NCBI RefSeq assembly: GCF_030973515.1
Contig: NZ_JARGZA010000021.1
Location: forward strand, 1-58,249
Source: Jannaschia maritima
Lineage (GTDB): Bacteria > Pseudomonadota > Alphaproteobacteria > Rhodobacterales > Rhodobacteraceae
DNA: 58,249 bases
Reading direction: 5' to 3'
Shown one piece after another: positions 1-58,249 of the stretch. The notes under the pieces were generated by a model. It made no database searches. It was not told where the DNA came from and saw only the letters and a list, made by a program, of their open reading frames with translations. Made by a program: the position numbers and the translations under genes. Each line of letters starts with the position of its first letter. The first letter of the stretch is position 1.

Positions 1-75
1 GCGAGCTCCGCGATCGCCACCTCGTCGGGGGTGCCCAGGTTGATGGGTGCGCCCTCGTCGTGCGGTGCCTCCCTG
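1..75 (-). pseudogene. fragment resembling an NAD-dependent nucleotide-sugar epimerase/decarboxylase
   Basis: Read on the minus strand from base 59 to base 3, one frame gives GAPINLGTPDEVAIAEL preceded by DE. This resembles the conserved 'PVNLGNPxEFTxxELA' segment of UDP-glucuronate decarboxylase and related short-chain epimerases. The frame stays open into the hemB 5' end, but beyond about base 75 it no longer looks like that family, and the N-terminal part such a protein needs would have to lie inside hemB. So I see only a C-terminal-side fragment that runs off the window edge. It may be a truncated gene, a rearrangement or an assembly junction. The family assignment is from memory of the motif only. 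Confidence 0.35.
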
Positions 76-1086
76 ACCCCCACCGTCCCCCCCGCCCCCC
101 TGGCCCTGTCGCGTCCCCGCCACCTGCGCCGCACCGCCGCCCTGGGGGGGCTGGTGCGCCAGGATCGCCTCCATGCCGACGACCTGATCTGGCCCCTTTT
201 CGTGCGCGACGGCGAAGGCGTACTGGAGGAGGTGCCGTCGATGCCCGGCGTCGTGCGCCGGTCCGTGGACCGGGTCGTGGACGCCGTGGGCGAAGCGCAG
301 GCCCTCGGCGTGCGCACGATCTGCCTGTTCCCGTACACCGACGCGTCCCTGAAGACGGAGGATTGCGCGGAGGCCTGGAACCCGGACAACCTGTCGAACC
401 GCGCCACCCGCGCAGTCAAGGCGGCGTTCCCCCAGGTGTCGGTGATGACGGACGTGGCGCTCGACCCCTACAACGTGAACGGGCACGACGGGTTCGTCCG
501 CGACGGCGTGATTCTGAACGACGAGTCGGTGGAGGCGCTGGTTCGCATGGCCCTGTCGCAAGCGGAGGCGGGCGCCGACATCATCGGGCCGTCGGACATG
601 ATGGACGGGCGCATCGGCGCCATCCGCCGAGCCTTGGAGGGCGCGGGCCACCGGGACGTGACGATCATGTCCTATGCCGCGAAGTACGCCAGCGCGTTCT
701 ATGGTCCGTTTCGCGACGCGGTCGGCGCATCCGGCGCGCTGACGGGGGACAAGAAGACGTACCAGATGGACCCGCTCAACGGAGACGAGGCCCTGCGCAT
801 GATCGCGCGCGACCTGGATGAAGGCGCGGACATGGTGATGGTCAAGCCCGGTCTGCCCTATCTGGACGTGTGCCGTAGGGCAAAGGACACGTTCGCCGTG
901 CCGACCTTCGCGTACCAGGTGTCGGGCGAGTACGCGATGATACGCGCGGCGGCGGCGCAGGGCTGGATCGACGGCGAGAAGGCCATGATGGAAAGCCTGA
1001 TGGCCTTCCGCCGCGCGGGCTGCGACGGGGTGCTGACCTATTTCGCGCCGGAGGCGGCGGGGCTGATCGCGAAGGGATGGGAATGA
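43..1086 (+). CDS. hemB: delta-aminolevulinic acid dehydratase (porphobilinogen synthase)
   Basis: Condenses two 5-aminolevulinate molecules to porphobilinogen in cytosolic tetrapyrrole synthesis. The whole family signature is present: DDLIWPLFVRDGEG near the N-terminus, DPYNVNGHDG, the two Schiff-base lysine segments (SYAAKYASAFYGPFRDA and MVMVKPGLPYLD), and the C-terminal GVLTYFAPEAA. Length, about 340 residues, is normal. The start is uncertain. ATG 43 is used here and GTG 31 is possible, but homologous-looking sequence begins only at TPTVPP (base 76), where relatives would have ATG; here the codon is CTG (73-75). hemA, the preceding enzyme of the pathway, lies separately at 46457. Confidence 0.9.
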   Translation: MGAPSSCGASLTPTVPPAPLALSRPRHLRRTAALGGLVRQDRLHADDLIWPLFVRDGEGVLEEVPSMPGVVRRSVDRVVDAVGEAQALGVRTICLFPYTDASLKTEDCAEAWNPDNLSNRATRAVKAAFPQVSVMTDVALDPYNVNGHDGFVRDGVILNDESVEALVRMALSQAEAGADIIGPSDMMDGRIGAIRRALEGAGHRDVTIMSYAAKYASAFYGPFRDAVGASGALTGDKKTYQMDPLNGDEALRMIARDLDEGADMVMVKPGLPYLDVCRRAKDTFAVPTFAYQVSGEYAMIRAAAAQGWIDGEKAMMESLMAFRRAGCDGVLTYFAPEAAGLIAKGWE

Positions 1087-1116
1087 GGCGCGTGCCGGTC
1101 GCGCGTGCTGGTTCGA

Positions 1117-1132
1117 CCGGGGATGTCCCCGG
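1117..1132. terminator. stem-loop downstream of hemB
   Basis: CCGGGGATGTCCCCGG is a perfect inverted repeat about 30 nt after the hemB stop. It has no T-run, so it may be a Rho-assisted terminator or an RNA-end stabiliser rather than a classical intrinsic terminator. Confidence 0.35.
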
Positions 1133-1286
1133 ACCGGATCGGATGCGGCGCGGCGCGGGGACGCGGACCGATGGACCGTCCCCGTTCGGGCGTTCGCGCG
1201 TCGCCTGGACTTAACCCATTCGCAAGGCTGCCGCGTGCAGGACGGGACGGGCCCAGGAACGCCCGGCCCGGAGAAGTGCGATCGCG

Positions 1287-2996
1287 ATGACGAAGGACCT
1301 CCCACCCCTGATCGAGCAGCGCCCCCGCCTGGAGGCGGAGATGCTGGTGCTGGAGCTCGTCATAAATTTCTGCTTCATCGGGCTGATCTGGCTGCTGACC
1401 GACGTCAGCGTCCTGCCTCTCATGGTCGTGACCCTGACGCTCAATCCGCTCGCCTACCTGCTGGGACGCCGGTTTCCCCGGCATAGCAGCGTGTTCCTCG
1501 GTCAGGCGCTCAGCGTGCAGACGATGACCTTCATCGTGGTCCTGTCGGAGACGCCGTGGCACATGACGGCTCATTTCTACCTGATGGTCGCCCTGGCGGT
1601 GATCGCACTGATGTCCAGCATGTCCGCGCTGATCCTGGCCAGCGGGACGATCGTCGCATTCTACGTCGTGGTGGGATCGATAATGCCGGGCTGGGTCTAT
1701 CCGACCGACGACACCTACACGAACGTCCTTCACGCCGTCGGGTACTGCGCGGGGATCCTGATCGTGTCCTATCTGATGGGACGTATGCTGCATCTGCGGG
1801 CGCAACTGGATGCTCAGACGGCCAAACGCCAGGAGACGGCGGACGAGGCCCTGGCCGCGTCCGCCGAGGCGCAGGCCGAAGCGGACCGTCAGGCGAAGGC
1901 CGCCGATGGGGAACGTCTGCGCGCGGTGGAGGCGCTGGCCCGCGCGGAGGAGGCCGTCGCCACCGCGACCGCGGAGGCGGATCGCGCGCAGGCAGCGGAG
2001 GCGGATGCCGCCGCCACCCGCGAGCGGGAGGCCGCGCGGGCGGCCGCGAGCCTGGCGGAACAGGATGCCGTGCTGAGCACGCTGCGGAGCGCGCTGACCG
2101 CGCTTGCGGCGGGCCGACTGGATGCGCGGATCGACGCGATGCCCGACGGGTTCGCGCAGCTATCGCGGGACTACAACGACGCCGTCGCGTCCCTGGCGCG
2201 GGCCATCGCCACCGCATCCGACCGGATCGTCCGGATCCGCGCCGAGACCGAGGACATCGTCGCCCTGTCGGCCCGACACAAGGTCCTGGACGACGGGCGT
2301 GTCGCGGGCATGGACGTCTTCGTCGCCGATCTGAGCGCGGTGCGCGACACGATCGTGGCGACGGCGGCCGACGCGCGGGCGGCGGTCGACAGCGCCGCGG
2401 TGATGGACCGCACCGTGGAGGCCGGGTCCGGGGTGCTGCGAGAGGCGACGGAAGCGATGGACCGGATCGAGGCCGCGTCCGCGGAGGTGCGCAGCGTCAC
2501 CGCCCTGATCGAGGACATCGCGTTCCAGACCAACCTACTCGCATTGAACGCGGGCGTGGAGGCGGCGCGCGCCGGCCCGGCGGGCCGCGGCTTCGCCGTG
2601 GTCGCCACGGAGGTTCGGGCGCTCGCGCAGCGGTCCGCCGACGCCGTGGCCCAAATCGGCGACATCCTGCACCGGTCGGAAGGCCATGTCCGCACGGGGG
2701 CGGCCCTGATGGTGCAGACGGGCGAACGGTTCGCCGAGATCACGGCCGGCGTCGGCGCGACGTCCGACCGCCTGACGGCGGTGGCGGACGCGGCCACCCG
2801 CCAGGCCGACGGGATCGGCGCCTTGAGCGAACGGGCGACCACCGGCAACGCGGCCGACACGCAGGCCAACGCCGATCGCAGCGGGACCCGCCGCGACGCG
2901 CTGACGCGACTGCAGGCTCTGGCGCGCGAGGTCGAGGAGGCGGTCGGCGCCTTCTCCGTCCAGTCCGCGCCCAAGCGGGGGGACCGAGCGGCCTGA
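1287..2996 (+). CDS. methyl-accepting chemotaxis protein with a multi-helix membrane sensor
   Basis: Chemoreceptor-type signalling protein of 569 residues. The N-terminal third (about residues 20-165) consists of several hydrophobic helices with short loops and no large periplasmic domain, so sensing is probably within or near the membrane. A long Ala/Glu-rich coiled coil follows (about 170-265), then a HAMP-like stretch, then the methyl-accepting signalling domain. The highly conserved hairpin tip, [20 protein letters not shown], is at about residue 409, followed by [18 protein letters not shown]. No C-terminal CheR-docking pentapeptide is visible. No che genes are nearby, so it probably signals to arrays encoded elsewhere. 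ATG 1287 has a GAGAAG ribosome-binding site. Confidence 0.85.
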
Positions 2997-3177
2997 AGGG
3001 TTCGTCGTCGGGGCGCCGCGGGCGCGGTGCGACCGTCGCGCCGCGGGACCGGACGCACCGTCCGCATCCAGGGAAAGGCGTCCAGCCCGTCGTGGGCCGC
3101 CGAACGTCCGGCGCGGACCGAACGGGGCACCTTCTGAGCCTGTCCGCCCGCGGCGGAGGGAGCGCCCCGACCGATCC

Positions 3178-5646
3178 TCAGGGCGTCCGCCCGGATGCCG
3201 GCACAAGGGTCGTCACGCCCACGGCGCCCGCGCGCGCGAGGGCGGGGTCGAGGGTCATGGGAACGTATTCCCCCCGTCGCCACAGCTCGCCCAGGTCGTC
3301 GTAATGGCGTGACAGGGGATGGCCCGACTGGCCCGTGGACGTCACGAAGACGCTGCTTTCGGGATCGGCGAAGTCGTACACCCCGCGATACACGGCGGCA
3401 TGGACGTTCGCGAAGGGGAATGGCCCGTCCCCCGACATGCGTCCGCGCAGCAGCGTGTCGTCCCCGCCGGAGGTGGATTGCCGGATGTTCACCACCCAGC
3501 CCAGGCCCGGCACGTCGCCCAGGACGCGGTGGTCGTGGCGCGCCTCGTGCGCGTCGCCCCAGCGCCAGCCTTCGACCGTGGGACCATAGCGGTCTTGCAG
3601 GTCCTGGAGGGCGGCGTCGAGCGACAGGCGCGCGATGTCGGCGCAGGTCTCGACCGCGGTGGACTGGACCACGTCGCACCAGGCGGCGGCGCCCCCCTCG
3701 TCGCGGAACACGCGTTCCAGGAACAGCGGGTCGAGGCGGCGGTACGCGTCCGCCAGCGGACCCAGGTCGTCGCGGATCAGGCGGTCCTGCAGGCTGCGCA
3801 TCCAGGCGGCGTAGATCAGGGGTTCGGGCAGGTGCTCCGACATCTCGCCGTTCCAGGCGGCCAGCAGCGCCAGCGCGGTCTGGCGGCGGCGTTCGGGCGT
3901 GTCGGCCGCCGCCGCCCCGCCCGCGAACCACAGGTCGCGCCCCACCAGCGGCAGGAGCGTGCGCGCGGCGTTGGACACGGTGTCGAGCTGCGCCCCGATC
4001 ATGCTTTCGCGGGTGTGGACCTCGCGCCGGCCCATCAGGCGCTGCATCCGCTGGACGCGCTGCGTGTCGCCCCAGTGATAGCTGATGTGCGCGGGAAAGG
4101 GCCGGTCCACGGTCTTGTTGTTCGTGTTGCCCAGGATCCCCTCCGGCGGGTCCAGCCAGACGGGGTTGGCGTCGGCGGGCATCAGGCCGCGCCAGCGGTT
4201 CGCGGGCACCCAGCCCGGGGCGGGGATGCGACCCTTCGACTGGTGGTCGGGGTGGCGATCGGGCTGGCGGCCCGCCACCGTCATGGCGACCCGTTCGCGG
4301 TCCGCGAGGAGAAGGTTGCTGGCGGGGGCGACGAAGTGGGTCGCGGCCTCCAGCCCCTCCTCGACGTCGCGGGCGCGCATCAGGTCGAGCGCGCCCTTCA
4401 GCGACGTGTCGCCCGGCTGCAGGGCGGTCCAGGCCAGGGCCGCGACGTGGTCGCGGGGGGTGACCGCGCCCAGGTCGTATTGCGCGCCGGTCAGGATGGG
4501 GCCGTTGCGCGACCGACGCAGGGTCAGGCGCACGGGCTCGTCGTCGGCGATCTCGATGATGGACTGGGCGGAGCGGAACGGCAGCCAGCCGTCCTCCGTC
4601 AGGTACTGGTTCGGGTCATCGGGGTTCAGGCGTTCGATCAGGACGTCCTGATCGTCGAGATAGGCGGAGGTGATGGCCCAGCCCAGATGCTCCGACCGTC
4701 CCACGAAGATCGCGGGCATGCCGGGCACGGTGCCGCCGATCACCCCGCCCGTCGAGAGCTGCAGCCGCGCCAGGTAGAACAGCGTCGGCGCGGACAGGCC
4801 CAGATGCGGGTCGTTGGCCAATAATGCGCCGCCCGACGCGGCGTGGGCCGCGTCCACCGCGAAGGCGTTCGACGCGCCGGCCATGCCGCGCACGGGGATG
4901 GGCCAAAGGTCGCGGCCGCCCGCCTCGGCGGTGCGGATGTGGGGGTCGAGTCCGTCGCGCAACGCATGGGCCAGCACGGCGGTCCCGTCGCCGGGCACGT
5001 CCGCATGCAAGTCCGCCAGCCGTTCGGGCGGCAGCACGAGCGAGGCGCGAGCGCGCAGCGATTCCTCCGCCGCGTGGCCGGTCAGCTGAAGGGCCAGAAG
5101 CTTGCCCACGGCCAGGGAATCCGCCGGCCGCCAGGGGGCGATCTGGGGGGGGAACACGAAGAACTCCGGCGCGCCGCGGCCTTCGGCGTCGGCGTTCACC
5201 GCGCGGATCCGGGCGTTCACCCCGGCGGCATAGGCGCGCAGCACGGCCATCGTGTCGTCGTCCTGCGCGCGCACCGCCGCCACGGCGGCGTCGAAGACCC
5301 CGATCCGGCGCATCAGCTCGTCCGTGCGCAGGGTGCGGGGACCGAACAGTTCCGACAGGCGGCCCTGCGCGGTGCGGCGCAAGAGCGTCATCTGCCATAG
5401 CCTGTCCTGGGCGTGCGCATAGCCCAGCGCGAAGAACGCGTCCGCGTCGGCGGCGGCGAAGATATGGGGTATGTTGTGCGTGTTGCGCACGATCTCGACC
5501 GGGCCGGACAGGCCGGCCACGGGAATCGTGCGGTCGTAGTCGGGCAGGCTGCGCGACGCGAGCCAAGCGGCGAAGCCCACGACGCCCCCGATCAGCAACA
5601 GCCCCGCGACCACCGCGCGGAAGATCCAGCGGAACGCGCGCTCCAT
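3178..5646 (-). CDS. penicillin acylase family protein (Ntn hydrolase)
   Basis: Member of the penicillin/cephalosporin/AHL acylase family, which are periplasmic amidases made as self-cleaving precursors. Here the 822-residue chain begins with a signal-anchor (about residues 8-30), then the alpha-chain region with NTHNIPHIFAAADADAFFALG. The predicted autoprocessing site and catalytic N-terminal nucleophile is Ser259 in GMAGASNAFAVD, followed by LLANDPHLG. The beta chain continues to the C-terminus with conserved GNTNNK and YHWGDTQR. The substrate cannot be told from sequence; beta-lactams, N-acyl-homoserine lactones or other N-acyl compounds are all possible. ATG 5646 (MERAFRWIF) is preferred over an upstream in-frame start because it puts the hydrophobic helix at the N-terminus. 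Divergent from the dehydrogenase gene at 5721. Confidence 0.85.
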   Translation of the reverse strand: MERAFRWIFRAVVAGLLLIGGVVGFAAWLASRSLPDYDRTIPVAGLSGPVEIVRNTHNIPHIFAAADADAFFALGYAHAQDRLWQMTLLRRTAQGRLSELFGPRTLRTDELMRRIGVFDAAVAAVRAQDDDTMAVLRAYAAGVNARIRAVNADAEGRGAPEFFVFPPQIAPWRPADSLAVGKLLALQLTGHAAEESLRARASLVLPPERLADLHADVPGDGTAVLAHALRDGLDPHIRTAEAGGRDLWPIPVRGMAGASNAFAVDAAHAASGGALLANDPHLGLSAPTLFYLARLQLSTGGVIGGTVPGMPAIFVGRSEHLGWAITSAYLDDQDVLIERLNPDDPNQYLTEDGWLPFRSAQSIIEIADDEPVRLTLRRSRNGPILTGAQYDLGAVTPRDHVAALAWTALQPGDTSLKGALDLMRARDVEEGLEAATHFVAPASNLLLADRERVAMTVAGRQPDRHPDHQSKGRIPAPGWVPANRWRGLMPADANPVWLDPPEGILGNTNNKTVDRPFPAHISYHWGDTQRVQRMQRLMGRREVHTRESMIGAQLDTVSNAARTLLPLVGRDLWFAGGAAAADTPERRRQTALALLAAWNGEMSEHLPEPLIYAAWMRSLQDRLIRDDLGPLADAYRRLDPLFLERVFRDEGGAAAWCDVVQSTAVETCADIARLSLDAALQDLQDRYGPTVEGWRWGDAHEARHDHRVLGDVPGLGWVVNIRQSTSGGDDTLLRGRMSGDGPFPFANVHAAVYRGVYDFADPESSVFVTSTGQSGHPLSRHYDDLGELWRRGEYVPMTLDPALARAGAVGVTTLVPASGRTP

Positions 5647-5720
5647 GCGTTCAGACCTGTTGCCCCGACCCCATTCCCCGGGTCTAACGGCGCCCATACC
5701 GGATGCAAGGGGAGGTCGAG

Positions 5721-6599
5721 ATGGCGAGATGTGCGTTCCTGGGGCTGGGGGTCATGGGCTTCCCGATGGCGGGGCACCTGGCGGCGGCGGGGCACGAGGT
5801 AACCGTGTACAACCGCACGCGGTCCAAGGCGGAGGACTGGACGGCGCGGCACGGCGGGCGAGCCGCGGGCACGCCGGCCGAGGCGGCGGAGGGCGCCCGG
5901 TTCGTGATGGCCTGCGTGGGCAACGACGACGACCTGCGCGGGGTCTGCGAGGGGCCGGACGGGGCCTTCGCGGGCTTGGCGCCGGGGGCCACCTTCGTGG
6001 ACCACACCACCGTCAGCGCGGAGGTCACGCGCGCCATGGCCGAGATCGCGGCCGAAGGGGACGCGGCCTTCGTGGACGCCCCCGTCAGCGGCGGGCAGGC
6101 CGGGGCGGAGAACGGGCAGCTGGTCGTCATGTGCGGCGGCCCGCAGGACGCCTACGATGCGGCCGAACCGGTGATCGCGGCCTATGCCAAGGCCTGCCGC
6201 CGGATGGGGGACACGGGCGCGGGACAGCTGACGAAGATGGTCAACCAGATCTGCATCGCGGGCCTGCTGCAGGGGCTGGCCGAGGGGCTGACCTTCGCGC
6301 GCAGGGCAGGGCTGGACGGCGAGGCCGTAATCGACGTGATCCAGGGCGGGGCCGCCGGATCCTGGCAGATGGTCAACCGGCACGCCACGATGCTGGCGGA
6401 CGAGTACGACCACGGCTTCGCGGTCGACTGGATGCGCAAGGACCTGGGCATCTGCCTGCGCGAAGGGGACGCGATGGGCGCCCCCCTGCCCGCCACGGCG
6501 CTGATCGACCAGTTCTACAAGGACGTGCAGGCGATGGGCGGGGGGCGTTGGGACACGTCCAGCCTGATGGCACGGCTGGAACGGCTGTCGAAGGAATGA
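5721..6599 (+). CDS. NAD(P)-dependent beta-hydroxyacid dehydrogenase (3-hydroxyisobutyrate dehydrogenase family)
   Basis: Cytosolic oxidoreductase of 292 residues. The N-terminal Rossmann motif FLGLGVMGFPMAGHL is followed by VYNRT, and the substrate-binding signature DAPVSGGQAGAENGQL is present. The catalytic lysine lies in GQLTKMVNQ, and the all-alpha C-terminal domain ends the protein. The family includes 3-hydroxyisobutyrate, tartronate semialdehyde and related dehydrogenases; the exact substrate is not decided by these motifs. ATG 5721 is chosen because GGGAGG lies 5-6 nt upstream and the protein then begins directly with the Rossmann strand. It is followed 38 nt later by the MscS gene on the same strand. 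Confidence 0.88.
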   Translation: MARCAFLGLGVMGFPMAGHLAAAGHEVTVYNRTRSKAEDWTARHGGRAAGTPAEAAEGARFVMACVGNDDDLRGVCEGPDGAFAGLAPGATFVDHTTVSAEVTRAMAEIAAEGDAAFVDAPVSGGQAGAENGQLVVMCGGPQDAYDAAEPVIAAYAKACRRMGDTGAGQLTKMVNQICIAGLLQGLAEGLTFARRAGLDGEAVIDVIQGGAAGSWQMVNRHATMLADEYDHGFAVDWMRKDLGICLREGDAMGAPLPATALIDQFYKDVQAMGGGRWDTSSLMARLERLSKE

Positions 6600-6637
6600 G
6601 GACCGGAACCGCCCCCGCCCGGTCCGGTTGACCCGCC

Positions 6638-7525
6638 ATGGATGACGAGGCCCGCACGCAGGTCGACGCCGATCCCGGCCTGATCCTGCAGAAGCTCGAC
6701 GAATGGGTGGACGGGTTCTTCCGCTTGCTGCCCAACATCGTCGTGGCGCTGGTGCTGTTCGCCCTGTTCGTCGGGCTGGCGTGGTTCGTGGCGTGGTCGG
6801 TACGCCATTCCGTGCGGTCGAAGTCCCGGGCCGACCTCGCGGCCGTGCTGGGCAGCGTCGCGAAGTGGCTGGTGATCGCCACGGGCCTGCTGCTGTCGCT
6901 GACGGTCGTGACGCCGTCGCTGCGGCCCGGCGACCTGATCGCGGGGCTGGGCCTGGGGTCGCTGGCGATCGGCTATGCGTTCAAGGACATCCTGCAGAAC
7001 CTGCTCGCGGGGATCGTGATCCTGTATCGCCAGCCGTTCCGCGACGGCGACCAGATCGTCGTGGACGGGGACGAGGGCACGGTCGAGCACATCGAGACGC
7101 GCGCCACGAAGATCCGCACCTATGACGGGCGGCGCGTCGTGGTCCCGAACTACGACATCTTCACCGGGGCCGTCATCGTGAACACCGCGTTCGAGGCGCG
7201 CCGCACGCAGGCGGACTTTCCGATCGGCCTCGACGAGGACTGGGCCCGTGCGGTGGAAGTGGCGCGGGATGCCGCGATGGGGGCCGCCGGCGTGGTGGAC
7301 GATCCCAGCGCCGACGCGCAGGCGCAGGAGGTCGCGGACTTCGCCAAGGTCGTGCGCGTCCGCTGGTGGTCGGCGCCCGCGCAGAAGGACGTCATCGCCA
7401 CCGCGTCGAACGTGCGCCTCGCCGTCGAACGGGCCTTGCGGGATGCGGGCTTCACGTTGCCCGACCGTCGCGCGATCCATGTGCGGAACGAGGACGGGGC
7501 CGCCCGGGGCGCCCCCGACGGTTGA
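6638..7525 (+). CDS. small-conductance mechanosensitive channel (MscS family)
   Basis: Inner-membrane channel that opens on hypo-osmotic shock. The 295-residue chain has hydrophobic helices at about 30-55 and 70-95. Pore helix TM3 contains the small-residue pattern LIAGLGLGSLAIGYAFKDIL, and then comes NLLAGIVILYRQPFRDGDQI, the entry to the beta domain of the cytoplasmic vestibule. The fold continues with TRATKIRTYDGRRVVVPN and a C-terminal alpha/beta region. The size matches the minimal MscS architecture with three transmembrane helices. Faces the convergent orphan gene at 7560 across a strong stem-loop. Confidence 0.9.
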   Translation: MDDEARTQVDADPGLILQKLDEWVDGFFRLLPNIVVALVLFALFVGLAWFVAWSVRHSVRSKSRADLAAVLGSVAKWLVIATGLLLSLTVVTPSLRPGDLIAGLGLGSLAIGYAFKDILQNLLAGIVILYRQPFRDGDQIVVDGDEGTVEHIETRATKIRTYDGRRVVVPNYDIFTGAVIVNTAFEARRTQADFPIGLDEDWARAVEVARDAAMGAAGVVDDPSADAQAQEVADFAKVVRVRWWSAPAQKDVIATASNVRLAVERALRDAGFTLPDRRAIHVRNEDGAARGAPDG

Positions 7526-7527
7526 GG

Positions 7528-7550
7528 CCGCCGCCCGTGGCGGGCGGCGG
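7528..7550. terminator. bidirectional stem-loop between convergent genes
   Basis: A 10-bp perfect stem (CCGCCGCCCG / CGGGCGGCGG) with a TGG loop occupies nearly all of the 34-nt gap between the stop codons of the MscS gene and the convergent orphan gene. No T-run on either side. Confidence 0.55.
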
Positions 7551-7559
7551 GATCGGAGT

Positions 7560-8756
7560 TCACGCCAGGACGAGGCCGTCGTAGTAGTCGGCGATCACGG
7601 CTTCGACCGCCTGGCCTTCCAGGATCAGCGTGTCGGTGTTGCCGCCATTGGTCGAAAGCTCGACCACCATGAAATCGTCGCCAGCCGCCCCGCCGAACGT
7701 CACGTCGACGTCGTTGGCGCCATCGTGGGCCAGTGCGTTGAAGACGAAGGTATCGACGTCCGACACGTTCAGCTTGTTGCCGCCACCATGGCTATCCAGG
7801 CTCTTGGTTTCGGCCGCATCGAAGAACACCTTGCCCCTGTGACCGCCCCACCAGACGGAACCGCCGTCATCGGTGTCGAGGTAGGCGGTGGCGGACTTGT
7901 TGTCCTTCGTGTCCAGGTTCGTCCCGAACCCGAGCGACGCGCCGAACCCGTCCAACGCGGCCGCGATCTCGTCGCCATGCAGGACCAGCGTTTCCGTCGT
8001 GCCCCGATCGGAGCGAAGCTCGATCACGATCGCGCCGTCGTCGTTCGATACGAACTCCAACCCGTCGTAGTCGGCAAGGCCGAACTTCTCCTCGAGGGCG
8101 GCGTTCACCAAGGCGACCGCGTCCTCGTCCTGGAACGCGTTTCCGACACGGTCGAACAGGCCGACGACGTCGTCCGACCAGTTCTTGTCATGGCTCCAAT
8201 AGAAGCTCTCGCGGTCGTTCGCCAACGTGAACTCGTAGACGCCGATGCCGTCGTCGCGGTCGCCGTTGTTGATGTGCATCGCGCCGAGGGCCGCGGCCAC
8301 GCCTGACGGATCGTCGGCGGCTACCTGCGTCATGGCGTCGAGGACGTAATCCGCGTCGAACTTCAACAGATCCGACGACCGGCTGCCGTCGACCTGCAGG
8401 GTCAGGTTGTAATCGCCGCCCTGCTTGTAGAAGGCGGACAGGGAGATGCCGTCGTCGCCCTCGATCGCTTCCCGCAGCAGCGCGACGAAATCGTCGGACG
8501 CGTTGCCCTGTCCATCATGGAGGTCCAGCAACTTGCGGCTCTCGCCGTCGCCGTTGTTCGCCTCGCCCCATTGGGTAAGGCCGTCGTTCGTCTTTGCGAT
8601 CCCCTTCAGGACGGTCGCGACGTCGGACGTGCCGCCGATGCCCAGGGCAGTTACGCTTTCGGCAATCTCGTAGGTCTTGGCGCGGTCGCCCGTATCGATC
8701 ACGGATGTGGACTTGGTGAGCACCTTCGTGCTCGCGGTCGGATCGTGCCAGCTCAT
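7560..8756 (-). CDS. acidic repeat protein resembling type I secretion substrates
   Basis: 398 residues, very rich in Asp and Gly, with no signal peptide or membrane helix. I do not recognise an enzymatic domain. Three related segments can be seen: LTLQVDGSRSSDLLKFDAD (about residue 120), IVIELRSDRGTTETLVLHGD (about 255) and VVELSTNGGNTDTLILEGQ (about 365). Each is followed by an Ala-rich helix and, at the very end, ADYYDGLVLA. The C-terminal part has DVDTFVFNALAHDGANDVDV, reminiscent of the 'DTFVF...NDV' and 'TLxLxG...ADF' units near the C-termini of RTX/type I exported proteins. The Gly-rich nonapeptide calcium repeats are absent and no HlyB/HlyD genes are nearby. Export is an inference. 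Ribosome-binding site AAGGGAAAG precedes ATG 8756. Confidence 0.6.
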   Translation of the reverse strand: MSWHDPTASTKVLTKSTSVIDTGDRAKTYEIAESVTALGIGGTSDVATVLKGIAKTNDGLTQWGEANNGDGESRKLLDLHDGQGNASDDFVALLREAIEGDDGISLSAFYKQGGDYNLTLQVDGSRSSDLLKFDADYVLDAMTQVAADDPSGVAAALGAMHINNGDRDDGIGVYEFTLANDRESFYWSHDKNWSDDVVGLFDRVGNAFQDEDAVALVNAALEEKFGLADYDGLEFVSNDDGAIVIELRSDRGTTETLVLHGDEIAAALDGFGASLGFGTNLDTKDNKSATAYLDTDDGGSVWWGGHRGKVFFDAAETKSLDSHGGGNKLNVSDVDTFVFNALAHDGANDVDVTFGGAAGDDFMVVELSTNGGNTDTLILEGQAVEAVIADYYDGLVLA

Positions 8757-8900
8757 AATGTCTTTCCCTTCGTTCCGCCCAAGCGGGGGCGGTCATCCGA
8801 ACCAAATCGTCGGACGATATTTTCTGTTTGAAAGCATACGGTTGCATGCGGCGTGCGGACGAAACTTGCCTAACTAGGCGGATTACCGCCACCCAAAAGG

Positions 8901-8916
8901 TTAACGAAAATTAACG
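8901..8916. promoter_or_regulatory. TTAACG direct repeat, CtrA-like site
   Basis: TTAACG occurs twice with a 10-bp period in an AT-rich patch between the divergent orphan gene (8756) and the amidohydrolase gene (8994). It resembles the alphaproteobacterial CtrA box TTAA-N7-TTAAC, but the spacer is 6 rather than 7 nt, so the assignment is weak. Confidence 0.25.
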
Positions 8917-8993
8917 ATTCCGGGATTGCGGCGATGCGCACCCATTGCGGTCGCGCCCCGCGACCGGCATCGTCCCGTCCGGAGGTGCCGCCC

Positions 8994-10154
8994 ATGCCCG
9001 TCAAGAACCGCTTCAGCGAATGGCTGCCCGAGATCACGGCCTGGCGCCGCGACATCCACGCCCATCCCGAGCTTGGCTACGACACGCACCGGACGGCGGC
9101 GCTGGTGGCCGACAAGCTGCGGGCCTTCGGGTGCGACGAGGTCGTGACCGGCATCGGCCGCACGGGCGTGGTGGGCGTGATCCGGGGCCGGCATCCGGGC
9201 GACGGCGTGGTCGGCCTGCGCGCGGACATGGACGCGCTGCCCATCGAGGAGGCGACCGGCGCGGACCATGCCTCCACCATCCCCGGCAAGATGCACGCCT
9301 GCGGCCACGACGGGCACACCGCGATGCTCCTGGGCGCGGCCCGTTACTTGGCGGAAACGCGCAACTTCGCGGGCACCGCAATCGTCGTGTTCCAGCCGGC
9401 GGAGGAAGGCGGCGGCGGCGGCCTGGCCATGTGCGAGGACGGGCTGATGGACCGCTTCGGCATCCAGGAGGTGTACGGGATGCACAACTGGCCCGGCCAG
9501 CCGCAGGGCCGGTTCTCCATCCGGCCCGGCCCGTTCTTCGCGTCCACCGACGAGTTCACGCTGCAGGTCCGGGGCGTGGGCGGGCACGCCGCCAAGCCGC
9601 AGATCGCCGTGGACACCACCTTGATGGGCGCGCATCTCGTCACCGCGCTGCAGAGCATCGCCTCGCGCAACGCCGACCCCGTGGAACAGGTCGTCGTGTC
9701 GGTCACGTCGTTCCGCACCTCCAGCGACGCCTACAACGTCCTGCCGTCCGCGGCCGAGCTGCGGGGCACGGTGCGCACGATGGACGCGGGCCAGCGCGAC
9801 ATGGCCGAACGGCGGATCAAGGCGATCGCGGCGGGGATCGCCGCCACATTCGGGGGCGAGGTCGAGGTCCGGTACGACCGCAACTATCCCGTGATGGCGA
9901 ACCACGACGCGCAGACCGCCTTCGCCGCCGACGTGGCCCGCGACGTCTCGGGCGATTGCGGCGACGCGCCCCTCGTGATGGGGGGCGAGGACTTCGCCTA
10001 TATGCTGCTGGAACGGCCCGGGGCCTATATCCTGCTGGGCAACGGCGACAGCGCCCCGGTCCACCACCCCGAATACGACTTCGAGGACCAGATCATCCCG
10101 GCGGGCTGTTCCTGGCTGACCGGGCTGGTGGAGCAGCGGTTGAAGGCGGCCTGA
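8994..10154 (+). CDS. M20 family amidohydrolase (hippurate/N-acyl amino acid hydrolase type)
   Basis: Cytosolic di-zinc amidohydrolase of 386 residues, of the family that cleaves N-acyl amino acids, hippurate or indole-acetyl conjugates. Visible landmarks are WRRDIHAHPELGYDTHRTA at the N-terminus, the metal-site motif MHACGHDGHTAMLLGAA, FQPAEEGGGGG with the catalytic glutamate, HNWPGQPQG, a dimerisation domain with GVGGHAAKPQ, and the C-terminal metal ligand motif GGEDFAYML. The substrate is not determined. ATG 8994 is chosen because GGAGG lies 8 nt upstream; an earlier in-frame start would add about 20 Arg/Pro-rich residues with no family character. It converges on the acyl-CoA synthetase gene with a 16-nt gap. 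Confidence 0.9.
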   Translation: MPVKNRFSEWLPEITAWRRDIHAHPELGYDTHRTAALVADKLRAFGCDEVVTGIGRTGVVGVIRGRHPGDGVVGLRADMDALPIEEATGADHASTIPGKMHACGHDGHTAMLLGAARYLAETRNFAGTAIVVFQPAEEGGGGGLAMCEDGLMDRFGIQEVYGMHNWPGQPQGRFSIRPGPFFASTDEFTLQVRGVGGHAAKPQIAVDTTLMGAHLVTALQSIASRNADPVEQVVVSVTSFRTSSDAYNVLPSAAELRGTVRTMDAGQRDMAERRIKAIAAGIAATFGGEVEVRYDRNYPVMANHDAQTAFAADVARDVSGDCGDAPLVMGGEDFAYMLLERPGAYILLGNGDSAPVHHPEYDFEDQIIPAGCSWLTGLVEQRLKAA

Positions 10155-10170
10155 GCGGGCAGCGCCGCCC

Positions 10171-11730
10171 TCACCCCCCGTCCCGCAGCGCGGCGCGCCT
10201 GATCTTGCCGGTGGGCGTGGTCGGCAGGGCGTCGCGGAAGTGGATCGCGCGGGGGGCCATGTGCGGGCTCAGGCGGGTGCGGACAAGGTCGATCAGCGCC
10301 GCCGCCAGGGCGTCGGACGGGTCGGCCGCGACGACGAAGGCGGTCAGCGCCTGTCCGCGCACGGGATCGGGCAGGCCCACCACCGCGGCCATCACGACGG
10401 ACGGATGGGACGTCAGGCAGACCTCCACCTCCGTCGGGCCGATCCGGTATCCGGCGGAGTTGATGACGTCGTCGTCCCGCGCGTGATAGCGGACCACCCC
10501 GTCCGGCAGCGCGACCCCCAGGTCGCCCGTGCGCAGCCAACCGTTCCGCCACTTCGCGGCGGTGGGCGCGGGCCGGTTCCAGTACCGCAGGAACGCCGCC
10601 GCCGACCCGCGGGCGCAGATCTCGCCCACCGCGCCCACCGCGACCGGCACGCCACCGCCGTCCTGCACCTGCACCTCGCAGCCCGGCACCGCGCGGCCCA
10701 GCGTGCCCGGCACCGTGTCCTGCGTGCCCGCGCAGGACGCCAGCACCAGGTTGCATTCGGTCTGGCCGTAGATCTCGTTGACGGGCACGCCCAGGCGGTC
10801 GCGGCCCCATTCGGTCAGGTCCGCGCCCAGCGCCTCGCCCCCCGACATCACGGCGCGCAGCGACAGCCCCGCGGGCGGCTCCGTCCGGCGCAGCATCCGC
10901 AGGGCGGTGGGGGGCAGGAACGCGATCGTCACGCCCTCGTCGCGCATCAGGGCCCAGGCGGCGTCCGCGTCGAACTTGGGGAACCGCTTCGCGACCAGGG
11001 GGACGCCGTGGAACAGGCAGGGCATGGCGATGTCCATCAACCCGCCGATCCAGGCCCAGTCCGCGGGCGTCCAGCCGACGTCGCCGGGTCGGGGCATCCC
11101 TTCGAACGCCAGCTCGACGCCAGGCATGTGGCCCAGAAGGAAACGGTGTGCGTGGAGCACGCCCTTGGCCGCGCCCGTCGTCCCGGAGGTATAGATCACC
11201 ATCGCCGGATCCTCCGGACCCAGGGGGGCGGGCTCGACCGCGCCCTCCGCCGGCAGGGCGTCGGCGTCGACCGCCACGCGCAGATCCGGCAGGTCCAGGG
11301 CGGCGACGCGGGCCAGGCCGTCGGCGTCGGACACGATCGCCACCGCCCCGGAATCGGCCAGCCGATAGCGCAGGGCATCCGCCCCGAACAGGACCGTCAG
11401 GGGGAGCGAGATCGCGCCCAGCTTCATCGCGGCGAAATGGGCGACCATGACCTCCGCCCGCTGCGGCAGGAGGATCGCGACCCGGTCGCCCGATCCGACC
11501 CCGTGCCGGGCCAGGTCTGCGGCCAAGGCGTCCGAGGCCCGCTTCAGGTCGCCATACGTCCAGACCCGGCGGTCGCGGTTCAGATCCACGATCGCCGAAC
11601 GGTCGGGGTCGCGGGCGGCCCAGGCGTCGCAGCAGGCGGTCGCGATGTCGAAACGGGGGGGCAGATCCCAGCGAAACGCGGCGCGCAGCTCGTCCCAGGG
11701 ACGCAGCGCGGGGATCAGGCGGCGGTTCAC
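10171..11730 (-). CDS. AMP-dependent acyl-CoA synthetase
   Basis: Adenylate-forming enzyme that activates a carboxylic acid to its CoA thioester. The 519 residues include the P-loop MVIYTSGTTGAAKGVLHAH, then GDVGWTPADWAWIGG, the A5 motif NEIYGQTECNLV, the A7 motif WLRTGDLGV, the hinge HARDDDVINSAGYRIGPTEVE, and the C-terminal catalytic-lysine motif LPTTPTGKIRRAAL. Overall pattern is nearest to medium-chain or acetyl/benzoyl-type synthetases; the substrate is open. No ATG lies near the family N-terminus. GTG 11730 overlaps the upstream lipoprotein stop by 4 nt (GTGA) and gives NRRLIPALRPWDELRAAF, a natural beginning, so translational coupling is likely. Confidence 0.87.
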   Translation of the reverse strand: MNRRLIPALRPWDELRAAFRWDLPPRFDIATACCDAWAARDPDRSAIVDLNRDRRVWTYGDLKRASDALAADLARHGVGSGDRVAILLPQRAEVMVAHFAAMKLGAISLPLTVLFGADALRYRLADSGAVAIVSDADGLARVAALDLPDLRVAVDADALPAEGAVEPAPLGPEDPAMVIYTSGTTGAAKGVLHAHRFLLGHMPGVELAFEGMPRPGDVGWTPADWAWIGGLMDIAMPCLFHGVPLVAKRFPKFDADAAWALMRDEGVTIAFLPPTALRMLRRTEPPAGLSLRAVMSGGEALGADLTEWGRDRLGVPVNEIYGQTECNLVLASCAGTQDTVPGTLGRAVPGCEVQVQDGGGVPVAVGAVGEICARGSAAAFLRYWNRPAPTAAKWRNGWLRTGDLGVALPDGVVRYHARDDDVINSAGYRIGPTEVEVCLTSHPSVVMAAVVGLPDPVRGQALTAFVVAADPSDALAAALIDLVRTRLSPHMAPRAIHFRDALPTTPTGKIRRAALRDGG

Positions 11731-12224
11731 CCGCCGACGCGGGCCAGGGTGACGGGGTGCAGTCCAGCCAGGGGCAGCCCCAGCGCCTGAAGGGCGGACA
11801 GGCTGATCTGGGCGCCGCCCGCGCCGCCCAGCGGGCGCAGCGTCAGCGCGATGCCGGTGCCGCCCGCCGCGGTGGCCTTGCCCGCCACCTCCGCCGATAC
11901 GAGGTCGGTCTTGACCCAGAGCCCGGGTTCCGCCGGATCGCCCAGCGCCACCGTTTCGGTGCCCAGATCGGCCGACGCGGCGGAGGCGGCGACGATGCGG
12001 GCCTGCTGCTTCTCGGCCTCCGACACGGTGTCCAGCGCCTCCGCCCGGGCGGTGACGCGGGACGGGGGCGCGACGACGGTGGCGCCGCCCCCGGTGGGGG
12101 CGGCGGCGATCTGGCCGGTCGGGGGCAGGATGATGGGCGCGGGCTCGGCCGGGCCCTCCTCCTCCCGGAAGAATCCGCAGCCGGTCAGGACGGCGGAAAG
12201 AAGGACGATGGTCAACAGACGCAT
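11727..12224 (-). CDS. predicted lipoprotein
   Basis: 165 residues. The N-terminus MRLLTIVLLSAVLTGC is a lipoprotein signal with lipobox LTGC (Cys16). A short Pro/Glu linker and Ala/Thr/Val-rich mature part follow, with EKQQARIVAASAASADLGTE and a small C-terminal domain ending HPVTLARVGG. I do not recognise a named family. It is translationally coupled to the acyl-CoA synthetase through a GTGA overlap and is divergent from moaA across 127 nt. Such coupling need not mean a shared function. Confidence 0.72.
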   Translation of the reverse strand: MRLLTIVLLSAVLTGCGFFREEEGPAEPAPIILPPTGQIAAAPTGGGATVVAPPSRVTARAEALDTVSEAEKQQARIVAASAASADLGTETVALGDPAEPGLWVKTDLVSAEVAGKATAAGGTGIALTLRPLGGAGGAQISLSALQALGLPLAGLHPVTLARVGG

Positions 12225-12351
12225 GGCGGGGGCGTTTCCTTTCGTTGGTCGCGGTCGCGGGATCGATCCTAGCGGACCGGGCGCCCGTGTCAGCCCCGCG
12301 CGGAGCAGGCGCCGCCTTGTTCGCCGCCGCCGCCGGGGCTAGCTGAGGGGG

Positions 12352-13371
12352 ATGGATCACGCCGCCCCCCTGATCGACCCGTTCGCCCGCGCGATCACCT
12401 ATCTTCGGGTGTCGGTCACGGACCGGTGCGACTTCCGCTGCACGTACTGCATGGCCGAGCACATGCAGTTCCTGCCCAAACGCGACCTGCTGACCCTGGA
12501 GGAGCTGGAGCGGCTGTGCACCGCCTTCGTGCGCCTGGGCGTATCCAAGCTGCGCATCACGGGCGGCGAGCCCCTGGTCCGGCGCAACGTCATGTCCTTC
12601 TTCGAGGGGATGTCCCAGCACCTGGGCGCAGGCCTGGACGAGCTAACGCTGACGACCAACGGCTCGCAGCTGGACCGCTTCGCGGGCCCCCTGGCCGCCT
12701 GCGGCGTCCGGCGAGTGAACGTATCGCTGGACACGCTCGATCCGAACAAGTTCCGGGCGATCACGCGATGGGGCACGCTGGACAAGGTCCGCCGCGGGAT
12801 CGACGCCGCCCGGGACGCGGGGATGCGGATCAAGATCAATACGGTCGCGCTGAAGGGCTTCAACGAATCCGAGCTGTTCGACCTCGTGTCGTGGTGCCGC
12901 GCGGAGGACATGGACCTGACCTTCATCGAGGTCATGCCGATGGGCGACATGGGCGACGGCACCGACGGGACGCTGCGGCTGGACCAGTACTGGCCCCTGC
13001 GCGACCTGCGCGCGCGACTGGCCGAACGTTTCGCATTGACCGATCTGCCGGACCGCACGGGCGGGCCTGCCCGCTATGTTCGTCTGGACGGGACGGGACC
13101 GCGCCTGGGCTTCATCACGCCGCTTACGCACAACTTCTGCGAATCGTGCAACCGCGTGCGCGTCACCTGCACGGGGCAGCTGTTCATGTGCCTGGGGCAG
13201 GAGGACGCCGCCGACCTGCGCGCGGCCCTGCGGGGGGGCGCCGGGGACGGGGCGTTGGAGGACGCGATCCGGTACGCCATCGCGCGCAAGCCCAGGGGGC
13301 ACGACTTCGACTATTCTCGGCAATCGGTCGGCGGGCGCATGTCCCGCCACATGAGCCATACGGGTGGCTGA
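12352..13371 (+). CDS. moaA: GTP 3',8-cyclase
   Basis: Radical-SAM enzyme for the first step of molybdenum cofactor synthesis, converting GTP to 3',8-cyclo-GTP. The N-terminal [4Fe-4S] motif is CDFRCTYC (Cys26, Cys30, Cys33), followed by [13 protein letters not shown] for SAM binding. The second, substrate-binding cluster is in [18 protein letters not shown] with a third cysteine further on (LFMCLGQ). The chain ends in HTGG, the double-glycine tail that is part of the MoaA active site. 339 residues is normal. The product feeds the cofactor of molybdoenzymes such as NasA (24655-27252). The following ferredoxin-like gene overlaps its last codons. Confidence 0.95.
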
Positions 13372-14023
13372 CGGGCCCGGCGGGCGGACGCTCCCGTCCG
13401 GCGGGGACATGCCGGACGACGGGATCGCGGCGGATGCGGCGGCGCGGGGGCTGACGGTGCTGGGCGAGGCATCCGCGGACGGGGCCACGGTGGTCCTGCT
13501 GGGGCCGGACCCCGCGCGGTTCTGGGACATCCTGCGCCGATCGCCGGAATGGAACGATCCCGATCCGGTCGACGCCTGGTCCCGGCGGCAGGTCGCGGCC
13601 CTGGCGGCGGCGTGGGGCGGCACCCCGCGGTTCCCCTTCGGCGAACCGCCCGAACCCTTCATGCGCTGGGCGTTGGGCAGCGGACGCTGCCATTCCAGCC
13701 CCGTGGGGATGCTGGTCCACGACGCCCAGGGTCTGATGGTCAGCTTCCGGGGCGCCGTCGAACGGCCCCTCCCGTCGGACGGCCCCGTTCCCACGCCCTC
13801 GCCCTGCGCCTCCTGCGACGCCCAGCCCTGCCGCACCGCCTGCCCCGTGGGCGCCCTGACGGCGGGGGGCTACGACGTTCCGGCCTGTCGCGCCTACGTG
13901 GCGTCCGAAGCTGGGCGGGATTGCCGGATGCGGGGCTGCCGCGTGCGCCGCGCCTGCCCCGTCTCGCCGCCCCGGCCCGATGCCCAATCCGCCCACCACA
14001 TGGAGGCCTTCCTGTGCGAGTGA
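13364..14023 (+). CDS. ferredoxin-like 4Fe-4S protein of unknown function
   Basis: 219 residues. The N-terminal half lacks recognisable motifs apart from [13 protein letters not shown]. The C-terminal half has two cysteine clusters: [18 protein letters not shown] (C-x2-C-x4-C-x3-CP, a ferredoxin-type cluster) and [13 protein letters not shown]. The pairing recalls the dicluster end of epoxyqueuosine-reductase-like proteins, but the cobalamin part is absent. GTG 13364 overlaps the moaA stop by 8 nt; ATG 13409 is an alternative start. It overlaps the next gene by 10 nt. The moaA-ferredoxin-phosphatase arrangement suggests cotranscription only. Confidence 0.7.
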
Positions 14024-14481
14024 TCCTGCTGCGCCATGCCAAGTCGTCCTGGGACGACCCGTCGCTCGACGACCGCGACCGCCCGCTGAACCGGCGCGGC
14101 CGCGACGCCGCGGCGCGGATCGGCGCCTGGCTGCGGACCCACGCGCCGGAGCCCGACCGCATCCTCGTGTCGCCCGCCGCCCGCACGCGCGAGACGTGGG
14201 ACGCGCTGGGCCTGCCAGGCACGCCGGAGCATCCCGACGCCCTGTACCTGGCGGAAGCGGACGCGATCCTGGCCGCCCTGCCCGCGCGGGGCTGCGTCCT
14301 GGTGGTCGGCCACAACGACGGCATGGCGCGGGCCGCGCGGCGCCTGTGCGCCCGGCCGCCGAACCATCCCGATTTCGACCGCTTCCCCACGGGGGCCTGC
14401 CTGATCCTCGACTTCGCGGACGCCCCGGCTTGGGGCGAAGGCCAGGTGGCCGCCTTCGTCACGCCGGACGACCTGGCCTGA
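14014..14481 (+). CDS. SixA-like histidine phosphatase
   Basis: 155-residue member of the histidine phosphatase (phosphoglycerate-mutase-like) superfamily. The phospho-accepting histidine is in the first strand, [24 protein letters not shown] and SPAARTRETW follow, and the second catalytic histidine is in VVGHNDGMAR. This short form resembles E. coli SixA, which dephosphorylates phosphohistidine on phosphotransferase-system proteins; the target here is not known. GTG 14014 has GGAGG 7 nt upstream, inside the end of the preceding gene, and starts the protein exactly at the RHG strand. Confidence 0.82.
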   Translation: MRVILLRHAKSSWDDPSLDDRDRPLNRRGRDAAARIGAWLRTHAPEPDRILVSPAARTRETWDALGLPGTPEHPDALYLAEADAILAALPARGCVLVVGHNDGMARAARRLCARPPNHPDFDRFPTGACLILDFADAPAWGEGQVAAFVTPDDLA

Positions 14482-14577
14482 CAGGTCTGCAACCCCGCCC
14501 TCCGGTCCCGGCACGGTTGCCACGCCCCCCCGGTCGGGCGGCAGGAACGGTCCCATTGCAATTATGGGATATTCGTC

Positions 14578-15156
14578 ATGCATCGGCCCGTTCTCGCCGT
14601 CACCGCCCTCCTCGGCCTCCTGACCATCACCGGTTGCACCGCCCGTCCGCCTGGAACGGACGCGGGCACGCGCGGGGCGGACGCCGCCGTTCCGACGCGG
14701 GCCGTCGCGCTGCGGGAGAGTGCGCGCGAGGCGTCGGACCGCGGAGGGGACGGCTTCGGGGAGGACGCGATCGCGACGCGCGCGGGCGTCGCGACGCCGG
14801 TTCGCCCCGTCTTCGAGGCCATCACGAGGCCGATCGAGGTGCGACCGGCCCCCGAACCGCGGTTCTTCGAACCTCCGTCCGGCGGCGGCAGGTATTCTGG
14901 CATCGAACTCGACCCCATCCGCACCGGCGGGATCTCCATGCCGCGCTTCGACCGCACGGAGCTGTCGATCCCGCCCGACGTCGAGGAACCGGCCGTCGTC
15001 GAGCCCCCCGCCGCGCCCTCGAACGGTCCGGCCACACCAGAACCGGATGTCGCGGGCGGCACGCCGCCCGCTGGCGGACCGGCGGATCCCGCCCCGACAG
15101 GCGCCGCCGTCGCGTCCGACCCGGTCGCGGAACAGGCCGGCGGCGAACTCTTCTGA
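14578..15156 (+). CDS. proline-rich predicted lipoprotein
   Basis: 192 residues. MHRPVLAVTALLGLLTITGC is a lipoprotein signal with lipobox ITGC (Cys20). The mature part is low in hydrophobic residues, with RALRESAREASDRGG-type charged sequence and then a Pro/Ala/Glu-rich tail (about residues 140-185) that is probably unstructured. No family is recognised. The 96-nt upstream gap includes an AT-rich patch (CAATTATGGGATATTC) just before ATG 14578, which could hold promoter elements, so it may be transcribed on its own. Confidence 0.6.
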   Translation: MHRPVLAVTALLGLLTITGCTARPPGTDAGTRGADAAVPTRAVALRESAREASDRGGDGFGEDAIATRAGVATPVRPVFEAITRPIEVRPAPEPRFFEPPSGGGRYSGIELDPIRTGGISMPRFDRTELSIPPDVEEPAVVEPPAAPSNGPATPEPDVAGGTPPAGGPADPAPTGAAVASDPVAEQAGGELF

Positions 15157-15328
15157 TCGGACCCGACGCCGATCCGGGCGCCAAGCCGTCGGTCGACCGC
15201 CGGGCGGCGTCCGGATCGCCCCGCAGACACGCACCGCGATGCGGCGCATGCCCCCTATCCGATTGACACCCCGGCCCGGCTGCGGTCCCCTCCCCCCGAT
15301 CCCGACCGCGAACCCGGAGAGCAGCGCC

Positions 15329-16618
15329 ATGGCAGACGGAACGCCCGACACCCCCGACGGATCCGCCCCGCCCGCCACCAACCTGCGCACGGACCCCGAC
15401 CGGCTGTGGGACAGCCTGATGGAGATGGCGAAGATCGGCCCCGGCGTCGCGGGCGGCAACAACCGCCAGACCCTGACCGACGCCGACGCCGACGGCCGCG
15501 CGCTGTTCCAGCGCTGGTGCGAGGCCGCGGGCTGCACCATGGGACTGGACGGCCTGGGCAACATGTTCGCCCGACGCGACGGCACCGACCCGGACGCGAA
15601 GGCCGTCTATCTCGGCAGCCACCTCGACACGCAGCCCACGGGCGGCAAGTACGACGGCGTGCTGGGCGTCCTGGGGGGGTTGGAGGTCCTGCGCACGCTC
15701 GACGACCTGGGCGTCCGGACCCGGCGTCCGATCGTGGTGGCGAACTTCACGAACGAGGAAGGCACCCGCTTCGCCCCCGCGATGATGGCGTCGGGCGTCT
15801 TCGCGGGCGTCCACGACCAGGCCTGGGTGGAGGACCGGACCGACGCCCAGGGCCTGCGCTTCGGGGACGAGCTGGACCGCATCGGCTGGCGCGGCGACGA
15901 GCCCGTGGGCGCGCGTGCGGACGACATCCACGCCTTCTTCGAGCTTCACATCGAGCAGGGGCCCATCCTGGAAGTTGAAGGCAAGGACATCGGCGTCGTC
16001 ACGCACGGCCAGGGCCTGTGGTGGCTGGAGGTGACGCTGACGGGCAAGGAATCGCATACGGGGTCCACGCCCATGGACATGCGCGTGAACGCGGGCCTCG
16101 GCATGGCACGCATCACCGAACTGGTGCACACGGTCGCGATGGACGCCCAGCCCGCCGCCGTGGGCGCGGTGGGCCATTGCGACGTCCACCCCAACAGCCG
16201 CAACGTCATCCCCGGCAGGTGCGTCTTCACGATCGACATCCGCAGCCCCGACCGCGCCAAGCTGGACGGCATGAAGGCCCGGATCGAGGCGGAGGCCACA
16301 AAGATCGCCGCCGACCTCGGCCTGGGGATCGAAATCCAGGACGTCGGCCATTTCGACCCCGTCACTTTCGATCCGGACTGCGTCGCCGCCGTCCGCGACG
16401 CCGCGCAGGCGCTGGGCTACGGCCATATCGACATCGTGTCGGGCGCGGGCCACGATGCGTGCTGGATCAACCGCGTCGCCCCCACCGCCATGATCATGTG
16501 CCCCTGCGTGGACGGCCTGTCCCACAACGAGGCGGAGGAGATCACGAAGGACTGGGCGCAGGCGGGCGCCGACGTCCTGCTGCACGCCGTTCTGGCGAAG
16601 GCGGAGGTCGTGACGTGA
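15329..16618 (+). CDS. Zn-dependent hydrolase, beta-ureidopropionase/N-carbamoyl-amino-acid hydrolase type
   Basis: M20-family amidase of 429 residues that, by family and context, hydrolyses N-carbamoyl-beta-alanine in the last step of reductive pyrimidine degradation. Motifs: SHLDTQPTGGKYDGVLGVLG (metal ligands His and Asp), VANFTNEEGTRFAP (bridging Glu), FELHIEQGPILE, GKESHTGSTPMDMR in the lid domain, and GAGHDACWINRVAPTAMI near the C-terminus. Allantoate amidohydrolase and hydantoin-linked carbamoylases share these motifs; dihydropyrimidinase (17908) downstream favours the pyrimidine role. ATG 15329 has GGAGA 9 nt upstream. First gene of a five-gene, tightly spaced plus-strand run ending with the methyltransferase. 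Confidence 0.88.
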   Translation: MADGTPDTPDGSAPPATNLRTDPDRLWDSLMEMAKIGPGVAGGNNRQTLTDADADGRALFQRWCEAAGCTMGLDGLGNMFARRDGTDPDAKAVYLGSHLDTQPTGGKYDGVLGVLGGLEVLRTLDDLGVRTRRPIVVANFTNEEGTRFAPAMMASGVFAGVHDQAWVEDRTDAQGLRFGDELDRIGWRGDEPVGARADDIHAFFELHIEQGPILEVEGKDIGVVTHGQGLWWLEVTLTGKESHTGSTPMDMRVNAGLGMARITELVHTVAMDAQPAAVGAVGHCDVHPNSRNVIPGRCVFTIDIRSPDRAKLDGMKARIEAEATKIAADLGLGIEIQDVGHFDPVTFDPDCVAAVRDAAQALGYGHIDIVSGAGHDACWINRVAPTAMIMCPCVDGLSHNEAEEITKDWAQAGADVLLHAVLAKAEVVT

Positions 16619-17655
16619 ACATGCTGACGCGGGTGCCCCGCCGCCTCCGGTCGCGGTGGCAGCACCACCAGGAACAGCGCGCCATCCGCAACTCGCTGCG
16701 GGTGCTGCACGGGCCCGATCACGTCGATCTGGGGGCGACGGACGTGGCCGTCGTCATGCTGGGGCGGAACCTGTCCTACTACATCCGGGCCAGCCACGAG
16801 CATTACATGGCGCTGGGCGCGCGGCACCTGTTCCTGGTCGACAACGGCTCGACCGACGACACGCGCGAGATCGCCGCCACCCTGCCGCACACCACCGTGA
16901 TCCGCTCGGACGCGGACTTCCGCACGCACCAGACCGAGATGCGCCGCTATGCGGTGGAACGGTTCGTCCGGGCGGGCTGGTTCCTCGTCGTGGACGGGGA
17001 CGAGATCCTCGACTACCCGAACCGGGACCGCCTGTCGCTGCCGGGCCTGACCGGGCGGCTGAACGAGGCGGGCTGCACCGGGCTGATGGCCGCCATGCTG
17101 GAGATGGTGCCCGAAGGGCCCATCGCGACCGCCTCCGACGTGTCCTTCGCGGACGCGCTGCGGACCTATCGCCGCTGCAGCACGAACGACATAAGCACGG
17201 TCGCCTATCACGACCCCACCCATCACCTGGCGGCGTTCCTAGCCGCCAACACGCTGACCAACCCGGACGTCGTGCTGCAATACGGCGGCCTGCGCCGCAC
17301 CCTCTTCGGCGAGGATTGCGCCCTCTTCAAGCATCCGCTTTGCCGGTACGGGCCCGGCGTCGACGCCTGCTATCACCCGCACCTGTCGCTGGGCTTGCGC
17401 CTGGCGCCCTGCACGGTGCCGCTGAAGCACTACAAGTTCACCGACGACGTCGTGGCGCGCGAACGCGGGCGCCTGGCGGAGGGGCGGGCGTCGAAGGCCG
17501 TGGCGTCCGAGATGGGCAGCCGGCTCGAACGCCTCGCCAACGACCCCACCTTCGAGATGACCGTACCCGACATGCTCGAAGACCCGTCCTACGACGAGCT
17601 GCGCGCGCGCGGCTTCGTCGTCGCGGACGAGGACGGCATGGCGCTGTTCCGATGA
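16615..17655 (+). CDS. family 2-like glycosyltransferase
   Basis: 346 residues. The GT-A core is visible: DVAVVMLGRNLSYYIRAS, then HLFLVDNGSTDDTREIA (nucleotide-sugar binding) and WFLVVDGDEILDYP, a DxD-type motif. The middle and C-terminal regions include PLKHYKFTD, as in the group of surface-polysaccharide transferases that carry a degenerate GT2 domain. No signal peptide; probably cytosolic or membrane-associated. GTG 16615 overlaps the hydrolase stop by 4 nt (GTGA) with GGAGG 8 nt upstream; ATG 16621 is an alternative. Its place inside a pyrimidine-degradation operon has no obvious metabolic logic. Confidence 0.82.
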   Translation: MNMLTRVPRRLRSRWQHHQEQRAIRNSLRVLHGPDHVDLGATDVAVVMLGRNLSYYIRASHEHYMALGARHLFLVDNGSTDDTREIAATLPHTTVIRSDADFRTHQTEMRRYAVERFVRAGWFLVVDGDEILDYPNRDRLSLPGLTGRLNEAGCTGLMAAMLEMVPEGPIATASDVSFADALRTYRRCSTNDISTVAYHDPTHHLAAFLAANTLTNPDVVLQYGGLRRTLFGEDCALFKHPLCRYGPGVDACYHPHLSLGLRLAPCTVPLKHYKFTDDVVARERGRLAEGRASKAVASEMGSRLERLANDPTFEMTVPDMLEDPSYDELRARGFVVADEDGMALFR

Positions 17656-17897
17656 CCCGCGCCGCAACGGCCCTTCTGGCCGCCCTGGCGCTGGCCGCCT
17701 GCGCGCCCCCGCCCGCGGCGCTGGACCCGGCGGGCTTCGCGCCCCTGGACCACACGCCGCCCCTGGCCGCCCGCGCGCTGCTGCCCCGCGGCGTCACCGC
17801 CGACGACATGCGCATCCGGCGCAACTGCTACGCCTATGCGTTCCGGGGCGCCCTTTATCCCGTCCGCCGCCCCGACGGCGGGCAGTACTGCATCTGA
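17652..17897 (+). CDS. small predicted lipoprotein
   Basis: 81 residues. MTRAATALLAALALAAC is a lipoprotein signal ending at Cys17. The mature peptide is short, with a Pro-rich part, DDMRIRRNCYAYAF and a Cys-containing C-terminus (GGQYCI), so one disulfide is possible. No family is recognised. ATGA overlap with the glycosyltransferase stop; hydA follows 10 nt after its own stop. Confidence 0.7.
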   Translation: MTRAATALLAALALAACAPPPAALDPAGFAPLDHTPPLAARALLPRGVTADDMRIRRNCYAYAFRGALYPVRRPDGGQYCI

Positions 17898-17907
17898 AAG
17901 GTCCCCC

Positions 17908-19371
17908 ATGTCCAAGGTCATCAAGAACGGCACGGTCGTCACGGCCGACATGACGCGGCGCGCCGACGTCCTGATCGAGGGCGAGCGCATCGCCGCCATC
18001 GGCGAGGGCCTGTCGGGCGACGAGGTCATCGACGCCACCGACGCCTATGTCATTCCGGGCGGCATCGACCCCCACACGCATCTGGAGATGCCCTTCATGG
18101 GCACCACGGCGGCGGAAACGTTCGAATCCGGCACCTTCGCCGCCGCCGCGGGGGGCACCACCATGCTGGTGGACTTCTGCCTGCCGGGCGAGGACGGCAG
18201 CCTCCTCAGCGCCATCGACGCGTGGGACGCCAAGTCCCGCGACCAGATCTGCTGCGACATCTCCTATCACATGGCGATCACCGGCTGGAACGAGGGCATC
18301 TGGACCGAGATGGAGGCCGTGGTGAAGGACCGCGGCATCAACACGTTCAAGCATTTCATGGCCTACAAGGGCGCCCTGATGGTCGAGGACGACGAGATGT
18401 TCGCCTCGTTCGGGCGCTGCGCCGAGCTGGGCGCCCTGCCCCTGGTCCACGCGGAGAACGGGGACATCGTCCAGGAGCTGCAGCAGAAGTACCTGGCCCA
18501 GGGCATCACCGGCCCCGAGGGCCACGCCTATTCCCGCCCGCCGGAGGTGGAGGGCGAGGCCGCCAACCGCGCCATCATGATCGCCGACGCCGCCGGCACA
18601 CCCCTCTACATCGTCCACGTGTCATGCGAGCAGGCGCACGAGGCCATCCGCCGCGCCCGTCAGAAGGGGATGCGCGTCTATGGCGAGCCGCTGATCCAGC
18701 ACCTGACGCTGGACGAATCCGAGTACTTCGACAAGGACTGGCAATACGCGGCGCGACGGGTGATGTCCCCGCCGTTCCGGTCGAAGGAGCATCAGGACGG
18801 CCTGTGGGCCGGCCTCGCCGCAGGCAGCCTGCAGGTCGTCGCCACCGACCACGCCGCCTTCACCGACGAACAGAAGCGCATGGGTGTCGACAACTTCGCC
18901 ATGATCCCCAACGGCACGGGGGGGTTGGAGGAACGGATGGGCATGCTCTGGACGAAGGGCGTCGAAACCGGCCGCCTGACGCCGGAGGAGTTCGTGGCCG
19001 TCACGTCGACCAACATCGCCAAGATCCTCAACGTCTATCCCACGAAGGGCGCCATCCATGTGGGCGCCGATGCCGACCTCGTCGTTTGGGACCCGTCCAT
19101 CCACCGCACGGTCAGCGTCGCCAACCAGAAGTCCATCATCGACTACAACGTCTTCGAAGGCATGGAGCTGCGCGCCGCCCCCCGCTATACCCTGTCCCGT
19201 GGCGACGTCATCTGGGCGCACGGGCAGAACAGCCAGCCCCGGCCGGGACGCGGCAAGTTCGTGCGCCGCCCCCCCTTCGCCAGCACCGGCAGGGCGCTCA
19301 GCACGTGGAAGGCGCTGAACACGCCGCGCAAGATCGAGCGGGACCCGATGAACATCCCCGCGGGGGTCTAG
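17908..19371 (+). CDS. hydA: dihydropyrimidinase
   Basis: Cyclic amidohydrolase that opens dihydrouracil/dihydrothymine to N-carbamoyl-beta-amino acids; works before the ureidopropionase-type enzyme encoded at 15329. 487 residues. Metal ligands: GGIDPHTHLEMPFMG, carboxylated lysine Lys148 in TFKHFMAYKG with the adjacent substrate tyrosine, LVHAENGD, IVHVSCEQAHEA and the catalytic aspartate in ATDHAAFTDEQK. The C-terminus GKFVRRPPF is followed by TPRKIERDPMNIPAGV. ATG 17908 is set by the normal amidohydrolase N-terminus (KVIKNGTVVTAD). No dihydropyrimidine dehydrogenase (preTA) genes are seen in the window. Sequence like its last 12 codons recurs downstream at 20231 and 21390. Confidence 0.94.
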   Translation: MSKVIKNGTVVTADMTRRADVLIEGERIAAIGEGLSGDEVIDATDAYVIPGGIDPHTHLEMPFMGTTAAETFESGTFAAAAGGTTMLVDFCLPGEDGSLLSAIDAWDAKSRDQICCDISYHMAITGWNEGIWTEMEAVVKDRGINTFKHFMAYKGALMVEDDEMFASFGRCAELGALPLVHAENGDIVQELQQKYLAQGITGPEGHAYSRPPEVEGEAANRAIMIADAAGTPLYIVHVSCEQAHEAIRRARQKGMRVYGEPLIQHLTLDESEYFDKDWQYAARRVMSPPFRSKEHQDGLWAGLAAGSLQVVATDHAAFTDEQKRMGVDNFAMIPNGTGGLEERMGMLWTKGVETGRLTPEEFVAVTSTNIAKILNVYPTKGAIHVGADADLVVWDPSIHRTVSVANQKSIIDYNVFEGMELRAAPRYTLSRGDVIWAHGQNSQPRPGRGKFVRRPPFASTGRALSTWKALNTPRKIERDPMNIPAGV

Positions 19372-19374
19372 CGG
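19333..19374 (+). repeat. hydA 3'-end module, copy T1 (native)
   Basis: The terminal codons of hydA (IERDPMNIPAGV, stop TAG) and the 3-nt spacer before the methyltransferase ATG at 19375. Reference copy for T2 (20231) and T3 (21390). From its first base, the next start codon is 42 nt away. Confidence 0.7.
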
Positions 19375-20046
19375 ATGGCCGCCCTGTCCTACGTCAAGCG
19401 CATGCTCGCGACGCCGACGGGAATGAAGCTGCGCAAGCGGGCCCCGCGCTTCGTGCGACAGGGCTATCGCCTCGCCGCCCAGGTGACGGAGGCCGCCCAT
19501 CCCTCGCCCGACCTGCCGCCCGAATTGTTCGAGGGCGCGGTCTTCATGCCATCGCGCGAGGCGATCGTGGCCTCCCTGCCGAAGGGCGGCCGCGTGCTGG
19601 AGATCGGGACCGACCGCGGCACGTTCGCCGAGTTCATCCTGCGGACGGCCCAACCGGACCGCCTCCACGTGGTCGACCTCGACTATTCGCGGTTCCGCGA
19701 CGACCTGAAGGCCGACCCCCGGGTCGAGCGGCACGAGGGATTCTCCGCCGAGGTGGTGGCCCGGTTCGAGGATGCCAGCTTCGACTGGATCTACGTCGAC
19801 GGGGGCCACGACTACCCCGACGTCGTCGCCGACGCGGCGCTCGCGGCGCGCAAGGTCAAGCCCGGCGGCCACGTGATCTTCAACGACTTCGCCCATATCG
19901 ACCCGAACCTCGGCCGCTACGGCGTCCACCGCGCCGTGTCCGAGTTCCTCCTGGAACGCCGCTGGCGCATCCACGCGATCTCGTTCCACCGCAACGGTCT
20001 GTACGACCTGTCCGTGCGGGCCGAGCCGGTGGGGACGGAAGGGTGA
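19375..20046 (+). CDS. class I SAM-dependent methyltransferase
   Basis: 223 residues. Motif I is GGRVLEIGTDRGTFAEFI (about residue 63), motif II VVDLDYSRF, and the post-II segment is DWIYVDGGHDYPDVVADA, with PGGHVIFNDFAHID after it. This layout is typical of Methyltransf_24-like enzymes often associated with surface-glycan or natural-product loci; the acceptor is unknown. An N-terminal basic helix (YVKRMLATPTGMKLRKRAPR) precedes the Rossmann domain. ATG 19375 lies 3 nt after the hydA stop, so it is probably translated from the same mRNA. Confidence 0.85.
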   Translation: MAALSYVKRMLATPTGMKLRKRAPRFVRQGYRLAAQVTEAAHPSPDLPPELFEGAVFMPSREAIVASLPKGGRVLEIGTDRGTFAEFILRTAQPDRLHVVDLDYSRFRDDLKADPRVERHEGFSAEVVARFEDASFDWIYVDGGHDYPDVVADAALAARKVKPGGHVIFNDFAHIDPNLGRYGVHRAVSEFLLERRWRIHAISFHRNGLYDLSVRAEPVGTEG

Positions 20047-20185
20047 GGATGGGAGGGGCGGATGCGGACGGTGATCGGGGTGTGGATCAGCAGCGTATCA
20101 TCCGCCGAAACCCCTATGGGGGCATTTGATCGGGGGCCGCCCGTGCCATACCCGTCCGGCGCCACCGTCATTCGGATCTACCGCC

Positions 20186-20269
20186 ATGGACCATAATTCC
20201 AATCGGAATGCAGAAGATAAGTCGCGCTGGATCGAACGAAATCCGATAAACCGTCCAAGTGAGGTTTGA
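20186..20269 (+). other. 27-codon ORF ending in a hydA-tail-like module (copy T2)
   Basis: From ATG 20186 the frame reads MDHNSNRNAEDKSRW and then IERNPINRPSEV before TGA. The last 12 codons match the hydA C-terminus IERDPMNIPAGV. By hand count 27 of 45 bases from 20231 through the following start codon match the hydA copy without gaps, and the TTG of the next gene falls 42 nt from the module's first base, exactly as the ATG does after hydA. There is no good ribosome-binding site for the ORF, so it may be a relic rather than a gene. Confidence 0.45.
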
Positions 20270-20272
20270 CCG

Positions 20273-21103
20273 TTGCACGTCCGCGGTATCGACATGACGA
20301 GCGCGCCGAAGGCGTCGAAGCCGATCACGGTCTCCGAATGCGAATTCGACGGCGACGTCCTCGCACTGAAGGATTACGGAACGCTCGGGAGCGGGGACGC
20401 CTTCCTCGGCGCTCTTCGTCGGCCCGGCCCGTGGATCGCGGGGATCGATTTCCCCTTCGGACAGTCACGGACCTTCCTGGAGAATACGTCCAACGCCGAT
20501 GATTGGACGCATTACGTCGAGCGGTTCGGTCGGCTCGACCGATCCGAATGGGTTCGCTTCCTCGACGATTACAAACGGGATCGTCCGACCGGGGACAAGC
20601 AGCACAAGCGGAAGGTCGACGCGATGGCGGGTGGCGCGAGCCCGCAGACACATTCCTATACGCCCGTCGGCCTGATGTTCCATTTCGCCGCGCCGCTCCT
20701 CGTCGAAGCGGACGTGCGCATACCGGGACTGCGGGAGAGCGGGGACCCGGAGCGTGTCGTGGTCGAAGCCTATCCGGGTGTGTTGGTTCGCGATGGCATC
20801 GGCAAGGTGTCCTACAAGAACGACATGCCTGCGAAGCAGACCCCGGCGCATCGCGAGGCGAGGGAACGGATCGTCGCCTATCTCCGATCCGACGACTTCA
20901 GAAAGACATTCGACTTTACGATCGACCTGCAGGGACATGCGTCGAAGGCCGTCGAGGATCCGACCGGCGACACGATCGACGGCCTGCTTTGCGCGGCGCA
21001 GGCAGCGTGGGCCTGGAACATGAGGGACAGGAACTTCGGCTACCCGCCGGATTTCGACCGTCTCGAAGGATGGATCCCTCAACCGACGCTTCGTCGCAAC
21101 TGA
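20273..21103 (+). CDS. DUF429-like protein, predicted RNase H-like fold
   Basis: 276 residues. The N-terminal VRGIDMTSAPK and the following GPWIAGIDFPFG resemble the paired 'GIDxTSAP' and 'GIDxPxG' acidic motifs of DUF429 proteins, predicted nuclease-like members of the RNase H superfamily. VVEAYPGVLV and the C-terminal GDTIDGLLCAAQAAWAW, with another conserved Asp, support this. Activity is unproven. TTG 20273 is preferred: GTGAGG lies 8 nt upstream and the family N-terminus begins at once. Base composition is visibly less GC-rich than in neighbouring operons, as expected of accessory DNA. Confidence 0.75.
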   Translation: MHVRGIDMTSAPKASKPITVSECEFDGDVLALKDYGTLGSGDAFLGALRRPGPWIAGIDFPFGQSRTFLENTSNADDWTHYVERFGRLDRSEWVRFLDDYKRDRPTGDKQHKRKVDAMAGGASPQTHSYTPVGLMFHFAAPLLVEADVRIPGLRESGDPERVVVEAYPGVLVRDGIGKVSYKNDMPAKQTPAHREARERIVAYLRSDDFRKTFDFTIDLQGHASKAVEDPTGDTIDGLLCAAQAAWAWNMRDRNFGYPPDFDRLEGWIPQPTLRRN

Positions 21104-21308
21104 CCATCGCGACGCGATGGTTGGGGTTTCGCCCCGTTGCCTGACCCACACTTCGAATGGTGGGCATGGTGCTACGCACCCGACACCTTTGCTTAGCGGT
21201 AAGCGGGGCGGCAGGCGCTATCCCGTGCTTGCTGCGCCCGGACGCCACGTGGGCCGGTATGCATAGGGTGCAACTATACCATGTGTTATCCATCCACTGC
21301 ATCGTTAG

Positions 21309-21431
21309 ATGACGAGTATCTCTCCGACGGACTATGCAGGTTTGGCGAAGGCGCCTAGCGAGCGAAAGGTGCCAGTCACACCGCGGAACATCGAGCGAAA
21401 CCCGATGAACATTCCGGCAGGGGCACGATGA
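21309..21431 (+). other. 40-codon ORF ending in a hydA-tail-like module (copy T3)
   Basis: From ATG 21309 the frame reads MTSISPTDYAGLAKAPSERK, then VPVTPRNIERNPMNIPAGAR and TGA. The last 17 codons resemble the hydA C-terminus TPRKIERDPMNIPAGV; 29 of the 34 bases from 21390 match by hand count. The stop overlaps the ATG of the membrane-protein gene at 21428 (ATGA), so if translated it would couple to that gene. Upstream codons do not resemble hydA beyond about 30 residues. It could be a small protein or a truncated hydA end from a divergent strain. Confidence 0.45.
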
Positions 21432-21865
21432 AGAAGGAAAGCTTCGGCGAATGGCTAGCCGCATCCTGGATACTCAGCCTGCTCGCCTTTTCTCTGCTCA
21501 TCGCCATCGTCTCGCCGACGCTCGATCTATTGCGGGGCGGTCTTCGGTCTTTTGGGGAAGCGTTCGGCCAGGCGTTCATCGCGTTTTGGTTCAGTTTCTT
21601 CGGCGGGCTCTTCATCTCGATTCCCGCCCTCTTGATCGGTGGCCCCGTCGCGGGGATAGTTTGGGCCGTTCTGGAAGATGTCGAGCCACCGAAGACCCGC
21701 GCGTTCGAGCGGGGATTCTATTGCACCCTGAGCATAGGTCTCGTGCTATTCGCCGCTCAGATGTTTTGGTCCGGCCTGACAACCTATCTTATCATAGTTC
21801 TTTGCATGGGTATCATCGGACCGATGGTTTCCGTCAGTCAATCGACACCGGACGATGCGACGTAA
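21428..21865 (+). CDS. small integral membrane protein of unknown function
   Basis: 145 residues with about four hydrophobic segments: 11-30, 52-78 (containing SIPALLIGGPVAGIVWAVL), 95-112 and 117-133. The N-terminus is basic (MKKESFGEW) and the C-terminus acidic. No family is recognised. The gene uses more A/T-rich codons than the surrounding operons. Start ATG overlaps the stop of the T3 ORF. Downstream there is no gene for about 470 nt. Confidence 0.6.
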   Translation: MKKESFGEWLAASWILSLLAFSLLIAIVSPTLDLLRGGLRSFGEAFGQAFIAFWFSFFGGLFISIPALLIGGPVAGIVWAVLEDVEPPKTRAFERGFYCTLSIGLVLFAAQMFWSGLTTYLIIVLCMGIIGPMVSVSQSTPDDAT

Positions 21866-22337
21866 CGGGTGATCGCAGGGCGGGCGCCACCCTGCCTACT
21901 CTACGGACCCCTACGGATCATCCACCATACGCCCTACTGCCCCGCCCCGGGCTCGACGCGGGCCCTCCGCCCTCCACGACCGATGTCGTCGCGGCAGTTC
22001 GACGACCGATGGACCAGCAGCCGTAAGGTGGGTGAAACCCACCGCGATCCTACTCCGAAAACTGGGTATCCAAGACATGTGGTTGGATAGTCCGTCCACT
22101 GTTCGTTCTCGTACCTTCGAGATAAGTGGTTGGATCGACGATGCTGCCACCGTAGCCGCCCCGGCGCGACGACGTCGGGGAACGCGGCGTGCATGACGGG
22201 ACGGACGGCTCGACCGTTCCCGACAAGCCTGGACCCGCGCCGCCGGACGTTCCGAACGGTCCGAAGCATCCTTACGGAACGGGACAGATGTTCCGAGGGG
22301 CCGTACCGTGGGGGTGCACCCCGTGAGGCGACCTCGA
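21866..22337. other. intergenic region between the accessory genes and the nitrate operon
   Basis: 472 nt with no convincing coding sequence on either strand. It holds palindromic repeat copy A (22021-22083) and, at about 22250-22300, several GTTCCGAACG/CGGAACG-like inverted motifs of unknown meaning. The minus-strand nitrate operon ends into it (cysG stop at 22338). No T-rich intrinsic terminator was found. Confidence 0.6.
22021..22083 (+). repeat. palindromic dispersed repeat, copy A
   Basis: Starts with a hairpin (GGTGGGT-GAA-ACCCACC, 22027-22043) and ends with GGTATCCA-N4-ATGTGGT (22065-22083). An inverted copy is at 36691-36749; the first 24 bases are identical between the two. It has the look of a REP- or MITE-like element, with no transposase inside. 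Confidence 0.7.
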
Positions 22338-23699
22338 TTACGCCGCCTGGCTGTCGATGGCCCTCCGCTTCGAATGGCGCAGCAGCAGCAGGGCCGGGGC
22401 GTCGATCGGTTCGGACCCCAACGATGCCAGGTCGGTGCGGTGGAGGCGTTCGCGCCGCGTCGTGACGGCTCCGGCGATCTCCACCTCCACCGAACCGGGC
22501 AGGCCCGCGTCCCGCAGGATGGTCGCGATCTCGTCCGCCCGTCCCGCCGCCATGTAGAGCGCCAGCGTCGTCCCGGGGGATAGCATCGCGGCCCAATCGG
22601 GGTCGGCGTCGCCGAGGCGGCAGGTGCCCGTGGCGATGACCAGCCGGTCGGTTTCGCCCCGTTCTGTAAGCGGACGGCCGAGCGCCGCCGCCGCCGCCGA
22701 AGCCGCGGTGACGCCGGGAATGATCTCGCACGGGATCCCCGCGGCTTCGGCAGCGGCCATCTCTTCGCTGGCCCGGCCGAAGATGGAGGGATCGCCTGAC
22801 TTCAAGCGCACGACGCGGCGGCCCTTGCGCGCTTCGGCGACGATGGCACGGTCGATCCGTTCCTGCGGCCAGGCATGAGCGCCGGTCGCCTTTCCGGCGA
22901 AGACACGTTCTGCGTCGCGTCGCGCCAATTCCAGGACGTCCGGATCGACCAGGCGGTCGTAGAAGATGACGTCCGCCTCCTGCAGTCGCCGTACGGCGCG
23001 CATCGTCAGCAGGTCGCGCGCACCCGGTCCCGCTCCTACGAGGTCGATGCGTCCCCCCGCCTCCTCATCCGGCCCGCCCGCGCGGATCGCGGCCTTGAGC
23101 GCGGCGGCCGTCTCCCGCTCCGCGCCCGACCGGAACCGTTGCCAGGGCCCTTCCATCGCCCAAGCCCAGAAGGCGCGGCGACGGGACGGCGCGACGTGGC
23201 GGGCGACCGAGGTGCGCAGCCGCCCCGCGAGCGCGGCGAAGGCGCCGAGGCGCGGGTCGAGCATCCCTTCGATTTCCGTCTTGATGCGCCGCGCCAGGAC
23301 GGGGGCCGTCCCTTCCGTCCCGATGGCGACGACGACCGGGTCGCGGTCCACGATGGACGGCGTGGTCGCGTCGCAGAGCGCGGGGCGGTCCACGACGTTG
23401 ACGAGGGCCCCCGCCTCCTTGGCGAGCGCGTGGAGACAGGCATCCGCGCCCGGGCTGCCGGTGCAGACGAAGACGAGGGCGGCGCCTTCGAAGGCGGCGG
23501 GCGAGACGGGCCCGGTCCGATGGACGGCGCGTCCGGCGGCCACGGCGGCGGCGATCTCCTCGTCGATGGCGGGCGCGAGGATCTCGATCCGCGCCTCGGT
23601 CTTCAGCATCAGGCGCATCTTCTGCGCCGCCGCCTCGCCGCCACCGGCGATCACCACGCGGCGGCCGGACAGGGCGAGGAACATTGGAAAGGACTTCAT
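22338..23699 (-). CDS. cysG: siroheme synthase (trifunctional)
   Basis: 453 residues. The N-terminal domain is a precorrin-2 dehydrogenase/ferrochelatase with the Rossmann motif VVIAGGGEAAAQKMRLML and the dimerisation region PSRRRAFW. The C-terminal domain is uroporphyrinogen-III C-methyltransferase, with IDLVGAGPGARDLLTMRA, VIFYDRLVD, VVRLKSGDPSIFGRASEE and IIPGVTAASAAAAALGRPLT. It makes siroheme, the cofactor of the nitrite reductase NirB in the same operon. Last gene of the nitrate operon; its ATG overlaps the stop of the preceding gene by 4 nt. Confidence 0.95.
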   Translation of the reverse strand: MKSFPMFLALSGRRVVIAGGGEAAAQKMRLMLKTEARIEILAPAIDEEIAAAVAAGRAVHRTGPVSPAAFEGAALVFVCTGSPGADACLHALAKEAGALVNVVDRPALCDATTPSIVDRDPVVVAIGTEGTAPVLARRIKTEIEGMLDPRLGAFAALAGRLRTSVARHVAPSRRRAFWAWAMEGPWQRFRSGAERETAAALKAAIRAGGPDEEAGGRIDLVGAGPGARDLLTMRAVRRLQEADVIFYDRLVDPDVLELARRDAERVFAGKATGAHAWPQERIDRAIVAEARKGRRVVRLKSGDPSIFGRASEEMAAAEAAGIPCEIIPGVTAASAAAAALGRPLTERGETDRLVIATGTCRLGDADPDWAAMLSPGTTLALYMAAGRADEIATILRDAGLPGSVEVEIAGAVTTRRERLHRTDLASLGSEPIDAPALLLLRHSKRRAIDSQAA

Positions 23700-24658
23700 G
23701 CGGCCTCCGGGATCGTTCGGCCGGCCCAGAGGTCGGCCGGATCGGCGTCGAGGCCCGCCGTCTCCAGCGCGAGGGCGGCGGTGCCCAACACGACCGCCTC
23801 AGCGAACGGGTCGCGTAGCGCGCCGGACCACAGGGCCGCCAGCGCCGAAGCGCCGTGGGTGTCGTCGGCAAGGCGGCGATGCGCGTCCATCAGCGGTGGC
23901 AGGTCGCGGACGAAGGGGCCGCCGTCGCGGAGCCCGTCGATCTGGGCGGGCTTACCCGGATGACGCTCGAACTCGCCCCCGCCGCCCTTCAGGACGGTGA
24001 GGTTTGATAAACCCAGTAGGGCGGCGCTTTCCACGGCCAGCATGCGGTAGGGCGGGTGGAACACGCCCTGGACCGAAGCGTGCGCGCCCCCCGGGTTCAA
24101 GGCCCGCGCGGCTGTGTTGAGAGGAGAGCGCAAGCCCAGGACCGTACGCAGGCGCAACAGGTCCACCAAGGTCGGCAACGCAGCCTCCGCGGGAAGGTAG
24201 GCGATGCGGTCCGCGCTCAGGATCGCGGCGGCGTCCTCCATGGACCGCGCCGCGCGGATGCCGGCATGAGGTAGGGCGGCTCGCAGGTCGGCCCGCGCGC
24301 CCTGATGGCTGTTCCACCCGTGCAGCAGGACCGTGCCCCCGGCTTGCGCGACCAACCGTGCGGCCAGCAGGAACCAGGGCACACCGCGCGTCCGCCCGGC
24401 GGCATAGCTTGGCCAATCCAGCAGCGGTGCTGGACCGGGCCAGTCTGGTAGGGCGGCCCGCAGGCCCCGCGTCAGGCCCGCGACCTCTTCCGCGCTTTCG
24501 CTTCGGTAGCGCATCAGCATCAGGAGCGCGCCCACGGCCTCGGGCTCCGCCGCGCCGGAGAGGATGAGGCGCATGGCGTCCTCCGCCTCGGCCTGCGCCA
24601 GATGGCGCGACCGGCCGGGCCCCCGGGCGAGGGCGGCGACATAGGGCGCGAGGCTCAT
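23696..24658 (-). CDS. anthranilate phosphoribosyltransferase-like protein (TrpD2/glycosyltransferase family 3)
   Basis: 320 residues with the TrpD fold. The N-terminal helical part is LAQAEAEDAMRLILSGAAEP with ALLMLMRYRSESAEE. The phosphoribosyl-binding part shows VLLHGWNSHQG, LGLRSPLNTAARALNP and LTVLKGGGGEFERHPGKP. The diphosphate loop of true TrpD (usually KHGNR...) is replaced by LHGWNSHQG, so anthranilate transfer is unlikely; TrpD2-type relatives have no settled enzymatic role and some bind nucleic acid. Coupled by 4-nt overlaps both to nasA upstream and cysG downstream, so it belongs to the nitrate operon, but what it does there is unknown. Confidence 0.78.
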   Translation of the reverse strand: MSLAPYVAALARGPGRSRHLAQAEAEDAMRLILSGAAEPEAVGALLMLMRYRSESAEEVAGLTRGLRAALPDWPGPAPLLDWPSYAAGRTRGVPWFLLAARLVAQAGGTVLLHGWNSHQGARADLRAALPHAGIRAARSMEDAAAILSADRIAYLPAEAALPTLVDLLRLRTVLGLRSPLNTAARALNPGGAHASVQGVFHPPYRMLAVESAALLGLSNLTVLKGGGGEFERHPGKPAQIDGLRDGGPFVRDLPPLMDAHRRLADDTHGASALAALWSGALRDPFAEAVVLGTAALALETAGLDADPADLWAGRTIPEAA

Positions 24659-27252
24659 TCCGCGGCCTCCAGGGGGGCGTGCGCGGCGAGGATGGCGGCG
24701 ATCTCGGGGCGGCAGGAGCCGCAGGCGGTGCCCGCGCCCGTCGCCGCGCCGATGCCTTCGACCTCGCGCGCGCCGCAGGCCGCGATGGTGTTCGCGCCCA
24801 CACCCAGGCAGGCGCATACGGTGGGGCCGGGATCGGGCCGGGCGCCGGCCGGACGCCCGGCGAGGGGGCTGTCCTCGGTCCCCAGGAGGGCCGCGACGTG
24901 TCCGCGCTGCACCGCGACTGGGCCGGGCGCAACGAAGAGCGCGCCGGCCAGGAGGCCGTCCAGGCGGTAGGCGAGGCGATGACGGCCCGACGCGGCGTCG
25001 CGCACCTGCGACAGGTCCGCGGCCGCGACGCCCAGGACGCGGCGCGCCAGGACGTCCCAGTCGGCCACGGGGGCGGTGCCAGCCATCTCGACCTGCCAGC
25101 CCGCCTCGGTCCGAGCCCTGGCCCAGTAGGTGCCTGGGAGCGCATCGAGGTCGGGCCTTCGCAGGGAGACGGCGTAGGCGAACCACGCGGCGGGCCAGGC
25201 CCGGACCTCCACGCGCGCGGATTTCGATGCGGGCTGGCCCGAGACGGGGTCGGTCGTGGCCGGCACCAGGCGGGAGATGCAGGCCTGCGCAGCCGTCTCG
25301 GCGGACCAGTGGATCGGGGCGAAGGCGTCGCCGGGCCGCACCCGGTCTGTCACCAGCGCGCGCAGGAGCGCCGTGCCGCCATGTCCTGCGACCTCGATCA
25401 CGGAGGCGGGCGCGATGCCGTGCGCGGCGGCGTCCGCGGGGTGCAGCTCCAGGTAGGGTTCGGCGATATGGGCCGAGAGCCTCGCCGCGGCGCCCGTGCG
25501 GGTCATGGTGTGCCATTGGTCGCGCACCCGGCCTGTGTTAAGGCGCAGGCCGCGGGCCTCGGGCGCGGCGGGGGCGCGGACCGGCACCATGCGTGCGCGT
25601 CCGTCGGGGGTGAAGAACCGGCCGTCGCCGAAGAACCGGCCGCCCCGGCGCGCCGCCGTCACCGGCCAGCGGACCGGGGCCAGCGCGTCGTATTCGGCGT
25701 CCGAGACGTCGCGGAGGCCTGAGATGTCGAAGTCCGATCCGAGCGATGCGGCGATGCCCGAGAGGGCGGCATGCTCGCGGAAGATCTCCGCCGGGCCGGC
25801 ATAGTCGAAGGCGGGTCCGTGCCCCAGCCGCGTGGCTAGGTCGGCGAAGATCGCCCAGTCGGCCCGCGCCTCCCCCGGCGGCGGCAGCACCGTGCGCTGG
25901 CGCGAGATGCAGCGTTCGGAGTTCGTGACGGTCCCATCCTTCTCTCCCCAGCCGAGGGCGGGCAGCAGGACATGCGCCAACCGGGCCGTATCCGTGCAGG
26001 CGGTCACGTCCTGGACGACGACCAGGGGACAGGCCGCCAGCGCTGCGCGGACCCTACCGCTGCCGGGCAAGCTGACGGCCGGGTTCGTGCACGCGATCCA
26101 GATCGCCTTGATCCGCCCGTCGGCCACGCGCTCGAACATCTCGACCGCCTTCGGCCCATCGGCCTGCGGCATCGCGGGCGCGTTCCAGAAGGCTTGGACC
26201 GCGGCACGGTGCGCGGGGTCCGTCAGCGATAGATGGCAGGCCAGGGTATTGGCCAGGCCCCCCACTTCGCGCCCCCCCATCGCGTTCGGCTGACCCGTGA
26301 CGGAGAAGGGTCCGCAACCGGGCCGCCCGATCCGCCCGGTGGCCAGGTGGCAGTTGATGATGGCCGACACCGTGTCGGTCCCCTGCTCGGACTGGTTCAC
26401 GCCCTGGCTGAAGACGGTCACGACCTTCTCCGTTCGGGTCCACAGGCGCAGGAACGCGGCGAGGTCCGGGGGCGTCAGACCCGTCCGGTCCGGCCCCACG
26501 CGCGCCGCGTCCAGCGCGGCGTCGAAGCCCCCGACATGGGCCAGGATCCATTCGGCGTCCACGGCACCGTTTTCGTGCAGATGGGCCAGAAGGCGGTTGA
26601 ACAGCGCCGCATCGCCGCCGGGCGCGATCCGCAGGTCCAGGTCCGCGATCTCCGACGTCGCCGTCCGGCGCGGGTCGATGTTGACCACGCGCATGTCCGG
26701 CCGCGCATCCCGCGCCGCGCGCAGGCGCTGGAACAGGACCGGATGGCACCAGGCGAGGTTCGAGCCCACCAGCACCACCAGGTCCGCCTGCTCCAGATCG
26801 TCGTATTGCCCCGGCACCGTGTCGGTCCCGAAGGCGCGTCTGTGTCCCGCGACCGTCGACGCCATGCACAGACGGCTGTTGGTGTCGATGTTCGCCGTGC
26901 CCACGAAGCCCTTCGCCAGTTTGTTGACGACGTAGTAATCCTCCGTCAGCAACTGCCCGGACACGTAGAAGGCCACCGCGTCCGGCCCATACTCCGCAAT
27001 GGTGCGGGCGAAGCCGCCCGCCGCCCGGTCCATTGCGGCGTCCCACGACGCGCGGCGACCGTCCACGACGGGGTGCAGGAGCCGGTCCTCCAGCCCGACC
27101 GTCTCGCCCAGGGCGGCGCCCTTGGAACAGAGCCGTCCGTGGTTGGCCGGATGGTCGGTGTCCCCCGAGACGGCCAACCCGTCCGGTCCCGGCTCGGCCA
27201 CCACGCCGCAGCCGACGCCGCAATAGGCGCAGGTGGTGCGGATCCCCGTCAC
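24655..27252 (-). CDS. nasA: assimilatory nitrate reductase catalytic subunit
   Basis: Molybdopterin enzyme reducing nitrate to nitrite in the cytoplasm. 865 residues. N-terminal [4Fe-4S] site TCAYCGVGCGV (Cys8, Cys11, Cys15) with the fourth cysteine in GRLCSKGA (Cys42). Mo-bis-MGD domains follow, with NIDTNSRLCMAS (the conserved Cys region), VVLVGSNLAWCHPVL and GREVGGLAN, and a C-terminal cofactor domain (LNTGRVRDQWHTMTRTG). An extra C-terminal BFD-like [2Fe-2S] module is present at about 812-860 (VCACLGVG ... GTACGSCRPE), probably for electron entry. GTG 27252 overlaps the nirD stop by 4 nt (GTGA) and places the first cysteine at the usual distance from the start. Confidence 0.94.
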   Translation of the reverse strand: MTGIRTTCAYCGVGCGVVAEPGPDGLAVSGDTDHPANHGRLCSKGAALGETVGLEDRLLHPVVDGRRASWDAAMDRAAGGFARTIAEYGPDAVAFYVSGQLLTEDYYVVNKLAKGFVGTANIDTNSRLCMASTVAGHRRAFGTDTVPGQYDDLEQADLVVLVGSNLAWCHPVLFQRLRAARDARPDMRVVNIDPRRTATSEIADLDLRIAPGGDAALFNRLLAHLHENGAVDAEWILAHVGGFDAALDAARVGPDRTGLTPPDLAAFLRLWTRTEKVVTVFSQGVNQSEQGTDTVSAIINCHLATGRIGRPGCGPFSVTGQPNAMGGREVGGLANTLACHLSLTDPAHRAAVQAFWNAPAMPQADGPKAVEMFERVADGRIKAIWIACTNPAVSLPGSGRVRAALAACPLVVVQDVTACTDTARLAHVLLPALGWGEKDGTVTNSERCISRQRTVLPPPGEARADWAIFADLATRLGHGPAFDYAGPAEIFREHAALSGIAASLGSDFDISGLRDVSDAEYDALAPVRWPVTAARRGGRFFGDGRFFTPDGRARMVPVRAPAAPEARGLRLNTGRVRDQWHTMTRTGAAARLSAHIAEPYLELHPADAAAHGIAPASVIEVAGHGGTALLRALVTDRVRPGDAFAPIHWSAETAAQACISRLVPATTDPVSGQPASKSARVEVRAWPAAWFAYAVSLRRPDLDALPGTYWARARTEAGWQVEMAGTAPVADWDVLARRVLGVAAADLSQVRDAASGRHRLAYRLDGLLAGALFVAPGPVAVQRGHVAALLGTEDSPLAGRPAGARPDPGPTVCACLGVGANTIAACGAREVEGIGAATGAGTACGSCRPEIAAILAAHAPLEAAE

Positions 27253-27581
27253 GCCGCGCTCGCGCGGGCGAGGCGGCTGGCGTCGATCAGGATGCGCCCG
27301 CCCTCGACGCGGCAGGGATAGGTGGGCACCGTCCCCTCGTCCGCGCCCATGGCGCGTCCGGTGTTCAGGTCGAACACCCAGTTGTGCAGCGGACAGGTGA
27401 CCGACTGGCCGTGGACGATGCCTTCGGACAGGGGCCCGCCCTTGTGCGGGCATCGGTCGTCCAGCGCGTAGACGTCGTCCCCGCCGGTGCGGAAGACGGC
27501 GACGCAGCCCTGCGCCGTCGTCAGCTTCCGGGCCCCGCGGGCGGGGATCTCGTCCAGCGCCGCGATGTCGATCCAGTTCAT
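27249..27581 (-). CDS. nirD: nitrite reductase (NADH) small subunit
   Basis: 110-residue Rieske-type partner of NirB. Cluster ligands are visible as CPHKGGPLSEG (Cys44, His46) and CPLHNW (Cys63, His66), followed by TYPCRVEGGRILID. The intact Rieske ligands mark this as a cluster-binding form, unlike enterobacterial NirD where they are missing. ATGA overlap with nirB upstream and GTGA overlap with nasA downstream. Confidence 0.93.
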   Translation of the reverse strand: MNWIDIAALDEIPARGARKLTTAQGCVAVFRTGGDDVYALDDRCPHKGGPLSEGIVHGQSVTCPLHNWVFDLNTGRAMGADEGTVPTYPCRVEGGRILIDASRLARASAA

Positions 27582-30004
27582 TCGGCGGCCTCCAGGGCGA
27601 GGGACGCGACCGGACGGTAGCGTTCGGCCTGCGCCGCCGCGTGCCGCGCCCAGGGGTCGTGGCGATAGACCGATTGCGACAGCTCGAACCGATCGACGAG
27701 CGCCCGCCGCTCATCCGGGTCCTCGATCTGCGCGCGCACCCAGTCCATCCCGACCTTGGCCAGCCACTTGTAAATGCGGTCGAGATACTTGGCGTTTTCG
27801 CGGTAGACCTGGATCACCGCCTTGATTACCTGGATCGTCTCTGCCTCCGTAGGGACCTGAATCAGAAACTCCGTCTCCTTGACGTCCATGCCCGCGGCCC
27901 CGCCGATCGAGACTTGGTAGCCGCTGTCGACGCAGACCACGCCGATGTCCTTGCACGTCGCCTCCGCGCAGTTGCGCGGGCAGCCGGACACGCCGAGCTT
28001 GAGCTTGTGGGGCGTCCAGGATCCGTGGAGCGTCTTCTCCAGCGCGATGCCCAGACCCGTAGAATCCTGCGTCCCGAACCGGCAATGGTCGGTTCCAACG
28101 CACGTCTTCACCGTCCGCAGCCCCTTGGAATAGGCGTAGCCCGAAACCATTCCCGCTTCGTTCAGGTCGCGCCAGATCGCGGGCAGATCCTCGCCCCGCA
28201 CGCCCAGGAGGTCGATGCGTTGGCCACCCGTCACCTTCACGGTGGGGACGTGGTACTTGTCGGCGGCGTCCGCGATGGCGCGGAGTTCGTCGGGCGTCGT
28301 GACCCCGCCCCACATCCGTGGCACGACGCTGAACGTGCCGTCCTCCTGGATGTTGGCGTGTTTGCGTTCGTTGATGAAGCGGCTCTGCGGGTCGTCGGCG
28401 TAGTCCAGCGGCCAGTCGGCCAGCAGGTAGAAGTTCAGGGCGGGGCGGCACGTATGGCAGCCGTCCACGGTCTTCCAGCCCAGTTCTTGCCAGACGGCCG
28501 GCATGGTCTTGAGCGCCTGCGACTTGATGAGCCGCCGCACCTCCTCGTGGGTGAGGTCGGTGCAGCCGCAGACGGGCTGCACGGCGGGCGCCGCCGCCCC
28601 CGTCTGCGCGGCGATCAGCTGCTCGACGAGCCCCGTGCAGGTGCCGCAGGACGCGCTAGCCTTGGTGTTGGCCCGCACGCCGCCCAGGTCGACGGCGCCG
28701 CCCTCGATGGCCGCCACGATGGTTCCCTTGCAAACGCCGTTGCAACCGCAGATCTCCGCATCATCCGGCAAGGCTGCAACGGCCGCCATAGGGTCCGCTT
28801 GGCCCCCCCCCTGATAGGCCGGTCCGAAAATCAGGGTCTCGCGCATATCGGTGATGTCGGTCCGGTCTTTGATAAGCTGGAAGAACCAGGCGCTGTCGGC
28901 GGTGTCGCCATACATCACCGCGCCCACCACGCGGTCCTGCTGCAGCACCAAGCGCCGGTACACCCCGCGCGACGGGTCGCGCAGGACGATGTCCTCGCGC
29001 CCTTCGCCCTCCGCGAAGTCGCCCGCGCTGAACAGGTCGCAGCCGGTCACCTTCAGCTTGGTGGACAGCTCCTTGGGGACGAAGGCCGCGTCCTCGCCGG
29101 TCAGCGTCGCCGCCACGACCTTGGCCTGGTCGTAGAGCGGCGCGACAAGACCGAAGAGCGCGCCGTCGTGCTCCACGCATTCGCCCACCGCCAGCACGTC
29201 CGCGTCGGACGTGACCATGCGGTCGTCCACCTGGATGCCCCGGCCCACCGCCAGCCCAGCACGCTTCGCGACCGCGACGTTGGGGCGGATCCCCACCGCC
29301 ATCACGAGGAGGTCGCAAGCCAGCTCGGTCCCGTCGTCGAGCATCAGCGCGCGGACATGGCCGCCGTCGCCGAGGATCTCCGTGGAATTGGCCGAGCAGC
29401 GCACCGTGATGCCCTTCTCCACCAGCGCCTTGCGCAGCAGGTAGCCCGCCGCCTCGTCCAACTGCCGTTCCATCAGGTGCGGGTTTATGTGGATGACGGT
29501 GACGTCGGCGCCGCGCGCGGCCATGCCCGCCGCCGCCTCGAGGCCCAGGAGCCCCCCGCCGATGACGACGACGCGGCGGCCCGCGCCCATCGCCATCATC
29601 CGTTCCGTGTCCTCCAGGTCCCGGTAGGCGATCACGCCGTCGAGGTCGTGGCCGGGCAGGGGGATCATGAACGGGTCGGAGCCGGTCCCGATCAGCAGCT
29701 TGTCGTAGGCCACGACGTCGCCGGTCTCGGACGTGACGGTCTTGGCTGCCCGGTCCACCGACGCGACGCGCGTGCCGAACCGGCACTCCACGCCATGCGC
29801 CTCGTACCAAGCGGCGTCGTGGATCACGATGTCCTCGTAGGCCTTCTCGCCCGACAGGACGGGGGAAAGCATGATGCGGTCATAGTTGCCGCGGGGTTCG
29901 GCGTTGAAGAGCGTGACGGACCATCGGCCCGGCTCGCGTTCGAACAGATGTTCCAGGGCGCGGCCCGTGGCCATGCCCGCGCCGACGACGACGAGTCGCT
30001 TCAT
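27578..30004 (-). CDS. nirB: nitrite reductase (NADH) large subunit
   Basis: 808 residues; reduces nitrite to ammonium in the cytoplasm with NADH. N-terminal FAD domain (LVVVGAGMATGRALEHL) and NAD domain (VVVIGGGLLGLEAAAGMA), then a BFD-like [2Fe-2S] region with CGCNGVCKG (about 420) and ASCGTCTGLVEQL. The C-terminal nitrite/sulfite reductase half binds siroheme and [4Fe-4S], seen as GTDHCRFGTQDSTGLG (about 640) and GVSGCPRNCAEATCKDIGV. Length is normal. Siroheme would come from CysG at the end of the operon. ATG 30004 overlaps the preceding transporter gene stop. Confidence 0.96.
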   Translation of the reverse strand: MKRLVVVGAGMATGRALEHLFEREPGRWSVTLFNAEPRGNYDRIMLSPVLSGEKAYEDIVIHDAAWYEAHGVECRFGTRVASVDRAAKTVTSETGDVVAYDKLLIGTGSDPFMIPLPGHDLDGVIAYRDLEDTERMMAMGAGRRVVVIGGGLLGLEAAAGMAARGADVTVIHINPHLMERQLDEAAGYLLRKALVEKGITVRCSANSTEILGDGGHVRALMLDDGTELACDLLVMAVGIRPNVAVAKRAGLAVGRGIQVDDRMVTSDADVLAVGECVEHDGALFGLVAPLYDQAKVVAATLTGEDAAFVPKELSTKLKVTGCDLFSAGDFAEGEGREDIVLRDPSRGVYRRLVLQQDRVVGAVMYGDTADSAWFFQLIKDRTDITDMRETLIFGPAYQGGGQADPMAAVAALPDDAEICGCNGVCKGTIVAAIEGGAVDLGGVRANTKASASCGTCTGLVEQLIAAQTGAAAPAVQPVCGCTDLTHEEVRRLIKSQALKTMPAVWQELGWKTVDGCHTCRPALNFYLLADWPLDYADDPQSRFINERKHANIQEDGTFSVVPRMWGGVTTPDELRAIADAADKYHVPTVKVTGGQRIDLLGVRGEDLPAIWRDLNEAGMVSGYAYSKGLRTVKTCVGTDHCRFGTQDSTGLGIALEKTLHGSWTPHKLKLGVSGCPRNCAEATCKDIGVVCVDSGYQVSIGGAAGMDVKETEFLIQVPTEAETIQVIKAVIQVYRENAKYLDRIYKWLAKVGMDWVRAQIEDPDERRALVDRFELSQSVYRHDPWARHAAAQAERYRPVASLALEAAE

Positions 30005-31659
30005 GCCGCCTTCTCCGCTTTCGGTTTGGGGGTCGCCCCGTGTTCGTACGCCTCCAGGAAATCCAGGACCTCTTGCCGGTAGGCGTAATAGTCGGGGTGT
30101 TCGAGCAGCGCCGCGCGGGTGCGGGGGCGGGGCAGGTCGACGTCGAGAATCTTACCGATGGTCGCCTGCGGTCCGTTCGTCATCATCACGACGCGGTCGG
30201 CCAGCAGGATCGCCTCGTCCACGTCGTGCGTGACGCAGATGGCCGTGACCTTGGTGCGTTCCCACACCTCCATCAGCACTTCCTGTAGCTCCCAGCGGGT
30301 GAGGCTGTCGAGCATGCCGAACGGCTCGTCGAGGAGCAGGAGCTTGGGCGACAGGGCGAAGGCGCGGGCGATGCCGACCCGCTGCTTCATCCCGTTCGAG
30401 AGATCGGCGGCGGGCTTGTCCATCGCGTTCCCCAGGCCGACGCGTTCGAGGTAGTACTCCACCACCTCCCGGCGCTCGGCGCGTGACGCGCGGGGATAGA
30501 CCTTGTCCACGCCGACGGCGACGTTCTCCGCAGCCGTCAACCAGGGGAACAGTGATGGGGACTGGAACACCACGGCCCGTTCCGGGTCCGCCCCCATCAC
30601 ATGCCGTCCGTCCAGCTTGATCGCGCCCTTGGAGATCGCGTTGAGGCCGGCGGCCATCGTCAGCACGGTGGACTTGCCGCAGCCCGAATGCCCGATCAGC
30701 GAGACGAACTCGCCCCGGTCCATCTTCAGGTCGAAATCCTCTACGACCGTCAGCGGCCCCTTAGGCGTCGGATAGACCTTGTGCAGTTGGCTGAAGTCGA
30801 GGAACCGCTGGTCGATAAGGCCCCCAGTCGCCTTGGCCTGGGCCATCGGCACGCCGTGGATCGGGGTCACGTCCGGCAGCGTCCGCGCGCCGCCCGATTG
30901 CGCCGCTTCCCCCAGCTCCATCAGGTGGCGCGTGACCTCGGCCCGCAGGCGCTTGAAGCCCGCGTGATGGTTCATCTCGCCCCTGTCACGGGGGCGCGGG
31001 ATGTCGACCTGGAAGGCGCGGCCCAACGTCCCGTCGGGCCGCAGCGCCACGATCCGATCGGCCAGCACGATGGCCTCGTCCACGTCGTTGGTCACGAGCA
31101 CGCAGGTCTGCCGTTCGGCCCGCCAGATCGCCTCGATCTCGGAGGCCAGGTTGCCACGCGTCAGCGCGTCGAGCGCGGAGAGCGGCTCGTCCAGCAGCAG
31201 CACCTCGGGGTTCATCGCCAGCGCGCGCGCCACGTTGACCCGCTGGCGCATGCCCCCCGACAGCTCCGCCGGGCGGCGCGCGGCGGCGTGGGACAGGCCC
31301 ACCATCGCCACGTACTTCGCCACGCGCGCATCGGTCTCCGCGCGGCCTAGTCCGGGGAACACGGCCTCCACGGCCAGGCGCACGTTCCCCGCCACCGTGA
31401 GCCACGGCATCAGCGAGTAGGACTGGAAGATCACGCCCCGTTCAGGGCCTGGCCCCCGGATTGGGGCGCCCTTGAACAGCGCCTCGCCCGAGGTCGGGGC
31501 CTGCAGGCCCGCGAGCAGGTTGATCAGGGTGGTCTTGCCGGTGCCCGAAAAGCCCAGCAGGACGACGAACTCGCCTTCGGGCACGTCGAGGTCGATGCCG
31601 CGCAGGACCGGCGTATCCCCGTGCGAAACGGCGGCGTTCTTCAGCGTCAGGATCCCCAT
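30001..31659 (-). CDS. nitrate ABC transporter, tandem ATP-binding protein (NrtC/NrtD-type fusion)
   Basis: 552 residues containing two complete ABC domains in one chain. First domain: Walker A GFSGTGKTT (about 37-45), signature LSGGMRQR, Walker B VLLLDEPLSALD. Second domain: Walker A GHSGCGKST (about 323), signature LSNGMKQR, LLLLDEPFGMLD. The switch (H-loop) histidine is present in the second domain (CVTHDVDEA) but is Asn in the first (LVTNDVDEA, about 185), suggesting unequal ATPase sites. A linker of about 60 residues joins them. ATG 31659 has GGTGAG upstream; GTG 31668, overlapping the nrtB stop as GTGA, is an alternative start. Works with NrtB and NrtA. Confidence 0.9.
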   Translation of the reverse strand: MGILTLKNAAVSHGDTPVLRGIDLDVPEGEFVVLLGFSGTGKTTLINLLAGLQAPTSGEALFKGAPIRGPGPERGVIFQSYSLMPWLTVAGNVRLAVEAVFPGLGRAETDARVAKYVAMVGLSHAAARRPAELSGGMRQRVNVARALAMNPEVLLLDEPLSALDALTRGNLASEIEAIWRAERQTCVLVTNDVDEAIVLADRIVALRPDGTLGRAFQVDIPRPRDRGEMNHHAGFKRLRAEVTRHLMELGEAAQSGGARTLPDVTPIHGVPMAQAKATGGLIDQRFLDFSQLHKVYPTPKGPLTVVEDFDLKMDRGEFVSLIGHSGCGKSTVLTMAAGLNAISKGAIKLDGRHVMGADPERAVVFQSPSLFPWLTAAENVAVGVDKVYPRASRAERREVVEYYLERVGLGNAMDKPAADLSNGMKQRVGIARAFALSPKLLLLDEPFGMLDSLTRWELQEVLMEVWERTKVTAICVTHDVDEAILLADRVVMMTNGPQATIGKILDVDLPRPRTRAALLEHPDYYAYRQEVLDFLEAYEHGATPKPKAEKAA

Positions 31660-31664
31660 GCCGC

Positions 31665-32741
31665 TCACCGGTTCGCCGAGAAGGTGAAGGCCGCCTGAAT
31701 TGCGAACATCAGCCGGTCGAGGAGGAAGCCGATGATGCCGATGGTGAGCACCGCGACCATGATCCGGGCCAGCGACTGGGACGATCCGTTCTGGAACTCG
31801 TCCCAGACGAACTTCCCAAGCCCCGGGTTCTGCGCCAGCATCTCGGCAGCGATCAGGACCATCCAGCCGACGCCGAGCGACAGGCGCAGGCCAGTGAAGA
31901 TCAAGGGCAAGGCGGAGGGCAGGACCAGCTTTCGGATCTTGGCCCACGTGCCCATCTTCAACACCTTCGAGACGGCGACGAGATCGCGGTCGATGGAGGC
32001 TACGCCGAGTGCGGTGTTGATCAGCGTCGGCCAGAGCGAGCAGAGCGTCACCGTGATAGCCGAGACCAGGAACGACTTGGCGAAGAGCCCGTCGTTGGTC
32101 GCATAGACGGCGGAGACGACCATCGTGACGATGGGCAGCCAGGCCAGCGGCGAGACCGGCTTGAAGATCTGGATCAGCGGGTTGAGCGCCGCGTTGGCGG
32201 TGCGCGACAGGCCCGCCAGGATGCCCAGCGGCACGGCGAGGATGGTGGCGATCAGGAAGCCGAAGAAGACGGTCCCGATGCTCGTCGCGATCTGGTCGTA
32301 GTAGGACGGCGCGCCGGTATAGGCCCGCTCGACCGGTTCCTGCCCGCTCGCGGCGCGACGTTCGTTCAGGGTCGCCACCTGCTCCTGGAAGCGCGCCTCG
32401 GACGCGGCCTTGCGGCTCGCGTCCTCGTGCAGCGCGATGGCCTGCTCCCAGACCTGCGCGGGGCCGGGCACCGCGCCCAGCGACGTCTGCACTTGCGGCG
32501 CCAGCAAGCCCCACGCGACGAGGAAGCCCAGGATGGCCAGGAGGGGCACGCCGGCCAGACGCCAGATCTCGTGCGCCTGACGCTTCGGGTCGTCGCCGGC
32601 CGCGGCGCGCAGCATCGGCGTCAGCCAGCCCAGGCCGGCAACGGACAGCCAGGCGTCGGCGCGGTTGATGCGGGTGAACCACACGGCGCGACGGGCCTCC
32701 CGGTGGTTCGCTTCGATGGTGTCTGGATCGACGGCGGTCAT
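31665..32741 (-). CDS. nrtB: nitrate ABC transporter permease
   Basis: 358 residues. One hydrophobic helix near 60-80 is followed by a periplasmic stretch (about 85-150), then the permease core with YYDQIATSIGTVFFGFLIAT and IFKPVSPLAWLPI. The ABC-coupling loop region reads VLKMGTWAKIRKLVLPSALP, followed by GLRLSLGVGWMVLIAAEMLA, all typical of the nitrate/bicarbonate/taurine importer permeases. ATG 32741 follows GGAGA. Separated from nrtA by 106 nt that contain a strong hairpin. Confidence 0.93.
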   Translation of the reverse strand: MTAVDPDTIEANHREARRAVWFTRINRADAWLSVAGLGWLTPMLRAAAGDDPKRQAHEIWRLAGVPLLAILGFLVAWGLLAPQVQTSLGAVPGPAQVWEQAIALHEDASRKAASEARFQEQVATLNERRAASGQEPVERAYTGAPSYYDQIATSIGTVFFGFLIATILAVPLGILAGLSRTANAALNPLIQIFKPVSPLAWLPIVTMVVSAVYATNDGLFAKSFLVSAITVTLCSLWPTLINTALGVASIDRDLVAVSKVLKMGTWAKIRKLVLPSALPLIFTGLRLSLGVGWMVLIAAEMLAQNPGLGKFVWDEFQNGSSQSLARIMVAVLTIGIIGFLLDRLMFAIQAAFTFSANR

Positions 32742-32808
32742 GATGGGTCTCCGCGAATGCCGCGCTGCGGCGATGTCTGGGAATGGATGGGGGCGTCCGA
32801 CGGGCGGT

Positions 32809-32840
32809 GGGACGACGGGGCGTAGCCGCCCCGCCGTCCC
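32809..32840 (-). terminator. hairpin between nrtA and nrtB
   Basis: 13-bp stem with one A/C mismatch (GGGACG-A-CGGGGCG on one side) closed by a TAGC loop, lying just after the nrtA stop and before nrtB. No T-run follows. It could attenuate read-through or protect the nrtA mRNA end, giving more binding protein than permease. Confidence 0.55.
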
Positions 32841-32847
32841 GCGCCGG

Positions 32848-34218
32848 TCAGCCCTGGACCTCGTCACCCACGACGACCTGATCGCCCTTCAGCCCGATGG
32901 GCAGGCTGTCGAGGTAGGCGTTGGGCGCGCGGCCGTCATAGGCGATGCCGTCGATGATGTCCTCGGCGGGGGTGGGCGCCTTGTAGCCGTCACTATTCCA
33001 GGGGAAGTCGGCTTCGTCGGCCAAGCCTTCGTCCACCAGCATCCGCGCTGCTTCCAGGTAGACATCCGGCCGGTACACCTTCTCCGCCGTCTCGAAGTAC
33101 CAATCGTCGGATTTAGGCTCGGCGATCTGACCCCAGCGGCGCATCTGGGTCAGGTACCAGACCGCGTCCGAATAGAAAGGATAGGTCGCGTTGTAGCGGA
33201 AGAAGACATTGAAGTCGGGCACATCGCGCACATCGCCCTTCTCGTATTCGAAGGTGCCGGTCATCGAGTTCGCGATCACCTCCGCATCGGCGCCGACATA
33301 TTCGGGCCGGGCCAGCATCTCGACGGCTTCCATACGGTTGGCGTTGTCGTTCTTGTCAAGCCAGATCGCCGCGCGGATCAGCGCCTTGGTCACCGCAAGC
33401 GCGGTGTTCGGGTTCTCCTCCACGAAGGCGGCCGTCATGCCGAACACCTTCTCCGGGTTGTTCTTCCAGATCTCGTAATCGGTGATGACCGGGACGCCGA
33501 TCCCCTTGAACACGGCCTGCTGGTTCCAGGGTTCGCCCACGCAGTAGCCGTGGATCGTGCCCGCTTCCAACGTCGCGGGCATCTGCGGCGGCGGCGTCAC
33601 GGACAGAAGGACGTCCGCCGCGACCTGGCCGGTGGCGTCCCCGTCGCCGTAGTAGCCGGGGTTCAACCCGCCCGCCGCCAGCCAGTAGCGCAACTCGTAG
33701 TTATGGGTGGAGACGGGGAAGACCATGCCCATCTTGAAGGGCTCGCCCCGCGCGTTGAAAGCCTCGACGACCGGGGCGAGGTACTCGGCCCCGATCGGGT
33801 GCTGCACGCGCCCGTCGTCCATGACGGGAATCGAGGGCTTCATCATGTCCCAGACCTCGTTGGAGACGGTGATCCCGTTGCCGTTGAGGTCCATCGAGAA
33901 GGGCGTGACGATGTGGGCTTCCGTCCCGTAGCCGATGGTCGCGGCGAGGGGCTGGCCCGCGAGCATGTGCGCGCCTTGCAGCTCGCCCGAGATGACGCCG
34001 TCGAGCAGGACCTTCCAGTTCGCCTGTGCCTCCAGGGTGACGAACAGCCCTTCGTCCAGAAAGTAGCCCTGCTCGTAGGCGACCGCGAGCGGGGCCATGT
34101 CGGTCAGTTTGATGAAGCCGAACTTCAGCTCGTCGACCTCCAGGTCGAGCATCTGCGCGAAGGCGGGGCAGGCAAGGGCGGTGGCGGACAGCAGTCCGGC
34201 GGCGACGTGACGGATCAT
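32848..34218 (-). CDS. nrtA: nitrate ABC transporter substrate-binding protein
   Basis: 456 residues. The Sec signal peptide [21 protein letters not shown] is followed by [20 protein letters not shown], the NrtA/CmpA family start. Other family stretches are [50 protein letters not shown] and MRRWGQI. Periplasmic; delivers nitrate (possibly nitrite or cyanate) to NrtB and the ATPase. ATG 34218 has GAGGAACGCC upstream. Preceded by a leader containing an intrinsic terminator (34261-34317). Confidence 0.93.
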
Positions 34219-34260
34219 GGCGTTCCTCGGGGTCGTGGTCCCTGCGGGACCATGGAATTG

Positions 34261-34317
34261 GAAAAGGCCGCACGACGACTTCCGCACCGGTGACGGTGCG
34301 CGAAGGGTCGAGCGGCC
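34261..34317 (-). terminator. intrinsic terminator in the nrtA leader (putative NasT antitermination target)
   Basis: On the minus strand GGCCGC-T-CGAC pairs with GTCG...GCGGCC around an inner hairpin GCACCG-TCAC-CGGTGC (34284-34299), followed by TTTTCC. It ends about 43 nt before the nrtA ATG, so transcription reaching nrtA must pass it. NasT-family ANTAR proteins act by relieving such leader terminators, and nasT-nasS lie directly upstream. Confidence 0.68.
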
Positions 34318-34448
34318 ATGCTCGGGGGCGGCCCGCATCATGGGGCCCGAGGACCGGATGGGCGTCGTTGCCAACCCGGCGTTGCCCGTTTGGTGCCATG
34401 GGCCCGTTCCGATCCGCAAGCGCCGGCCCCCGAATCCAGTCCGTTTTC

Positions 34449-34481
34449 TGCATCGCGGCATCGCACGGCGCCGCGATTGCA
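34449..34481 (-). promoter_or_regulatory. leader hairpin upstream of the nrtA terminator
   Basis: TGCA-A-TCGCGGC pairs with GCCGCGATGCA (one bulged A) around a 10-nt loop GCCGTGCGAT, starting about 10 nt after the nasS stop. No T-run follows, so it is not an intrinsic terminator. It is a candidate part of the ANTAR recognition region, although the loop is longer than the usual hexaloop. Confidence 0.4.
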
Positions 34482-34491
34482 TAAAATTGCG

Positions 34492-35655
34492 TCAGTCGCT
34501 CGGTAAAGGTTCGAAGACTTGGCCGTCGAAGAACGAATCCGGCCCAAGGGTGAGCGTACCGCGATGCGAGGCGACCGGCGTCGGACCGGAAAGCGCACCT
34601 TCGATCTTGCTGGATGCGCCCGGCAGGTCCGAGACCACGTCCTGCAGGAACCGCCGGTAGAGGTCGGAGCGGAACGCCCGCCGTCCCGCCGCCTGCGCCC
34701 ATCCGCGGTCCAGATCGTGCCGCCGCGCCAGCCGGTCCGCGATCCATGCCCCCTGGCTGCGCCAAGGAAAGGCCGCGGCGCCGGCGTGGAACCGTAGCAA
34801 CCCCGGCACGACTGCATGACCGGTCCCCGTCGATAGGCGCCCACTCAGGGCACGCTCGATCAGTTCCGAGGGGAGGTCGAGTGCGCCCGGGCGGGCAAGC
34901 ATGTCGGCCGCCAAGCCCATGTTGGCCGGAACGTCCAGCCATCGCGCGGCCCGGTGCAAGGCCCGCAGCAAGGCGCGGGCCAAATCCGGTTCCGCTTCCG
35001 CCCAACCTACACGGGCTGCCAAGACCTTCTCGGGCGCTTGGGCCCAGATGGCGCTGCCGGGCAGCACCAGAACGCCCGCACCGCGATCGACGGTCCAGGA
35101 CCCCCAGGGTTCTCCGACGCAGAAGGCGTCGATCTCCCCCGCCGCCAGCGCGTCGGTCATCAGGGGTGGGGGTACGGTGCGAACCTGGATCGCATTCGGT
35201 CGGTTCGGCGGACCGCATTGGTCCAACCAATAATGCAGAAGTTCCGCATGCATCGAGAAGGGGAAGGGCACGCCGATCCGCACGGGCGCGCGTTCCGCGG
35301 CCGACAGCAACGCCGCACCGGCCGCGTGGGCGTCGCCGAAGGGCAACGCGCCCAAGCGGTCCGACAACGCCTGCGAGAGGCCGATGACGTCGCCGTTCAC
35401 CGAAAGAACCTGCAGCGCCTCCACTTCCCCCGGCACGCCGCCCAGGCCAAGCGCCATGGCCACCGGCATGACCGACAGCATCTGCGCGGCCGCAACGCGT
35501 CCGGATGTCAGCGTGTCACGCAGGGCAGACCAGCTCGGCTCGGCGACCAGATCCAGGGCCAGCCCCTCGGCCTCCGCGAAACCCAAGTCGCGCGCGACGA
35601 TCAGCGGCGCCGCGTCGACCAGGCGCAGATGTGCGATTCGAAGGGGCACATTCAT
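34492..35655 (-). CDS. nasS: nitrate sensor, NrtA-like cytoplasmic protein
   Basis: 387 residues, related to NrtA/CmpA binding proteins (LRIAHLRLVDAAPLIVARDL, FPFSMHAELLHYWLDQCG, AFCVGEPWGSWTVD) but without a signal peptide, so cytoplasmic. In NasS-NasT systems it holds NasT inactive until nitrate or nitrite binds. ATGA overlap with nasT upstream fits a stoichiometric pair. Followed by the 273-nt leader with hairpin and terminator and then by nrtA. Confidence 0.9.
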   Translation of the reverse strand: MNVPLRIAHLRLVDAAPLIVARDLGFAEAEGLALDLVAEPSWSALRDTLTSGRVAAAQMLSVMPVAMALGLGGVPGEVEALQVLSVNGDVIGLSQALSDRLGALPFGDAHAAGAALLSAAERAPVRIGVPFPFSMHAELLHYWLDQCGPPNRPNAIQVRTVPPPLMTDALAAGEIDAFCVGEPWGSWTVDRGAGVLVLPGSAIWAQAPEKVLAARVGWAEAEPDLARALLRALHRAARWLDVPANMGLAADMLARPGALDLPSELIERALSGRLSTGTGHAVVPGLLRFHAGAAAFPWRSQGAWIADRLARRHDLDRGWAQAAGRRAFRSDLYRRFLQDVVSDLPGASSKIEGALSGPTPVASHRGTLTLGPDSFFDGQVFEPLPSD

Positions 35656-36260
35656 CCCAACAGGTCCGCGGCGGTGACCAAGGCCTGGGCGACGTCGGGA
35701 ATCCGCTTGTTCTGGCTCATGGCCGCGCGGCGCAACAGGGCGTATGCCTCGTCCTCGGACACGCCCCGCGCCTTCATCAGCAACCCCTTCGCGCGGTCGA
35801 TGACCTTGCGCTCCTCCAACGCTCGGCGCGTGGCCTCGAGTTCTGCGCGCATCCGCTGGATCATCCCGAAGCGCGCAGTGGCCGCGTCTAAGACCGGCTT
35901 GATGCGCTCTGCCGTCAAGCCCGCCACGACGTAAGCTGAAAGGCCCGCTTCAATCGCGGTTTCCGCGAGCCCGTCCTCGCTCTCGTCCACGAACAGAGCA
36001 ACTGGCCGCTGGAGGGGCGCAGAGGCTAGCGCCAGGTCCTCGATCATATCGCGCGATGGGCTTCTGAGATCGACTAGGACGAGATCCGGCGCTGCCTCGG
36101 CCACGCGCCGTGCGAGACCCGATGCCTGGTCCACGACCATCACATCGTATGAACCCGCCGTGCGCAACGCGTCCACGATCATCAGGGCGCGGTCCCGGTC
36201 GGGCTCGACCACCACGACTTTGAGGTCGCGGGAGGGGTCCGGATGATCGGTCACCCCCAT
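35652..36260 (-). CDS. nasT: ANTAR-domain antitermination regulator
   Basis: 202 residues. N-terminal pseudo-receiver domain (LKVVVVEPDRDRALMIVDAL, DLVLVDLRSPSRDMIEDLA). The C-terminal ANTAR domain, about 140-200, has ALEERKVIDRAKGLLMKARG and SEDEAYALLRRAAMSQNKRI, the RNA-binding three-helix unit. Binds leader RNA of nitrate genes and permits read-through when released from NasS. First gene of the operon; its promoter must lie in 36261-36600, where I cannot identify a reliable sigma-54 or NtrC site. Confidence 0.92.
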   Translation of the reverse strand: MGVTDHPDPSRDLKVVVVEPDRDRALMIVDALRTAGSYDVMVVDQASGLARRVAEAAPDLVLVDLRSPSRDMIEDLALASAPLQRPVALFVDESEDGLAETAIEAGLSAYVVAGLTAERIKPVLDAATARFGMIQRMRAELEATRRALEERKVIDRAKGLLMKARGVSEDEAYALLRRAAMSQNKRIPDVAQALVTAADLLG

Positions 36261-36690
36261 CGGGAATCATCGAGGCGGTCCGGAGGCAAGGCGGATGCGC
36301 GGTAGCAGATATCGGGCGTAGGTAATGCGCACCTGCCGGCCCGTCCCGGGGGCAGGTTGCCGGCGATTTCGGCAGGATGGAAACGCTGCGTCCGCCGTCG
36401 CATACTGGGGAGGGCCACGACATCCGTCCGCCAAATGCAAGCAAGCGTTATAGCCGGTCTCGAATGGTCGAAACGAGCTACGGCGCATGGAAGCATTTAC
36501 ATGAAAGAGTGTATTAGCCGGGGCGGCGCACAACGAAGAATTTCGCTACGATGCTGAAAAGTCAGGCATGTCCCAGCTGGGTCGTCGGCGGGCGTGAAAC
36601 AGTTCCACGTCTATAGCCTAGCGGCGCATTCACTGCTGCGTTCCCACCACAGAGGGTTGCGGTCGCGATTGACCTCGGTCCGCGGTTTTG

Positions 36691-36749
36691 ACCACATATT
36701 CTGGATACCCCGAAAACTTAGGCGTCGGTGGGTTTCACCCACCTTACGG
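36691..36749 (-). repeat. palindromic dispersed repeat, copy B (inverted relative to copy A)
   Basis: On the plus strand ACCACAT-N4-TGGATACC (36691-36709) is followed by the hairpin end at 36726-36749, whose complement is identical to the first 24 bases of copy A at 22021. The two copies face each other across the nitrate operon. Confidence 0.7.
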
Positions 36750-36979
36750 CACCGGATCTCGGCCATCCCGACGCGATGCTATCCGACGTCGAACCGTCCG
36801 ATCCGCACGGCGGCACCCCCGAACACCGCGCCCGACCCGAACCCGTCCGCCGCGATGCGCACGGCCCGGCACGGCCCCGGATCGTGGCCGGAACACGACG
36901 CACCTTTCCGCACCTGCGCGGACGCTGCCGGCAACGGTGGCGCCGTGGCGCCAAAGCCCGCCGCGAACCGAGCGCGGCG

Positions 36980-37045
36980 CTACGATCGCCGGCGCAAACG
37001 CTTGAACAGCTTCCAGATCGCGAAGTACTTGATGAGCCTCCCCAT
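36980..37045 (-). CDS. possible 21-residue basic peptide
   Basis: MGRLIKYFAIWKLFKRLRRR plus Ser, preceded by GGAGG 9-10 nt upstream of the ATG. It is amphipathic and strongly basic, like several short membrane-associated hypothetical proteins. Nothing else supports expression; the frame stays open beyond its TAG for another 66 codons. Confidence 0.25.
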   Translation of the reverse strand: MGRLIKYFAIWKLFKRLRRRS

Positions 37046-37341
37046 TTCCGTCGTCCTCCATGTGGGGTTCCGGGATCACAACGCGATCTGACGCGTCCGG
37101 GTTCAACCAACTCATCCGCTCCGGGGGCGCAACAGCGAGAAGCCAAGCGAGCATGGGGCCGGCATCGCCGTGCCCGCCGGCCGACGCGCACCGCGGATGG
37201 CGGGCATCGCGATGCCGCCCCGCGCAGGACCCTTCGGCGGAACCGCATGACGGGGCGCCGAACCGCGCGCCCCGGCAGATGGGCCTTTGCGCAGGCCGGC
37301 GACGTGTTCCACCCAGCCGCAACCGCGGCTACACCACCCCC

Positions 37342-38229
37342 ATGCACATCACCGGCCTGTCCGCCTTCCCCATCACCCCCCTCCGCGACGGCGCGGTCGA
37401 CGCCGACGCCCTGTCGGCCCGCGTGGCCCATCTGATCCGACCCGGCATCGACGCGGTCGGCGTGGTGGGCTCCACCGGCCTCTACCCCTATCTCCCGATC
37501 CCCGAACGAATCCGTGCCGTCCGCGCCGCCGTGGATGCCGCCGGCTCCACCCCCGTCACGGCGGGCATCGGCGCGATGACCACGCGGGACGCGATCGCCG
37601 CCGCCGAGGGCGCGGCCCGGGCGGGCGCGTCCGCTCTGTTGCTGGCGCCGCTGTCCTACCTGCCACTGACCGAAGACGAGGTGTTCGGCCTCTTCGCCGA
37701 CGTCGCCGCCGCCACGGCCCTGCCGGTCGTCGTCTACGACAACCCCCGCACCACGGGCTTCGCCATCTCGGACGCCCTGAAGGCCCGCCTCGCCACGATC
37801 CCCAACGTCGCGGCGGTCAAGAACCCGCCCCCGCCGGACGGCGACCACGCAGGACAGGTCGCCTGCCTGCGGGCCGCCGTGCCCGAAGGCTTCTCGATCG
37901 GCTATTCGGGCGACGCCGCGCTGATCCCCGCCGCGCTGTCGGGGGCCGACGCGTTCCATTCCGTCCTCGCGGGCTTCGCGCCGGATCTGGCCGTCGCGCT
38001 CTGGCGGCTGCGCGACGATCCCGCTACAGCCGAGGGTGCGGCGCGGGCCTACGCCCCGCTGCGCGACATCCTCGCGGGCGGCACGTCGATCCGCCTGGCC
38101 TATGCCCTGTCCGACCGCCACGGCCTGCCCCCCGCCGCGCTGCCCGCGCCGCTGCGGCCCGTTTCGGACACCGCCCTCGCGGCGGCCCGCGACGCGCTCG
38201 ACAGGGCGGAGGCGGCGATCCCGGGATGA
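37342..38229 (+). CDS. dihydrodipicolinate synthase family (class I aldolase) protein
   Basis: 295 residues, a TIM-barrel aldolase/lyase using pyruvate-type Schiff-base chemistry. The lysine is Lys160 in PNVAAVKNPPP, the catalytic tyrosine Tyr132 in VVVYDNPRTTGF, and the carboxylate-binding loop GSTGLYPYL is at 43-51. The canonical GTTGE loop of DapA is changed to GSTGL, so lysine-pathway DapA is less likely than a sugar-acid or keto-acid lyase. ATG 37342 begins the normal HITGLSAFPITPL strand. It ends 167 nt before the transporter operon, with tandem repeats between. Confidence 0.85.
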   Translation: MHITGLSAFPITPLRDGAVDADALSARVAHLIRPGIDAVGVVGSTGLYPYLPIPERIRAVRAAVDAAGSTPVTAGIGAMTTRDAIAAAEGAARAGASALLLAPLSYLPLTEDEVFGLFADVAAATALPVVVYDNPRTTGFAISDALKARLATIPNVAAVKNPPPPDGDHAGQVACLRAAVPEGFSIGYSGDAALIPAALSGADAFHSVLAGFAPDLAVALWRLRDDPATAEGAARAYAPLRDILAGGTSIRLAYALSDRHGLPPAALPAPLRPVSDTALAAARDALDRAEAAIPG

Positions 38230-38319
38230 CGCCCGTCACCGAACACGACGCGGCGCAACCCGCCCGGCGGCGTTTCCCTCGCGGTGTTGCCTCTGCCCGC
38301 GGTCCGACGTTTCGTATGC

Positions 38320-38352
38320 ACGGGGGGTGTACGGGGGGTGTACGGGGGGTGC
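38320..38352 (+). repeat. three tandem 11-bp repeats
   Basis: ACGGGGGGTGT, ACGGGGGGTGT and ACGGGGGGTGC in direct succession, about 45 nt before the start of the transporter operon (38397). The junctions read GTAC and the edges TGCAC/GTGCAC. The spacing of about one helical turn would suit cooperative protein binding; slippage-prone repeats are an alternative explanation. Confidence 0.7.
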
Positions 38353-38396
38353 ACGCCGTTTTCGGGGGCCGGAACCGTTAGGATGCGACGCATGTC

Positions 38397-38840
38397 ATGA
38401 CCGCCGACGCCCTCTTCGCTTCCCCGTTCTGGACCGCGATCGCCCTCGCGGCGCTGACCTACGACAACGCGATCCTGACCTACGCCATCCTCACCTGGCC
38501 GGAGGCCGCCACGATCGGACAGGCCCTGTGGAAGGTCGCGGCCTCCCTCCCCTGGCTCCTCACCCTCGCGACCCCCTTCGCCATCCTGTTCGGCCTCGCC
38601 GGCGGCTGGATCGCGCGGCGCGCCTTCGCCGCCACCCGCCACCGGGGCCGCGCCGTCGCTTCGCTGATCGCCCTCGCCGCGTTCCTCGTCCCCGCCGCCC
38701 TGCTGACGGAAACGGCACTGGCGTGGCGCGACGGCTGGCAGGCGCCGCGCTTCGCGTTGCAGGTTGCGGGCGGCGCCCTAATCGCCATTGTGGCGGCGGC
38801 GCTGCTGGACTGGAAGGACCCGCATGGACACCGTCGTTGA
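38397..38840 (+). CDS. small integral membrane protein, first gene of the ABC operon
   Basis: 147 residues with about four hydrophobic segments: 10-33, 50-70, 85-105 and 120-138. No family is recognised. Its last 17 nt overlap the beginning of the ATPase gene, and its C-terminus DWKDPHGHRR is encoded across the ribosome-binding site (GGAAGGA) of that gene. Its position suggests an accessory membrane component or simple cotranscription. ATG 38397 is used; ATG 38392 is out of frame. Confidence 0.65.
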   Translation: MTADALFASPFWTAIALAALTYDNAILTYAILTWPEAATIGQALWKVAASLPWLLTLATPFAILFGLAGGWIARRAFAATRHRGRAVASLIALAAFLVPAALLTETALAWRDGWQAPRFALQVAGGALIAIVAAALLDWKDPHGHRR

Positions 38841-39600
38841 GGCAACCGGCCTGGACCTGACCTTCCGCACCGCGGACGGCCCCGTCCACGCCCTGCGCGA
38901 CGTCGGCCTGTCCGTGGCGCCGGGCGAGTTCGTCAGCTTCATCGGCCCGTCGGGCTGCGGCAAGACCACCTTCCTGCGCTGCGTCGCCGCCCTCGAAACG
39001 CCCACCGGCGGCACCCTGACCGTGAACGGCATGACCCCGGACGAGGCTCGCCGCGCCCGCGCCTACGGCTACGTCTTCCAGGCCGCGGGGCTCTATCCCT
39101 GGCGCACGATCGAGCGGAACATCACCTTGCCGCTCGAGATCATGGGCTTCCCGCGGGCGGAGCGTCGCGAACGCGCCGCCAAGGCGCTGGACCTGGTCGA
39201 GCTGTCGGGCTTCGCGGGCAAGCATCCCTGGCAATTGTCGGGCGGCATGCAGCAGCGCGCGTCCATCGCGCGCGCCTTGGCCTTCGACGCGGACCTGCTG
39301 CTCATGGACGAACCCTTCGGCGCCCTGGACGAGATCGTGCGCGACCGCCTGAACGAGGAGCTCTTGCGCCTCTGGGACCGGACCGCGAAGACGATCCTGT
39401 TCGTCACCCATTCGATCCCCGAGGCCGTGTACCTGTCCACGAAGATCGTCGTGATGTCCCCGCGCCCGGGCCGCATCACCGACGTCATCGACAGCCCCCT
39501 GCCGCGCGACCGCCCCCTCGACATCCGCGACACGCCCGAGTTCCTGGCGGTCGCCCACCGTGTCCGCGAAGGCCTGCGCGACGGGGTGGAGGCGGCATGA
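38824..39600 (+). CDS. ABC transporter ATP-binding protein (nitrate/taurine/pyrimidine family)
   Basis: 258 residues of the SsuB/TauB/ThiZ-like group. Walker A IGPSGCGKTTFLR (about 40), Q-loop VFQAAGLYPWRTI, signature QLSGGMQQR, Walker B LLLMDEPFGALDEI and H-loop FVTHSIPEA. The last part, SPRPGRITDVIDSPLPRDR, is typical for this group. It energises the two permeases encoded at 40374 and 41369. Context with hydA (17908) and the binding protein (42329) suggests uptake of a pyrimidine or a pyrimidine-derived compound, but the substrate is inferred. Confidence 0.9.
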   Translation: MDTVVEATGLDLTFRTADGPVHALRDVGLSVAPGEFVSFIGPSGCGKTTFLRCVAALETPTGGTLTVNGMTPDEARRARAYGYVFQAAGLYPWRTIERNITLPLEIMGFPRAERRERAAKALDLVELSGFAGKHPWQLSGGMQQRASIARALAFDADLLLMDEPFGALDEIVRDRLNEELLRLWDRTAKTILFVTHSIPEAVYLSTKIVVMSPRPGRITDVIDSPLPRDRPLDIRDTPEFLAVAHRVREGLRDGVEAA

Positions 39601-39815
39601 CGCGCGGCGACCGTCGGCCCGAGGATCGCAGGTCCGCATGGCGGGACCTGGCCATGTCCGTGGCCGCCCTGGCCCTGTGCGCGGCGCTGGCGGCGGTCCT
39701 GATCCGCCCGCCTTTGCGGGGGACGAACGACTGGATCGTGCTCGGCCTGATCGGCGCGTTCGTCGTGCCCAACCTGTATCACGCCTGGCAGGCCTGGCGC
39801 CGGCTCCGCGCATGA
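39597..39815 (+). CDS. small membrane protein in the ABC operon
   Basis: 72 residues: an Arg/Asp-rich N-terminus, then two hydrophobic helices (about 18-36 and 45-62) and a basic end (WQAWRRLRA). ATGA overlaps with the ATPase gene before it and with the next gene after it argue that it is translated. Unknown function. Confidence 0.6.
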   Translation: MTRGDRRPEDRRSAWRDLAMSVAALALCAALAAVLIRPPLRGTNDWIVLGLIGAFVVPNLYHAWQAWRRLRA

Positions 39816-39970
39816 GGGACGGCGACCTCGGCGACCTGATCGGCCTTGGCGTGGCGGCCTGGGTCCTCCTGGCCGGCGTCCCCGGCGTCGAAGGGCGCTG
39901 GGTCGATGCGGTCGCGCTGTTCGTGGCGGGCCTGTCCGTGTGGCGCATCTGGCGCAGGCGGCGGGCGTGA
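39812..39970 (+). CDS. very small membrane protein in the ABC operon
   Basis: 52 residues: MRDGDLGDLIGLGVAAWVLL, then a second hydrophobic part ending in WRIWRRRRA. Two short transmembrane segments with a basic C-terminus, like its neighbour at 39597. Both ends overlap other genes by 4 nt (ATGA, GTGA). Unknown function. Confidence 0.55.
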   Translation: MRDGDLGDLIGLGVAAWVLLAGVPGVEGRWVDAVALFVAGLSVWRIWRRRRA

Positions 39971-40377
39971 CGATGCGGCCCGGCACCCCCGACGACGCGC
40001 CCCGCTGCGCGGCCATCCTGAACGACTGGATCGACGCGACCCCGTGGATGCCGCGCATCCACTCGCCCGACGCGGTGATCGCATACTACCGCGATCACGT
40101 CCTGCCCCACCGAACGACCCGCGTCGCCGACGGCGGCTTCGTGGCGGCGGACGGACCGTTGGTCACGGCGCTCTACCTCGCGCCCGAGGCGCGCGGCCGG
40201 GGCCTGGGCCGCGCGCTGCTGGACGCCGTGCGCGATGGTCCCCAACGCGCCTGGACGTTCCAGGCCAACGAACCGGCCCGCGCGTTCTATGCGGCATTGG
40301 ATTTCCGGGAGGTCGACCGCACGGACGGCGACAACGAGGAATCGCTGCCCGACATCCTGTTGGAGCGTGCGCCATGA
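39967..40377 (+). CDS. GNAT family N-acetyltransferase
   Basis: 136 residues. The acetyl-CoA-binding core is visible as VTALYLAPEARGRGLGRALL (R/Q-x-x-G-x-G/A type) and the C-terminal strand-helix WTFQANEPARAFYAALDF is characteristic of GNAT enzymes. The N-terminus, RPGTPDDAPRCAAILNDW, is standard. Substrate unknown. GTG 39967 gives a GTGA overlap with the upstream gene; ATG 39973 is equally possible. Insertion between an ABC ATPase and its permeases is unusual. Confidence 0.82.
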   Translation: MTMRPGTPDDAPRCAAILNDWIDATPWMPRIHSPDAVIAYYRDHVLPHRTTRVADGGFVAADGPLVTALYLAPEARGRGLGRALLDAVRDGPQRAWTFQANEPARAFYAALDFREVDRTDGDNEESLPDILLERAP

Positions 40378-41372
40378 CCGACGCCCCCCTTTCCGCCTCC
40401 GGCGCGGGCATCGGCCGGTCGGGCAAGGTCGCGTTGGCGTTCCGGGGAACGATGCGGACCGCGCTGCCGATCCTCGCCGTGGTCGCCGCGCTCGTGGCCC
40501 TGTGGTACGCCGCGTGCCTGCCGATGAACGCGCAGCAATCCACCCTGCTGGCCGAACGCGCGGGCGTCTCCGTCACGCCGGCGACGGCGGCGGAACGCCG
40601 CGACCGGAGCGGGCTGGCCCTGGCCTTCGCCAATCCGGGCGTGGCGGTCGAACACGCCTTCGCGCAGGAACGTCCCCGCCTTCCCGCGCCGCATCAGGTG
40701 GCCGCGGAGCTGTGGGACAGCGTCGTGGACAAGCGGGTCACGTCCCGCCGCAGCCTCGTGTTCCACGCGGGCATCACGCTGGCCCCCACGCTTCTGGGCT
40801 TCGCCATCGGGTCGCTCCTGGGCATCGCGCTGGCGGTGGGGATCGTGCACAGCCGGGTCATGGACCTGTCCGTGATGCCTTGGGCCATCGCGTCCCAGAC
40901 CATCCCGATCCTGGCCATCGCGCCGATGATCATCGTCGTGCTGAACTCCGTGGGCATCCAGGGATTGCTGCCCAAGTCGATCATCAGCGCCTATCTATCC
41001 TTCTTCCCAGTCACCGTAGGCATGGTGAAAGGCTTACGCGCGCCCGGGTCTGCGGATCTCGACCTGATGCGGACCTGGAACGCGTCCCGCCTGCGGACCT
41101 TCCTGTCGCTGCGCCTGCCTACCTCGCTGCCCTACCTCTTCGCATCGCTGAAGATCGCCATCGCCGCCGCCCTGGTGGGCGCCATCATCGGCGAGCTTCC
41201 GACCGGCGCCGTCCGCGGCCTGGGGGCGCGCCTGCTGGCCGGCAGCTATTACGGGCAGACGATCCAGATCTGGTCGGCCCTGTTCGGCGCGGCCATCGTC
41301 GCGGCGATGCTGGTGGCGACCATCGCCTTGATCGAGCGGATCACGCTGCGGCGCATGGGGCTGGCGCGTTGA
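40374..41372 (+). CDS. ABC transporter permease 1 (NMT1/THI5-linked family)
   Basis: 332 residues. The first membrane helix (about 30-48) is followed by a long periplasmic loop (about 50-110), then the BPD_transp_1 core with ITLAPTLLGFAIGSLLGIAL, ASQTIPILAIAPMIIVVL and the coupling segment WNASRLRTFLSLRLPTSLPY with LKIAIAAALVGAIIGEL. It pairs with the second permease, encoded directly downstream. ATGA overlap with the acetyltransferase gene. Confidence 0.88.
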   Translation: MTDAPLSASGAGIGRSGKVALAFRGTMRTALPILAVVAALVALWYAACLPMNAQQSTLLAERAGVSVTPATAAERRDRSGLALAFANPGVAVEHAFAQERPRLPAPHQVAAELWDSVVDKRVTSRRSLVFHAGITLAPTLLGFAIGSLLGIALAVGIVHSRVMDLSVMPWAIASQTIPILAIAPMIIVVLNSVGIQGLLPKSIISAYLSFFPVTVGMVKGLRAPGSADLDLMRTWNASRLRTFLSLRLPTSLPYLFASLKIAIAAALVGAIIGELPTGAVRGLGARLLAGSYYGQTIQIWSALFGAAIVAAMLVATIALIERITLRRMGLAR

Positions 41373-42193
41373 GCGGGCTGCTCATCGGGGGGACCTGGGG
41401 CCTGCTCTGGTGGCTGAACGTGCGCGTCGCGCGGACCCGGGCGGGCGGCGTGGTGGCCCCGATCCTGTTCGGCCTGACGCTCCTGGTCCTGTGGGAGATG
41501 ACCGTGCGGCTGCTCGGGGTCCCCACCGTCATCCTGCCCGCGCCGACGCAGATAGCACGGGCCTTCGCGGCCAACACCGACATCCTGTGGGCCGACTTCG
41601 TCCAGACTGTCCTGAAGGGCGCGCTGGGGGGCTGGATCATGGGTTGCGCCGCGGGCGTCGGCACGGCCCTGCTGGTGGCCCGGTCGGACTTCCTGCGTCG
41701 CGGCTTGCTGCCCGTCGGCAACTTCATGGCCGCCCTTCCCATCGTCGGAACGGCTCCGATCCTGGTGATGTGGTTCGGCTTCGGCTGGGAATCGAAGGCC
41801 GCGGTCGTAGTGGTGATGGTGTTCTTCCCCATGCTCGTGAACACCGTTGCCGGCCTAGCCGCGACGGACGCGATGCAGCGCGACCTGATGCGGACCTATG
41901 CCGCGACGCCGAGCCAGACGGTCCGGCACCTGAACCTGCCCGCCGCCATGCCGTTCGTGTTCAACGGCTTGAAGATCGCATCCACCCTGGCGTTGATCGG
42001 CGCCATCGTGGCGGAGTTCTTCGGCTCACCCACTGTCGGAATGGGGTTCCGCATCTCGACGGAAGTCGGGCGTTTGAACCTGCCGATGGTGTGGGCCGAG
42101 ATCGTGGTCGCGGCCGTCGCGGGCTCCGCCTGGTACGGCCTGATCGCCTGGGTCGAGCGGCGCATGACCTTCTGGCATCCGTCGCAACGATAG
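41369..42193 (+). CDS. ABC transporter permease 2
   Basis: 274 residues with about six to seven helices. TTG 41369 overlaps the preceding stop by 4 nt (TTGA) and gives SGLLIGGTWGLLWWLNVRVA; no ATG is suitably placed, so coupled translation from TTG is likely. Family signs: ILFGLTLLVLWEMTVRLLGV, PTVILPAPTQI, FMAALPIVGTAPILVMWFGF, the coupling loop TYAATPSQTVRHLNLPAAMP and LKIASTLALIGAIVAEF. Partner of permease 1 and of the ATPase encoded at 38824. Confidence 0.88.
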   Translation: MSGLLIGGTWGLLWWLNVRVARTRAGGVVAPILFGLTLLVLWEMTVRLLGVPTVILPAPTQIARAFAANTDILWADFVQTVLKGALGGWIMGCAAGVGTALLVARSDFLRRGLLPVGNFMAALPIVGTAPILVMWFGFGWESKAAVVVVMVFFPMLVNTVAGLAATDAMQRDLMRTYAATPSQTVRHLNLPAAMPFVFNGLKIASTLALIGAIVAEFFGSPTVGMGFRISTEVGRLNLPMVWAEIVVAAVAGSAWYGLIAWVERRMTFWHPSQR

Positions 42194-42328
42194 TGCCTCG
42201 TTTCCGGGCAGATGCCCGATCCGCCGTCATCCGCGCTTCGGTCGGGTCTTCCCTCGGGCACCCGTCCGTGCCTTCATAGCCGCAGGGCGCGGCGCAGACC
42301 GCGCCGCAGACCGACTGGGAGAGACGAG

Positions 42329-43321
42329 ATGACATTCGCCAAGACGCTGACGGCAGCCTGCACGCTGGCCCTGGCCACCCCCGCCCTGGCACAGGACGAC
42401 AACGAGGTGACGCTGCAGTTGACCTGGGTCACGCAAGCCCAGTTCGCGGGCTACTACGCCGCGCTGGAGAACGGATACTACGAGGACGAGGGCCTGGACG
42501 TCACCATCCTGCCCGGCGGCCCCGACATCGCGCCGCCGCAGGTGCTGGCGGGCGGCGGGGCCGACGTCATGGTCAACTGGATGCCCTCCGCCCTGGCCGC
42601 GCGCGAACGCGGCGTGCCGGTCGTCAACATCGCCCAGCCGTTCAAGTCGTCCGGGCTGATGCTGACCTGCTGGAAGGACACCGGCATCGAAAGCCCGGAG
42701 GACTTCCGCGGCAAGACCATCGGCGTCTGGTTCTTCGGGAACGAGTATCCCTTCCTGTCCTGGATGTCGCAGGAAGGCATCCCCACCGACGGGGGCGACG
42801 AGGGCGTGACCGTGCTGAAGCAGGCGTTCAACGTCGATCCGCTTCTGCAGCGGCAGGCCGATTGCATCAGCACCATGACCTACAACGAGTACGGTCAGGT
42901 CCTGGATGCCGGCGTCACGGAGGACGAACTGGTTACCTTCAAGTACGAGGACATGGGCGTCGCCACCCTGGAGGACGGCCTCTACGTGCTGGAGGAGAAC
43001 CTGGAGGACCCCGCCTTCCGCGACAAGATGGTCCGCTTCGTGCGTGCCAGCATGGAAGGCTGGAAATGGGCGGAAGCCAACCCGGAGGAGGCCGCCGAGA
43101 TCGTGCTCGAATACGACGAGACGGGCGCCCAGTCCGAAGCCCATCAGAAGCGCATGATGGGCGAGATCGCGAAGCTCACGGAAGGCTCGAACGGCGCGCT
43201 GGAGGAAGCGGACTTCCAGCGCACGGTCGACACCCTGCTGGCGGGCGGGTCGGACCCGGTCATCACGCAGCAGCCCGAAGGCGCCTGGACGTCCGACATC
43301 ACGGACGAAGCCCTGAACTGA
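42329..43321 (+). CDS. ABC transporter substrate-binding protein (NMT1/THI5-like)
   Basis: 330 residues. Signal peptide MTFAKTLTAACTLALATPALA, then VTLQLTWVTQAQFAGYYAAL and NGYYEDEGLDVTILPGGPDI, the hallmark start of NMT1/THI5-like periplasmic binding proteins. GKTIGVWFFGNEYPFLSW and DCISTMTYNEYGQVLDAG follow. Relatives bind pyrimidine compounds such as thiamine-precursor pyrimidines; in Rhodobacteraceae, homologues are often found with dihydropyrimidinase genes (from memory). No THI-box RNA is visible upstream. ATG 42329 has GGGAGAGACG upstream. Confidence 0.88.
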   Translation: MTFAKTLTAACTLALATPALAQDDNEVTLQLTWVTQAQFAGYYAALENGYYEDEGLDVTILPGGPDIAPPQVLAGGGADVMVNWMPSALAARERGVPVVNIAQPFKSSGLMLTCWKDTGIESPEDFRGKTIGVWFFGNEYPFLSWMSQEGIPTDGGDEGVTVLKQAFNVDPLLQRQADCISTMTYNEYGQVLDAGVTEDELVTFKYEDMGVATLEDGLYVLEENLEDPAFRDKMVRFVRASMEGWKWAEANPEEAAEIVLEYDETGAQSEAHQKRMMGEIAKLTEGSNGALEEADFQRTVDTLLAGGSDPVITQQPEGAWTSDITDEALN

Positions 43322-43343
43322 CGGGGCGGCGCGGATCGCGGAA

Positions 43344-43373
43344 CGGGCGTCTTCGGGCGCCCGCTTCGTTTCC
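43344..43373 (+). terminator. intrinsic terminator of the ABC operon
   Basis: CGGGCGTC-TTCG-GGCGCCCG forms an 8-bp stem (one G/U pair) with a UUCG tetraloop, followed by CTTCGTTTCC. It lies 23 nt after the binding-protein stop and faces the convergent phzF-like gene. Confidence 0.7.
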
Positions 43374-43444
43374 GGCGCGGGCCATCGGGTCACGCTGCCG
43401 TCGCCGATCCGTCCCATCGGGTCGGGGCGTCCCACCCTCGGCCG

Positions 43445-44266
43445 TCAGCCCATGTCGGGCGGCAGGCGGACATGCCCGGCCAGGAACGTGACGGCCCGCC
43501 CGCGCAACGTCACGCGGCTCCCCGACAGGTCGCAGTCCAGCCAGCCCCCGCGGGCGGACGCCTGATGGGCGCGCAGCGACGTGCGCCCCAACCGTTCGGA
43601 CCAGTACGGCACCAGCGTGGCATGGGTGGAGCCGGTCACCGGATCCTCCGGAATGCCCCCGCCCGGCGCGAAGTAGCGGGACACGAAATCGGCGCCCGAC
43701 GCCGCGTCCCCCCGTCCCGTGACGCACAGGCCCATCCGCCCCAGGCGCGTCAGGCGGGGCAGGTCCGGCACGAAGGCCCGGACAGCTCCCTCCGATCCCA
43801 GGTCGGCGAACAGGTTCTCGAAGTTGCGGAACAGCGCGTGCGGGGGCCGGTCGAAGGCGCCGTCCAGTTCGGGGGGCGGATCGTCCAGCGCGTCGGGCGG
43901 CAGGGACGGCACGTCCATCGCGTACCCCCCGCCGTCGCGCGCCACCCGCAACGTTCCCACGCGGGCGTGGAAGGACACGGGGCCGTCGTGCCCGTCCTCC
44001 GCCATCAGGACATGTGCCGTGGCCAGGGTCGCATGGCCGCAGAAGTCCACCTCCTGCGTGGGGGTGAACCAGCGCAGGTCCCAGTCCCCGTCGGGGCGCC
44101 GCCGGGCGAAGGCGGTCTCGGGCAGGTTGTTCTCCGCGGCGATGGCCCCCATCGTGGGCTCGGCCAGCCAGTCGTCCAGGATCACCACGGCGGCCGGGTT
44201 GCCGGCGAAGGGGCGGTCGGCGAACGCGTCGACCTGATGCATCCGCAGGGACCGCATCCCCGTCAC
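43445..44266 (-). CDS. PhzF family isomerase-like protein
   Basis: 273 residues with two alpha/beta halves. Family motifs: HQVDAFADRPFAGNPAAVV at the N-terminus, ENNLPETAF with the likely catalytic glutamate, VDFCGHATLATAHVL, and in the second half GGGIPEDPVTGSTHATLVPY. Members act as isomerases or epimerases; only PhzF itself has a defined phenazine role, and no phenazine genes are here. GTG 44266 makes a GTGA overlap with the peptidase gene; ATG 44257 or 44242 would also fit the family start. Confidence 0.85.
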   Translation of the reverse strand: MTGMRSLRMHQVDAFADRPFAGNPAAVVILDDWLAEPTMGAIAAENNLPETAFARRRPDGDWDLRWFTPTQEVDFCGHATLATAHVLMAEDGHDGPVSFHARVGTLRVARDGGGYAMDVPSLPPDALDDPPPELDGAFDRPPHALFRNFENLFADLGSEGAVRAFVPDLPRLTRLGRMGLCVTGRGDAASGADFVSRYFAPGGGIPEDPVTGSTHATLVPYWSERLGRTSLRAHQASARGGWLDCDLSGSRVTLRGRAVTFLAGHVRLPPDMG

Positions 44267-45645
44267 CCCAGCTTCGCCAGCACCCGCGCCCAGGACCGGA
44301 TCCCCTTGTGGAAGCTCCGCAGGTCGTACTTCTCGTTGGGGGAATGGATCTGGTCGTCGTCCTTTGCGAACCCGGCCAGAACGGATTGCATTCCCAGGTG
44401 GGTCTGAAAGTGGCCCGCGATGGGGATGGACCCGCCCCCGCCGACGAAGGCCGCGTCCATGTCCCATTCCTCCGACAGCGCCGCACGCGTCGCGGCGAAG
44501 ACCGGATGGGTGGGATCCATGCGCGAGGCGGGCGATGCGCCATGGCCCGCGAACTCCACCCGGCAATCGGGCGGCATCTGCGCGCGGACCCAGGCGCGGA
44601 ACGCGTCGCGCAGGGCATGGGGGTCCTGTCCGCCGACCAGTCGGAAGCTGACCTTGGCGCTCGCCCGAGCGGGCAGCACGGTCTTGAACCCCGGTCCGGT
44701 ATAGCCGCCGATCACGCCGTTGATCTCGGCGGTGGGGCGGGACCACAGCTGTTCCAGCCCCATGCGCCCCTCCTCGCCCGCGGGCGTGGACAGGCCGACG
44801 GAGCCCAGGAACCCGTCCTCCGAGAAGCCCAGGGCGCGCCAGCCCTCCAGGATCTCGGGCTCCACCTCCGCCACGCCGTCGTAGAAGCCGGGCACCTGCA
44901 CCCGGCCCGCATCGTCGTGCAGCCCGGCCAGGACGCGCGCCAGGACGCGCAGCGGGTTGCGGGCCATGCCGCCATACAGTCCCGAATGCAGGTCGCGGTC
45001 GGGACCGTGGACCGTCACCTCCTCGCCCAACAGGCCGCGCAGGGTGGTCACGATGGCCGGCACGCGGTCGTCGAACAGCCCCGTGTCGCAGATCAGCGCG
45101 ACGTCCGCCGTCAGCTTCCCGGCGTTCTCCTGCAGGAACGGCACGAGCGAGGGGGAGCCCGATTCCTCCTCCCCCTCGAACAGGATGGTCACCCGGCAGG
45201 GCAGGCGCCCGTGGACGTCCATCCAGGCGCGGCACGCTTCCACGAACGTCATCAACTGGCCCTTGTCGTCCGATGCCCCGCGCCCGCGGATCACCGGACC
45301 GCCCGCCGTCTCCTCCACCGCCGGGTCGAACGGGTCGCGGTCCCACAGGGACAGGGGATCGACGGGCTGCACGTCGTAATGGCCATAGAACAGGACGTGC
45401 CGATCCCCCTCGCCGGCATGGGCGATCACCATCGGATGGCCGGGCGTCCGCCGCTTGGACGCGTCGAAGCCGATGCGACCAAGCTCCGCCACCAGCCAGT
45501 CGGCGGCATCCTGGCAGTCGTCCGCATGGGCCGGATCGGTGCTGATCGACGGGATCCGCAACAGGTCCAGCAATCGCTCGGTCGAACGGTCCGCGCCGTC
45601 GTCGATGCGGGCCAGGATGGCATCCAGGGGGGCGGTGTCGGTCAT
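44263..45645 (-). CDS. M20 family dipeptidase
   Basis: 460 residues. Di-zinc site motifs: VLFYGHYDVQPVD, IRGRGASDDKGQ, ILFEGEEESGSPSLV, ICDTGLFD and DRDLHSGLYGGMARNP, with the C-terminal ligand region DDDQIHSPNEKYDL. This pattern fits the carnosinase/DapE-like dipeptidase group of cytosolic enzymes. ATG 45645 is preferred to an upstream in-frame start whose extra 23 residues are Pro-rich and not family-like. Coupled to the phzF-like gene by a GTGA overlap. Confidence 0.9.
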   Translation of the reverse strand: MTDTAPLDAILARIDDGADRSTERLLDLLRIPSISTDPAHADDCQDAADWLVAELGRIGFDASKRRTPGHPMVIAHAGEGDRHVLFYGHYDVQPVDPLSLWDRDPFDPAVEETAGGPVIRGRGASDDKGQLMTFVEACRAWMDVHGRLPCRVTILFEGEEESGSPSLVPFLQENAGKLTADVALICDTGLFDDRVPAIVTTLRGLLGEEVTVHGPDRDLHSGLYGGMARNPLRVLARVLAGLHDDAGRVQVPGFYDGVAEVEPEILEGWRALGFSEDGFLGSVGLSTPAGEEGRMGLEQLWSRPTAEINGVIGGYTGPGFKTVLPARASAKVSFRLVGGQDPHALRDAFRAWVRAQMPPDCRVEFAGHGASPASRMDPTHPVFAATRAALSEEWDMDAAFVGGGGSIPIAGHFQTHLGMQSVLAGFAKDDDQIHSPNEKYDLRSFHKGIRSWARVLAKLG

Positions 45646-45810
45646 CGGGATCGGGCCTTTCGCATGGGACCGCTCCGGTGTGCCCGCCGCCGGGGCCGTG
45701 GGCAAGGGCGGCACGGCACCGCGATGCGCCCGACCCCCGCGGAAGGCCGCGTTTGCCCATCGCGGCGCGGTGCCCTAGGACCGTGCCGCACCAAGACACG
45801 GAGTCCCGCC

Positions 45811-46374
45811 ATGCGCATCGCCGCCCTCGCCGCCCTCGCCCTGCCGATCCTCCTGGCCCTGCCCGCCACCGCCCAGCGCGTGGCGGACCAGAACGCGGCC
45901 CGGGGGCAGCTGTTCGGCGACCGGACCGTGGTCTCGATCCAGCGGCACGGCTTCCTGACGCAGGGCGACATCGCCACGCTCCAGGCGATGCCGCGCGTGG
46001 CGGACCTGAAGTACTACGGCGCGATGGCGGCCGCGCCCGGCGCGGGCCTGCAGGCGGAAACGACGACCGGCGCGTTCAACTACCATTCCCCCGCCCGCGC
46101 CCGCGCGGCGGCATTGCAGGGATGCGAGGCGAAGCGCCGGGGCGGGGCGGCCTGCGTGATCGTGGCCGACGTCCTGCCGCGGGGCTTCCGGCCCGGTCAG
46201 GCGCTCACGCTCAACCAGGACGCCAGCCGCGCGGTCAACGGACGCGCGCTGCGCCGGAACGGGGGCGTCCTGGCCGCCTCGGCGTCCACCGGCGCCTGGG
46301 CGCTGGGCCCCGATGCCGCGACGGCCCGCGCGAATTGCGGCCAGGGGGACTGCCAGGTCGTCGTCGCTCCCTAG
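45811..46374 (+). CDS. secreted protein of unknown function
   Basis: 187 residues with a clear Sec signal peptide, MRIAALAALALPILLALPAT with cleavage after AQ. The mature part has ALQGCEAKRRGGAACVIVADV and ends ATARANCGQGDCQVVVAP. The four cysteines could form two disulfides, a pattern like small periplasmic DUF4189-type domains, but I am not sure of the family. The gene stands alone between the divergent peptidase gene and hemA. Confidence 0.68.
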   Translation: MRIAALAALALPILLALPATAQRVADQNAARGQLFGDRTVVSIQRHGFLTQGDIATLQAMPRVADLKYYGAMAAAPGAGLQAETTTGAFNYHSPARARAAALQGCEAKRRGGAACVIVADVLPRGFRPGQALTLNQDASRAVNGRALRRNGGVLAASASTGAWALGPDAATARANCGQGDCQVVVAP

Positions 46375-46456
46375 GGGTTCGCGCGACAACTTGTGACCTG
46401 TTCGCGATGGCCCGCGCACCCTAACTGCGCGGAACGGAAAGACGGAAGGACCCGGG

Positions 46457-47683
46457 ATGACGAACTACGACGGCGCGATCGATGCCGCCCTGACCGCGTT
46501 GCACCGAGAAGGCCGTTACCGCACCTTCATCGACATCGAACGTCACCGCGGCGCGTTCCCCAACGCGACCTGGACCCGCCCCGACGGCACCACGCGCGAG
46601 ATCACCGTCTGGTGCGGCAACGACTATCTCGGGATGGGGCAGCATCCCGTCGTGCTGGACGCGATGCATGCCGCGCTGGACGAGGCGGGGGCCGGATCGG
46701 GCGGGACCCGCAACATCAGCGGCACGACCGTCCACCACAAGCGCCTGGAGGCCGAGCTGGCCGACCTGCACGGCAAGGAGGCGGCGCTGCTGTTCACCTC
46801 CGCCTACATCGCGAACGACGCGACGCTGTCCACCCTGCCCAAGCTGTTCCCCGGCCTCGTCATCTACTCCGACGCGCTGAACCACGCCTCCATGATCGAA
46901 GGCGTGCGTCGCAACGGCGGGGCCAAGCGCGTCTTTCGCCACAACGACGTCGCGCATCTGCGGCAGCTGCTGGCCGCGGACGACCCGGCCGCGCCGAAGG
47001 TGATCGCCTTCGAATCCGTGTATTCGATGGACGGCGACTTCGGCCCGATCGAGGCGATCTGCGAACTCGCGGACGAGTTCGGCGCCCTGACCTACATCGA
47101 CGAGGTCCACGCCGTCGGCATGTACGGCCCGCGCGGCGGCGGCGTGGCCGAGCGCGACCGCCTGATGCACCGCATCGACATGATCAACGGGACGCTGGCC
47201 AAGGCGTATGGCGTGATGGGCGGATACGTCGCGGCCAGCGCCAGGCTGTGCGACGCGATCCGCTCCTATGCGCCCGGCTTCATCTTCACCACGTCGCTGC
47301 CGCCCGCGGTGGCGGCCGGCGCCGCGGCCAGCGTCGCGCATCTCAAGCGCGACCGGGGACTGCGCGACTTGCACCAGACGCGGGCGCGTACGCTGAAGGT
47401 GCGGTTGAAGGGGTTGGGCCTGCCCATCATCGACCATGGCAGCCACATCGTCCCCGTCCATGTCGGCGACCCGGTCAAGTGCAAGATGATCTCGGACCGG
47501 CTGCTGGAGGATCACGGCGTCTATGCCCAGCCGATCAACTTCCCAACCGTGCCGCGCGGGACCGAACGGTTGCGGTTCACGCCGTCGCCGGTCCACACGC
47601 CCGAGATGATGGACGGGCTCGTCCGCGGGATGGACGATCTCTGGTCGCACTGCGCGTTGAGCCGGCAGCAGCTGTCCGCTTAA
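46457..47683 (+). CDS. hemA: 5-aminolevulinate synthase
   Basis: PLP enzyme condensing succinyl-CoA and glycine; the C4 route characteristic of Alphaproteobacteria. 408 residues. [20 protein letters not shown] at the start, [65 protein letters not shown], the PLP lysine (about Lys249) in [14 protein letters not shown], and FTTSLPPA are all present. The product feeds HemB (43-1086). ATG 46457 follows GGAAGGACCCGGG. No nearby regulator is seen. Confidence 0.97.
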
Positions 47684-47842
47684 CGATCGGGCAGGCAAAC
47701 CCCAAATTGTGCCGTGCATTGTCGGTCGGCCCCTGCTAGACTACGGCCTAGGCAGGTGGCAGCCGGCGGCAAGCCGGAACCCACCACGGGACAGGAACCA
47801 CGCCCGGCAGAGGCGGGTCCAGGACATCGCGGGGCAGTTGCC

Positions 47843-49168
47843 ATGTTCGGACGGAAAGCGAAGCAGATCAGCATGGTCGAGCAACCCGATCGCGGGTTCG
47901 ACAGCTTCGAGATGCGCTTGGGCGACGAGATGCGTGGCGAGCGTGCGACCATCGGCAAGAGCCTGATGGACGTGCAGCGCGAGTTGCGGATCAAGGCGAG
48001 CTACATCGCGGCGATCGAGAACGCGGACCTGACCGTCTTCGACAGCCTGTCCTTCGTGGCCGGATACGTGCGGTCCTATGCCCGCTACCTCGGCATGGAC
48101 CCGGAGATCGTGTTCGCCCGCTTTTGCGAGGAATCCGGCTTCGAAGGGATCAAGGCGCTCAAGCCCCTGGAATCCGAAGCCGGCCGCCGCAACCCCATCG
48201 GCATCGACCTCGGCGGCAAGACGCCCGGCATGGCGCTGCCGCCGAAGGCCCCGCCCGCGATGGACCCGCTGGGCGGCGCGGCGAACCCCTTCGCCCGCAA
48301 CGTGAAGCCCACCTTCTCGGGGTTCGAGCCCGGCGCGCTCGGCAGCCTCGCCTTCCTGGCGGCCCTCGTCGGCGGCATCGGATACGGCGGTTGGATGCTG
48401 GTGCAGGAGATCCAGCGCGTCCAGGTCGCCCCCATCGAGGAGGCGCCGAGCCTCGTGGCCGAACTCGACCCGTTGGAGCAGGCCCCCCTGCCCGTCGGCG
48501 GGCCGGAGGTGGCGGCCATGACGGCCGCAGACGATGCCCTGAACCAGTTGTACCGGCCCCGCGCGCTGGACGCGCCCGTCCTGACGGCGCGCGATGCGCC
48601 CATCGGAACCATCCGTCCGGGCACCGTCGGCGCCCTCGCGCAGGCGGCGGGCCCCGATCGGGGCGGCCTCCGGAACGGGGGAACCGACCCCGTGGCGGGC
48701 ATCGGCGCGTCGATCGATGCGGCACTCCTGGAAGCCATCGGCGACGTGCAGCAGGTCGCGGCGGCGGACGGCGACGCCGTTCCGCCCCGCGTGCTGGCCG
48801 ACGGGCCGCAGACCGTCACGCTCGTCGCCGTGCGCGATGCCTGGGTGCGCGTCCGGTCCGCGGACGGCGCGACGCTGTACGAACGCACCATGGCCGCCGG
48901 CGACACGTGGGCGGTTCCGGCCGAGGCGGCGGCGACGGCGACCCTGCGGACCGGCAATTCCGGCGCGCTCTACTTCGCGGTGGCGGGGCAGACCTATGGC
49001 CCGGTGGCGCCCGGGGCGCAGGTCGTGTCGGACGTGGCCTTGGCCCCCGAAGCGGTGGGCCAGACCTATGCGGCCGCCGACCCGGACGCCGATCGCGACC
49101 TCGCCCGGGTCGTCGCCGAACTGGACCTGGCCGCGACGGCCCCGTTGCCCGCGCCCGTCACGCCCTGA
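47843..49168 (+). CDS. RodZ-like helix-turn-helix membrane protein
   Basis: 441 residues. A Xre-type HTH lies at about 26-95 (LGDEMRGERATIGKSLMDVQ, IKASYIAAIENADL, AGYVRSYARYLGMDPE), then a Pro-rich linker, one transmembrane helix (about 170-190, SLAFLAALVGGIGYGGWMLV) and a long periplasmic region. It ends in a DUF4115-like beta domain (VTLVAVRDAWVRVRSADGAT, LRTGNSGALYFAVAGQTYG). The layout is that of RodZ, which links MreB to the membrane in cell-shape control, although the periplasmic part is longer. It lies 60 nt upstream of ispG, the usual arrangement in this group. Confidence 0.82.
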   Translation: MFGRKAKQISMVEQPDRGFDSFEMRLGDEMRGERATIGKSLMDVQRELRIKASYIAAIENADLTVFDSLSFVAGYVRSYARYLGMDPEIVFARFCEESGFEGIKALKPLESEAGRRNPIGIDLGGKTPGMALPPKAPPAMDPLGGAANPFARNVKPTFSGFEPGALGSLAFLAALVGGIGYGGWMLVQEIQRVQVAPIEEAPSLVAELDPLEQAPLPVGGPEVAAMTAADDALNQLYRPRALDAPVLTARDAPIGTIRPGTVGALAQAAGPDRGGLRNGGTDPVAGIGASIDAALLEAIGDVQQVAAADGDAVPPRVLADGPQTVTLVAVRDAWVRVRSADGATLYERTMAAGDTWAVPAEAAATATLRTGNSGALYFAVAGQTYGPVAPGAQVVSDVALAPEAVGQTYAAADPDADRDLARVVAELDLAATAPLPAPVTP

Positions 49169-49228
49169 GGGCGGGGGTGTTGCACCCTCCCGCCGCGGGG
49201 CATAGCTGACCCGCGAAGGGAGCCGCCG

Positions 49229-50362
49229 ATGTCCTTGAATGCGATCCGCCCCTGGCGCCAGATCGACCGCCGTCCCAGCCGCAAGATCATGGTGGGGGAC
49301 GTGCCCGTGGGCGGCGATGCCCCCATCACCGTCCAGACGATGACGAACACGCCCACGACCGACGTCTCGGCCACGGTGGACCAGATCCGCCGCTGCACGG
49401 AGGCGGGCGCCGACATCGTCCGCGTCAGCGTACCCGACGAGGCATCGGCGAAGGCGATGAAGGACATCGTCCGCGAAAGCCCCGTGCCGTTGGTGGCCGA
49501 CATCCACTTCCACTACCGGCGCGGCATAGAAGCGGCGGAGGCCGGCGCCGCCTGCCTGCGGATCAACCCCGGCAACATCGGCAGCCCGGACCGGGTCCGC
49601 GAGGTCATCCGCGCCGCACGCGACCACGGCTGTTCGATCCGCATCGGGGTGAACGCGGGCTCCCTCGAACGGCATCTGCTGGAAAAGTACGGCGAGCCCT
49701 GCCCCGAGGCGATGATCGAATCCGGCCTGGACCACATCCGCATCCTTCAGGACAACGACTTCCACGAGTTCAAGATATCCTGCAAGGCGTCCGACGTCTT
49801 CCTGGCGGCGGCCGCCTATCAGGGCCTGGCGGAGGCGACGGATGCGCCGATCCACCTGGGCATCACGGAAGCCGGCGGCCTGACCTCGGGCACGATCAAG
49901 TCGGCCATCGGGCTGGGCAACCTTCTGTGGATGGGCATCGGCGACACGATCCGGGTCAGCCTGTCCGCCGACCCCGTCGAGGAGGTGAAGGTCGGGTACG
50001 AGATCCTGAAGTCGCTGAACCTGCGGCACCGCGGCGTAAACATCATCTCGTGCCCGTCCTGCGCGCGGCAGGGCTTCGACGTCATCAAGACGGTGGAGGC
50101 GCTGGAGAAGCGGTTGGAGCACGTCAAGACGCCGATGTCGCTGTCGATCATCGGTTGCGTGGTCAACGGTCCGGGCGAGGCGTTGATGACCGATGTCGGC
50201 TTCACCGGCGGCGGGGCGGGCAGCGGCATGGTGTATCTGGCAGGGCGGCAGTCCCACAAGATGTCCAACGAGCGCATGATCGACCACATCGTCGAACAGG
50301 TGGAGGCGAAGGCCGCCGAGCTGGACGTCGCCCGCGCCGCGGAGAAGACCGCCGCGGAGTGA
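49229..50362 (+). CDS. ispG: 4-hydroxy-3-methylbut-2-enyl diphosphate synthase
   Basis: Iron-sulfur enzyme of the MEP isoprenoid pathway. 377 residues. N-terminal TIM-barrel: [61 protein letters not shown]-terminal [4Fe-4S] ligands: [13 protein letters not shown] (about Cys275, Cys278) and [13 protein letters not shown] (about Cys310). It is bacterial type I (no insert domain). ATG 49229 has AAGGGAGCC upstream. Confidence 0.97.
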
Positions 50363-50417
50363 GGTTGCCGCGGGGGCGGCGGACGCCTAACTGATCCCCG
50401 AGCGACAGGAGCGGCCG

Positions 50418-50660
50418 ATGGCGATGCAGTCCCACGAGATCGAGGCGTTGATCCGCGACGCCTTTCCCGACGCCACCGTGACGATCACGGACCTGGCGGG
50501 GGACGGGAACCACTATGCCGCCGAGGTCGTGGACGAAAGCTTCCGGGGCAAGTCCCGCGTGGCCCAGCAACGCGCCGTCTACGCGGCGCTCCAGGGCAAG
50601 ATGGATGGCCCGTCCGGCGAACTGCACGCCCTGGCCCTGACGACGCGGGCGCCCGAATGA
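50418..50660 (+). CDS. BolA family protein
   Basis: 80 residues. HEIEALIRDAFPDATVTITD, GDGNHYAAEVVDESFRGKSR and the end VYAALQGKMDGPSGELHALA match the small BolA type that has His in the loop and partners monothiol glutaredoxins to ligate a [2Fe-2S] cluster. The grxD-type gene two positions downstream fits this. Start ATG 50418 follows AGGAGCGG. Confidence 0.9.
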   Translation: MAMQSHEIEALIRDAFPDATVTITDLAGDGNHYAAEVVDESFRGKSRVAQQRAVYAALQGKMDGPSGELHALALTTRAPE

Positions 50661-50902
50661 CGGGCTGGGCCACGGTATTCGCGTGTGCCATCGTCGCGAT
50701 CCTGGTGGTCCGTGCCGTCTGGGTGCTGCGCCGGGAAGGCGGCGCCCGCCCCCGCGGCGTCGAGCCCGGCGACGGGCACGTCGAGATCGAGAGCGAATAC
50801 TTCTCCGGCCTGGGGGGCGGCGCGCAGCAGGTGACGCGCGTGCCCCGCGATCCGCAGGCCTATGCGCGGGCCTTCGTGCCCCGCAACCGCAACCGACGAT
50901 AG
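50657..50902 (+). CDS. small single-pass membrane protein
   Basis: 81 residues: one N-terminal helix (about 4-22, ATVFACAIVAILVVRAVWVL), then a charged cytoplasmic or periplasmic tail with EIESEYFSGLGGGAQQ and a basic end (VPRNRNRR). Unknown function. ATGA overlap with the bolA-family gene; 9 nt before the glutaredoxin gene, so it shares their transcript. Confidence 0.65.
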   Translation: MTGWATVFACAIVAILVVRAVWVLRREGGARPRGVEPGDGHVEIESEYFSGLGGGAQQVTRVPRDPQAYARAFVPRNRNRR

Positions 50903-50911
50903 GAGACGACG

Positions 50912-51286
50912 ATGGACACGACGACCGACGACGCGAAGGCGAAGATCGACCAGATGGTGAAGGGCACGGACGTCGTGCTGTTCATGAAGGGCAACAAGAC
51001 GATGCCGCAATGCGGCTTCTCCGCGAAGGTGGCCGGGGTCCTGAACTACATGGGCGTGGACTATGCCGACGTGAACGTCCTGGAGAATGCGGACATCCGG
51101 CAGGGCATCAAGGATTACAGCGACTGGCCGACGATCCCGCAACTCTACGTGAAGGGCGAGTTCGTGGGCGGCTGCGACATCATCACGGAGATGACGCTGT
51201 CGGGCGAGCTGGACCAGATGCTGGAGCAGAACGGCGTCGCCTACGACAAGGACGCCGCCGACAAGATCCGCGAAGCGAACGCCTGA
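50912..51286 (+). CDS. grxD: monothiol glutaredoxin (Grx4/GrxD type)
   Basis: 124 residues. Active site CGFS (Cys34) in KTMPQCGFSAKV, preceded by VLFMKGNK, then WPTIPQLYVKGEFVGGCDI, the glutathione-binding TIP loop and GG motif. It carries [2Fe-2S] clusters with BolA partners. Slightly longer than usual at the C-terminus. Followed by a terminator at 51293. Confidence 0.94.
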   Translation: MDTTTDDAKAKIDQMVKGTDVVLFMKGNKTMPQCGFSAKVAGVLNYMGVDYADVNVLENADIRQGIKDYSDWPTIPQLYVKGEFVGGCDIITEMTLSGELDQMLEQNGVAYDKDAADKIREANA

Positions 51287-51292
51287 ACGAAC

Positions 51293-51325
51293 CGGGGCCT
51301 GCCGAACCGTCGGCACGCCCCGTTT
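51293..51325 (+). terminator. intrinsic terminator after grxD
   Basis: CGGGGC-CT-GCCGA-ACCG-TCGGC-AC-GCCCCG followed by TTTCCTCC: a two-part stem (6 + 5 bp) with a short T-run, 6 nt after the grxD stop. Confidence 0.68.
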
Positions 51326-51754
51326 CCTCCCGGTCCGACGATCGGGCCCCCCTTCCCGGTGCGGTCCCGTCGGCCCCGGGAGTGCGTTCTGTCGAAGCCG
51401 GCTCACATTACCTTCCCCCGCACCGCATGGAGGCGGCATTCGGCGGCGTTTCCCATTCCGTCATGGCATGACGCTGGGCAGACCGCCGGACCGGAATCCG
51501 GGGATCTGTCCGACGCTGCGCAGACGGGGAGCAGACGCGCGGCAGACACAGACCGCCTCGTGCGGCGCGCCGTGCCACGACCCCCGTTCGGGGCATGCGA
51601 ACCATCACGGGGCCCTGTTCCCGTTGACCGAACGCCCCGGCTTGCGCCTCGATCGCGCTCCCGGTCATACTGGTCCCGAAGACGCCCCGAAGACGCTGCC
51701 CGTCGAGACGATTTCGCCGCAGCGCAGCATTGCCGGATCGAGTTAAGGATCCGG
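51326..51754. other. gap between convergent grxD and der
   Basis: About 430 nt without a supported gene on either strand; open frames here are Arg/Pro-rich. The der end carries a perfect hairpin (CCGGATC / GATCCGG, loop of 8, 51733-51754) directly after its stop codon and without a T-run, probably the der transcript end. Confidence 0.55.
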
Positions 51755-53176
51755 TTACAGATGCTTCCGCAGCTTCGATGGCTGCGCCTTCTTGCGGCCC
51801 TTGAACGGATTGTCCTGACCCTGCCCGCGCAGGTGCAGCCGAATGGGGGTGCCGGGCATGTCGAAGTCGACGCGCAGCCCGTTGACCATATAACGGCGAT
51901 AGGCGTCGGGCACGGCGTCCGGATGGCTGCACATCGCCACGAAGCCGGGGGGCCGCGTCTTCGCCTGCGTCATGTAGCGCAGCTTGATCCGGCGACCCTG
52001 GGGCGCGGGGGGCGGATGGGCCTCCACCATGCCGGCCAGCCACCGGTTCAAGGCGGCCGTGGGGACGCGCCGGTTCCAGACCTCGTGCGCCTTCCCGATC
52101 GCGGCGTGCAGGCGATCCAGACCGCGACCCGTCGTGGCGGAAACGGTGACGAGGGGCGCGCCGCGCAGTTGGGGGAGCAGACGCTCGAACGCCTCCTTCA
52201 GTTCGGCCAGCTTGGCCTGCCGGTCGGATTCCAGGTCCCACTTGTTGACCCCGACCACCACGGCCCGACCTTCCCGCGCGGCGAGGTCCGCGATGCGCAG
52301 GTCCTGCTGCTCGAACGGAATGGCGGCGTCGAGCAGGACGACGACCACCTCCGCGAACTTCACCGCCCGCAGGCCGTCCGACACGCTCAGCTTCTCCAGC
52401 TTCCCCTGCACCTTCGCCTTCTTGCGCATGCCCGCCGTGTCGAAGATGCGCGTGGGCGTGCCGTTCCAGTCCAGCGTCAGCGCGATCGCATCGCGCGTGA
52501 TCCCGGCCTCCGGCCCGGTCAGCAGACGATCCTCGCCCAGGATCGCGTTGATCAACGTGGACTTGCCGGCGTTGGGACGCCCCACCACCGCGATCCGCAG
52601 GGGGCGCTTCGCCGTGGGGCGCCAGTCCTCGACCGCATCGCCTTCCGCTACGATGACCTCCGTCTCGGCCTCCTCGGGGGCGTGGGCATCGACGTGGTCG
52701 TGCAGCGCCACGGCCAGTTCGGCCATTCCCTCGCCGTGCTCGGCGGACAGGCGCAGGGGTTCGCCGAGGCCCAGTTCGAAGGCCTCCAGCAAGCCCGCCT
52801 CCCCCGCCTGCCCTTCGGCCTTGTTGGCGCCCAGCAGGACGGGCTTGCCGCCCCGGCGCAGCAGGTCGGCCACGTCGCGGTCCACCGGCGTGACGCCCGC
52901 GCGGGCGTCGATCAGGAACAACGCCCCGTCGGCCTGCGCGATGGCGCGTTCGGTCAGGCGGCGCATCCGTGCGGGCAGGCTGTCATCGGTCGCGTCCTCC
53001 AGCCCCGCGGTGTCGACCACCGTGAAGCGGAGGTCGCCGAGCCGGGCATCCCCCTCGCGCAGGTCGCGGGTCACGCCGGGCTGGTCGTCCACCAGCGCCA
53101 ACCGCTTCCCGACCAGCCTGTTGAACAGCGTCGACTTGCCCACGTTGGGACGTCCCACGATGGCGAGCGTGAACAT
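51755..53176 (-). CDS. der: ribosome-associated GTPase Der (EngA)
   Basis: 473 residues with two GTPase domains in tandem. Domain 1: [33 protein letters not shown]. Domain 2: [37 protein letters not shown]. The C-terminal KH-like domain has [18 protein letters not shown]. Needed for 50S ribosome maturation. ATG 53176 starts exactly at the first G-domain strand; an upstream in-frame ATG would add 32 unrelated residues. Downstream of yfgM-like and bamB genes, the conserved yfgM-bamB-der order. Confidence 0.96.
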
Positions 53177-53222
53177 GGCGGCTGGTTCCGGGTCGGTACG
53201 ATCGGGCCGTGCCCTAACCCAT

Positions 53223-54563
53223 TCAACGATAGGCGTGAAGCGTCCCATCGCTGCCAACGACGAACAGCGCATCGCGGAACGCGATCGGGCGGGTCGCCGC
53301 CCCGTCCGGAAGCGAGGCGCTCGCGGCCAACGCGCCGGAAGTCGGGTCGAACCCCCGCAGCGCCCCGTCGGAGGACGCGACCCACAGGCGCCCGCCCGCC
53401 AGGACGGGCCCGTGGTGGACGAAGACGCCCTGTCGACGCGCCAGTCGGCGGGTGTTGCGGTAGAACGGCAGATCGGCGCGCCACACCGTCTCGCCCGTCG
53501 CGGCGTCCAGACGTATCAACTGCGCCCGGTCGGTCACCGCGAACACGGACCCGCCCGCCGCCACGAGGGGCGAGACGGCGCCGTCCCGCGCGGTCCACAG
53601 CCGGTCGCCGCTTTCGGCGTCGAGCGCTACGATCCGCCCCGACGTCGTCCCGACGTAAATGCGGCCCCCGGACACGACCGGATCGCCCGTGATGTCGCCC
53701 ACGTCGGCATATGCGACGCCCCGGCGGCTGTCCAATATGCTGGTTCCCCAGACCCGGACCCCGGAATCCCGCTGTGTCGCGACCACTTCGCCCGATCCGA
53801 ACGGGAACACGGCCAACCGATCGGTCAGCGCCGGTGCGGGGGCCGTCGCGATGACGATCGACGCCTCCGCCGCGGGCACCTCCCACCGGATGCGTCCCGT
53901 ATCGGCCGCGACCGCCCAGCCCCGCCCGTCGCGGGAAACGAGATAGACCAAGCCGCCCGATGGCTTCGGTGCCGTCAAGGGCGCATCCAGGCGCTGGACC
54001 CAGCGCGACCCTCCGCTCGACGCGTCAAGCGCGTGCAGCTGTCCATAGCCCGTCGTGGCGTAGAGCGTGCCGCCCGCGACGGCCAGACCACCACCGGCCG
54101 CATCGATGTCGCGGTCCCAGTTCGGTACCAGGCTGACGGACCAGACAATCGCGCCGTCCAGCGTCGTCGCGGTGACGCGGGAGCGCGCGTCCATCGTGAA
54201 GATCCGGGCCCCGTCACTGACCGGATCGGCGGTGATGCGCTGCCGTCGGGTATCGCCCTGCCCGATCGACGTCGACCAGACCCGCTGCGGCGTCGGACGC
54301 AGGGTGGCGTGCCCCGGGTCGTTGCGAACGTTGCCGACCCGCAGGGGCCAGTCGGCCAGGCGCCGCGCCGCCGGCAGGGCGATGGGCGTCGGACCCCGAA
54401 CGTCCGTCGCGACGACCGCCAGCACGCCCGGCCCGCCGTCGGCGCGGACGTCCTGTCGTTCCCCCGGCAGCACGGGGTCCTGGTTGGAGCACGCGGCCAG
54501 GAGAATGGCCGCGAGCAGCATCGGCAGACCCGACTTCGCGATGGGTGGACGGGTCGGGATCAT
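53223..54563 (-). CDS. bamB: outer membrane assembly lipoprotein BamB-like (PQQ-like beta-propeller)
   Basis: 446 residues. Lipoprotein signal with [11 protein letters not shown] (Cys25), then repeated propeller blades with the pattern 'G-x-x-Y/F...A-L-D-A-x-x-G-x-x-x-W', for example [60 protein letters not shown] and [19 protein letters not shown]. BamB is a periplasmic scaffold on BamA for beta-barrel insertion. ATG 54563 begins 1 nt after the preceding stop (TGATATG), so it is coupled to the yfgM-like gene. Confidence 0.88.
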
Positions 54564-54564
54564 A

Positions 54565-55218
54565 TCAGACGGGCTCTGCCGAGGCACCGAGGGCGACGAT
54601 GACCTGCAGGGCGCGACGGCGCAGGGCGTCCGACACGCCCGCCTCCTGGGTCAGCAGGCGCAGCAGCGTGACGGCCGTGGCCTCGTCCCCCGCCTGCAGG
54701 GCGGCCAAGGCCTGCTGCTCCAGCGCGAGGGGGCGGAAGGGTGCGCCCGGGGCGGCCAGCTCTTCCAGGATGGAGGCGTCCCGGACGGCGTCCCCGGTTC
54801 CGCCATTCAGCGACAGCTTCAACAGCGCCAGGTGACGATACCGCAGAGGCACCTCCGCCGCGTCGGCCAGGGACAGAAGGCTGGCCGCGGCTTCCGGCGA
54901 CTGCTCGGCCTCCAGGCGGGTGGCGGCGGTGAGGAGCGCGGCGATGGCGGCCTGCCCGTCGGTCACCGGAACGACGTCGGCCACGGCTTCGGCACGCGCG
55001 CCCGGGTCCTGCAACTGAGACGCCGCGAGGATCGCGTCGCCGAACCGGGCCGCCGCATCGCGGGCCTGCGCGGCGCGCCATTCGGTCCAGGCCGCGCCGC
55101 CCACGATCAACAGGACCGCAAGGACCGCGACCCAGCCCCAGCGGCGAACGAGACCATACAAGCGGTCGCGGCGGACCTCCTCCGTGACCTCGTCGATGAA
55201 ACTGTCGGGGTTCGCCAT
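54565..55218 (-). CDS. YfgM-like tetratricopeptide membrane protein
   Basis: 217 residues. N-terminus MANPDSFIDEVTEEVRRDRL, one transmembrane helix (about 28-45, WGWVAVLAVLLIVGGAAW) and a helical TPR-like periplasmic part with ATRLEAEQSPEAAASLL and LALEQQALAALQAGDEATA. In enterobacteria YfgM is a periplasmic chaperone-network partner of the Sec translocon encoded just upstream of bamB, as here. It is divergent from the RND efflux operon across about 200 nt. Confidence 0.82.
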   Translation of the reverse strand: MANPDSFIDEVTEEVRRDRLYGLVRRWGWVAVLAVLLIVGGAAWTEWRAAQARDAAARFGDAILAASQLQDPGARAEAVADVVPVTDGQAAIAALLTAATRLEAEQSPEAAASLLSLADAAEVPLRYRHLALLKLSLNGGTGDAVRDASILEELAAPGAPFRPLALEQQALAALQAGDEATAVTLLRLLTQEAGVSDALRRRALQVIVALGASAEPV

Positions 55219-55310
55219 CCATCGCTCCCTTGTCCCGTGGCCCGTCTAGCGTGCGGCGGCACGCGGGCCAAGCCGCAAGCGCATGATCCGCCGTTCCAGG
55301 TTTATTTGCG

Positions 55311-55365
55311 CCTCAGGGTTGAGGAACCTCACCTATCGTCATAGAACTGAACCAATCGGTTCAGT
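55311..55365 (+). promoter_or_regulatory. promoter and operator of the RND efflux operon
   Basis: A possible sigma-70 promoter TTGAGG (55319-55324), 17-nt spacer, TAGAAC (55342-55347). Overlapping its -10 box is ACTGAACC-AATC-GGTTCAGT (55346-55365), an 8-bp perfect inverted repeat of the kind bound by TetR/AcrR-type repressors. A second palindrome, CCTCA-GGGT-TGAGG (55311-55324), covers the -35 box. No regulator gene lies in the window; it may be beyond the right edge. Confidence 0.55.
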
Positions 55366-55421
55366 GATCGCCGGCGGTAGCGCCGGACCGTGCTGCCATC
55401 ACGTAGAATTCCGAGGTGCCG

Positions 55422-56744
55422 ATGCGCGTCCTGCCCGTCCTGACCGCGATGATCGTCTGCGTCGCGCTCTTCTTCGTCGTGCTGCAACGCGAACGCCTCC
55501 TGGGCTTCGTGGGCAGCGTGACCGGAGAAGCGGACGCCGCCCCCGAAAGGACGGGCGATTCGGATGCCGCCGTTCCTTCGGGCCCCGTATCGATCGCAGT
55601 CAGCGGCGAGGCAGCGCCCGATCCCGTGAACGTCCTCGTGCGGAACTCCGTGGCCCGGCAGGTCGACGACGCGGTCCTCGTCCGCGGCCAGACCGAAGCC
55701 GCGCGCGAGGTCACGGTCGCTGCGGAAACGTCGGGGACCATCGTGTCCGAGCCCATCCGCAAGGGTGCGTTCGTCGAGGCCGGGCAGTTGCTGTGCGAAC
55801 TGGACGCCGGATCCCGGCTCGCTCAGCTATCGGAGGCGGAGGCACGGCTGGCCGAAGCCCGTTCGCGCGTGCCGGAAGCGGAAGCCCGGGGCCCGGAGGC
55901 GCAGGCGCGCATCTCGGAGGCGCAGGCCCGCCTGGAGGAGGCGCGCATCAATCAGAACGCCGCCACCCGGCTGTCGGAGGAAGGCTTCGCCGCACAGACC
56001 CGGGTCGCGGGCGCCGATGCCGCCCTGCGTGCCGCCGAGGCGTCGGTCACGGCCGCGGAGACGGGTCTGTCGACCGTGCAGTCCGGTATCGAATCGGCTT
56101 TGGCCGGGATCCAGTCCGCCGAGGCCTCCGTCGAGAACGCCCGCCTGGAGATCGCCAAGCTGACCATCGAAGCCCCGTTCGACGGCCTGTTGGAAACGGA
56201 CACGGCCGAGTTGGGCGCGTTGCTCCAACCCGGCTCGCCCTGCGCGACGGTGGTGCAGCTGGATCCCCTGAAGCTCGTGGGTTTCCTGTCGGAAGCACAG
56301 GTCAGCCGCGTCGCGGTCGGCTCGGAGGTCGGCGCGCACTTGGCGTCCGGCCAGCGGGTCGCGGGCCAGGTCACGTTCCTGTCCCGGTCGGCCGACGAGA
56401 CCACGCGGACCTTTCGCGTCGAGGCGACGGTCCCCAACCCCGACCTGACCCTGCGCGACGGCCAGACGGTCGAGATGGTCATCCGCACGGATCCCATCCA
56501 AGCCCACATGCTGCCCGCCTCCGCGCTGACGCTGAACGACGAGGGCGTCCTCGGCCTGCGCGTCGTGGAGGACGGGCTGGCGACCTTCGCGCCCGTCCAG
56601 TTGATCCGCGACACCGCCAACGGGGTCCTGCTGGCCGGTCTGCCCGATGCGGCGGCGGTCATTACCGTGGGCCAGGAATACGTGACGGACGGCGTGCCGG
56701 TGCGTGCGGTGCCGGACGACGAGACGGCGGAGGCGACCCGATGA
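55422..56744 (+). CDS. RND efflux periplasmic adaptor (membrane fusion protein)
   Basis: 440 residues. N-terminal signal-anchor (about 5-24), lipoyl half-motifs (VTVAAETSGTIVSEPIRKGA ... LTIEAPFDGLLETDTAELGA), and a long alpha-hairpin rich in EAxARLxEA heptads (about 140-240), which contacts the outer-membrane channel. A beta-barrel domain (LVGFLSEAQVSRVAVGSEVG) and membrane-proximal domain with LRDGQTVEMVIRTDP follow. ATG 55422 has GAGG 5 nt upstream; GTG 55416 is possible. Its stop overlaps the pump gene's ATG (ATGA). Confidence 0.92.
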   Translation: MRVLPVLTAMIVCVALFFVVLQRERLLGFVGSVTGEADAAPERTGDSDAAVPSGPVSIAVSGEAAPDPVNVLVRNSVARQVDDAVLVRGQTEAAREVTVAAETSGTIVSEPIRKGAFVEAGQLLCELDAGSRLAQLSEAEARLAEARSRVPEAEARGPEAQARISEAQARLEEARINQNAATRLSEEGFAAQTRVAGADAALRAAEASVTAAETGLSTVQSGIESALAGIQSAEASVENARLEIAKLTIEAPFDGLLETDTAELGALLQPGSPCATVVQLDPLKLVGFLSEAQVSRVAVGSEVGAHLASGQRVAGQVTFLSRSADETTRTFRVEATVPNPDLTLRDGQTVEMVIRTDPIQAHMLPASALTLNDEGVLGLRVVEDGLATFAPVQLIRDTANGVLLAGLPDAAAVITVGQEYVTDGVPVRAVPDDETAEATR

Positions 56745-58249
56745 CCGGCATCATCGACTGGGCCGCGGGCCGGGCCCGGATGGTCGTCGCCTTCGTTCTG
56801 CTGTCCATCGTGGCGGGATCGCTGGCCTATACGACGCTGCCGAAGGAGGGCGAGCCGGACATCGACGTCCCCGTCCTGGCGGTCACGGTCCCCTTCCCCG
56901 GCATCAGTGCCTCCGACTCCGAGAAGCTGCTCGTCAAGCCGATGGAGACGGAGCTGTCCGAACTGGACGGACTGGTCGAGATCACGGCCACCGCCGCGGA
57001 AGGCGTGGCGCTGCTGTTCATGGAGTTCGAGTTCGGCTGGGACAAGGGCGAGACGATCGCCGATGCCCGCGACGCCATGAACCGCGCGGAGGCCGACTTC
57101 CCCGACGGTGCGGACCAGTACATCATCCAGGAGATCAACTTCTCGGAGTTCCCGATCCTCATCGTGTCATTGTCGGGCGACGCGCCCGAACGCACGTTGC
57201 TGCGCCTGGCCAACGACATGCAGGACCGGCTGGAGGCGATGTCCGCAATCCTGGAAGCGGGACTGGCCGGTCACCGCGACGAGATGCTCGAAGTGCTGAT
57301 CGACCCCCTGGCGCTGGAAGCCTACAACGTCACGGCGGGCGAGTTGATCAACACGGTCAACAACAACAACCTCCTGGTCGCCACCGGGTCGGTCGAAACG
57401 GAGTCGGGTGCCTTTCCAGTGAAGATCCCCGGCAGCTTCGAGCGGCCGCGCGACGTCTATGACCTGCCGGTGAAGACCGATGGCGACCGCGTCGTCACGC
57501 TGGGCGACCTGGCGCAGATCAACCTGACCTTCGAGGACCGTGAAGGAACGGCGCGCTACAACGGCGAGAACACGGTCGCCTTGCAGGTCGTGAAGCGGAA
57601 GGGCTTCAACATCATCGACACCGCTGCGGACGTGCGGGCGGAGGTCGACGCCATCGTCGCGGAATGGTCGCCCGAGTTGCGTCAGGCGGTCGATGTCGAG
57701 GTGACGTTGGACCAGTCGCGGACGGTCGATTCAATGGTCAAGCAGTTGGAGGGATCGGTCCTGACGGCCATCGCGCTCGTCATGGTCGTGGTGCTGGCCG
57801 CGCTCGGCACCCGGTCGGCCCTGCTGGTGGGCTTCGCGATCCCCACGAGCTTCCTCCTGTGCTTCGCGATCATGGGGGCGGCGGGGCTGACGATCTCGAA
57901 CATCGTGATGTTCGGACTGATCCTGGCGGTGGGCATGCTCGTGGACGGGGCCATCGTGGTGACCGAGTACGCCGACAAGCGGATCGACGCGGGCGCGGGT
58001 CCGATGCAGGCCTATACGGACGCCGCGAAACGGATGTTCTGGCCGGTCGTGTCCTCCACGGCGACGACGCTGTGCGCCTTCTTGCCCATGCTGTTCTGGC
58101 CCGGCATCCCGGGCGAGTTCATGGGCATGCTGCCGGTCACGCTGATCTTCGTGCTGTCGGCGTCCCTCGTCGTGGCCCTGGTCTATCTGCCGGTGCTGGG
58201 CGGGGTGGGGGGGCGGATCAGCCGGCGACTGGATCGGGGCGCCGATGCC
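56741..58249 (+). CDS. RND efflux pump inner-membrane subunit (partial)
   Basis: The N-terminal 503 residues of an RND (AcrB/MexB-like) pump; the window ends inside the gene, which should be about 1,000-1,100 codons. First helix MVVAFVLLSIVAGSLAY, then porter-domain sequence TLPKEGEPDIDVPVLAVTVP and PGISASDSEKLLVKPMETEL, and the TM2-TM4 block. TM4 (VMFGLILAVGMLVDGAIVV) has one acidic residue in place of the classic Asp-Asp pair, as in many non-AcrB-type members. It works with the adaptor encoded upstream; the substrate is unknown. Confidence 0.92.
   Translation, partial: MTGIIDWAAGRARMVVAFVLLSIVAGSLAYTTLPKEGEPDIDVPVLAVTVPFPGISASDSEKLLVKPMETELSELDGLVEITATAAEGVALLFMEFEFGWDKGETIADARDAMNRAEADFPDGADQYIIQEINFSEFPILIVSLSGDAPERTLLRLANDMQDRLEAMSAILEAGLAGHRDEMLEVLIDPLALEAYNVTAGELINTVNNNNLLVATGSVETESGAFPVKIPGSFERPRDVYDLPVKTDGDRVVTLGDLAQINLTFEDREGTARYNGENTVALQVVKRKGFNIIDTAADVRAEVDAIVAEWSPELRQAVDVEVTLDQSRTVDSMVKQLEGSVLTAIALVMVVVLAALGTRSALLVGFAIPTSFLLCFAIMGAAGLTISNIVMFGLILAVGMLVDGAIVVTEYADKRIDAGAGPMQAYTDAAKRMFWPVVSSTATTLCAFLPMLFWPGIPGEFMGMLPVTLIFVLSASLVVALVYLPVLGGVGGRISRRLDRGADA

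Follow-up and report, generated by a model that had tools for sequence, protein, structure and literature searches.

The region behind hydA in a 58,249-nt stretch of the Jannaschia maritima contig NZ_JARGZA010000021.1 (the window) bears on the question of how foreign genes that lack signals of their own come to be expressed. The gene, named hydA in the original prediction, is taken to be a pyrimidine-degradation gene of the dihydropyrimidinase/hydantoinase type. Three accessory (cargo) genes follow it in the window (Table 1). The first, a methyltransferase gene, has its start codon 3 nt past the hydA stop codon. The second starts 3 nt past the stop codon of a mini-ORF that closes in sequence like the hydA 3' end (T2), and its DUF429 assignment in Pfam (2.3e-4, 21.4 bits) scores below the cut-off of 23. 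The third encodes a small protein whose membrane nature is read from its sequence and for which no Pfam family was found at 0.01; its ATG overlaps the TGA of a second such mini-ORF (T3). An Rfam gathering scan of positions 19000-22400 found nothing. Two promoter-like and two terminator-like sites were counted in positions 19300-22330, compared with 0.6 and 1.6 in shuffled sequences. hydA is usually followed by an ABC-transporter ATPase gene, which in this genome is located ~19.5 kb away.

Table 1. Features of the hydA locus in the window
Feature	Position	Strand	Remarks
hydA-like amidohydrolase gene, intact	17908..19371	+	Pfam Amidohydro_1, 3.8e-25
T1, native hydA 3' end	19333..19371	+	G-rich GCGGGGGTC, Shine-Dalgarno-like, for the methyltransferase gene
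Cargo 1, methyltransferase gene	19375..20046	+	Pfam Methyltransf_24, 9.1e-17; GC 0.70
Mini-ORF of 27 codons, closing in degraded hydA 3' end (T2)	20186..20269	+	hydA likeness (hydA-end profile) firm at 20230-20266, likely from ~20198
Cargo 2, DUF429-like gene, TTG start	20273..21103	+	GC 0.63
Mini-ORF of 40 codons, closing in hydA 3' end (T3)	21309..21431	+	hydA likeness (hydA-end profile) at ~21330-21425
Cargo 3, small membrane-protein gene	21428..21865	+	Overlaps T3 mini-ORF (ATGA); GC 0.57
ABC-transporter ATPase gene	38824..39600	+	Walker and signature motifs read from sequence

The recurrence of hydA-end sequence at T2 and T3 is confirmed. Recounting reproduced the agreement originally reported for T1 and T2 (27 of 45 bases) and for T1 and T3 (29 of 34 bases), and the coordinates and the distance of 42 nt from the first base to the start codon in T1 and T2 were also right (38 nt in T3). 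The degenerate pattern I-E-[RS]-[ND]-P-[IM]-N has exactly three matches in the 3.67-Mb genome, which are the places of T1, T2 and T3, and its reversed form has none. T2 and T3 are each the 3' end of an in-frame mini-ORF that stops at the start of the next gene, a feature absent from the original prediction. A profile built from 19 genus hydA ends was scanned over 20 kb downstream on both strands (39,640 positions), in which T3 (55-58 bits) and T2 (20-25 bits) were the two best positions and the next reached at most 15.6 bits. The best-scoring suffix is 49 nt for T3 and 37 nt for T2. The score of the stretch from -96 to -37 of T3 is reached by ~1 in 39,900 background positions, T3 itself included, whereas that of T2 is reached by 1.5% of the background, so that an extension of T2 to approximately -69 is likely rather than firm. 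The raw identity of T2 is weak, with an unrelated minus-strand place in the window being equally similar to T1 (28 of 45 bases), and T2 (24.1 bits) is outscored by a single unrelated place (24.9 bits; L067, minus strand) among 1.66 million positions scanned across 99 loci. The case for T2 thus consists of the own-locus profile, the position of the stop, which it shares with hydA, and the gene start that abuts it. A chance resemblance, an alternative that concerns T2 and not T3, is quite improbable, as T2 is second best of the own-locus positions, on the same strand, with the same stop and 3 nt before a gene start.

Comparisons with hydA ends from other genomes showed that T2 matches two other-genus ends at 28 and 27 of 36 nt, compared with 22 for its own hydA; over 51 nt, one congener and two other genera tie at 35, compared with 31 for its own hydA. 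T3 matches congeners slightly better, at 31 of 36 nt and 41 of 51 nt, than its own hydA, at 29 and 39. A further scar of the hydA end (33 bits), overlapping a gene start as TGATG, is present in congener G395 (locus L051); scars were seen only in these two genomes. Over 36 nt the L051 scar is nearest its own hydA (28); over 51 nt it matches its own hydA at 31 and the best hydA end (L100) at 32. Judged by these similarities, the origins of the scars look mixed, T2 appearing foreign and the L051 scar own. T2, T3 and the L051 scar are all truncated hydA 3' ends preceding accessory genes.

The limited extent of the scars bears on whether whole tandem hydA copies once lay between the cargo genes and decayed to the end beside each gene. 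Some family genomes do have two hydA matches (e.g. G001, G010 and G184). However, the profile score drops upstream of approximately -33 (L051), -69 (T2) and -96 (T3), and the two mini-ORFs in the window are only 139 and 205 nt from the preceding gene, and we regard decayed tandem copies as quite unlikely. Retention of the mini-ORFs for their peptides, as functional leader peptides or regulatory upstream ORFs, is unlikely. The T2 and T3 frames are open, begin with ATG, run up to the next gene and retain IERNP.N.P, and within the last 36 nt four of the six differences between T3 and the genus consensus fall at third positions and none of the ten differences of the L051 scar at the second. However, T2 shows little bias (5 of 11 differences at third positions), only three cases are available, short ORFs remain open by chance, and a donor hydA can also yield a third-position bias.

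Comparisons across genomes showed that the hydA C-terminus is nearly invariant within Jannaschia, and the downstream content changes in almost every species. The last ~470 bp of hydA have 79-84% identity in 18 congeners, and the protein has 75-88% identity in the 80 other-genus loci fetched. Outside Jannaschia, the ABC-ATPase gene directly follows hydA in 76 of 113 loci. In 17 of the 18 congeners, 0.43-2.3 kb of changing cargo, often beginning at the hydA stop codon, separates the two genes. The cargo genes, which differ between species, occupy the interval from the end of hydA to the beginning of the ABC gene and in many cases abut one of these genes or both. In 12 of 19 genus loci, no more than 14 nt separate the start of a predicted cargo ORF from the first base of the hydA stop codon; among the 76 cargo-free non-genus loci, an ABC gene beginning no more than 14 nt past the stop is found in 7. 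Loci L048 and L049 have 89% identity over 4.2 kb downstream, 87-100% as far as the hydA stop codon and 83-100% once the ABC gene begins; between these points the identity is 10-43% in the 300 nt at each boundary. The end of hydA in marine Jannaschia is a site of repeated swapping-in of unrelated genes, and hydA is a homologous anchor common to genomes with differing downstream genes. The junction upstream of hydA has at least 250 nt of extra DNA in 53 of 110 loci (downstream, 34 of 110), indicating that the hydA end is not the sole permissive junction. No scars of the upstream gene's end were found by an identity scan, simpler than the profile, of the plus strand over 4 kb in 116 loci, some of them duplicated; the best matches (23 of 36) were at unrelated places.

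Nearest-neighbour switching along hydA suggested mosaicism; this analysis was replaced by a PHI test (own script), which indicated recombination within hydA among congeners (0 of 500 permutations at both window sizes). The ABC gene gives a weak signal (53 of 500 at w=100, 2 of 500 at w=50). As a whole, the locus is best explained, with moderate confidence, by the hydA/ABC-ATPase junction being an integrase-free gene-capture site at which the stacking of cargo leaves hydA ends behind. The main route of cargo exchange would be homologous recombination within the genes on either side. In rare events, one end of the incoming DNA would pair with its homologue and the other would be joined illegitimately, so that a cargo gene is added rather than replaced. 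The added or pushed-back gene would retain 33 nt, or perhaps as many as 96 nt, from the end of the hydA to which it was formerly fused, and T2, T3 and the L051 scar may be relics of such half-illegitimate events. GC content and scar similarity suggest that the distal membrane-protein gene may have been the last to arrive. Points that weigh against this explanation are the occurrence of scars in only two genomes, their mixed origin, the weaker anti-Shine-Dalgarno pairing of the scars than of T1, the extra DNA that is also common upstream of hydA, the weak PHI signal in the ABC gene and the lack of a donor in 98 other loci.

A conserved gene that stays intact although DNA is inserted at its end, and the repeat order of hydA end, cargo, hydA end and cargo, would also fit a site-specific integrase or trans-acting recombinase that uses the hydA 3' end as an attachment site and duplicates it with each insertion. 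However, a site-specific element would leave a copy of the hydA end before the displaced ABC gene, and none was found in the 48 loci where at least 250 nt separate hydA from the ABC gene (best 8.9 bits vs. 24-55 bits for the scars). Pfam searches detected no recombinase in the 20 cargo proteins scanned (out of 80 predicted cargo ORFs, some spurious) or in the three of the window. Together, these results argue against an att-site element. Moreover, the scars differ in length and share no long exact core, the longest exact run between T1 and T3 being 13 bases. This alternative is very unlikely. The interpretation originally proposed is thus partly supported. Its integrative-element form is not supported, given the first two of these results. 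The accumulation of cargo behind hydA, each gene bringing a version of the end of its own, is supported by the better fit of T2 and T3 to other hydA ends, the differing gene content between species, the PHI result for hydA and the scar in the second species.

The sources of the cargo were searched in other hydA loci and genomes. It had been predicted that the DUF429 gene or the membrane-protein gene would follow hydA in relatives; none of the three cargo proteins was found in the 98 other hydA loci searched, which represent one genome per species, and these loci include no donor in which hydA is immediately followed by one of these accessory genes. The methyltransferase has only partial matches in 19 congeners (best 2.7e-14). 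The DUF429 protein occurs in 10 of 394 family genomes, this one included, and in none of the 19 congeners; its plasmid matches are nine Sinorhizobium records with 37-46% identity. Among 248 family genomes, the membrane protein has no match other than its own. Because some of the cargo looks like HEPN, HNH and NYN proteins, a defence island was also considered; it is not claimed, as the PADLOC matches of eight proteins are weak (best 2.8e-8, for the methyltransferase of the window).

The persistence of the relics may be explained by what the hydA end offers to the gene behind it. The final codons of hydA, which read GGCGGGGGTT-TGATG in many congeners, would provide the cargo gene with both a ribosome-binding site and a stop-start overlap, and the cargo gene would be well translated only with the hydA end attached. 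The predicted anti-Shine-Dalgarno pairing averages -8.1 kcal/mol at 24 cargo starts compared with -3.4 inside hydA, and 5.8% of control positions reach the cargo-start mean; ORFs judged antisense or spurious (L053, L082, L086, L127 and L136) were left out of this count. Outside the genus, this pairing is stronger for hydA ends followed by cargo (-6.2, n=29) than for those directly followed by the ABC gene (-5.0, n=76; P=0.011, relatedness ignored). The three scars (-7.4, -6.2 and -5.5) pair less well than T1 (-9.8). A tentative joint reading is that the last hydA codons could be a portable translation-start module: Jannaschia hydA would carry a strong Shine-Dalgarno-like sequence inside its coding region, at its end; a gene with its start codon on the hydA stop codon would be expressed with the catabolic operon, which would turn the junction into a capture site that needs no integrase; and genes once captured would move on only with the hydA end as a mini-ORF leader.

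None of the papers listed in literature searches describes a hydA insertion site. Integron gene cassettes are single genes that join a row behind a fixed site and are later shifted back. The hydA locus resembles them in both respects, but no integrase was found in those cargo proteins that were scanned, and codon overlaps join the cargo genes to their neighbours. A model of the same kind is described for the orphan immunity-gene arrays of Vibrio cholerae T6SS clusters (Kirchberger et al. 2017, PMC5361080), where integron cassettes are also compared. As proposed for hydA, a conserved upstream homologous anchor is combined there with a non-homologous end joined illegitimately, and the older downstream gene is shifted back. 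However, the upstream gene in these arrays is a variable toxin effector, whereas here it is a conserved metabolic enzyme gene whose end sequence is kept and to which the cargo genes are unrelated. Rhs genes with displaced C-termini (Jackson et al. 2009, PMC2935791) likewise have a constant 5' part and a variable downstream part, with orphaned 3' regions in a row (PMC5361080). In contrast to Rhs, the hydA C-terminus does not vary and the variability starts at the stop codon.

The end of a conserved enzyme gene appears here to act as a ribosome-binding site for any gene landing behind it. The scars would be records of single acquisition events, which makes the order and direction of capture testable. 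If this is true, rows of genes with displaced ends would not be limited to toxin-immunity loci.

HydA is present in 18 of 19 other Jannaschia species; the matches in G401 were just short and weak. HydA keeps a conserved end (TPRKIER.P.NIPAG.), and the DNA beyond the stop codon differs in nearly every species. An ABC-ATPase gene lies 0.43-2.3 kb after hydA in 17 of the 18 congeners (none in the stretch fetched for L050). The distance is 1674 nt in J. formosa, and in the window it reaches 19.5 kb. Among 113 loci outside the genus, this distance is below 250 nt in 76 and at least 250 nt in 29, with no ABC gene found in 8. Thus, the compact arrangement is probably ancestral. Loci L048 and L049 are 87-100% identical as far as the hydA stop and again 83-100% identical once the ABC gene begins, with wholly different genes (cargo) in between. 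Upstream of hydA, the junction is 250 nt or longer in 53 of 110 loci.

Genus cargo is mostly a single gene, and its stretch has a GC as low as 0.40, compared with 0.68 for the window hydA. HEPN-like cargo occupies the same site in three species (L055, L058 and L065; 28-32% identical, the Pfam matches of two below the cut-off). Three species have glyoxalase-like cargo, grouped by mutual similarity, and in one of them it is joined to a weak DUF4760 match; the glyoxalase of this L056 fusion stands alone in other species, and a DUF4760 gene stands alone behind hydA in L066. Other genus cargo encodes HNH, NYN, membrane and unknown proteins, and L053, L057, L062 and L064 have just short, antisense or no ORFs behind hydA.

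Coordinates of features in the window and of one congener fusion
Feature	Position	Strand	Remark
Two extra genes	16619-17907		separate hydA from upstream amidohydrolase gene; read as glycosyltransferase-like and small lipoprotein-like
hydA	17908..19371	+	amidohydrolase
T1	19333..19371	+	native hydA 3' end
DUF429-like gene	20273..21103		preceded by T2
Membrane-protein gene	21428..21865		preceded by T3
Inverted repeat	22020-22044, 36726-36750		25 bp, identical
Repeated stretch	22120-22319		~200 bp adjoining membrane gene; 94% identical to place on contig C41, same genome (L037)
Gene group	22338-30004	-	siroheme-synthase-like, nitrate/nitrite-reductase-like, between hydA and usual ABC neighbour (names read off ORFs)
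L056 fusion (G398)	43-1002 after hydA stop		weak DUF4760-like part (E 0.0019) in frame with glyoxalase

The original prediction that the hydA end appears at three sites in the window was confirmed, its base counts proving exact on recount. The degenerate pattern I-E-[RS]-[ND]-P-[IM]-N has three matches in the whole genome, all at the hydA locus. T2 is the 3' end of a 27-codon in-frame ORF that stops 3 nt short of the DUF429 start; T3 is that of a 40-codon in-frame ORF overlapping the membrane-gene start. With a profile of 19 genus hydA ends, T3 is the best and T2 the second-best of 39,640 positions. The best suffix of T3 is 49 nt, with similarity reaching about -96; for T2 it is 37 nt, and fainter similarity may extend to about -69.

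Across 99 loci, T3 scored 55.0, a similar leftover hydA end (scar) at L051 of congener G395 33.4, and T2 24.1. The remaining places scoring at least 20 were L067 (24.9, minus), L127 (22.5, minus) and L085 (20.4). Among the best 40 of 82 matches, none of these was seen at the junction adjoining hydA. Raw identity on its own would leave T2 insecure: an unrelated minus-strand place in the window matches T1 at 28 of 45 bases, and L067 outscores T2 in the profile. Each of the three scars sits directly at the start of a gene. They occur in two genomes only, in a sample of one genome per species. An additional 34 loci yielded no scar (top score 20.5 in L188, within other sequence). Nor did any precede the ABC gene where it stands 250 nt or more from hydA (48 loci; best score near its start 8.9), and an identity scan of 116 loci saw none derived from the upstream gene's end. 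Compared over 36 nt, T2 matches two other-genus hydA ends best (28 and 27 vs. 22 for its own hydA) and T3 matches congener ends best (31 vs. 29). The closest sequence to the L051 scar is the hydA of its own locus (28). These differences are smaller over 51 nt. No donor genome, with the DUF429 or the membrane gene behind hydA, was found among 98 other loci, one genome per species.

The mean pairing energy with the anti-Shine-Dalgarno sequence is -9.8 kcal/mol for genus hydA ends, which typically read GGGGGTN, vs. -5.6 in 80 other-genus loci. The mean is -8.1 at 24 cargo starts vs. -3.4 kcal/mol inside hydA, and the scars give -7.4 (T2), -6.2 (T3) and -5.5 kcal/mol (L051). Outside the genus, cargo follows HydA ending in Val in 14/28 loci, Ile in 15/74 and Leu in 0/3. 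Because the loci are related, the association of the end with cargo is suggestive only. Such pairing may explain why a hydA end is retained ahead of cargo. That the last hydA codons act as a portable translation-start module is a tentative and rather doubtful idea.

From proximal to distal, the window cargo has GC of 0.70, 0.63 and 0.57, and T3 is closer to hydA in sequence than T2. Together these suggest that the distal membrane gene arrived last, which does not fit simple push-back; the GC gradient may instead reflect the donors. The repeated stretch next to this gene may be a mobile-element relic: about 104 bp of it shows 77% similarity to a C3 site close to an ORF read as transposase-like (L045). 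Short matches similar to the 25-bp repeat occur elsewhere in the genome and in some congeners.

The PHI test gave 0/500 for hydA, and 53/500 at w=100 and 2/500 at w=50 for the ABC gene. The locus combines variable cargo between fixed genes, scars, and recombination in hydA. Cargo would be exchanged through flanking homology, and rare one-sided illegitimate joining would stack genes, each leaving a hydA end. In this joining step the stacking would resemble T6SS immunity arrays, for which PMC5361080 proposes the same kind of model, homology plus one-sided illegitimate joining. A complete gene transfer agent is reported for Jannaschia aquimarina in PMC4408345, and such an agent is a possible vehicle. 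The uncertain extent of T2 and the modest pairing of the scars themselves slightly lower confidence in the portable module and in the explanation as a whole. A Pfam search of 20 cargo proteins found no recombinase. On balance, we still lean slightly towards the hydA–ABC junction being an integrase-free gene-capture site.
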